A DNA stretch of 35,636 bases from Deltaproteobacteria bacterium (GTDB lineage: Bacteria > Desulfobacterota > Dissulfuribacteria > Dissulfuribacterales > QOAL01), in contig JALSNW010000027.1 in the NCBI GenBank assembly GCA_026986785.1, positions 1-35,636 on the forward strand, written 5' to 3'. Every line of letters starts with the position of its first letter. Positions within the stretch are counted from its first letter, which is position 1. Below the pieces are notes generated by a model. The model was given only the letters and a program-made list of their open reading frames with translations, was not told where the DNA came from and ran no database searches. Shown piece by piece: positions 1-35,636 of the stretch. Position numbers and translations under genes: made by a program.

Positions 1-2
1 TA

Positions 3-821
3 TTCATACAATGCGTGGGCTCGAGGCAAGACGACAGGATGTACTGTTCCAGGGTCTGCTGTACCCATTCGGTTCAGTCGGCCATAGAACTGAAGAAGGA
101 AGATCCATCAAAATCCGTATACATCCTCTATCGAGACATGAGGACCTATGGTCAGAGAGAATCCCTCTATAAGGAGGCCCGCAAACTTGGCATAATATTC
201 ATCAACTATGAACTCCATGGAAAACCAGGGGTCAAAAAGGATGAAAAAGGCCTGATTGTAGAGGTATGGGATCACGTACTCCACAAGCCATTGATCATAG
301 AAACAGATGTAGTTGTCCTGGCAAGTGCCATCTTGCCCAATCCAAAGACCAGGGAGCTTGCCAGGCTATTCAAGGTCTCTGTTGACAATTATGGTTTTTT
401 CCAGGAAGCCCACGCTAAGCTTCGTCCAGTAGACTTTTCCGTAGACGGACTCTTCATGGCTGGCCTCGCCCACTATCCCAAACCCATGGAAGAATCCATT
501 GCCCAGGCAAAGGCGGCAGCTGCCAAGGCCTCTGCCATCCTTTCCAAAAAGGCCATAGAGCTTGATGCCACAAGGGCGGAGATCGATCCAAGAAAGTGCG
601 ATGGATGTGGACTTTGCGTGGATGTCTGTCCATACCAGGCCATTAGCTTAGAGGAAGGGATAGACGATCAAGGCAGGCCATGGAAACGCATCCTCATCAA
701 CAAAGCGAGATGCAAGGGCTGTGGTCTCTGCCAGGGAACTTGTCCCAAGGAAGGAATCAATGTAGCAGGGTTTACAACCAGCCAGATCAAGGCGCAGATA
801 GAAGCCGCCCTTTCTGGATAA
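3..821 (+). CDS. hdrA: HdrA-like heterodisulfide reductase subunit A, C-terminal part (5' end outside window)
   Basis: Iron-sulfur flavoprotein of the cytoplasmic HdrABC-MvhADG complex, where the HdrA FAD performs electron bifurcation. The reading frame is open from the window edge, so the gene is truncated on the left. An internal GTG at 15 is not the start, because the frame upstream already encodes the family motif QCVGSR. The visible part has the HdrA signature QCVGSR followed by YCSRVCC, then LYRDMRTYG, a Rossmann/FAD-type region with [11 protein letters not shown], and [14 protein letters not shown]. Near the C-terminus lie two four-cysteine ferredoxin motifs, [12 protein letters not shown] and [12 protein letters not shown], which bind two [4Fe-4S] clusters. 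The gene ends 29 bp before mvhD, matching the usual hdrA-mvhD order. Family identity is clear. Whether the complete protein is a typical HdrA or a longer fused version cannot be seen. Confidence 0.95.
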
Positions 822-850
822 GCCATATATCTACACAGGAGATTAGAATA

Positions 851-1276
851 ATGAATTATGAACCAAAGATTATAGCATTTTGCTGCAACTGGTGCTCCTA
901 TGCGGCAGCAGATCTGGCAGGGATCTCGAGGATCCATTATCCACCAAACGTAAGGATCATCAGGGTCATGTGTTCCGGGATGGTCCATCCCGACCTGGTG
1001 ATAGAGGCCCTGAACAAGGGGGCAGACGGAGTGATGGTCCTTGGGTGACACCTGGGAGAATGTCATTACCAGGATGGTAATTACAAGGCCCTGGCCAGGG
1101 CACAGATGGTGGAAGAGGTATTGGAAGATTTCGGATACGAAAAGGAACGGTTCATGATCTCTTGGTGCTCTGCTGCAGAACCAGATAGATTTGCAGAGGA
1201 AGTTACCAAGATGACCAAAAAGGTGGAGGCCCTGGGACCACACCGGAACAGCCTTGCCAAGGCCAAAGTAGGCTGA
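851..1276 (+). CDS. mvhD: MvhD, F420-non-reducing hydrogenase iron-sulfur subunit, selenoprotein (UGA 1046-1048 = Sec66)
   Basis: MvhD carries electrons from the MvhAG hydrogenase to HdrA. A conventional reading stops at a TGA after VMVLG. The same frame continues as [16 protein letters not shown], which is the conserved MvhD motif GCHxGDCHYxxGN with the first Cys replaced by UGA. The reading then runs to the TGA at 1274, giving 141 residues, a normal MvhD length. Other candidate cluster ligands are the CCNWC stretch near the N-terminus, MCSG, the Cys of ECHY and a late WCSAAE. The ATG at 851 has an AGGAG ribosome site 9 nt upstream. A SECIS-like hairpin lies directly downstream of the UGA (1061-1085). 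The gene sits between hdrA and mvhG with short gaps, so one operon is likely. Selenoprotein forms of MvhD are known in deltaproteobacteria. Incorporation here is inferred from frame, motif and hairpin. Confidence 0.93.
1061..1085 (+). promoter_or_regulatory. Bacterial SECIS hairpin of mvhD
   Basis: Perfect 6-bp stem ATTACC (1065-1070) with GGTAAT (1076-1081) around the five-base loop AGGAT. The stem is extended by TGT/ACA after one C-T mismatch. The loop starts 22 nt after the UGA, and G is at its second position, both as expected for SelB-binding bacterial SECIS elements (loop roughly 16-37 nt from the UGA, G in the first two loop bases). It lies within coding sequence, as bacterial SECIS elements must. 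Confidence 0.85.
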
Positions 1277-1289
1277 AAGGAGCTCAATC

Positions 1290-2213
1290 ATGGCAATAAA
1301 GGTAGCAGAAGAATGGCTGAGTGCCTGTTCAGGCTGTGAGATAGCCATATTGAACATGGGTGAAGCCCTGCTGGATCTACTGGAGCAGTTGGAGTTTGTG
1401 CATATGCCAGTGCTCATAGATCACAAATACCTCGGACAGCTCGGTCAGTCAGATACGATTGACATTCCAGAGGCTGATATTGGAATCGTCTCAGGGGCTG
1501 TTGCCAATGAAGAACACCTCGAGGTACTGAAAAAGATGAGAAAAAGTTGCAGGCTGCTCATCGCCCTTGGCACATGTGCGACTCACGGCGGCATACCTGC
1601 CTTGCTGAACTCATGGACAATGAAGGAGGCCCTTGAAACCATCTTCAGCACCCCCACCACAGAAATACCTGCATCTATACCGGACAAAGGGGTCCCCCCG
1701 CTTCTCGACCGCATTTATGCAGTGGACGAGAAGGTAAAGGTTGACATACTCATGCCTGGATGCCCACCCAATCCTCAACACATAGCAGAGCTATTCGCAA
1801 CCCTTCTCGAAGGAGACCAGCCAACACTCCCAGAGAAGAGCGTGTGCGACACATGCCCAACCCTGAGAAAGGGTAAAGGTGGGGTTAAGAAGATAAAAAG
1901 ATTTCTTGAAAATGCAGCTTGCGACCCCAAGGAGCCCCTTGACAAGATGCAATGCCTGCTGGAACAGGGTTTCATGTGCATGGGGCCTGTAACTGCAGCA
2001 GGCTGTGCTGCCGAAGGCGCGCCCCGCTGCATAAGTGCACGTGTACCATGCAGGGGCTGTTTTGGGCCAGTACGGCCACATGGTAACCAGATGCTCGACA
2101 TGATAAATGCCCTTACCAGCAATGGCATAGATTGGAAGACGATAGTAGACCGGCGCTCTCTTCTGCGCTTTTCAGGGGCCCATGGCCTTCTAAGGCCCAT
2201 TGGCCACAAGTAA
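1290..2213 (+). CDS. mvhG: MvhG, [NiFe] hydrogenase small subunit (group 3c type)
   Basis: Small, iron-sulfur-carrying subunit of the F420-non-reducing hydrogenase. It relays electrons from the MvhA nickel-iron centre toward MvhD/HdrA in the cytoplasm. The 307-residue product starts at an ATG preceded by AAAGGAG. The N-terminal SACSGCE motif supplies the first two proximal cluster ligands, followed by LGTCATHGG and MPGCPPNP, the usual third and fourth ligand motifs of hydrogenase small subunits. A Cys-rich C-terminal half (CDTCP, CLLEQGFMCMG, GCAAEG, RVPCRGCFGP) matches the additional cluster region of group 3 small subunits. No twin-arginine signal is present, in agreement with a cytoplasmic enzyme. 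The stop is 18 bp from the mvhA start. No selenocysteine codon is involved in this subunit. Confidence 0.95.
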   Translation: MAIKVAEEWLSACSGCEIAILNMGEALLDLLEQLEFVHMPVLIDHKYLGQLGQSDTIDIPEADIGIVSGAVANEEHLEVLKKMRKSCRLLIALGTCATHGGIPALLNSWTMKEALETIFSTPTTEIPASIPDKGVPPLLDRIYAVDEKVKVDILMPGCPPNPQHIAELFATLLEGDQPTLPEKSVCDTCPTLRKGKGGVKKIKRFLENAACDPKEPLDKMQCLLEQGFMCMGPVTAAGCAAEGAPRCISARVPCRGCFGPVRPHGNQMLDMINALTSNGIDWKTIVDRRSLLRFSGAHGLLRPIGHK

Positions 2214-2231
2214 CAATTGGAGGACAAACAG

Positions 2232-3689
2232 ATGGATAAGGTAATAAACATTCAGCCGGTCACTCGGATAGAGGGACATGCCAGTATTGCCATTCACCTG
2301 GACGACAATGGCAATGTCCACGAAACCAGACTGCACATCATGTCGCTCAGGGGCTTTGAAAAATTCATAGAGGGCCGACCTGCGGAAGAGGTGCCAAGGA
2401 TAGTCAACAGGATATGTGGGATATGTCCGTGGATGCATCATCTCGCAGCCTGTAAGGCAGTGGATGCCTGCTTCGGCATTACGCCTCCACCAGCTGGGCA
2501 CAGGCTTAGGGAACTGTGCCAGGTAATGGCCCATATAAGTGACAAGATCCTCCATTTCTTTTTCCTGGCAGCCCCCGACTTCGTCATGGGCCCAGATGGA
2601 CACTACAGTGTAAGGAACATAATGGGGATCGTAAAAAAGGCCCCGGAGCTGGCATCAAAGGTGGTGAAGATGCGCCAACTCGGCCAGAATATGCTGGAAC
2701 GATTTGCAGGAAAGGCCATCCATCCCATAGCCGGGGTCACAGGGGGATTTGCAAAGCCCATGCTGGAGGGGGAAAGAAAAGAACTCACCAATGGGGCAAG
2801 GCAACTGCTCGACTTTGCCCTCTACGGCCTTGACTATGCCAAAAAGAATATCTTCAGCCAGTATGAAGAACTCATAGAAGAATTGGGGGCCATAGAAACT
2901 GGATTTTTGGGGACCGTGGACACCCAGGATAGTCTCAGGCTCTATGATGGAAAGTTAAAGCTCATGAAGCCTGATGGGACCTATACCAAATTCAGCAGTG
3001 AAAATTATACAGATTTCATAGAGGAACACGTAGCACCTTGGTCCTACGCCAAGATGCCCTACGCAAAGGTTTGGGGTGAAGGCTTCTCACTGGATCTCGA
3101 TGGCCCGAAAGGCATATACAGGACGAACACCCTGGCGAGAATCAACGTGGCAGACAAGATGGCCACTCCCCATGCCCAGGCCGCCCTTGAAGAATTCAGA
3201 GACAAATTTGGTCGACCTGCCCAAAGCACCTTGCTTTATCATTGGGCCAGGCTTATAGAGCTGGTCTATGCCTGTGAAAGGACGGTAGAGATCCTGGAAG
3301 ATGACCAGATCACGGACCCAGAGGTTAGGGTTGCCTCTGAGCCCAGGGCAGGTAGAGGAATAGGCTGCGTAGAGGCACCAAGGGGCACGCTCATTCACGA
3401 TTATACTACTGACGAAAATGGTTGCATCACAAGCGCCAACATGATCGTTGGAACTACACACAATATTGCCCCCATGAACCTGAGTGTTGGCATGGCAGCC
3501 AGGTCCCTCATCAAGAAAGGTCGAATAAACGAAGGACTGCTCAACAGGATCGAGATGGCGGTCCGCGCCTATGATCCGTGAATCTCTTGTGCCACCCACC
3601 GCCTGGACGGCGGCCCACCAGTTACGATTTCGGTCATAGATTCGAGAGGGGAGCTTGTTGCACGCATAGACAACTACCAGGAGGCATGA
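2232..3689 (+). CDS. mvhA: MvhA/VhuA, [NiFeSe] hydrogenase large subunit, selenoprotein (UGA 3579-3581 = Sec450)
   Basis: Catalytic subunit of the Mvh hydrogenase. The N-terminal nickel-ligand motif is RICGICPWMHH. The second ligand motif, normally DPCxxCxxH, appears as DP-UGA-ISCATH, so the first Cys is replaced by UGA. A conventional reading would end after DP and leave an enzyme without half of its nickel ligands. Reading on gives 485 residues ending at TGA 3687. Residues 457-485 would be the tail removed after His456 by the maturation endopeptidase. A SECIS-like hairpin follows at 3599-3613. Methanogen Vhu/Fru hydrogenases and several deltaproteobacterial enzymes carry Sec at this same position. 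The ATG at 2232 is preferred over the TTG at 2217 because GGAGG lies 8 nt before it. The 3' end overlaps an ATG of the next gene. Confidence 0.95.
3599..3613 (+). promoter_or_regulatory. Bacterial SECIS hairpin of mvhA
   Basis: A five-pair all-GC stem, CCGCC (3599-3603) with GGCGG (3609-3613), encloses the loop TGGAC. The loop begins 22 nt after the UGA, exactly the distance found in mvhD. The loop again has GGA in its centre and G at position 2. The stem is shorter than in mvhD but strong. Confidence 0.8.
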
Positions 3690-3691
3690 TC

Positions 3692-3934
3692 ATGGTTGAC
3701 AAGAAAAGGAAACGAAAAGTAGTGAAGGCAGAATGCCCAAGCTGTGCATGTGGCTATATCGGCCATATGACCGTTGACGAACTAAGAGAACGGGCAGTTG
3801 GAGAAGATTTTGATGCAAGGTGTCCAGTATGCCGCCAGATACACCTCAGCAGGGAGGAAATAGAAGAGATAGAAAGATGTCGGCTGGTCGAATCAGAACA
3901 GTTTCAGGAGGTAAAGAAACAGGCAGAGGCCTAA
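3692..3934 (+). CDS. Small zinc-ribbon-like protein in the mvh operon, unknown function
   Basis: An 80-residue protein with a very basic N-terminus (DKKRKRK) and two CxxC knuckles, CPSC at residues 15-18 and CPVC at 44-47, with an extra Cys at 20. This is the layout of a zinc-ribbon or small metal-binding fold. The rest is charged and helical (LSREEIEEIERC). I do not recognise a named family. The ATG at 3692 is preferred because AGGAGG lies 7 nt upstream. An in-frame ATG at 3686 overlaps the mvhA stop (ATGA) but would have almost no spacing. Either way translation is coupled to complete translation of mvhA, which requires UGA read-through. Position suggests a role in hydrogenase maturation, regulation or complex assembly, but that is inference only. 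Confidence 0.75.
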   Translation: MVDKKRKRKVVKAECPSCACGYIGHMTVDELRERAVGEDFDARCPVCRQIHLSREEIEEIERCRLVESEQFQEVKKQAEA

Positions 3935-4029
3935 ACTGCCCCCCCTGAAACCAGGGCATGGAACGATTTCGTCAGGAAGATAAAAAGCTTCTTCCACCAT
4001 CCGAGCCATCTTGTGATCCGGATTAGATA

Positions 4030-5208
4030 TTAGATTATCAAAAAACCATCTGGGCCAAGGCTTGTTGCAAGCATCACAGAATTTATCTCCCTGTGATCGT
4101 TCCATGTCCCAACGGACTGATTTTCCCCGTTCAACCAAAAAGCCTCTATGTCTCCGGCAAGGGGAATATACTCAACAAGCCCTGAGAGTGCCGCCTTGAG
4201 ATCTGCATTCCCATGGAACAAGGAGCCTTCCTCTTGGATCCACCTGCCCATACGCTCGACTCCATGAAGACCTATGGAAAGGCCAAATTCTCGAAATGCC
4301 AGTCTGTATTCTGCTGAAAGATCCAAGAGCCTTGTCCCAAGAAAGTATCTAAGTCCCTCAGCTGCTGCACTTAATAGGCTCACAAGAAGGGGCACATCCT
4401 CCATATAATGGCTCTTTATCATCTGGGCCACCCTGCACGAGTCGAAAAGCAGGCCCCCGAGACCCAATGGATCATCTGTGACCAGGTCTATACCCTGACA
4501 GATGCCCGCCATATCACGGATCTCATCCAAGAGATCAGGATATTGACCCGCCTTCATCAGATCCATTGGGCCGCACATCTGAAGTTCATTGTAGGTTACA
4601 TAGCCATCCAGGGGGTCATGTTGTCCCATGGAGGGGACCAACACCCTGGTCAAGTCAACACTCATCTTCCAATACATGCGCTTCTTGCCATCGACCGAAG
4701 AGACATAAGTGAATGCAGCATGGGCTGTCTTTGCAAGATCTATTGCCCACCTGTTGTAAGTAAGATCACCCGTTACCCGGCTCACCTTGTTCAATGCATG
4801 CATCCACTTGGTGAGATAGTGATAATACTGTCCATCTCTGTCCCATTCCAGACGTTCATCGAAAGGCTCATCAATCCCACGTTCAAGAAGGGGCTTACCT
4901 ATCCTGAGTCCTCCAATTGTGGGATGATCTTTTCCTTCATCCTCATCCAAACCGCTAATCCATCCAGTCCTTGAATCATCTTTGCTGAAACGCCCGAGAA
5001 TAAAGTGGACCTGATCCACGAGCTGCAGGGCAAGATCCTTGTATATCTTGTCCTGGGTGAGTCTGAAAAGCTCCAAAAAATTGCATACAGCAAAGGCATC
5101 TGTCCAGAGATAACGCCGTGGGGAAGGGCTTGGAGGGGAAAGCCCTGTTTCCCGTGCAAACTCTTCCATTATCGTCATAATAACTGCTATAGCTGCCTCT
5201 GACTTCAT
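4030..5208 (-). CDS. Conserved hypothetical protein, possible six-hairpin (alpha/alpha barrel) fold
   Basis: A 392-residue soluble protein with no signal peptide or membrane segment. The sequence is rich in amphipathic helices with aromatic and acidic conserved-looking patches (YLWTDAFAVCNFLEL, RDGQYYHYLTKWMHALN, GQHDPLDGYVTYNELQ, FWLNGENQSVGTWNDHREINSVMLATSLGP). The pattern of repeated helical hairpins with W/Y and D/E resembles six-hairpin glycosidase-like folds, but no catalytic motif can be assigned with confidence. The start at 5208 has AAAGGAG about 7 nt upstream. It is divergent from the P-type ATPase gene and convergent with the mvh operon, so it is probably a separate unit. No function is proposed. 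Confidence 0.8.
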   Translation of the reverse strand: MKSEAAIAVIMTIMEEFARETGLSPPSPSPRRYLWTDAFAVCNFLELFRLTQDKIYKDLALQLVDQVHFILGRFSKDDSRTGWISGLDEDEGKDHPTIGGLRIGKPLLERGIDEPFDERLEWDRDGQYYHYLTKWMHALNKVSRVTGDLTYNRWAIDLAKTAHAAFTYVSSVDGKKRMYWKMSVDLTRVLVPSMGQHDPLDGYVTYNELQMCGPMDLMKAGQYPDLLDEIRDMAGICQGIDLVTDDPLGLGGLLFDSCRVAQMIKSHYMEDVPLLVSLLSAAAEGLRYFLGTRLLDLSAEYRLAFREFGLSIGLHGVERMGRWIQEEGSLFHGNADLKAALSGLVEYIPLAGDIEAFWLNGENQSVGTWNDHREINSVMLATSLGPDGFLII

Positions 5209-5339
5209 GATCTTCTCCTTTGTACGAACCAGTTTTTTGTCTTTTTATAATATGGGGTCACAGACACCAGTTGTCCAATTCCCTCATGATCACCCCAAGA
5301 GGCTTGCCATCCAAACTGCCAATGGTTAACTGATCTCTT

Positions 5340-7895
5340 ATGGAATCCAATGACATGCGAAAAAAAGCCATTGCCAGCTTGTTGGGGAAGGGCCTTTCAG
5401 AAGATGAGGCGAAAAAACGCCTTGAACACTATGGCACAAATATGCTGCCTCGTGCCAAGAAGAAAACTCTGCTCTCATCCCTGGCTGCCCAGTTCAAGAG
5501 CCCATTGATCCTACTTCTCATGGCAGGAGCGGTTGTATCCATAGCACTTGGCCAGATCCATGATGGCATAGCAATAGTATTGATACTGATACTAAATGGC
5601 ATCATTGGATTCATCCAGGAATTTCGGGCAGACAAGGCCATGGAGGCCCTCAAAAAAATGGCAGCGCCAACTGCCCTTGTAATACGCGGGGGCAGGCACA
5701 GAAAAATCCCTGCATCCCAACTTGTCCCAGACGATATAGTGGTGATCGACTCTGGAGATATCATCCCAGCGGATATTCTCCTCTTGGATGGCGTGGACAT
5801 CAGGGTCGACGAGTCCGCATTGACAGGGGAATCGGTAACGGTACCTAAGAAACCCGCCACAGATATCGAATCCCAGGATGAGGAATCCATGCTCTTCATG
5901 GGTTCAGTTGTGGTCTATGGCAGGGGTGTGGGGATAGTAAAGGCCACTGGGCCCAATACGAGATTTGCAGCCATTGCCAGTCTCTTGGACCAGGCTGGCA
6001 ATGAGATGACACCCCTACAGAGACGTCTGGACAGGCTTGGGAAAAATCTCACCCTCTGGGTACTTGGCATCTGCGCCATGGTATTCCTTGCAGGTCTTTT
6101 AAGGAGCAGGGATGTCATGGAACTCTTTCTCACCTCGGTAAGCCTTGCAGTAGCAGCAGTGCCAGAAGCACTTCCGGCAATAGTCACCATATCTCTTGCT
6201 CTTGGGGCAAGAGAGCTTGCCAAGAAAAAGGCACTTGCAAGGAACCTTCCTGCAGTCGAGACCCTGGGCGCTGTAACCTTCATCTGTTCGGATAAAACCG
6301 GCACAATCACACTCAACAGGATGAGGGTAGAGAAGATACTCGACGCAAAGGGCAAAACAATAGAGAAAGATCCCTCGGTCTGGGAACTCGTCTTGGCTAT
6401 GGCCCTTTGTAATCATGTCTCCAAGACACCTGAAGGCAAACTCATTGGAGATCCAACAGAGACTGCTCTGGTAGAGAAGGTGTTGGAGTTCGGTATCGAC
6501 TTGGAGCAACTCGAGGCTGAATTCCCCTTGGTGGCGGAAATCCCTTTCAGTTCTCAACGCATGTGCATGACCACCATCCACCAGATGGGGGATGGTTCCT
6601 TCATTGCCCTCTCGAAGGGAAGCCCTGAAGCAATCATCCAGAGGTGTGTTGGCATATCTCCCAAAGAGATAGATAGATGGAACAAGACACTGGCAGGTTC
6701 AGGGCTCAGAGTCCTCGCATTTTCTTTCAAAAAACTTGCCACCTTGCAGGATTCCTTGACGGATGTGGAAGACCAAATGCACTTTCTCGGAATGGCAGGC
6801 CTGATCGACCCACCCAGGCCAGAGGTGCCCGGGGCAGTAGCTACCTGTTTCAACGCTGGCATCAATCCGGTCATGATAACTGGCGATCATCCTGAGACCG
6901 CATTGCACATAGCAAGAAAGATCGGGCTTCTGCGGCCACGAGATCCACAAGTGGTTGTAACGGGCAAGATGCTTTCAGCCATGCCTCAACAAGAACTACT
7001 CTGGACTGTAAAAAAGGTGAGGATCTATGCCAGGATCAACCCTGAGCAAAAGCTCCTCCTCGTGTCAGCCCTTCAGAAAAATGGCCAGGCAGTGGCCATG
7101 ACGGGAGACGGTGTCAACGATGCACCGGCACTCAAGCAGGCAGACATAGGGGTTTCTATGGGCATAAATGGGACAGATGTCGCCAAGCAGGCCTCTGATC
7201 TGATACTGCTGGATGACAATTTCGCCACGATAGTCAGGGCAATCAAGATCGGCAGAAGGATATATGACAATATCAGAAAATTTCTGAAATACCTCCTGGC
7301 AAGCAATACAGCAGAGATACTGATCATTTTTCTCGCGCCTTTTTTCGGCCTTCCCATACCCCTTCTCCCAATCCAGATCCTGTGGATAAACCTGATCTCC
7401 GATGGGGCCCCCTGCCTTGCCCTGGTTGCAGAACCAGCTGAAGCAGATGTAATGAAAAGACCCCCGAGACACCCAAAAGAGGGCCTTTTTGCCAGGGGTA
7501 TCTGGCAACACCTCCTATGGATGGCACCTTTCATGACGGCCCTTTGCCTTGGTGTACAAAAATTTGCCCTGGAGACAGGGGCACATTGGCAGACAATGAC
7601 CTTTACTACCCTTGCCTTTTGCCAACTCGCCCACGTCCTTGCTATCAGATCGGAAAAGATGTCCCTGTTCAGCCAGGGCCTCATGTCTAACATCCCCCTG
7701 ACCTTGACAGTATGCATCACAGCAGCAGTACAGGTGGGAATCATATACCTGCCTGAGTTTGCCAATCAACTGCACATAGCTGCCCTGAGCCCAAAGGAAA
7801 TGGGGATATGCGTGGCAGCTGCACTCGCTATATTTGGAGCAGTAGAGATAGAAAAACTGCTACTGAGAAAAGGGATATTGAAATATAAGAGATAG
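5340..7895 (+). CDS. Cation-transporting P-type ATPase, P2A (Ca2+-type)
   Basis: ATP-driven cation exporter in the inner membrane, 851 residues, similar in length to bacterial PacL-type Ca2+ pumps. Order of parts: N-terminal cation-ATPase domain, paired membrane helices (near residues 50-95), actuator domain with the TGES loop (DESALTGES), helix M4 with AVPEALPA, the phosphorylation site DKTGTIT (Asp near residue 318), nucleotide domain with KGSPE, hinge [10 protein letters not shown] (near 588-597), and C-terminal helices. The Ca2+-site residues of SERCA-like pumps appear conserved: Glu in PEALP (M4), Asn and Glu in SNTAEI (M5), and Asn/Asp in NLISDGAP (M6). The usual PEGLP is PEALP here. 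An ATG at 5355 is an alternative start. Neither has a clear ribosome site. A TATAAT lies at 5246-5251 in the divergent intergenic region, without a good -35. Ca2+ is the likely substrate but Mn2+ or another ion is possible. Confidence 0.93.
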
Positions 7896-8249
7896 ACGGC
7901 TTGAAGAACCTTTTACCCTGGACTATGCACTTCAAGTGCCTGAAGAATTGAGACTCATTGCATTGTCGGCATGCATCTGTGCCTATTGTGCTTTCACCCA
8001 AAAGCTGAAGTTCAATCCGTGATAAGTCCGTCAGGCATTCGACGCCGCAAGGGCTCACAATTTTACCGAATCTGTTTTGTTGCCGGGCACTTGAAGTACC
8101 AAAGTACGTCAGAGTGCCCTCCGCATCGTATCTTTGGCAAACTTGCGAGCTGCATAATCCTCGTTTACTTGACAATGTGTTGATACTGGAGACGTTTTGT
8201 CAAAGTTTGCAAGAGACCTCCACCATTTAATAACGGCTAACCATGCGGC
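7896..8249. other. 354-bp non-coding stretch with several inverted repeats; possible mobile remnant or structured RNA
   Basis: It lies between convergent genes. No convincing gene is seen, although short frames exist on both strands. It contains GCACTT-C-AAGTGC (7927-7939), a long hairpin at 8085-8119, a 12-bp inverted pair (7929-7940 with 8086-8097) about 145 bp apart, and TTGACAA/TTGTCAA (8169-8175 with 8197-8203). GCAAACTT (8143-8150) can also pair with AAGTTTGC (8203-8210). This density of palindromes is far above that of other intergenic gaps in the window. A miniature transposable element, a decayed insertion sequence end or a structured RNA would all fit. No transposase motif was recognised. 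Confidence 0.45.
8085..8119. repeat. Long imperfect hairpin (inverted repeat)
   Basis: GGGCACT (8085-8091) pairs with AGTGCCC (8113-8119), and TGAAGTAC (8092-8099) pairs with GTACGTCA (8104-8111) with one mismatch. The loop is CAAA and a single G bulges. The left arm also matches 7929-7940 in inverse orientation. There is no T-run after it on either strand, so it is not a standard intrinsic terminator. Confidence 0.6.
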
Positions 8250-9035
8250 CTAAGAGCCGTCTCCACCAAGAAACCTTTCAAAGATAGCAAATGCATTCTT
8301 TACTGCCGGGGTATCAATGGGCAGATCCAAGAGGGACTCTTGAGCCATCTCCTTCTCAAATATCTCGTCACTTGCCGGCAGATAACCACCGAATTCCAGG
8401 TCCGTATTCTCAATTGCCTCATGGACATGCTTGTCCAGGGCAGCAGGGACCTCTACCGGTACCCTGTTTACCACCAAGACCTTTTGTCTCACATCCACCT
8501 GGAGAGACTTGGTGAGATCTGCTATGCGCGCTGCTGTCAGCACACCCCTGGCAGAAGGATCAGAGACGACGAAAAGGGTATGGATCTTCCTAAGATTGAG
8601 CCTGCTTAAATGCTCCATGCCAGCCTCGTTGTCAACCAACAGGTACCGGTAATTTCTGGCCAGTTTTTCCATCACTTGGGCAAGGATAGAATTTGCCATG
8701 CAGTAACAGCCAGGCCCTTCTGGCTGGCCCATCACGAGAAGATCGAAACCCTTGGCCTCTATTACCGCCTGATTTATATGAAGCTCCATGAATTCATTTT
8801 TCGTCATCCCCTGGGGTGTCTCCGTCTTCATTCGTTCCCTGATCTCCCCCAAGGTGATATCTACTTCAAGTCCGAGGAGTTCATTCAAATTGGCATTTGC
8901 ATCTGCATCCACTGCCAGGACAGGGGTACGCCCTGACTCCACGAGATACTTGATCAAAAGGGCGGTGAGCGTTGTCTTGCCAGTGCCTCCCTTACCTGCC
9001 ATTGCAATAATCTGTGCACCGTGACCTGTAACCAT
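8250..9035 (-). CDS. cooC: CooC-like ATPase, nickel insertion / CO dehydrogenase maturation family
   Basis: A 261-residue cytoplasmic P-loop ATPase of the SIMIBI/MinD class. The deviant Walker A motif GKGGTGKTT with the signature lysine lies at the N-terminus, followed by AVDADANANL (Walker A' region) and LLVDNEAGMEHLSR (Walker B/switch). The GCYC motif in GQPEGPGCYCMAN is the Cys-x-Cys metal-binding site of CooC/AcsF proteins, which form a metal-bridged dimer and activate the nickel site of CO dehydrogenase/acetyl-CoA synthase. It ends the leftward gene series after the helix-hairpin-helix gene, about 87 bp downstream. No CODH gene is in the window, so its partner must be elsewhere. AAGGA lies upstream of the ATG. 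Family assignment is firm; CooC versus AcsF versus another paralogue is open. Confidence 0.9.
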   Translation of the reverse strand: MVTGHGAQIIAMAGKGGTGKTTLTALLIKYLVESGRTPVLAVDADANANLNELLGLEVDITLGEIRERMKTETPQGMTKNEFMELHINQAVIEAKGFDLLVMGQPEGPGCYCMANSILAQVMEKLARNYRYLLVDNEAGMEHLSRLNLRKIHTLFVVSDPSARGVLTAARIADLTKSLQVDVRQKVLVVNRVPVEVPAALDKHVHEAIENTDLEFGGYLPASDEIFEKEMAQESLLDLPIDTPAVKNAFAIFERFLGGDGS

Positions 9036-9121
9036 AACTATCAGCTTCCTTTTGTCTTATCTTCACCTATAGATTACTCCACAACTTTCCAGGTTGAAAT
9101 AGTTTCTGTACCCCATTTTCT

Positions 9122-9508
9122 TCACACCTCGACATAGGCCATCAAGGCTGCCATGACAGATGAGTCTACAGGGCCTTGAGGCCATGAAAGCTCTTCCAGG
9201 GCCAGAATGAAGCCAAGATCATCTCGATAGTCCAGTATCTTTTGGGCAGTTATCTCCCCTATGCCTGGGATCAATACAAGGCCTTCGAGATCCATCTCAT
9301 TGATATTGGCCTTTTCAAAAAACAAGAAGGCCCTGGCATCCTGCGGAATTTCGTCAAAATACGATCTTGGGATGATGCCATGATGTAGTATAGAACCTTG
9401 ATAAACCGATGCCAGGCATAATAATGCTGCCAAAATGATTGTAGAAAGAAGCAGGAGACCTGGCTCGATAAGGAGTCTTTTAGTCAGCCTTCTTGCCCTT
9501 GCCTTCAC
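9122..9508 (-). CDS. Membrane-anchored helix-hairpin-helix protein (ComEA-like)
   Basis: 128 residues. A basic N-terminus ([10 protein letters not shown]) is followed by one hydrophobic segment (about residues 16-34). After a linker comes a helix-hairpin-helix unit with [30 protein letters not shown], typical of ComEA and other non-specific DNA-binding proteins. Topology predicts an N-terminal anchor with the HhH domain outside the membrane, as in ComEA, which binds incoming DNA during transformation. The start is a GTG at 9508 that overlaps the end of cimA by 29 bp, suggesting translational coupling. A later start would lose the basic anchor flank. A role in DNA uptake is a family-based suggestion. 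No other competence genes are nearby. Confidence 0.8.
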
Positions 9509-11075
9509 TCTTCAAAAGCTTGTAGCAGATCCCATCCACGAGGGCCTGCCAACTCGCCTCTATTATGTCATGGGAGACACCGACCGTGCCCCATTTGTCC
9601 TTTTGGTCCTTGGACTCGATCAAGACCCGCACCTTTGCCGCTGTCCCCGGACTGTCTGGCAATACCCGGACCTTGTAGTCCACCAGGCTCATATCCTTGA
9701 GCTGGGGATAAAAGGTCTCAAGCGCCTTTCTTATGGCATTGTCGAGGGCGTTTACCGGACCATTTCCAACAGCTGCCGTATGCTCGATTCTACCCCCTAC
9801 CCTTACCATGACCGTTGCCTCGGCCTGGGGTGGTGCATCCTCTGTGGTCTTTTGGTCAAACACCCTGAAGCCAAGGAGGTCGAAATATTTCTTCTGGGTA
9901 CCACTAGCCCTTCGCATTAGGAGCTCGAATGAGGCCTCTGCCCCCTCAAATTGAAATCCCTGGGCCTCCAGTTCCTTGAGCCTGGAGACTATCTCCATCA
10001 CCAGTGGATCGTCACTTTCGAGATCCAGTCCAAACTGCCTGGCCTTTGCCAATATATTGCTCTTGCCCGAAAGATCAGAAACGAGTATGCGTTGAACATT
10101 TCCCACCAATTCCGGCCTTATGTGTTCATAGGTCTCGGGATTTCTCTGGACAGCACTGACGTGAATACCCCCCTTGTGGGCAAAGGCACTGGCCCCCACG
10201 TAGGGCTGGTATTTATTAGGGGCGAGATTTGCTATCTCATAGACATACCTGGCAGTACTAGTGAGCTTTTGGAGATTGGGTCCGGCTTTGCACTCATAGC
10301 CGAGCTTCAACACAAGAGCAGGGATGATGGAACAGAGATTGGCATTGCCGCAGCGCTCTCCAAATCCGTTCATGGTGCCCTGCACCTGGATCACACCAGC
10401 CGTGACTGCGAGCACCGAGTTGGCCACTGCCATCTCCGAATCATTGTGACAATGGATTCCCAGCCTCGTGTCCTTGCCCAGTTCTGTCTTCACCTGCCCT
10501 ATTATCTCAACTATCTCCCCTGGCATCGTACCACCATTGGTATCACAGAGGACCAGGCACTGCGCCCCTGATTCTTTGGCTGTCTTCAATGTTGCAAGGG
10601 CATAATCACGATCTGCCTTGAAACCGTCAAAAAAGTGTTCTGCATCATAAAAGACGGTCTCTACCCTTGATACAAGGAAGCCAAGGGAATCCCTGATTAT
10701 CTCGATATTTCTCTCGAGGCTGATCCTTAGTGCATCTCTGACATGGATATCCCAGCTCTTTCCGAAGATGGTCACAACCGGGGTATTGGCGTCAACAAGG
10801 GCCTTGAGGTTCGGGTCGTTCTCGGCCTTGTTCTTGGCCATGTGAGTGCTCCCAAAAGCAGCCAAGCGGGCATGGGTAAAGTGGTAATTTTGTATCTCTG
10901 AAAAAAACTGCTGATCCTTTGGATTGGAACCAGGCCAGCCCCCCTCTATGAAATCCATACCCAATTCATCGAGTTTCAAGGCAATGCGGATCTTGTCCTC
11001 TACAGATAGATTAAAGTTTTCCGCCTGTGTTCCATCCCTCAAGGTGGTATCGTAGATTTCTATCTTTTTTTCCAT
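9480..11075 (-). CDS. cimA: (R)-citramalate synthase
   Basis: A 531-residue enzyme that condenses acetyl-CoA with pyruvate to give (R)-citramalate, the first step of the threonine-independent isoleucine route. The N-terminal DRE-TIM aldolase-type barrel shows [18 protein letters not shown], with the divalent-metal Asp and catalytic Arg, and later CDTNGG and [14 protein letters not shown] (metal-binding His pair), [11 protein letters not shown] and [10 protein letters not shown]. The C-terminal third is a LeuA-type allosteric dimerisation domain (roughly 390-520), where isoleucine feedback normally acts. The length is that of the long CimA/2-isopropylmalate-synthase-like form. It is preceded by lysC with a 49-bp gap in the same direction. 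This places aspartate-family and isoleucine synthesis together. Homocitrate or isopropylmalate synthase are less likely from the motif set. Confidence 0.93.
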
Positions 11076-11124
11076 TTAAACCAAACCTTATCTCATACCA
11101 GATACGAAAACAATCCAGCAAACC

Positions 11125-12345
11125 TTACTCCTTCTTGTCCAGCCCAAAGCCTTCATGGAGTGCCCTCACGGCAAGTTCTGTATATTTTTCATCGATTATG
11201 CACGAAACCTTTATCTCAGACGTGCTTATCATGAGTATGTTGACATTGTGCTTGGCCAGGATGTCGAACATCTTACTGGCGATACCTGCATGGTTTCTCA
11301 TCCCCACCCCCACAATCGAGACCTTGGCGATGTTCTTGTCTCCTGCAACACTCTCAGCCCCTATATCCTGGGCCGTCTTCTCCACTATGGACATGGCTTG
11401 ATCAAAGTCGGCCTTGGGTACAGTAAAGGTCATATCGGTCAGGTCACCCGCCCTTGTGTTTTGAATTATCATGTCCACGATGATATTTGCCTCAGAGATG
11501 GGGTTGAAAATCATTGCAGCTATACCAGGCCTGTCAGGCACCTTTTTTACAGTTATCCGGGCCTCGTCCCTGCTATATGTAACACTCGAAACCAGAACGT
11601 CTTCCATTGACTCATCCTCCTTAACAACCATGGTGCCAGGTGCACTGGTAAAACTTGATCTCACGTGTATTGGCATGCCATAACGCATGGCAAACTCCAC
11701 GGATCTTATCTCAAGTACCTTGGCACCAAGGCTGGCCATCTCAAGCATCTCCTCATAGGAAATCCTCTCGATCTTTCTTGCAGACGGACAGATATTTGGA
11801 TCAGTAGTATAGACCCCATCCACGTCCGTGTAGATCTCACATACATCTGCACCCAGGGCCACTGCAACCGCAACTGCCGTGGTATCGGATCCCCCTCTGC
11901 CAAGGGTGGTGATATCACCATCTGTGGTCACGCCCTGAAAACCTGCCACTACGGGAATAATGCCTTTATCAATGGCCTCTGCCAGTTTGTCAGTGGGTAT
12001 ATTTTGGATTCTGGCCTTGCTATGGGAATCATCTGTCTCTACAGGTATCTGATAACCCAGGAATGACCTGGCATCATGCCCCAAGGACTTGACTGCCATT
12101 GAAAAAAGGGAGATAGTCACCTGCTCCCCTGTGGACAGAAGCACATCGAGTTCCCTCTTGTCTGGTTGGGCCTGCATCTCCATGGCAAGCCCCAAGAGGT
12201 AGTTCGTCTGGCCAGCCATGGCCGAGAGCACCACTACGACATCGTCTCCTTCTTCCTTTCGGGCAATCACCTTCTGGGCCACCCTCTTTATCCTCCTACA
12301 GTTGGCCACAGAGGTGCCACCATATTTCTGCACAACGAGAGCCAT
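11125..12345 (-). CDS. lysC: Aspartate kinase
   Basis: Phosphorylates aspartate, the committed step to lysine, threonine, methionine and diaminopimelate. 406 residues, the length of monofunctional class aspartokinases. The N-terminal kinase fold starts with VVQKYGGTSVAN and contains GFQGVTTDGDITTLGRGGSDTTAVAVA and the YTDVDGVYTTDP stretch of the amino acid kinase family. Two ACT domains follow, with VPDRPGIAAMIFNPI and IVGVGMRNHAGIASKMFDIL, where end-product inhibition takes place. AGGA lies 7 nt before the ATG inside the last codons of the upstream J-domain gene, so translation is probably coupled. cimA follows directly. Confidence 0.96.
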   Translation of the reverse strand: MALVVQKYGGTSVANCRRIKRVAQKVIARKEEGDDVVVVLSAMAGQTNYLLGLAMEMQAQPDKRELDVLLSTGEQVTISLFSMAVKSLGHDARSFLGYQIPVETDDSHSKARIQNIPTDKLAEAIDKGIIPVVAGFQGVTTDGDITTLGRGGSDTTAVAVAVALGADVCEIYTDVDGVYTTDPNICPSARKIERISYEEMLEMASLGAKVLEIRSVEFAMRYGMPIHVRSSFTSAPGTMVVKEDESMEDVLVSSVTYSRDEARITVKKVPDRPGIAAMIFNPISEANIIVDMIIQNTRAGDLTDMTFTVPKADFDQAMSIVEKTAQDIGAESVAGDKNIAKVSIVGVGMRNHAGIASKMFDILAKHNVNILMISTSEIKVSCIIDEKYTELAVRALHEGFGLDKKE

Positions 12346-12348
12346 ATA

Positions 12349-12666
12349 TCAGTCCTCTTTCTTTCCGCCCCATATCGGATCCTGTCCAAAATGGTAGAAC
12401 CACCACTCGCTATCGTTCATACCGTCTTCATTTGGAAGGAAACTGATACGGTAGGCATCTGAATATTCCATCAGCAGCCTGTAGGCTGCATTTATCTGTG
12501 CCATCTTTTCCTGGCCATCTTCACCGTGATAGAGATCCGGATGGCATTGTTGACACGCCTTTCTATAGGCATCCATGATCTCATTGCGTGAGGCCTTTTC
12601 CATAAGGCCCAACAATTTCCTGGCCCTGTCTATTGCATCCCATCTTCCTTGTTTCATAGGGCACAT
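12349..12666 (-). CDS. J-domain (DnaJ-like) small protein
   Basis: 105 residues carrying a compact J domain: helix I and II with DAIDRARKLLGLMEKASRNEIMDAYRKACQQ, then the HPD loop in CHPDLYHG, then helix III with KMAQINAAYRLLMEY. HPD is the tripeptide that stimulates DnaK ATPase. There is no Gly/Phe-rich or zinc-finger region, so it is a type III J protein that would recruit DnaK to a specific client. The C-terminus is Trp/Tyr rich (SEWWFYHFGQDPIWGG), as in the DnaJ-like proteins often found near Mpl/biosynthetic genes. An internal ATG at 12657 is an alternative start. Its last codons carry the lysC ribosome site. Confidence 0.85.
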   Translation of the reverse strand: MCPMKQGRWDAIDRARKLLGLMEKASRNEIMDAYRKACQQCHPDLYHGEDGQEKMAQINAAYRLLMEYSDAYRISFLPNEDGMNDSEWWFYHFGQDPIWGGKKED

Positions 12667-12787
12667 AAGGTATCAATTCAGCAGATTTTTTACAAGTATA
12701 TTGCACCCTATTCTTATCTCGAGATTGATATAAGGCCTATGAAAAAGAGGACAACTTATTTGCTCGTGGCACTCGTGACAATAGGTC

Positions 12788-12816
12788 TTGACACTGACAG
12801 CACTGCTTCTTATTAT
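12788..12816 (+). promoter_or_regulatory. Sigma70-type promoter of tRNA-Gly
   Basis: A perfect -35 TTGACA (12788-12793) and TATTAT (12811-12816) are separated by 17 bp. The tRNA starts 22 bp downstream of the -10. This is the best promoter match in the window. Confidence 0.75.
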
Positions 12817-12838
12817 TTAGGCGCAAAAATCATAATGG

Positions 12839-12913
<75 letters not shown>

Positions 12914-12929
12914 GGCAGTTCATAAAAAC

Positions 12930-12954
12930 GGGCAGCCACTGCTGCCCTTTTTTT
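12930..12954 (+). terminator. Intrinsic terminator after tRNA-Gly
   Basis: Seven-pair stem GGGCAGC (12930-12936) and GCTGCCC (12941-12947) with a CACT loop, followed by seven T residues. The cytochrome gene starts only 18 bp later, so the end of this terminator nearly touches that gene's start codon. Confidence 0.9.
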
Positions 12955-12972
12955 GTTCAAGAGAACTTCTAC

Positions 12973-14757
12973 ATGCATCCGAGACGCAGACTGCTTACCC
13001 TTGCCATCTTATTCTTCTCCCTTGCCTTTCATTCCCTCTTCCCCTGTACTGCTGTCCCACCCTGTCAGGCAGCAGCAGTAGACTCACCTTCCAAGGTCAG
13101 CACGACTGCCAGTGGCCAGATAGATATGTGTCTTTCTTGCCACGACGAAAGGCCGGATAGAGCCCATGGCAGAAAGGTGCTGGGTTGTTTCTCCTGTCAT
13201 CTTGGAAATCCCCTTACAGGCTCTGCAAAACTTGCCCACAAGGGCATGGTCTTAAATCCTGGAGAGCTTTATATAGTCTCCAAGACATGTGGCCAGGAAG
13301 GATGCCATACCGACCAGGTAAAGAGGGTGAAAAAGTCTCTCATGGCCACCAATAGAGGGATAATAAGCACCCTTCGCTATTACTGGAACGAGAGCAAGGA
13401 CCATGATGCCGACCTCACAGTGGAAAAGCTCCTCAAATCCGATCTGGATACCCCTGCCATCGATTACTATAGGAAACTGTGTGGTACCTGTCACCTCTGG
13501 CTCAAGAAGCATACCCTGCCGGGCTTCCTTGCAGAGAAAGGTGGAGGCTGCACCACCTGTCATTTCTATAAACCTGGAGTTGGCAAGGATGGGAAAAAGA
13601 CAAACCATCCCATGATCACGAAACACATCCCCATGAAAAACTGTATAAGATGCCATAATAGAAGCGGCAGGATTGGCATTGCTTACAAGGGGATTTATGA
13701 GGCCGAAGGCTATGGCACCCCTTTCGAGGATGGAGACGTATCTGAAGGCCAACTCTCTGATGGCAGATATATAAAAAGGCTAGAGCCAGACATACACTTT
13801 AAGAAAGGCCTAATCTGTATTGATTGCCATAATCAAAAAGAGATAATGGGAGATGGCAATGAAAAGGCCCATTTCGAGGAGCAGTTGGAGATAACCTGCA
13901 CCACCTGCCATGACGGCAGACAAAGGCTCGAAAAGATCTTTGAGGAAGACATCAAGAGACCCAAGTATCCGCTTTTGACCAACCTTGTGAAAAAAAATGG
14001 CAACTTTTTCTTAAAGGGGAAAAAAGACCAAAAACTTCACCCCCTACACCGTTTTCTGGACACTGCTTGCAGACATCCCGTGCATGAAAGGCTTGCATGC
14101 CAGGCTTGTCACAGCAAATGGGTCCCCCAATGTTATGGCTGTCATGTCGTTAGTGACAAGTCCAAGGATCAGCTCGACAAGCTCTCCAACAAACAAACAC
14201 CTGGCCGCTGGGAGGAATTCAGGTCGTTTATGAGGTATGAAGTCCCTTCTCTCGGCATCAAAAAGGACTACAAAACCCGGCAAGACAAGGTGGTTATCAT
14301 AGTTCCAGGTTGACAGGACTTCATCTCCTTTCTGGATGAAAGGGGTAACTGGAGGGGTGATTTCAGGCGCATGACCATCTCATGGATGGATCCTCACACT
14401 ACCTCCAAAGAATCGAGAAGTTGTATAGACTGCCACACCGATCCCAAGGCCTTGGGACTTGGGGCAGGCTCGTTGGTTAAGATAAAAGGTAGCTGGCGAT
14501 TAGTGCCAGCAACTTCAAAAAGCAGAGACAGACGGTTGAACATCCCCAGGTTAGACGGCTTTGTGGACATCTCGGGAAAGCCCCTCGTGCTTACTTCCAG
14601 AAAGGACCTGAGGCCATTTGACGCTGCCGAGCTTAAAAGGATATTGGATGTAGGCCAATGCCTGATATGCCATAAAGACTTCGATGACAAGGTTATGAAA
14701 AACTGGAACAGCCTCTCACCACCCAAGCCCTGTAAATTTTTCTTAAAGACAAGATAG
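12973..14757 (+). CDS. Secreted dodecahaem cytochrome c, probable selenoprotein (UGA 14311-14313 = Sec447)
   Basis: An electron-carrying multihaem protein outside the cytoplasm. The N-terminus is a Sec signal (MHPRRRLLTLAILFFSLAF, cleavage near CQAAA). Eleven CxxCH haem sites are present: CLSCH, CFSCH, CGTCH, CTTCH, CIRCH, CIDCH, CTTCH, CQACH, CYGCH, CIDCH and CLICH. One CxxxxCH site (CGQEGCH) lies between the second and third of these, giving twelve potential haems. A conventional reading ends at TGA 14311 after IIVPG, leaving out the last two haem motifs. The same frame continues without a stop for 148 codons (QDFISFLDE onward) through CIDCH and CLICH to TAG 14755. An 8-pair hairpin with a TGGAT loop follows the UGA. 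The total length is 594 residues. The ATG at 12973 has only a weak ribosome site. A longer frame open across the tRNA is not coding. I do not recognise the exact cytochrome family. Confidence 0.85.
14325..14345 (+). promoter_or_regulatory. Bacterial SECIS hairpin of the cytochrome gene
   Basis: CCTTTC (14327-14332) pairs perfectly with GAAAGG (14338-14343) around the loop TGGAT, and a U-G and a C-G pair extend it to eight pairs. The loop begins 19 nt after the UGA. Loop size and the central GGA are the same as in the mvhD and mvhA elements of this window, which supports a real read-through signal. Confidence 0.78.
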
Positions 14758-15037
14758 TCGAGCCTATCGACCCTGCAGATAGATCTTTACTCCCAGAACT
14801 GATCAAATGAGAAAAGTATCCATGCTCAACATCTGGGCTGTATCCCTGAAGTGATATTTTTTTGACCTTTCTTTCTTAAGAATTCTCAGGCTCTTTTCGA
14901 TATAGATAAAAAATGGCACTTATGGGGCCCGGCCAATCGACTTTTTTCTGGGAAGGGACTGATGCAGACAAAAAAGATACCTGCATCCAATGAAAGCTGA
15001 AGGGCCTTTTCCTTTCGGATACTTTTTACAAGTCTGT
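14758..15037 (+). other. Gap between cytochrome and diguanylate cyclase genes
   Basis: About 280 bp without a supported gene. It is AT-rich around 14860-14915. I see no riboswitch consensus, no strong terminator and no clear promoter. The possible 16-codon N-terminal extension of the cyclase gene (ATG at 14990) lies here. Confidence 0.5.
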
Positions 15038-15991
15038 ATGAAAACAAACAATATTTCAGACAACGTCCTTGCTGAGCAGGTAGCCCAAACAGCACGCACA
15101 GCCCTCAAACGCCTTGTCAGTAGAGGTCTTCTTCCTTGGCCCGAGGCATATACGGAAGAATTCTGGACAGTCGCCAAGACCCTCGACTTTTCGTCCATTC
15201 TGAGCAAAAAGAGTTGTACATTGATCTCTCCAGAGACACTTCAAAGCTTTATGGACGAGGCCGACAACGTATTAGGCGGGGTAAAGGACACCGTCCATGA
15301 ATTTGTTGCCACGACGAGGCAACACATGGGGGAGATGGAATCTTCCATCCTCTCCATAGAGGAAAAAGACCTGGACAACCTATTTAGAGAAGAGACAGCC
15401 TCACTGATGCTCAAGAACAAGACCCTCGAGGCACAGGCGAGACAAACAGAAAAACGCCTTCAAAAACAGACAAGAATAATTGAAGAGCTCAGGTCTAAAC
15501 TTCGCATAGATGGCCTAACAAACTTGTTGAACAGAAGGGCCTTTGAAAAAGATCTCGAAAAGGAATTGGCAAAGATAAAAAGGTACAAATATCCCCTCTC
15601 CCTCATCATGTGCGATATAGATCACTTCAAGCACATCAACGACAACTATGGACACCGCGTCGGGGACAAGATACTCCAAAAGATGGCAGAGATCTTGAAA
15701 AATGGCATCAGGGAAACAGACTCTGCTTATCGCTACGGGGGTGAGGAATTTATGATCCTACTGCCACATACAACAGGTGAGCAGGCCTCCAGGCTTGCGG
15801 AAAGGATCCGAAACAAGATATCAATCTTTAGATTCCTTTTGAAAAAACCAGAGACGAGCATAAGGATCACGATCTCCTCAGGTGCCACCCAGGCAAGGCA
15901 GGATGAAGATGTAGAAGAGATCGTAAACCGGGTGGATTCTGCCATGTACGAGGCCAAAAACAGGGGAAGAAACCGGACTATCCTGCTCTGA
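15038..15991 (+). CDS. GGDEF-domain diguanylate cyclase
   Basis: Makes cyclic di-GMP from two GTP. From the ATG at 15038 it has 317 residues; an in-frame ATG at 14990 would add 16. The N-terminal 110 residues are helical without membrane segments, followed by a coiled-coil stretch (KNKTLEAQARQTEKRLQKQTRIIEELRSK, about residues 125-155). The GGDEF domain starts with DGLTNLLNRRAFEKDL, continues with MCDIDHFKHINDNYGHRVGDKIL and has the catalytic GGEEF. An RxxD inhibitory site (RETD) lies five residues before GGEEF, so product inhibition is expected. No EAL or receiver domain is present. The signal sensed by the N-terminal region is unknown. No clear ribosome site decides the start. Confidence 0.92.
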   Translation: MKTNNISDNVLAEQVAQTARTALKRLVSRGLLPWPEAYTEEFWTVAKTLDFSSILSKKSCTLISPETLQSFMDEADNVLGGVKDTVHEFVATTRQHMGEMESSILSIEEKDLDNLFREETASLMLKNKTLEAQARQTEKRLQKQTRIIEELRSKLRIDGLTNLLNRRAFEKDLEKELAKIKRYKYPLSLIMCDIDHFKHINDNYGHRVGDKILQKMAEILKNGIRETDSAYRYGGEEFMILLPHTTGEQASRLAERIRNKISIFRFLLKKPETSIRITISSGATQARQDEDVEEIVNRVDSAMYEAKNRGRNRTILL

Positions 15992-16055
15992 GCTCTATCC
16001 CAACCAACTGCCGTCAACAGTAAATGAGACTAAAGGCTGCCCATAGAATCCTTCA

Positions 16056-16901
16056 TTAGCCCAAAGCCCTTTTCACAAAGGCAGGCAAGACGAAAGAGGA
16101 CATGAGCACCTCAGGGGTAAAAAATCCAAGTTTCTCCATCTCTTCAAGGGGGAGAACGATATCTGGTGAAGGTCTCTCATAAATCCCCTTGAAACCCATT
16201 GCCCAGGACCAATAGCCCCCGGGATAGGTCGGCACTGGGGCTGTATAAAAACGTATATTTGTAAACCCGGCCCGTGAAAGCCCCTCCTTGACCTGCTTCA
16301 TAATATGCAGATGGTAGATAGGAGATTCACTTTGGACAACCAACACCCCCTCATTGTTCAATGCAAAGTAACAGTCTTTATAGAATCCTGGTGAAAAAAG
16401 TACCTCTGCGGCCCCAATCGGATCGGATGAATCTATGAAGATCCGGTCAAATTCACCTTTTCTCTCCCTTACATAGGCCTGACCATCCCTAAATACTATT
16501 TCTACCCTGTCATTGTCTGCCAAGGCTGAGGAAAGTTGTGGGAGATATCTCCTGCTTATCTCCACCACGAGAGGATCTATCTCGCAAAGGACCACATTGT
16601 CAAGGCAGGGATATTTCACGAGTTCTCGTACAGTGCCACCATCGCCGCCGCCGACTACCAAGATGCGCTTTCGGGATGCAGGGGTGAGGTTCATTGCAGG
16701 ATGTACCATCATTTCGTGATAGACGAATTCATCGCGCTCCGTAGCCATGACGAGACCATCAAGTAGTAACATCCTGCCAAACTCTTCGGTCTCTATCACA
16801 TCTATACGCTGTATGTCAGATCTCCCACTGTATATTGTCCTCTTGCACCTAAGGGTGATGCCAGAGGCAGGGCTATGCCTTTCTGTAAACCAGAGTTCCA
16901 T
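16056..16901 (-). CDS. speE: Spermidine synthase (polyamine aminopropyltransferase)
   Basis: Transfers the aminopropyl group of decarboxylated S-adenosylmethionine to putrescine. 281 residues, the normal length. Motifs seen: ELWFTERHSPASGITLRCKRTIYSGRSDIQRIDVIET at the N-terminal beta domain, MLLLDGLVMATERDEFVYHEMMVHPA, the SAM-binding glycine loop VVGGGDGGTVREL, the acidic ECDP-type end of strand 2 (CEIDPLVVE), and IIDSSDPIG-like FIDSSDP with the catalytic Asp. It is the third gene of a leftward series after an HD-domain protein and a small cytochrome, with only 17 bp between the cytochrome stop and its ATG. Confidence 0.95.
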   Translation of the reverse strand: MELWFTERHSPASGITLRCKRTIYSGRSDIQRIDVIETEEFGRMLLLDGLVMATERDEFVYHEMMVHPAMNLTPASRKRILVVGGGDGGTVRELVKYPCLDNVVLCEIDPLVVEISRRYLPQLSSALADNDRVEIVFRDGQAYVRERKGEFDRIFIDSSDPIGAAEVLFSPGFYKDCYFALNNEGVLVVQSESPIYHLHIMKQVKEGLSRAGFTNIRFYTAPVPTYPGGYWSWAMGFKGIYERPSPDIVLPLEEMEKLGFFTPEVLMSSFVLPAFVKRALG

Positions 16902-16918
16902 TATTTACAGCCCACCCA

Positions 16919-17185
16919 TCAAGATCCCTTTGAAAACTTGTGACAGAAAAGACAACGATATTTTGGAGGATGCTCTTTGGGCAACGGATTACCAACCTCC
17001 TTGCCATGACACTCGGAGCAATGCCTTTCGGCTTCTTTTTTGGGCATGTGATAAAATTCTATGTGGGCCTTGTCTCTTGGGACCTTTACTGTGGTTTCTG
17101 GAGGTGCCATAAAGAGAAAGATGAGAATACCAGCTGCAACAGCCAGAAACAAAAAATTGTAGAAAGCAGTCTTTTTCTTGTCCAT
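16919..17185 (-). CDS. Small membrane-anchored cytochrome c with two haem motifs
   Basis: 88 residues. One hydrophobic segment (FYNFLFLAVAAGILIFLFMA, about residues 8-27) serves as an uncleaved anchor or signal. The remainder is periplasmic, with CSECH and CLFCH haem-attachment motifs and several His (IEFYH, EHPPKY) that could serve as distal ligands. This size is like small NapB/c-type electron carriers, but I do not recognise a precise family. AAGGA lies about 8 nt before the ATG. It sits 24 bp after the HD-domain gene and 17 bp before speE. The TGA stop was tested for read-through, and the frame closes five codons later, so it is a normal stop. Confidence 0.85.
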   Translation of the reverse strand: MDKKKTAFYNFLFLAVAAGILIFLFMAPPETTVKVPRDKAHIEFYHMPKKEAERHCSECHGKEVGNPLPKEHPPKYRCLFCHKFSKGS

Positions 17186-17209
17186 CAGTGAATCCTTATG
17201 ATTTCCTTT

Positions 17210-17995
17210 TCACCTGTCCTCATCCGAGAGTATCTGCCTAACCTTGTTGCAGATTTCCTCCTTACCACAAACCTGGGATAGCTGATCCTCCATGGAGGCG
17301 ATATAACCCCTGTCACGGATCATCTTAAAGGTCAGGGGGAAATAGATATCATAGAGCCAGCTAAGCCTCATTACAAGAAAATCCGTGGTGCTTCGGACAT
17401 TTTTGAAATCCACTACCCTTCCTGCCAAGAAATCCTCACGTACATCCCTGGAGATGGCAGGTGAATCGGGAAGATCGAGATTGACAGTGGCACAACCTCC
17501 ACCTTTTTCATAGAGGCTGTGGAACACCCGGAGTATATCCAACTTATCGGCATCCCTGATGAGCCTGGACATCAAAAGTCTAAGGCCCTTGAAATGGGAT
17601 GGGATAGCAAGCTTGTTGTGATAGTATATGGCATCAAGGACAATAGAGGCATCCCTGTCTGGCAGGTCACCCAACAGTCCTTCTCTTTCTATTACCTGCC
17701 TGCCAAGCAATGCATGATCTACTGAGCTGTTATCCACAAAGGTATGAAAGAGGTGAAACTGCTCAAATCTACCTATATCATGGAAAAGGCCAATAAGCTC
17801 GGCAAGAAAAAGGTCATTGGCACCTAAACCTATCCCCTTGCCTATGGTCACGATCTCGCGTCTTACCCGCTGACTATGTATTATCTTCAGGCTGATGGCA
17901 TAGACCTCTTCGGCCTTTCTATCCCTCCAAAAAGGCCTCACATACCTACCAAACCATGAATGGAACCACTGAATGGATGTAGTATGCCCTGGCAC
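17210..17995 (-). CDS. HD-domain metal-dependent phosphohydrolase family protein
   Basis: From a GTG at 17995 the product is 261 residues. The HD motif is GLFHDIGRFEQF, with the upstream metal His near KIIHSQRVRREI and later Asp in IRDADKLDILRVF; YYHNKLAIP is also typical of this HD subfamily. Such proteins hydrolyse phosphodiester or nucleotide substrates, but the substrate here is not deducible. The GTG is chosen because GAGGTAGGA lies just upstream. The same frame is open further upstream, where an ATG at 18118 would start 3 nt past the tRNA-Ala end, and beyond that through the tRNA itself. Those extensions are low-complexity hydrophobic sequence and unlikely to be translated. Cytoplasmic. 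First gene of the series with the small cytochrome and speE. Confidence 0.85.
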   Translation of the reverse strand: MPGHTTSIQWFHSWFGRYVRPFWRDRKAEEVYAISLKIIHSQRVRREIVTIGKGIGLGANDLFLAELIGLFHDIGRFEQFHLFHTFVDNSSVDHALLGRQVIEREGLLGDLPDRDASIVLDAIYYHNKLAIPSHFKGLRLLMSRLIRDADKLDILRVFHSLYEKGGGCATVNLDLPDSPAISRDVREDFLAGRVVDFKNVRSTTDFLVMRLSWLYDIYFPLTFKMIRDRGYIASMEDQLSQVCGKEEICNKVRQILSDEDR

Positions 17996-18120
17996 TCGTC
18001 CTACCTCATCCCTTGGCCTGTTCCAAACTCCCCTAATGGACAAAAACGATTCTCGAATAGCAATGAACCCAAAAAACCATGAAAAACAGACACACTGTAT
18101 GCAAAGCCGGGGAATCATGA

Positions 18121-18196
18121 TGGTGGAGATGGCCGGGATCGAACCGGCGGCCTCCACGTTGCGAACGTGGCGCTCTCCCAGCTGAGCTACACCCCC
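18121..18196 (-). tRNA. tRNA-Ala (anticodon CGC)
   Basis: On the minus strand the acceptor stem is GGGGGTG with CATCTCC (two G-U pairs), the D arm contains AGCTCAGCTGGGAGAGC, the anticodon stem is CCACG/CGTGG with loop TTCGCAA, and the T arm is CCGGTTCGATCCCGG. CCA is encoded. The anticodon is CGC, reading GCG alanine codons. It lies between rodA and the HD-domain gene. Confidence 0.96.
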
Positions 18197-18280
18197 ACTT
18201 TGAAAAGATGGCCCATGGGCCCAAAGACAAAAGAATTGTCTCGACAAGGCCAAGGCTCGTAAAAGATTGGCATACACAGA

Positions 18281-19429
18281 TCAGCCTGTAATGCGGCCAT
18301 TGACGTCTCTATAGCCAAGCCTTGGCTGACCAGCCTCTTTTCTCTGAAAAAGAGATCTCCTCAGCCTGACGTTCATAATTAGACCCACACCAAGTAGGGT
18401 TGTCAAGACCGATGAGCCACCATAACTGACAAGGGGCAAAGGGATGCCCACCACTGGCATCAGGCCCAAGACCATACACACATTTATGAGCATTTGCCAA
18501 AAAATCATTGCAGTTATACCAAATGCCAAAAAAGAACCGAAACGGTCCTTGGCATTCTGGGCGATATGGAGACAGCGGATTAGAAAGAAAAAATATATGC
18601 CAAGCAGGATGATGGCCCCGATAAAACCCCACTCCTCAGACCATATTGAGAAGGCAAAGTCCGTGTGTACCTCTGGCAAAAAATTTAGCTGGGCCTGGGT
18701 ACCCTTCATGAAACCCTTGCCAATAACCTGACCTGAGCCAACTGCTATCTTGGATTGCAGCACGTGCCAACCTGCACCAAAGGGATCTGATTCTGGATTG
18801 AGAAAGATCTCCACCCTGCGCCTCTGATATGGCTTCATAAATTTCCATACGAGTGGAAAGGCTGCCAAGGCCAATCCCAGTATGACGATAAAAGACGACC
18901 ACTTGAGCCTTGCATAATAGACCAAAGATGCAAAGATGCCCAGTACAAGTAAACCTGTTCCAAGATCTGGCTGTTTTACAATCAATATAACGGGAAGAAG
19001 CACCAATAGTAGTGGCTTCCATAAATCCATAAGTCCGTATTGATCCTTGTCCTCCTGGGCGAAAAAACTACCAATAACTATTACCATTAGTAATTTTGCG
19101 AATTCTGATGGTTGAAGGTTTATTACGCCCAAAGAGATCCATCTCTGGGAGCCAGAAACACTCTTTCCAATGAACATGACGAGTAATAGCATGAGGATGG
19201 TAAGCACATATATATGCACCCAATATGCTGCAAGCTTTCTATAATCGAAGGCCATTGCACAGAACATCAATATGAGGCCAACCACATACCACTGGAATTG
19301 TTTCCACTGAAAGGGATAACCTGCTGCAGAACTTGCACTGCACAGGTTCACAAACCCCAATGCCATGATAAGCAAGAGGCTCAGGAGAAGCCACCAGTCC
19401 ATGCCCTCTAAAAATCTCTTGTCAAACAC
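18281..19429 (-). CDS. rodA: RodA, SEDS peptidoglycan glycosyltransferase
   Basis: Integral membrane enzyme that polymerises lipid II during lateral wall growth, partnered with the PBP2 encoded directly upstream. About ten hydrophobic helices. The SEDS signatures are present: SGSQRWISLGVINLQPSEFAKL, KQPDLGTGL, and near the end GMMPVVGIPLPLVSYGGSS-like sequence (GLMPVVGIPLPLVSYGGSS). The GTG at 19429 gives MFDKRFLEG, the usual RodA beginning, and has GGAG 9 nt upstream. The frame is also open to an ATG at 19438 and a TTG at 19465. The start overlaps the mrdA stop, so translation is coupled. It is the last gene of the mreBCD-mrdA-rodA series; tRNA-Ala lies 84 bp downstream. Confidence 0.95.
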   Translation of the reverse strand: MFDKRFLEGMDWWLLLSLLLIMALGFVNLCSASSAAGYPFQWKQFQWYVVGLILMFCAMAFDYRKLAAYWVHIYVLTILMLLLVMFIGKSVSGSQRWISLGVINLQPSEFAKLLMVIVIGSFFAQEDKDQYGLMDLWKPLLLVLLPVILIVKQPDLGTGLLVLGIFASLVYYARLKWSSFIVILGLALAAFPLVWKFMKPYQRRRVEIFLNPESDPFGAGWHVLQSKIAVGSGQVIGKGFMKGTQAQLNFLPEVHTDFAFSIWSEEWGFIGAIILLGIYFFFLIRCLHIAQNAKDRFGSFLAFGITAMIFWQMLINVCMVLGLMPVVGIPLPLVSYGGSSVLTTLLGVGLIMNVRLRRSLFQRKEAGQPRLGYRDVNGRITG

Positions 19430-21305
19430 TTGACCCATCTCCAGCAACAGATGCAGTGCGTTCAAAAAAGGTGGAAGGCTTCGGACTTCTCAGTTGAAGC
19501 CATCTCTCTATAACTGCCCTCGCCACTGGTGCTGCGGCCGAGCCTCCATGTCCACCATGCTCTATTACTACTGCAACTGCTATTTGTGGATGGTCAACTG
19601 GTGCAAACGCTACAAACAGGGCATGGTCCTTGTATTTCCATGCCATTTTCTCATCCTGCTTTCTCTTCACCTGCCTAACCACCTGGGCGGTACCTGTCTT
19701 GCCAGCAACCCTCAGCCCAGGGATCCTACATCTCTTTGCCGTACCATGTTTATCAGCCACCACTCCCTCGAGTGGATGCTTGAGCCAGGAAAAGACAGCA
19801 GACCTTATGGGCACTTTGGCCTGCTCATCCGCAGGTTGGCCGAGGACATATTCCGGCCTATAAAGAATGCCTCCATTTGCAAAGACGGATATCATCCTGA
19901 CGAGTTGTAGTGGGGTAACGAGTAAAAATCCCTGGCCTATGGAATAATTGAGGGTCTCACCCTTTTGCCAAGGCTCTCTGAAACGTCTGTATTTCCATTT
20001 TCTAGTTGGCACACGTCCTGGTTTTTCCCCAGGAAGATCTATGCCGGTCTTTTTCCCAAGCCCGAATTCGAAGGCATACTTCGATATACGATCCACCCCG
20101 AGCTTAAGGCCCACATTATAGAAATACACGTCGCAAGACTGCACCAGGGCCTTGTAAAGATCGGTCTTCCCATGCCCACCTCTTTTCCAGCACCTAAAGC
20201 GCCTCCTGCCCAATTTCATCGAGCCACCACAAAAAAAAGTAGTGTAAGGATTTATCACGCGCTCATTCAGGGCAGCAGCAGCCATCACTGTCTTGAATGT
20301 AGAACCTGGGGCATATTGCCCCTGGATAGCCTTGTTCACCAAGGGTGTCAGTACAGGATCATTTAAGGCCTTCCATTCCTCATTACTAAGGCCATTGGCA
20401 AAAATACTCGGGTCGAACTTAGGACTACTTGCCATCACGAGTATCTGTCCGTTTCTTGGATCCATGGCCACTACTGCACCTGGCCGCCCAGAAAGGGCCT
20501 CTTCAGCCGCAAGTTGAAGATCGAGATCAATGGTGAGACTGATATCCTGACCTGTACGTGGCCTTCTCACATCCACGAGCTTGACCATTCTGCCCTTGGC
20601 GTCCACTTCCACGCGCTTGTATCCACTTTGGCCAGCCAGCCTCGTTTCATATCTGGCCTCGACCCCGTACTTACCAACCAGATCCCCTGGCACCGCATGG
20701 GGGAACTTGCCACTTTTCAATTGCCCTAAGCTGACCTCTGCCAGATAGCCCAAAAGATGCGGGGCAATCTTTCCATAGGGATATTGGCGGGATGGAGCCA
20801 CTTCAACCACTACGCCAGGCAACTCGTAAAGTCTTGCCTCTATCCTTGCCACTGTCTCCCAATCGGCATTACGCTCAATGATAACTGGCAGATAGGCAGG
20901 CTGTCCCTTGGCAGCGACAAGTTTCATCCGCACTGTCAGGGGTGATTCGTCCAAAAGAGGCTCGAGTTTGGACAATAGGTCCTCTATGTTGCCTGCATCC
21001 TTCATGACGACACCTATGTTGAAACTGGGCTTTACTCCGGCAAGAAGCCTGCCTGAACGATCCAGGATATTTCCCCTATAGGGTTGGAGTCTGATGGACT
21101 TTATCCTATTATGTTCCGATTGGGCACGAAAATAAGGCCCCTGCATGACCTGTAGATACCACAGCCTGGCACTGATGAGACAAAAACAGCAAAAGAGAAA
21201 CCAAGATGCATATACAACCAGCTTGGATCTGGCATTGTCCTCCTGGCGATCGAATCTCTTCAACCTTATCTTGGTGTCTGCTGGTTTACTGTTTGCCTTA
21301 TTCAT
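19422..21305 (-). CDS. mrdA: Penicillin-binding protein 2 (peptidoglycan transpeptidase)
   Basis: Class B PBP that cross-links wall material made by RodA during elongation. 627 residues. One N-terminal membrane anchor (LVVYASWFLFCCFCLISARLWYL) precedes the PBP dimerisation domain with RGNILDRSGRLLA and YLAEVS. The transpeptidase domain carries PGSTFKT (active-site Ser and Lys), the SCD triad (VQSCDVYFYNVG) and KTGTAQ. The C-terminal tail is short. The ATG overlaps the mreD stop by 8 bp and has a GAGGG site. Order and overlap support one elongasome operon. Confidence 0.96.
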   Translation of the reverse strand: MNKANSKPADTKIRLKRFDRQEDNARSKLVVYASWFLFCCFCLISARLWYLQVMQGPYFRAQSEHNRIKSIRLQPYRGNILDRSGRLLAGVKPSFNIGVVMKDAGNIEDLLSKLEPLLDESPLTVRMKLVAAKGQPAYLPVIIERNADWETVARIEARLYELPGVVVEVAPSRQYPYGKIAPHLLGYLAEVSLGQLKSGKFPHAVPGDLVGKYGVEARYETRLAGQSGYKRVEVDAKGRMVKLVDVRRPRTGQDISLTIDLDLQLAAEEALSGRPGAVVAMDPRNGQILVMASSPKFDPSIFANGLSNEEWKALNDPVLTPLVNKAIQGQYAPGSTFKTVMAAAALNERVINPYTTFFCGGSMKLGRRRFRCWKRGGHGKTDLYKALVQSCDVYFYNVGLKLGVDRISKYAFEFGLGKKTGIDLPGEKPGRVPTRKWKYRRFREPWQKGETLNYSIGQGFLLVTPLQLVRMISVFANGGILYRPEYVLGQPADEQAKVPIRSAVFSWLKHPLEGVVADKHGTAKRCRIPGLRVAGKTGTAQVVRQVKRKQDEKMAWKYKDHALFVAFAPVDHPQIAVAVVIEHGGHGGSAAAPVARAVIERWLQLRSPKPSTFFERTASVAGDGSSV

Positions 21306-21798
21306 TGGTAATGTCCCTCTTCTTCCTTTTCATTTTTTTCAAAATTGCCTCGATCTTGTTGAAAAAAAAGAAAAAGACTGGTGCTGAAATTGCATTCAGA
21401 CCAGACTGGAACAACCCCCAAGGCCAGACCAACTCGGTATTGCCACTTCCTGCCAACTGCACGACTATTATCTCCAAGCTCAAAAATCCTACCAAGAGAT
21501 ATATCTGCCATGGATAGAGTTCCAAGACATTCGAGATTATATATCTTATGGTCAGAAAACCAAGGACATAAGACAGGGGGAATACATACATGGGGATGGT
21601 GGAAAATACAGATACGAAGAGCCCCAAGACGGCAACAGCAACCATGCCCAGGGGTAGTGGCTGTCTGAGACTATACCAGCAGATCAAGGCAGGAATTGCG
21701 TCTAAGCGAATCAGGCCTACCTGGAAGAAGACCCCAGCACTCGATTGAAAGACAGCGATCAGGTAGCCAAGGATGATCAGACAGAAGGTCTCGATCAT
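21298..21798 (-). CDS. mreD: MreD, rod-shape membrane protein
   Basis: 166 residues with about five hydrophobic helices and few charged residues until a basic tail (LKKMKRKKRD). MreD proteins are poorly conserved. The assignment rests on size, topology, motifs like VFQSSAGVFF-QVGLIRLDAIPALICWYSL, and position between mreC and mrdA. It is thought to link MreC to the Rod complex in the inner membrane. The start overlaps the mreC stop as ATGA. Confidence 0.88.
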   Translation of the reverse strand: MIETFCLIILGYLIAVFQSSAGVFFQVGLIRLDAIPALICWYSLRQPLPLGMVAVAVLGLFVSVFSTIPMYVFPLSYVLGFLTIRYIISNVLELYPWQIYLLVGFLSLEIIVVQLAGSGNTELVWPWGLFQSGLNAISAPVFFFFFNKIEAILKKMKRKKRDITNE

Positions 21799-22664
21799 CT
21801 GCTCAGAGAATCTTTCTCGTCCGAGGTCGATAAACCTGTGCTCAAGAGTATAAGCACCTCTTCGGCCTTACCCACGTCTGAAAAAGGCCTCACCTTGATC
21901 TCCTGAAAAAGGTTCGATTGGTCACTTGCCTTTACAGAAACAACCTCTCCAAGTAAAAGCCCTTTGGGAAATACAGCATCCATACCAGAAGTGATAATGG
22001 TATCTCCAATCTCCACGTCCACTCCCTTTTCCACATACTCGAGACTACAACCCTTGCGCCCCTGACCTACAAGTAGACCTCTGGCCCTGTTTCTTTGAAC
22101 CAGGGCAGCTATCCTGCTCTGGTAATCGGTTATGAGCATCACCTTACTATAAGACAAAGAGGTCTCAATCACCCTTCCGATTACGCCCCCTTGACTAAGC
22201 ACTGGCATATCTGGTAACAAACCATCCTTCTTGCCACGATCAATCGTGACGACAGCCCTCCATGGCGCTATGTCACAGCCTACGATGTGGGCCAAAAGGG
22301 TCTTGTCGTTCTGATGCCTCTTGATATCGAGAAGCTGACGAAGACGGCGATTTTCTATCAATGCCTCACGATAGCTGGTTATTTCGCTTTGAAGCTGGGC
22401 CAATCGCGCTTTTAGGACCTCATTCTCTTCCTTTGTCTCCCTGAGATCACAATAGGATTCCCACAGGGTCTTTATACGGGATAATGGGACAAAAAGAAAC
22501 TGCTGAAGCCTATCGCCTGTATCCTTGAGCATCATCACGGCAGGCAAGGCGATGTTGGATCCACTGAACCTGACAGTGACCACCCCCAGAACCGAGAGGA
22601 AAAGTAAGAGGCATACCACTATTATGATCTTTTTTTTCGCGGATTTTGTTTTTTTCTGCGGCAC
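21795..22664 (-). CDS. mreC: MreC, cell-shape protein
   Basis: 289 residues. A basic cytoplasmic N-terminus (KKTKSAKKK) and one membrane helix (IIVVCLLLFLSVLGVVTVRF) precede a coiled coil (LRETKEENEVLKARLAQLQSEITSYREALIENRRLRQLLDI), and then the double beta-barrel region with VVTIDRGKKDGL, MPVLSQGGVIGRVIE, VMLITDYQSRIAALVQR, GDTIITSGMDAVFPKGLLLGEV. This is the standard MreC architecture. It bridges cytoplasmic MreB to the periplasmic PBP2. It starts 16 bp after mreB. Confidence 0.95.
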   Translation of the reverse strand: MPQKKTKSAKKKIIIVVCLLLFLSVLGVVTVRFSGSNIALPAVMMLKDTGDRLQQFLFVPLSRIKTLWESYCDLRETKEENEVLKARLAQLQSEITSYREALIENRRLRQLLDIKRHQNDKTLLAHIVGCDIAPWRAVVTIDRGKKDGLLPDMPVLSQGGVIGRVIETSLSYSKVMLITDYQSRIAALVQRNRARGLLVGQGRKGCSLEYVEKGVDVEIGDTIITSGMDAVFPKGLLLGEVVSVKASDQSNLFQEIKVRPFSDVGKAEEVLILLSTGLSTSDEKDSLSR

Positions 22665-22680
22665 TTAAAAAAGGATGAGT

Positions 22681-23727
<1,047 letters not shown>

Positions 23728-23744
23728 TTATCACTCCAGCATCT

Positions 23745-23771
23745 ATTATAGACACTCAAGAAAATTTTCAA
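23745..23771 (-). promoter_or_regulatory. Candidate mreB promoter
   Basis: On the minus strand, TTGAAA (23766-23771) and a perfect TATAAT (23745-23750) are 15 bp apart, about 33 bp before the mreB ATG. The spacer is shorter than optimal, so the -35 assignment is weak while the -10 is good. Confidence 0.45.
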
Positions 23772-23827
23772 ATACCTTAGACTACCTCTAAGAATTGCCC
23801 TTTTGTACAACAAGTGTGTTGCATTCA

Positions 23828-23870
23828 AAAAATAACCCGAAACATCAATAAAATGTCCCCGGTTATTTTT
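23828..23870. repeat. Inverted repeat with T-tracts on both strands, possible bidirectional terminator or RNA hairpin
   Basis: AAAAATAACC (23828-23837) pairs perfectly with GGTTATTTTT (23861-23870); an inner ACAT/ATGT pair surrounds CAATAAA. Each strand ends in a run of T. The location between divergent genes makes a simple terminator role odd. It might end a small RNA transcribed within the gap. Confidence 0.5.
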
Positions 23871-24319
23871 CTCATGTACCTTGTTCTCGAACAAAATTTC
23901 TAATTCTTAGGGGTAACCCTTAAATAAAAAGAGCCAAATTCCTTCACGCTTGCCTGGACATATACAAAAACTATGCCCAATCTATTTCTTCAATTCATAG
24001 ATGTAAGCATAAAATATTTTGAGGATATGCATAGCCCCCAGACATCAAGATTGTGTTGATGCTACATCCATGTAAATGCCCAGAGGGCTCAATTCTCCAT
24101 CTGTTTAACCATTTCCTCAAGTAAATCAAGTAGTAATATTGCCCAACCTTAGTGGCCAAAATCCCGGGACACTGATATATTACCGGCCAGATATCAATTT
24201 GCAAAAAAGAAATGAGCGACGAAAAACCTACCAAAGTAATTTTTAAAAAGCAAGCCAAGATAATTATATGCCATGAAAAAAAGATAGCTCTTTTTCATAA
24301 GTTTCTCTCCATTAGCAAC

Positions 24320-24348
24320 TTGACAGCCATGATTCTGGTGAGTAAACA
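24320..24348 (+). promoter_or_regulatory. Candidate promoter of the rpmH operon
   Basis: A perfect TTGACA (24320-24325) is followed after 17 bp by TAAACA (24343-24348), only a half match to the -10 consensus. It lies about 75 bp before the rpmH start. Confidence 0.35.
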
Positions 24349-24422
24349 TTTTAGGCTTCAAAGGACTGAAACATGATCATATCAAAATTCACATTTCATA
24401 TATCAAAAGGAGCTCTTTAATA

Positions 24423-24557
24423 ATGAAACGCACATTTCAGCCCAGTAATATAAAGAGGAAACGTACACACGGATTCAGAAAACGCATGAGCACCAAAGCG
24501 GGACGAAGGATAATCTCCAGGCGCAGGGCCAGGGGAAGAAAGAAGTTATCTGCCTAA
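24423..24557 (+). CDS. rpmH: 50S ribosomal protein L34
   Basis: 44 residues, [24 protein letters not shown] and on to a basic tail ending KKLSA, a near-perfect L34 consensus. A ribosomal protein of the large subunit. AAAAGGAG lies about 10 nt upstream of the ATG. It starts the conserved rpmH-rnpA-yidD-yidC-jag-mnmE series, with rnpA beginning 23 bp later. Confidence 0.98.
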
Positions 24558-24580
24558 GGGTCGTCAATGGCGAAAACAGG

Positions 24581-24958
24581 GTGAAAAAGAAGAAATTTAC
24601 TCTTCCCTTCGACAAGAGGATCCATAATCAGCGGGATTATTCTAAGATTTTTCAAAGGGGTACACGCTTAAGATTTCCTGAGTTCAATTTAATTTTCCAG
24701 GAGAACGATCTCGACTATTCGAGAATAGGTATAAGCGTAGGGAAAAAATTTGGTAATGCTGTCAGTAGAAACAGGGCCAAGAGGCTTTGCAGGGAATTAT
24801 TCAGACTCAATCAGTACATATTGCCTGATGGAATTGATATAGTATTCCTGCCCAGGAGGGAGATTTTAACAGCGGGATGGGACAAACTATCACAAAACAT
24901 GGTTGTGGCGAGTAAAAAAATTGAACAAAAACTTGGAAGAAGACCCAGGGCTAAATAA
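24581..24958 (+). CDS. rnpA: Ribonuclease P protein component
   Basis: 125 residues, the usual size. The protein subunit that binds the catalytic RNA and helps 5' processing of pre-tRNA. The RNR signature appears as [17 protein letters not shown], preceded by [13 protein letters not shown]. The start is most likely the GTG at 24581, giving a basic KKKKF N-terminus. The nearby ATG at 24567 is out of frame. Its 3' end is close to yidD. Confidence 0.96.
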
Positions 24959-24968
24959 TCCCTGTAAC

Positions 24969-25181
24969 TTGACCATATCAATAGTAACAGGTGTTATCAG
25001 ATTCTACCAGGTGCTATTGTCACCCATACTTCCCGCCACGTGCAGGTACTATCCCACCTGTTCCCAATATAGCATTGAGGCCTTCAAAAAATATGGCCTT
25101 TTCAAGGGTCTTGTAATGTCCCTGAAAAGATTGGCCCGCTGCCACCCCTGGCATCCTGGTGGTTTTGATCCCCTCCCCTGA
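24969..25181 (+). CDS. yidD: YidD, membrane protein insertion efficiency factor
   Basis: A small protein that assists YidC/Sec membrane insertion. The conserved core is [34 protein letters not shown] and [18 protein letters not shown] at 24969 gives about 70 residues starting [14 protein letters not shown], the common family beginning, 10 bp after the rnpA stop. Upstream TTG codons at 24933 and 24903 would overlap rnpA, and no ribosome site decides among them. The amphipathic N-terminal helix is present. Confidence 0.9.
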
Positions 25182-25238
25182 AAAAAACGCTGAGTTTTCC
25201 GGCTGGATTCTTCTAAAAACTAAACGGATCGAGATATT

Positions 25239-26897
25239 ATGGAAACAAGAACTCTCATAGCTGTAGCACTATCCATTGCCGTCTTGGCAGGTTTTCAATA
25301 TTTCTTTGGAAGCAATATGGCCCCTCGACCAGGCGTCAATGCCACTAATTCCACTACTATCCAAATGCCAAAAAAGGCGGACACCGAGATTGCCCAAAGG
25401 GAGAAGACCCCGATCAAGAAAGACCTGGCAAAACTCGTAGCCCTGCCCAAGAACAATAACCTTCAAGGCAAAGACATTGTGGTCGAAACACCCTATTATC
25501 ATGCAGTTCTCACTGAGAATGGCGGCAATTTCAAGCATTTTGTCCTCAAGAAATATCGTGTAAGCCTGGCCAAAGACTCCCCTGGCGTTGAGCTGATAGA
25601 CGTATCTCCGCCCCTTCTCCCATTGGGGATAAAGATCTCCAGCGGAAAGAGCCTGGATCTCAGAACGAGATATTTCCATGCAGACAAAGAAAAGATAGAC
25701 CTTACCGGAACCAGGACAAAGGCGATGCTGACCTTTTCGACAAACCTGGGGGGAGGTGCTGTCCTGCAAAAGACGATAACCTTTCACAAGGATCTCTACA
25801 GGATGGAACTCACGATGACAATATCCGGGGCGTCTGCAGATGAATACACCATTTTTATGTATAACAAACCATACAAGGGATCGAGTAGATATATATTCTC
25901 TGGCCCTTCCTATTATTCTCCAAAAGAAGGCCTCCAGGAGATCAAATTGAAAGAGCCTGGAGATCGCCATGAGTTTTCAGGCAACCTGGACTGGCTGGCC
26001 TTTGGAGACAATTACTTCATGACAGCCCTTATACCTGAAATCACCCAAGGGCCATGGAAGGTGATAATCACCAAACTAGACCATCAAGACACAACAGAAA
26101 GCAGCCTAAGCCATGGAATAGGCCAAGGATCTAACGGGGGAAAAGGTATAACTTTCTGCAAAATGAATCTCTATTTTGGCCCCAAGGAAATAGATCGTTT
26201 AAAGGCAAGCGGCCACAACCTTGAAAAGGCAATAAATTTTGGTTGGTTTGATCCAATAGCAAAACCTTTACTGTATGTCTTGAACTTTTTTTATAAATAT
26301 CTCCATAATTATGGCTGGGCCATAATCGTACTGACGATACTGATAAAAATCGCCTTTTGGCCCCTGGCACACAAAAGTGCCCAGTCAATGAAGACTATGC
26401 AGAAGCTCCAACCAAAGCTGAAGAAGCTCAAGGAAAAATATGGTGATGACAAGGAGCGTATGAACAAAGAGCTCATGCAACTCTATAAAACCTATAAGGT
26501 TAATCCCATGAGTGGCTGTCTGCCCATGCTTCTTCAGATACCTGTATTTTTTGCTCTCTACAAGGTGCTACTCCAGGCCATTGAGCTCAGACATGCCCCA
26601 TTTCTTCTATGGATCAATGATCTTTCCGCTCCAGACAGATTAATGATCCCTGGAGTGGAGATACCTGTCTTGGGAGGGATCCCAGTACTCACCCTGCTAA
26701 TGGGTGCATCGATGTATTTTCAACAAAAGATGAGCCCTTCTTCCCTTGATCCAACCCAGGCCAAGATGATGCAGTTTCTACCAATTGTTTTTACCTTCAT
26801 GTTCATCAACTTTCCATCGGGCCTGGTATTATATTGGCTGGTCAATAATATCTTGTCCATAGTACAGCAATATTATGTAAACAAATTTACCGATTGA
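25239..26897 (+). CDS. yidC: YidC membrane protein insertase
   Basis: 552 residues, the Gram-negative form. An N-terminal membrane helix (TLIAVALSIAVLAGFQYFFG) precedes a Thr/Lys-rich linker, a large periplasmic beta domain (about residues 75-330) and the conserved C-terminal core of five helices with YGWAIIVLTILIKIAFWPLAHKS, MSGCLPMLLQIPVFFALYKVL, LWINDLSAPD and NFPSGLVLYWLVNNILSIVQQYY. It inserts proteins with or without SecYEG. The C-terminus is short. It follows yidD by 57 bp and precedes jag. Confidence 0.97.
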   Translation: METRTLIAVALSIAVLAGFQYFFGSNMAPRPGVNATNSTTIQMPKKADTEIAQREKTPIKKDLAKLVALPKNNNLQGKDIVVETPYYHAVLTENGGNFKHFVLKKYRVSLAKDSPGVELIDVSPPLLPLGIKISSGKSLDLRTRYFHADKEKIDLTGTRTKAMLTFSTNLGGGAVLQKTITFHKDLYRMELTMTISGASADEYTIFMYNKPYKGSSRYIFSGPSYYSPKEGLQEIKLKEPGDRHEFSGNLDWLAFGDNYFMTALIPEITQGPWKVIITKLDHQDTTESSLSHGIGQGSNGGKGITFCKMNLYFGPKEIDRLKASGHNLEKAINFGWFDPIAKPLLYVLNFFYKYLHNYGWAIIVLTILIKIAFWPLAHKSAQSMKTMQKLQPKLKKLKEKYGDDKERMNKELMQLYKTYKVNPMSGCLPMLLQIPVFFALYKVLLQAIELRHAPFLLWINDLSAPDRLMIPGVEIPVLGGIPVLTLLMGASMYFQQKMSPSSLDPTQAKMMQFLPIVFTFMFINFPSGLVLYWLVNNILSIVQQYYVNKFTD

Positions 26898-26935
26898 GAC
26901 TGGATAGTTGAAAATGCAGTAAATAGGGCAAACAT

Positions 26936-27811
26936 ATGAATGAACACAGCAAAAAACCACAGGAATTTTCTGATAAGACTGTTGAGAAAGCCATTGAAGC
27001 GGCATGTGAATACTTCAAGTGCAACGAAGAAGATCTTGAGATAGAAATAATCACCAGAGGATCAACTGGCCTTTTTGGCCTTGGAGGACGAAAAGCCAAG
27101 ATAACTGCCAGGCCTACCAAGGAATATGTGGAGGCCTCGAGCCTGGAAAAAGACATAACGGATAAGGCACCCGAGGAAGGAAGAATAGCTGAAAAGGCCA
27201 TACCTGAAGGGGCTGAAAAAGAACCTGACAGAGACACCTCGGCACAGATAGGGCCCCAGGCAACACCTGCTGCAGAAAAGAAGACTGTATCAAAAAGAAA
27301 AAAGGAGGAAATTCCTCCAGAACTGATAGAGAAACAACTACATGCCGCATGTGATATAGCCAATGAAATCCTTGAAAAATCCGGCCTCGATGGCAGGGCT
27401 GAAGTCATAGAACAGACCAATAAACCTTATATAAACATCACGGGGAAAGACCTTTCCCTTATAATCGGGAAAGATGGCAAGACCCTCGATGCCCTTGAAT
27501 ATCTTATCAATCTGTGCCTCAGGAAAAAGGGCAGGGAGTTGAACTACCGGGTGGCACTGGAGGCAGGGGGCTATAGAGAGAGAAGGAGAAAAGGCCTTAA
27601 ATCTCTTGCCGAAAAGATGGCATCCAAGGCGAAAAAAACAGGTAAGGCCATATCCCTTCAGCCAATGCCTGCAAGGGAGAGGAGGATTGTCCACCTGGCC
27701 CTTAGAGGTTTTAAAGGTGTAAGGACACACAGTTCAGGAGAAGGTGGAGGCAGAAAGGTAATCATTACACCACTCAGAAACAGAAGGCGAGCCAAGAAAA
27801 ATAGAAAATAA
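26936..27811 (+). CDS. jag: Jag/KhpB-type RNA-binding protein
   Basis: 291 residues. Jag-N domain first (KTVEKAIEAACEYFKCNEEDLEIEIITRGSTGLFGLGGRKAKI), then a charged linker rich in Glu, Lys and Ala (residues about 65-130), then a KH domain with LIIGKDGKTLDALEYLINLCL, and the R3H domain with ARERRIVHLALRGFKGVRTHSSGEG at the C-terminus. It binds RNA and is linked to cell elongation and division in other bacteria. Conserved yidC-jag-mnmE order. Confidence 0.94.
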   Translation: MNEHSKKPQEFSDKTVEKAIEAACEYFKCNEEDLEIEIITRGSTGLFGLGGRKAKITARPTKEYVEASSLEKDITDKAPEEGRIAEKAIPEGAEKEPDRDTSAQIGPQATPAAEKKTVSKRKKEEIPPELIEKQLHAACDIANEILEKSGLDGRAEVIEQTNKPYINITGKDLSLIIGKDGKTLDALEYLINLCLRKKGRELNYRVALEAGGYRERRRKGLKSLAEKMASKAKKTGKAISLQPMPARERRIVHLALRGFKGVRTHSSGEGGGRKVIITPLRNRRRAKKNRK

Positions 27812-28099
27812 CATGTGAGCCAAGAAATGCCGCTGGAATGTTTACCAGGATACAGTAGCCATAACCATCAGTAAGATAATTCATTCCCATTACAGCAGGC
27901 TATTTTATAAATTGTCCGCTACAGTGTCGTCTTGAATACAGAAAAGTTTACTGAATTCGAATACAGCAGTTAAATAGAGTTGAATTATGCAGCTCTCAAG
28001 CCTTGTCGAAGATGTGAGAAATTACTCTTTTAAGGCAGCAGCAACCAGAGCTGTAAAAAGAATTGTATCCAGTACCGTGGGTGCATAATAAAAGGTACC
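27812..28099 (+). other. Gap between jag and mnmE
   Basis: About 290 bp. It contains a possible 33-codon frame (27987-28088) just before mnmE and otherwise no clear structure. No intrinsic terminator with a T-run was seen, so read-through from jag is possible. Confidence 0.4.
27987..28088 (+). CDS. Possible small ORF upstream of mnmE
   Basis: 33 codons: MQLSSLVEDVRNYSFKAAA, then a basic amphipathic stretch TRAVKRIVSSTVGA. It ends 11 bp before the mnmE start. The ribosome site is weak (GAG). No similarity recognised. It may be a leader peptide or chance. Confidence 0.22.
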   Translation: MQLSSLVEDVRNYSFKAAATRAVKRIVSSTVGA

Positions 28100-29524
28100 A
28101 TGACAAAAATCAGGGAAGATGACACAATTGCAGCCATCTCAACACCTTTGGGGGCAGGGGGTATTGGTATTGTCAGGATGAGCGGCCCCTTGGCCCTTGA
28201 CATCCTCAAAAAGTTATTCAGCCCATCTGCCCATCACTGCAGATTTAAATCTCACACGCTCTACCATGGCATCATAAGAAATCCTGAACAAGACCAGATT
28301 GTGGATGAGGCCCTTTGTGTCTTCATGAAGGCACCCAAGACCTACACAAGGGAAGACATAGTTGAGATCCAATGTCATGCAGGTTATTCCATACTCAGAC
28401 AGATCTTAGAACTGTGTATAAGGCATGGTGCACGTCTTGCCGAACCTGGAGAATTCACCAAGAGGGCATTTCTAAACGGCAGAATAGACCTGATCCAGGC
28501 CGAGGCTGTCTTGGACCTGACAAGTGCTCAGGCCTCAGGCCTGAGCCACATGGGTGCCAGGGCCGTCAAGGGGGAGCTTTCAAAAAGGATCAGGTCCATC
28601 AGGAAAGGACTCGTTGGATGCCTGGCAGCTCTTGAGGTAGCAATAGACTATCCAGAAGAGGACCATGAAATATTAGACCAGGCCGACATAAAAAGGATCC
28701 TTGAAAAAGAGGTCATCGAACCACTGCAGACCTTGATAAGGGCATTTGATAGGAGCAAAATCCATAGATTCGGTGCAGGGGTCCTTCTTGTTGGCAGGCC
28801 AAATGCGGGAAAATCAAGCCTATTGAACGCCCTTTCCTGTGAAGACAAGGCTATTGTCACAGAGATACCTGGCACCACAAGAGACATCGTAGAGGCAAGG
28901 ATAGAAATTGGCGGTGCATGCATAACTCTCCTGGATACTGCTGGGATAAGACACGAACCAGATCCAATAGAGGCAATGGGTATAGGAAAGATTCGCCAAC
29001 TCGCCCCAACTGCCAATCTTTTCCTTTGGCTACTCGATATATCGAAAGATTTCAATGACTCTGACGAGGCCGTCTTGGACATGATCAAATCATTCGATCA
29101 CATCCCTGTGATAATCGTCTTCAACAAGGTAGACAAGATTGAAATAGGTCATAAGGCCTTGGCAAGAAGACTCCTCGAAAAGATCACTGCTCATCACGAG
29201 AAACTGGTCGATACACCATACTGTTTGGTTTCGGCAAAGAGACATAGTGGTCTTGACCAGCTCCAAAAAAGCATTTGTGAAATACTCCTGGGTACAGAAG
29301 CCAGGATACCAGATGTGGCCCCGAACTTGAGGCAAAAGGAAATCCTTGAAAAGACCCTGATACTATCACACCAAGCCCTTCAAGGCCTGATAGGAGGCCT
29401 TTCACCAGAGATCCCTGCCATGGATATCAGACAGGCCTTGGATCATCTGTCAGAAACCACTGGCGAGTTTGTGACAGAAGACGTGCTGGAGCAGATCTTT
29501 TCCAGATTTTGTCTTGGCAAATAG
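28100..29524 (+). CDS. mnmE: MnmE, tRNA wobble uridine modification GTPase
   Basis: 474 residues. With MnmG it builds the 5-carboxymethylaminomethyl group on U34 of tRNAs, using a folate one-carbon unit. The N-terminal tetrahydrofolate-binding domain has DTIAAISTPLGAGGIGIVRMSGP. The helical domain contains GEFTKRAFLNGRIDLIQAEAVLDL. The inserted G domain has GRPNAGKSS, TDIPGTTRDI-like EIPGTTRDIV, DTAGIR and FNKVD. It ends in FCLGK, the C-terminal motif with the catalytic Cys. AAAGG lies upstream of the ATG. Confidence 0.97.
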   Translation: MTKIREDDTIAAISTPLGAGGIGIVRMSGPLALDILKKLFSPSAHHCRFKSHTLYHGIIRNPEQDQIVDEALCVFMKAPKTYTREDIVEIQCHAGYSILRQILELCIRHGARLAEPGEFTKRAFLNGRIDLIQAEAVLDLTSAQASGLSHMGARAVKGELSKRIRSIRKGLVGCLAALEVAIDYPEEDHEILDQADIKRILEKEVIEPLQTLIRAFDRSKIHRFGAGVLLVGRPNAGKSSLLNALSCEDKAIVTEIPGTTRDIVEARIEIGGACITLLDTAGIRHEPDPIEAMGIGKIRQLAPTANLFLWLLDISKDFNDSDEAVLDMIKSFDHIPVIIVFNKVDKIEIGHKALARRLLEKITAHHEKLVDTPYCLVSAKRHSGLDQLQKSICEILLGTEARIPDVAPNLRQKEILEKTLILSHQALQGLIGGLSPEIPAMDIRQALDHLSETTGEFVTEDVLEQIFSRFCLGK

Positions 29525-29640
29525 AGAACCTCCCCTTGCCCTCTTTATCCCTTGAATTGCCCAAGTAGAGGCAGAAATCAGGCACAAGTTGCCAGCCTAT
29601 TTATACTTGTCTCTTTATTTGGTTATTGCCCAGCTCTTAT

Positions 29641-29973
29641 CTATTTTGTCTCTGCCGTCGGCCTTCCTGCTATTTGGCTCCTTGCAACCCTGATGTTCAC
29701 CTTTGGGGCAACCTCCAGGGTCACAATGTTTTCAGTGAGTCCACTTATCCTACCTATGATACCACCTGAGGTGATAACCTCGTCGCCTTTTTTCAAGGAC
29801 TCCAAGAATTTCCTGTGCTCTTTCTGCTTTTTCTGCTGTGGTCTGATAAGCAAAAAATAGAAGATGGCAAATATGATGATCAGGGGCAAAAAGGCCATTA
29901 TTGGGTTGCCCTGCCCTCCCTGTGCACCCCCTTGAGGTGGTGCCATAGCATACACAATGGATGGAAACATCAT
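29641..29973 (-). CDS. yajC: YajC, Sec translocon auxiliary subunit
   Basis: 110 residues. One membrane helix (NPIMAFLPLIIIFAIFYFLLI) is followed by the typical RPQQKKQKEHRKFLESLKKGDEVITSGGIIGRISGL and a basic C-terminal domain. It associates with SecDF. Here it follows tgt, the common tgt-yajC order, but no secD follows, since mnmE converges. GGAGA lies before two adjacent ATGs. Confidence 0.95.
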   Translation of the reverse strand: MMFPSIVYAMAPPQGGAQGGQGNPIMAFLPLIIIFAIFYFLLIRPQQKKQKEHRKFLESLKKGDEVITSGGIIGRISGLTENIVTLEVAPKVNIRVARSQIAGRPTAETK

Positions 29974-29986
29974 TCTTCTCCTTTGT

Positions 29987-32532
<2,546 letters not shown>

Positions 32533-33023
32533 CTGTTTAACCCCTTTCTCCCAGCTTTTTTAAAAAAACAAGAAATTGTGCCATAATACCAAAAAATATT
32601 CGAATAAATCTGTAAACCCTTTTGGGGATCTGAAGACCTCACAAAGAGCCCATGACAAATTTGCCATCTCCATAATCCAGTATAAAAGGGCCTGATACAG
32701 GTTGACAAGTTACGATAATTCCTTTTTTATGAAGTCCTGTAAATTGTGGCCAGTTATATTCGTTGGCCTCAACGATAGTACAAATATTTCTTTATTTTTT
32801 TGTCATATTGATCCCTTAGCTGAACAGCCAAGGGAAATCCGTATTTATTTTAAAAAATAATTATGGTAAAAAGTCGAAAAAAATCTTCTGAGATGTTTTG
32901 ACGTTTTCAAAATTTAATATTATTTTGGGGGCTGAATGGAAATTCAGTTTAATTAAAAAATATGGGGAGAAGTCGAGCCATAATTCACTCGCATCAACCT
33001 AATTCAACGAAAGGAAAAAAGTG
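32533..33023. other. AT-rich divergent intergenic region
   Basis: About 490 bp with no supported gene. It holds a hairpin at 32813-32834 (CCCTT/AAGGG with inner GCT/AGC) and a perfect six-pair hairpin at 32932-32947 (CTGAAT, GGAA tetraloop, ATTCAG) 76 bp before the next ATG. TTGACG at 32898 and TATTAT at 32918 lie too close (14 bp) to be a good promoter. The GGAA-loop hairpin may lie near the 5' end of the coiled-coil operon transcript. Confidence 0.4.
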
Positions 33024-33758
33024 ATGGATAGTGTATCAATCTTACAAGTTCTAGCAAATTCTTATCTTTATGGTTGGGCCGGGGCAATAATCTTTTTGGT
33101 CTTGTTTGTGATTCTGCTTAGACAGAATACAATCAAAGGGGCGATCGTCAACAAACTCCAAAAGGAAAATAAGGACTTGGAACAGCGATTGTCAGAGGCC
33201 AATGAAAAAATTGCAGAACTTGAAGCCCAAGTTGAGAGCCTTACTGAAGAGACAGAGGAAAAAGCAGCTGAAATAGATAGGCTCAAAGACCGGCTGAATT
33301 CAGTAGAAAAGGAATTGGCTGAAAAATCCGATAAGGTAAATGAACTTGAAGAAGAGCTGAAGAATTACAGGACAGAGAACACAGAACTCAAGAGCAGGGT
33401 TTCGGAACTCGAGAAAAAGACAGCGGAACAAGAAGCCCTTATTGAACAAAAAGACAATGAGATCGACAGCCTCAATAAAAATATCAGCAGCCTCGAGAAG
33501 GAACTGGAAGAACTACAGTTCAACTACAACATCTCTGTGCTCTATATCCACATGAAAAAGCTATACGATGAATTTACCCAGGAATACACACAAAACATCC
33601 TCAAGGGTATTAACACCATGAAGATTTCCGACATTGACATGACTACAGCACAGGCGATCTTCGAACATGCCATGAGCTCTTTCTTCGACTCTTCTGATGA
33701 GCCGGTTCAAGAGGAGGCAACCAATTCGCAGGAGAAGGAAGAGGCAGAGGCCAGCTGA
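33024..33758 (+). CDS. Membrane-anchored coiled-coil protein, unknown function
   Basis: 244 residues from the ATG at 33024, which has AAAGGA 8 nt upstream. One hydrophobic segment (YLYGWAGAIIFLVLFVILL, about residues 14-33) sits near the N-terminus. It is followed by about 125 residues of uninterrupted heptad-like coiled coil rich in Glu, Lys and Leu. A short non-coiled part contains FNYNISVLYIHMKKLYDEF, DIDMTTAQAIFEHAMSSFF and an acidic tail. There is no signal cleavage site; the coil is probably cytoplasmic. No family recognised. It is 50 bp from a second membrane coiled-coil gene, so the two probably form a complex. Confidence 0.8.
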   Translation: MDSVSILQVLANSYLYGWAGAIIFLVLFVILLRQNTIKGAIVNKLQKENKDLEQRLSEANEKIAELEAQVESLTEETEEKAAEIDRLKDRLNSVEKELAEKSDKVNELEEELKNYRTENTELKSRVSELEKKTAEQEALIEQKDNEIDSLNKNISSLEKELEELQFNYNISVLYIHMKKLYDEFTQEYTQNILKGINTMKISDIDMTTAQAIFEHAMSSFFDSSDEPVQEEATNSQEKEEAEAS

Positions 33759-33808
33759 TTCTCTGATGTAATCTATTTTTTTGTTCTTTTTTGCCAGGAG
33801 GAATTGAA

Positions 33809-35485
33809 ATGGACACAATGGTATATCTGTTCTATGCAACTTTTTCATTCATTTGTTCCCTGATCTTTTTGATCGCGTTTGGAGCAGGGATCTATTCACT
33901 CTATCTCCACAAGACCAAACAGACTTTCGAAGAAGGCGAAGAGCCAAAAGGACGCTTTGCCTTTATATATAAGAAGAAAAACGCAATATGGTTGATCATT
34001 ATTGGCTTGATCTTTGGTATCGTGGGCTATAGGACTCAGCCTACAAAAATGAAACAACAAATGGCTGCCACAACCCATGCGGTTCACACAGAAAAGGTGA
34101 AACACGCTGAAAAAGAGGTGACCCATGCACCACTCCACAAGGAGATGGCCAAGGCAAAAGAGGCTACCTCCAAGGAAACGGCGCCCACGTTGAAAAAGAA
34201 AGAAGGTGTAGTTGCTGAAAAGGAAAAGGCAGAACAGGCCCCAGAACAGAAGGCCGCAGTTGAAAAAGAAGAGAACAAGATAACCCCACCACCGCCACGC
34301 CCCCAGACACGAAACATCACTTTTTTCGCACGGGAAATAAAAAAACTAAAAAACACCATAGCTGAACTAAAACAGGAACGTCTCGCCAATGAGGAGAAGG
34401 CCAAGCTCCTTGAGATAGAGGTCGCAAGGCTGAAAGAGGACCTTCTCCAAAAAGACACCAACAACATGAAAATCCAGGGACAGCTCACAAAGCTCCAACA
34501 GGAGATGAACTGCCTTAAGCAAAGATTTCGTCAGAGCCATGCCCAAATAACCCAGGCAGCAACCTTAAAGACACAATTGAAGCAGGCCTGTACCGAGCTT
34601 CAGAAGACCAAGAAAAAGGCTACCGAACTAGAAAAACAACTTCAAAAGACAAGGGCTGAACTCAAAAAGGCCAAGGCAGCATCGGCTACCCTCGAGAAAC
34701 AACTGGATGAAACCCAGACAAAACTTGCTGCCCTTCAAAAGGAAAGAGATGAACTAAAGGCACAACTTGACAAGGCCAATGCTGCTATTGCAGAACTTAC
34801 CAAGCAGAAGGACATGCTTCAGCAAAAGCTATTGAAAAAGTTAGAAAATCAGCAGGACGTGGCCAGCAGCATCGCAGAATTGCAGAAAAAGAATGAGATA
34901 CTCACCAAAAAATTACAGGAGGCATTAAAAAGGCCCAAAGAGGCTGTGAAAAGGCCTACCAGCAAGATCAGACGACAGCTTGAAGCAGTAATGGCCAAGC
35001 TAAAGGCCTTGGAAGAAAAAAATGAACAGCTCAGGAATCAACTTGCTACTATGAATGAAGCCATCGACATGAAGGTCATCGAATTGAGCGAGCTGAGTTC
35101 GAAGTATCAACTCCTACAGGAACAGGCCAAGATAAAAGATGAAAAGATACGCCGTCTCATGGATGCCAATAAGGCGTTACAGGACAACATTTCATTTTTC
35201 AAGACAAAGATCAATACCTTGGAAAATGAGATAAATGCGAAAAATACCATTATCCAACAACTCCAAAAACAGCTTGCAAAGCTGAGCTACAGTGATGAAT
35301 CTACTGCCCAGGCCGAAGAGGAAGTTGCTGCTGCTGCTGAGGAAAAAGAGGCTGCAGCCCAAGAGGAGGCCGCAAAACCCCAGGTAACCAAGAAGGAAAA
35401 GGCTGCTTCAGAGAAAAAATCGGCAATGAAAGAGGAGAAAAAGAACGCCAAAGGCCCTGAGAAGGCCGAATCCGAGACTAAATAA
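33809..35485 (+). CDS. Two-helix membrane protein with long coiled coil, unknown function
   Basis: 558 residues from an ATG with AGGAGG 8 nt upstream. Two N-terminal membrane segments (TFSFICSLIFLIAFGAGIYSL, about 11-31, and IWLIIIGLIFGIVGY, about 60-74) place the rest on one side. Residues about 85-165 are a low-complexity Lys/Glu/Ala stretch with PPPPRP. Residues about 175-500 are nearly continuous coiled coil, including KLKALEEKNEQLRNQL and QLQKQLAKL. The C-terminus is Ala/Glu/Lys rich and disordered-looking. Such composition can fake similarity to other coiled coils. I do not assign a family. It shares architecture with the preceding gene, so a scaffold or filament-like role is possible but unproven. 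Confidence 0.8.
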   Translation: MDTMVYLFYATFSFICSLIFLIAFGAGIYSLYLHKTKQTFEEGEEPKGRFAFIYKKKNAIWLIIIGLIFGIVGYRTQPTKMKQQMAATTHAVHTEKVKHAEKEVTHAPLHKEMAKAKEATSKETAPTLKKKEGVVAEKEKAEQAPEQKAAVEKEENKITPPPPRPQTRNITFFAREIKKLKNTIAELKQERLANEEKAKLLEIEVARLKEDLLQKDTNNMKIQGQLTKLQQEMNCLKQRFRQSHAQITQAATLKTQLKQACTELQKTKKKATELEKQLQKTRAELKKAKAASATLEKQLDETQTKLAALQKERDELKAQLDKANAAIAELTKQKDMLQQKLLKKLENQQDVASSIAELQKKNEILTKKLQEALKRPKEAVKRPTSKIRRQLEAVMAKLKALEEKNEQLRNQLATMNEAIDMKVIELSELSSKYQLLQEQAKIKDEKIRRLMDANKALQDNISFFKTKINTLENEINAKNTIIQQLQKQLAKLSYSDESTAQAEEEVAAAAEEKEAAAQEEAAKPQVTKKEKAASEKKSAMKEEKKNAKGPEKAESETK

Positions 35486-35514
35486 AAAAACATCTATATA
35501 TATTCAATAAAAGA

Positions 35515-35559
35515 AAAGGCCTACTCAGTACAGTACAATCGAGTAGGCCTTTCCTTTTT
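35515..35559. terminator. Strong intrinsic terminator after the coiled-coil pair
   Basis: AAGGCCTACTC (35516-35526) pairs with GAGTAGGCCTT (35541-35551) over a 14-base loop. A T-rich tail (CCTTTTT) follows on the plus strand, and an A-rich flank precedes it, so it may work in both directions. Confidence 0.88.
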
Positions 35560-35574
35560 AAATCTGTAATAGTC

Positions 35575-35634
35575 ATGACTTAATCTGACATTTCTTGTAT
35601 AATAACAAATCGAAGGGGCCTGCCGAGCGCAGGC
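35575..35634 (+). promoter_or_regulatory. Possible promoter and start of a structured RNA at the window edge
   Basis: A perfect TATAAT (35598-35603), with only a weak -35 (ATGACT at 35575-35580, 17-bp spacing), is followed by a GC-rich hairpin GCCTGC/GCAGGC (35619-35624 with 35629-35634). This GC-rich jump after an AT-rich stretch resembles the beginning of a stable RNA gene. The window ends before it can be identified. Confidence 0.3.
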
Positions 35635-35636
35635 GA

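Follow-up and report, generated by a model that had tools for sequence, protein, structure and literature searches.

A predicted selenocysteine-containing, Hdr-linked group 3c [NiFeSe] hydrogenase large subunit (MvhA) in a bacterium of the Dissulfuribacterales

An operon with the gene order glpC-hdrA-frhD-frhG-frhA, encoding Sec in four of its proteins, was described by Zhang et al. in 2006 from Syntrophobacter fumaroxidans, which has three copies, and from Desulfotalea psychrophila, and transfer between archaea and Deltaproteobacteria was proposed (PMC1794560). The excerpted text of the genome paper of Desulfobacterium autotrophicum HRM2 names a selenocysteine-containing MvhA2DG, and the Sec genes listed there include mvhD genes but not mvhA by name (PMC2702500). 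In a 2026 review, MvhA/VhuA/VhuU with the motif UxxC is treated as an established selenoprotein family (PMC13188914). The Sec MvhA operon is not new, and has been known in related sulfate-reducing bacteria since 2006.

Genes of such an operon lie at the start of the window, by which we mean the whole 35,636-nt stretch of DNA that was analysed (Table 1). When TGA was translated as a residue, mvhA gave one unbroken frame with a single internal UGA, and its terminal stop is also a TGA (3687-3689). UGA450 falls exactly on the first Cys of the C-terminal CxxC ligand pair (DPUISC), the replacement that defines a [NiFeSe] enzyme, and the N-terminal pair in RICGIC is intact. A Pfam search of the product returned NiFeSe_Hases (PF00374) with an E-value of 1.2e-34. 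The nearest solved chains in the PDB were MvhA-type: 9sw2 chain F matched with 8.5e-124 over residues 5-479, so that the homology to MvhA expected of a group 3c large subunit extends across the full length, and 5odc matched with 7.2e-117 (394 bits). The NCBIfam models VhuA (1e-136) and VhuU (1.3e-9) also matched; the VhuA score of 455.9 bits is below the equivalog cut-off of 800 bits, in a model which fits the split Methanococcus form. The genes mvhD, mvhG and hdrA stand beside mvhA, as in group 3c operons. The mvhA product is very probably the catalytic subunit of a cytoplasmic Hdr-linked group 3c (Mvh/Vhu) [NiFeSe] hydrogenase with UGA450 decoded as Sec. The in-frame UGA itself is real, and selenocysteine is almost certainly what it encodes at the nickel site. 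The original prediction had proposed an MvhA of group 3c type with selenocysteine at the nickel site (DPU-ISC-ATH), the UGA standing for the first Cys of the C-terminal motif. The read-through translation, with U450 at that place, and the Pfam, structure, NCBIfam and operon evidence agree with this. Its parallel to Vhu, with Sec at the same ligand position, is borne out by the VhuA and VhuU matches, and the position of the motif likewise agrees with its remark that a gene call ending at the UGA loses the C-terminal ligand pair.

Table 1. Features of the operon in the window, with positions, strand and supporting evidence
Feature	Position	Strand	Evidence
hdrA, C-terminal part, cut by contig end	3..821	+	NCBIfam HdrA 1.4e-66; rest, including Sec codon, on contig C9
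mvhD with predicted Sec66 (UGA 1046-1048, motif GUHLGECH)	851..1276	+	PF02662 5.7e-55; read-through frame
SECIS-like hairpin past mvhD UGA: ATTACC / AGGAT / GGTAAT	1065..1081	+	same register as mvhA hairpin
mvhG, small Fe-S subunit	1290..2213	+	PF01058 7.6e-30; NCBIfam VhuG 2.9e-63
mvhA, predicted [NiFeSe] hydrogenase large subunit, 485 aa with Sec450	2232..3689	+	read-through translation, PF00374, PDB matches, homologues
N-terminal nickel/iron ligand motif RICGIC, residues 60-65	2409..2426	+	translation; within PF00374 match
C-terminal nickel/iron ligand motif DPU-ISC-ATH (DPUISCATH), residues 448-456	3573..3599	+	translation; kept in relatives
UGA codon predicted to be read as selenocysteine, residue 450	3579..3581	+	TGA in 80/80 best homologues; TGC/TGT in Cys relatives examined
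Predicted bSECIS hairpin CCGCC / loop UGGAC / GGCGG	3599..3613	+	pairing and covariation in Sec relatives
Putative C-terminal propeptide, residues 457-485	3600..3686	+	removal after His456 inferred from [NiFe] large-subunit maturation
Small Cys-rich, zinc-ribbon-like protein, 80 aa (CPSCACGYIGH...CPVCRQIHL)	3692..3934	+	homologues downstream of mvhA

A scan of 84,980 species genomes yielded the best 80 homologues of MvhA, which are 66-75% identical and come from separate genome records; the named records among them are Desulfobacterota/Deltaproteobacteria. Every one of the 80 has a TGA at the codon of UGA450 (79 in one alignment, with L051 added separately), and the similarity runs on past this codon to the C-terminus. 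Across 297 sampled genomes of the phylum, nearly all MvhA matches above about 57% identity were with a TGA, while the more distant ones were mostly without; of the distant ones examined at the site itself, most carry TGC or TGT. Divergent relatives were overlooked when the motif was scanned by regular expression for Sec or Cys, and tblastn covered the rest. On a tree of 52 sequences, 3 changes suffice to account for the Sec, Cys and truncated forms, compared with a mean of 16.6 after shuffling. The Sec forms group together on this tree, and within one large clade Sec MvhA is the norm.

Of 46 genomes of the order, only 14 gave a match to MvhA, and two congeneric, near-complete genomes (G311 and G312) lack Sec mvhA, a patchy distribution pointing to repeated loss or transfer. 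One genome of the order (G181) encodes a very divergent MvhA (L152, about 43% identity, branch length 2.3) which still has the UGA in DPUISCATH, followed by a short tail. In family f44, three loci (L145, L146 and L158) have MvhA-like frames of about 450 residues that break off at the C-terminal ligands or shortly before them; they end in RAYNP or RAYAP, followed by TAG, TAA or a few residues, and L145 is also without one N-terminal ligand Cys (RICGIS). These three adjoin a Sec form (L132) on the tree and look like non-catalytic MvhA proteins from a Sec ancestor.

The stem of a hairpin begins 18 nt past the UGA of mvhA. With the U of UGA numbered 1, the stem joins nucleotides 21-25 to 31-35 and encloses the loop UGGAY, in which the first two positions contain a G as in bacterial SECIS elements. 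All five pairs are formed in 101 of 103 distinct Sec sequences, although part of this pairing is imposed by the conserved peptide HRLDGG and by common descent. Among the same sequences, the pair 23/33 is without exception either G-C (97 sequences) or A-T (6), the pair 21/35 occurs as C-G in 85 and as T-A in 13, and all 103 use CTG for the Leu at the loop. When the 3' arms were re-dealt among the sequences, 84 ± 1.5 were fully paired, as against the 101 observed. The 12 Cys relatives pair poorly at these positions and the hairpin is not formed. The covariation thus identifies the predicted element as a bacterial SECIS. The folding energy of the 42 nt past the UGA gave no signal against synonymous shuffles (z of 0.12 for the window, median z of -0.30), a test we regard as uninformative since it measures 42 nt and not the hairpin alone; what marks out the region is this particular hairpin with its covariation. 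The genome has the complete bacterial selenoprotein machinery: tRNA-Sec (selC) is at C22:1233-1326 with 74.9 bits, above the family cut-off, selA and selB are present, and selD is present with an in-frame TGA of its own.

An error of sequencing or assembly, or a true nonsense mutation in a decaying gene, could also place a TGA inside mvhA. The organism is known from a draft assembly of 52 contigs, and truncated copies do occur in three relatives, which belong to another family of the phylum. However, UGA450 is not a sequencing error, because all 80 best homologues, from other assemblies, share the TGA at the same codon. The persistence of frame and protein similarity to the C-terminus, the covarying hairpin after the UGA and the Sec machinery in the genome also speak against error or decay. 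This explanation was rejected on the conservation of the TGA, and we regard it as extremely improbable. If the UGA ended translation, the 449-residue product might be functional as a structural MvhA without the C-terminal nickel ligands, and the f44 loci described above do retain an MvhA-like frame ending at the ligand pair or just short of it. Those truncated relatives, however, either end in TAA or TAG or no longer have the tail, whereas the present gene conserves the residues past the UGA, has both RICGIC ligands and is accompanied by a SECIS and a maturation protease. A functional product ending at residue 449 is very unlikely.

For reading of UGA450 through tRNA-Trp, Cys or a general stop suppressor, no supporting evidence was found. 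Both mvhA and mvhD use TGA as their terminal stop, the relatives without Sec have Cys and not Trp at the site, and the full Sec machinery is present. Stop suppression was rejected on these three grounds, and its chance is close to nil.

The genome's other hydrogenase bears on a further possibility raised in the original prediction, namely that a Cys-form mvhA paralogue supplies the activity while position 3579 is a read error. A search of the organism's own genome with MvhA matched nothing but MvhA itself and, weakly, parts of a single further large subunit, and with no second MvhA and the TGA in 80/80 homologues this possibility was not borne out. The other complete [NiFe] large subunit, at C19:12689-14236, has the motif DPCIACAVH and is accompanied by a small subunit with a Tat-type leader and by cytochrome b; the cluster continues with genes read as hypF, hypD, hypE, a HycI-type protease, hypA and hypB. 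It looks like a periplasmic group-1 Cys enzyme. Since this group-1-like, periplasmic protein is the only other complete large subunit, no Cys MvhA stands in.

Upstream, the operon continues on contig C9 (4291 nt), of which positions 4169-4291 overlap positions 1-123 of the window. The 123-nt overlap has one mismatch, and therefore the assembly break is placed inside hdrA. The joined order is protease tail-glpC(U)-hdrA(U)-mvhD(U)-mvhG-mvhA(U), followed by a small Cys-rich protein. Sec was found in mvhD in 68 of the 79 homologous locus records having the motif, a few of which are duplicates. The GlpC/HdrD-like selenoprotein contains a CCG domain and a 4Fe-4S dicluster. It carries an N-terminal helix-turn-helix (PF12728, 1.4e-7; L186, C9 positions 187-1623 of genome G000), and this fusion is kept in L189, L190 and L192, while the helix-turn-helix stretch alone matches in L051 and L195. 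A second hdrA(UGA)-mvhD(UGA) cluster in the same genome (L187, G000:C51:13000-21500) adjoins a carbon monoxide dehydrogenase-like gene. The small Cys-rich protein had no match in Pfam or NCBIfam; of the 92 related locus records long enough downstream, 62 have a homologue, 114-424 nt past the Sec codon, and the protein may be a partner in maturation or in the complex. The operon of Desulfoprunum (L020) is followed by genes that we read as hypD and hypA.

Maturation of [NiFe] large subunits includes the cleavage of a C-terminal propeptide. The original prediction had called for the protease that cleaves after His456, and a candidate was located just upstream of the operon through its linked position in relatives: C9:2-166 encodes 55 residues, the last of the protein, matching the C-terminal end of HycI-type proteases near homologous operons (E-values of 3e-14 to 2e-4). 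By this match the tail is the best candidate for the cleavage. A direct HycI family search of the genome returned just one protease, that next to the group 1 hydrogenase; it missed the cognate protease because the gene is cut by the start of C9. Two Cys-type MvhA proteins, in L144 and L141, end exactly at the maturation site (SCATH and SCATM, each followed by a stop) and therefore need no cleavage; the genomes concerned show only one HycI-type protease.

For the proposed mechanism, we take the HdrABC-MvhAGD complex (PDB 5odc) as a model. SelB and tRNA-Sec would decode UGA450 as Sec, directed by the hairpin, and Sec450 would replace Cys as a nickel ligand. After nickel insertion, the HycI-type protease would remove the residues beyond His456. 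H2 would be oxidised, or made, at the Ni-Fe site, with electrons passing through MvhG and MvhD to the HdrA flavin, which would probably split them between ferredoxin and a second acceptor reached via the GlpC/HdrD-like selenoprotein. We infer Sec insertion, Ni-Se ligation, proteolysis and the identity of the acceptor, and also, by homology, H2-fed electron bifurcation at HdrA. More specifically, the complex might depend on selenium for bifurcation and have Sec in four redox subunits; its second acceptor, reached via the helix-turn-helix-fused GlpC, would then be an undescribed thiol or DsrC-type substrate and not a CoM-S-S-CoB-like heterodisulfide. We consider this speculative and rather unlikely.

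Automatic callers split mvhA at the UGA, and likewise mvhD, hdrA and glpC, and therefore the hydrogenase may be annotated as a fragment, or not at all, in many genomes of the Desulfobacterota. The large homologue set with its covarying SECIS is a clean basis for correcting such annotations. This work adds a larger set of homologues, a SECIS supported by covariation, the joining of the operon across two contigs and the assignment of a protease.

Compared with the Vhu [NiFeSe] hydrogenase of Methanococcus (VhuA/VhuU), Sec is at the same nickel-ligand position. In Methanococcus, however, the Sec-bearing tail is the separate small subunit VhuU, whereas here it belongs to one chain, in which the VhuA and VhuU models match successive parts (5-428 and 432-458). 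The SECIS here is of bacterial type and adjoins the UGA, while that of Methanococcus Vhu is a 3' UTR element, the usual placement in archaea. The Methanothermococcus thermolithotrophicus HdrABC-MvhAGD complex (5odc) shares the MvhA-G-D subunit set and homology to MvhA over most of the chain, but its partner is HdrB/HdrC, in place of the GlpC-type partner found here. In the HRM2 genome paper, MvhA2DG is likewise a cytoplasmic Sec Mvh hydrogenase beside a Sec HdrA, but in HRM2 hysAB is also in the cluster and there are many Hdr paralogues (PMC2702500). The closest match is to the operon of Zhang et al. (PMC1794560): over C9 and the window the same five genes occur in the same order with UGA in GlpC, HdrA, FrhD/MvhD and FrhA/MvhA, in Deltaproteobacterial hosts. 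The present operon differs in being split over two contigs, in the HycI-type protease tail before glpC, in the N-terminal helix-turn-helix of GlpC and in the small Cys-rich protein after mvhA.

Follow-up and report, generated by a model that had tools for sequence, protein, structure and literature searches.

The cytochrome gene and its surroundings

The window considered here, a stretch of 35,636 nt from a member of the Dissulfuribacterales, carries at 12973..14757 a gene for a c-type cytochrome of 594 residues and twelve haems that very probably has selenocysteine (Sec) at residue 447. It lies on the forward strand, as do all the elements given with coordinates in this section. The gene starts with ATG at 12973 and stops with TAG at 14755-14757, and its single interruption is an in-frame TGA at 14311-14313 (codon 447). 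The earlier note had described this UGA as splitting a secreted multihaem cytochrome, which holds, and had stated that the frame runs on for 148 codons and adds two further CxxCH sites; the frame is indeed open beyond the UGA, although 147 sense codons were counted before the TAG, and the two sites are at residues 484 and 563. A run of 147 sense codons would be expected by chance with a probability of about 4e-4 at 47% GC.

Altogether there are twelve haem-binding motifs, of which eleven are CxxCH (residues 53, 72, 170, 193, 224, 282, 309, 376, 387, 484 and 563) and one, that of haem 3, is CxxxxCH (residue 106). The motifs of haem 11 (CIDCH, residues 484-488, 14422..14436) and haem 12 (CLICH, residues 563-567, 14659..14673) are both 3' of the UGA, and an annotation stopping at that codon would lose two haems of the protein. 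An N-terminal signal peptide (12973..13080) is predicted by inspection of the sequence, with RRR, a hydrophobic run and QAAA-V, and residues 3-22 were helical in a first AlphaFold2 model built from 23 rows. The product would then be secreted, and be either periplasmic or associated with the outer membrane. That first model (pLDDT 52) was set aside, and the one used here was based on a 108-row alignment and had a mean pLDDT of 89.9. It predicts a beta-rich domain between haems 10 and 11 (14122..14385), with residue 447 midway along a long strand. No credible match to the predicted fold was found with Foldseek and VIA-align, and the matches from a sequence search of solved structures were weak, the majority being to other multihaem proteins.

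Directly upstream of the cytochrome is a gene for tRNA-Gly(GCC) (12839..12913), preceded by a sigma-70-like promoter, TTGACA-17-TATTAT (12788..12816, a consensus match only), and separated from the cytochrome by an intrinsic terminator, GGGCAGC-CACT-GCTGCCC-T7 (12930..12954), so that expression of the cytochrome may depend on read-through of this terminator. The same tRNA is found upstream in most loci of the order, usually with an intervening terminator, and the arrangement was not seen in the Thermodesulfobacteria or Desulfobulbales sampled. The neighbours are an aspartokinase-like gene (judged by sequence inspection), the tRNA-Gly gene and a diguanylate cyclase. Across the loci compared no conserved operon partner was found, the only widely shared protein neighbour being an unrelated gene in Desulfobulbales loci. 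The gene thus stands alone, and what can be said of its function rests on resemblance to its superfamily.

Probable selenocysteine at codon 447

Around 50 distinct relatives have an in-frame TGA exactly at codon 447, in the motif VPG-U-QD. When 60 relatives were searched, nearly every full orthologue from the order of the window was found to have exactly one in-frame TGA, always in the context PG-U-Q/E-D; the exceptions are G027 and G032, both of which have the cysteine codon TGT at this position. In a collection of named genomes, the carriers of TGA are metagenome-assembled genomes (MAGs) from the group of the window, the isolate Thermosulfurimonas dismutans S95, and MAGs of Thermodesulfatator and Thermosulfurimonas, and 16 rows from Thermodesulfobacteria have TGA at codon 447. 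The Desulfobulbales clade, cable bacteria included, has cysteine in all 55 of its 55 rows (TPGCQD), and cysteine is also present in all paralogues, including that of the window itself, and in the ExtM of the Geobacter type. A phylum-wide sample revealed the cytochrome in 42 of 395 genomes, adding more TGA carriers outside the order. The alignment of cysteine or selenocysteine at residue 447, which the earlier note had proposed to look for among homologues, is therefore what this column displays, and by this comparison the putative selenocysteine is shown to take the place of the invariant PG-C-Q cysteine of the superfamily. One divergent homologue, L161 (genome G203), has SPCQV in place of PGCQ, and QrcA occurs in the same genome.

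The earlier note had also pointed to a hairpin with a TGGAT loop following the UGA, and this proved to be real. On the forward strand, a core of bSECIS type (14327..14343) has a six-pair stem (14327-14332 with 14338-14343) and the loop UGGAU (14333-14337), 19 nt 3' of the UGA, so that, as is required of a selenoprotein gene, a hairpin with a G in its apical loop lies close downstream of the codon. All five inner pairs are formed in 31 of 35 distinct Sec sequences from the order of the window versus none of 17 Cys homologues. The stem co-varies: at pair 21-29, nine or ten sequences have C-G instead of U-A, and at pair 18-32 C-G is replaced by G-C or U-A. Cells in which both sides had changed numbered 14 against a shuffled mean of 4.7, a value that none of 500 shuffles reached and that also exceeded the slid controls, with the proviso that both kinds of control remove relatedness among the sequences only in part. 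Folding energies discriminate weakly, with a modest excess over synonymous-codon shuffles (mean z of -0.96 for Sec and -0.45 for Cys genes); the excess is small because the protein sequence, being conserved, in itself favours formation of the hairpin. In the Thermodesulfobacteria sequences that were compared there is no UGGAU loop, and a different hairpin lies a little further downstream. One Cys orthologue, L098 from Desulfobulbaceae LH_M19, has a SECIS-like hairpin (CCCUCC-UGGAU-GAGGAGGG) that could be either chance or a relic.

The genome of the window has selB, above the curated cut-off, and a tRNA-Sec with anticodon TCA (74.9 bits), two of the factors that the earlier note had proposed to look for. 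Among 35 genomes tested selB was found in 34, including those of both Cys exceptions; of these two, G027 also has a tRNA-Sec, and none was found in G032, a genome that is 90% complete. Four genomes (G008, G022, G023 and G024) have a second SelB-like gene above the curated cut-off, and G285 has two tRNA-Sec matches above cut-off. Two other genes of the window contain in-frame UGA codons, as had been claimed, at 1046-1048 in a VhuD/HdrA2-like gene and at 3579-3581 in a VhuA/VhuU-like hydrogenase gene (DPUxxC); they lie 10-13 kb away and both belong to known selenoprotein families.

Could the UGA instead be a true stop, leaving a ten-haem cytochrome followed by a separate or decayed gene? UGA does end other genes of the window in the normal way. 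This reading is nevertheless very improbable, given that the frame beyond the UGA has two haem motifs and is highly conserved at the protein level in some 50 relatives, that Cys orthologues are continuous through position 447, and that the hairpin is kept only in the Sec genes. It is scarcely credible that UGA has been reassigned to one of the standard amino acids or that the codon is a sequencing error, both being already contradicted by the occurrence of a single TGA in each gene, invariably in the Cys column, across many independent assemblies, and by UGA serving as an ordinary stop in 6 of the 19 other genes of the window, which argues against a changed code. The outcomes that the earlier note had named as speaking against selenocysteine, insofar as they could be checked here, turned out the other way: Cys homologues read through the position, and selB and tRNA-Sec are present.

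UGA-encoded selenocysteine is therefore strongly supported, because TGA and Cys codons share column 447, because the hairpin shows covariation and is missing from the Cys genes, and because the genome has selB and tRNA-Sec. We hold with high confidence that this is a secreted dodecahaem cytochrome of the ExtM superfamily with the UGA at 14311-14313 decoded as selenocysteine, a confidence that applies to identity and decoding. Decoding would be carried out by SelB and tRNA-Sec, directed by the hairpin immediately downstream.

In a 122-row tree, the two Cys exceptions group with every Sec row in one clade (support 98) that adjoins a Cys clade, with the Cys paralogues outside; it came from a quick search, and several long branches were flagged by the program. 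The Sec and Cys labels change three times on this tree compared to a mean of 39.5 in shuffles. The simplest history implied is a single gain of selenocysteine from cysteine, in the ancestor that Dissulfuribacterales and Thermodesulfobacteria share, followed by two reversions. Two members of the order would thus have returned to cysteine, with at least one of them (G027) still having both selB and tRNA-Sec.

Relationship to ExtM and known selenocysteine cytochromes

The nearest NCBIfam model is ExtM (NF040943), at 288.5 bits. Assignment as an ExtM equivalog was rejected, as the cut-off is 800 and the gene lies outside any ext cluster. Profile scans gave no match, at E up to 1, to either ExtKL (NF040886) or the octahaem tetrathionate reductase (TIGR04315). 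The resemblance to ExtM of Geobacter (GSU2935) is nonetheless extensive: the two are homologous over their full length, have twelve haems, and ExtM has an invariant PGCQ at the Sec position. They differ in that ExtM has cysteine where this cytochrome has selenocysteine, in the CxxxxCH motif of haem 3 in the latter, in residue 366 (histidine in ExtM, cysteine here), and in the location of ExtM within the ext cluster. In Geobacter, that cluster has been tied to the reduction of selenite and tellurite (PMC5877670). The homologues of cable bacteria, where ExtM has been named (PMC11976967), and of other Desulfobulbales are orthologues with about 46-50% identity, but have Cys447 (TPGCQD) and lack the conserved hairpin.

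Two other multihaem cytochromes with selenocysteine are known. ExtKL is likewise a secreted multihaem c-type cytochrome with Sec, but has five haems (PMC5877670) rather than twelve and is a separate gene. It was not found in the genome of the window, and 17 of 47 relatives have an ExtKL gene with an in-frame TGA (loci L176-L183 are such selenoprotein genes in relatives of this genome). The second is the octahaem cytochrome of the tetrathionate reductase family (TIGR04315), which has a Sec form (PMC13188914) and, judged by its name, eight haems. A 2026 review of 119 selenoprotein families or subfamilies gives these two as the Sec multihaem cytochromes (PMC13188914); a word search of it and most of its table give 'cytochrome' three times, in no case for an ExtM-like protein. 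The earlier view that selenocysteine is uncommon in multihaem cytochromes thus needs dividing: the kind is known, since ExtKL and the octahaem cytochrome are already listed, and the ExtM-like dodecahaem family, absent from that list as far as it was covered, appears to be a new addition to a small set. No earlier report of this Sec family was found in the openly accessible literature.

The distribution of QrcA differs between genomes with and without the cytochrome, with a match in 1 of 42 and 134 of 353, respectively (Fisher p about 4e-7, a contrast confounded by lineage). The scarcity agrees with what has been published on these orders (PMC10553843), and the link may reflect ancestry alone.

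Possible roles of residue 447

Residue 447 is the only non-haem cysteine position common to orthologues, paralogues and ExtM. Alongside it, H212, H275, H371, H475 and M/H292, all outside the haem motifs, are conserved in every subfamily, and are plausible distal haem ligands. For the twelve haems we count about eight conserved His or Met residues that could fill the second axial position, and a thiolate or selenolate ligand at 447 is therefore plausible. The residue would be a chalcogenolate at a haem, in the form we favour a haem-side selenolate acting as an axial ligand or contacting substrate, in a cytochrome that would be an electron-transfer hub or a reductase. Selenium would lower the potential of the site and raise its nucleophilicity. 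That Sec447 is the distal axial ligand of one haem, and so a natural selenolate-ligated haem, is our tentative preference, held at rather less than even confidence; the selenolate-ligated haems found in a literature search were in engineered P450s (PMC11273360). Related bacteria, some of them cultivable, offer natural pairs of Sec and Cys forms, with which the contribution of selenium to the haem site can be examined by experiment.

Haem ligation, catalysis and a Se-S bond had all been raised as possibilities in the earlier note. A contact with substrate beside an open haem is the alternative to ligation. Here Sec447 would be catalytic, with a selenolate next to an open or weakly ligated haem attacking or binding a sulfur or metalloid substrate. 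Cysteine acts in this way in some thiosulfate- and sulfite-converting cytochromes. We regard this as a serious possibility that falls short of probable. Redox-active sites are the usual place of selenocysteine, the Sec carriers include sulfur disproportionators (Thermosulfurimonas dismutans, PMC4911364; Dissulfuribacterales, PMC10553843), and the link of the Geobacter ExtM cluster with selenite and tellurite reduction (PMC5877670) points the same way. The residue is, however, just as invariant in the Cys paralogues and ExtM, which come from lineages that differ in metabolism, and no member of the family has a known substrate.

An unlikely third role is that of a structural or regulatory redox switch, in which Sec447 would be joined by a selenosulfide bridge to a partner such as Cys366 (14068..14070, forward strand). 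Cys366 is present in every orthologue, whether of the Sec or Cys form, which would suit such a partner, but Cys447 is kept in the paralogues and in Geobacter-type ExtM, where residue 366 is something else (histidine in ExtM, other residues in the paralogues), and no further non-haem cysteine is common to all subfamilies. An obligatory Se-S bond is unlikely, since residue 447 is the sole such cysteine. Cys366 could instead be a further haem ligand.
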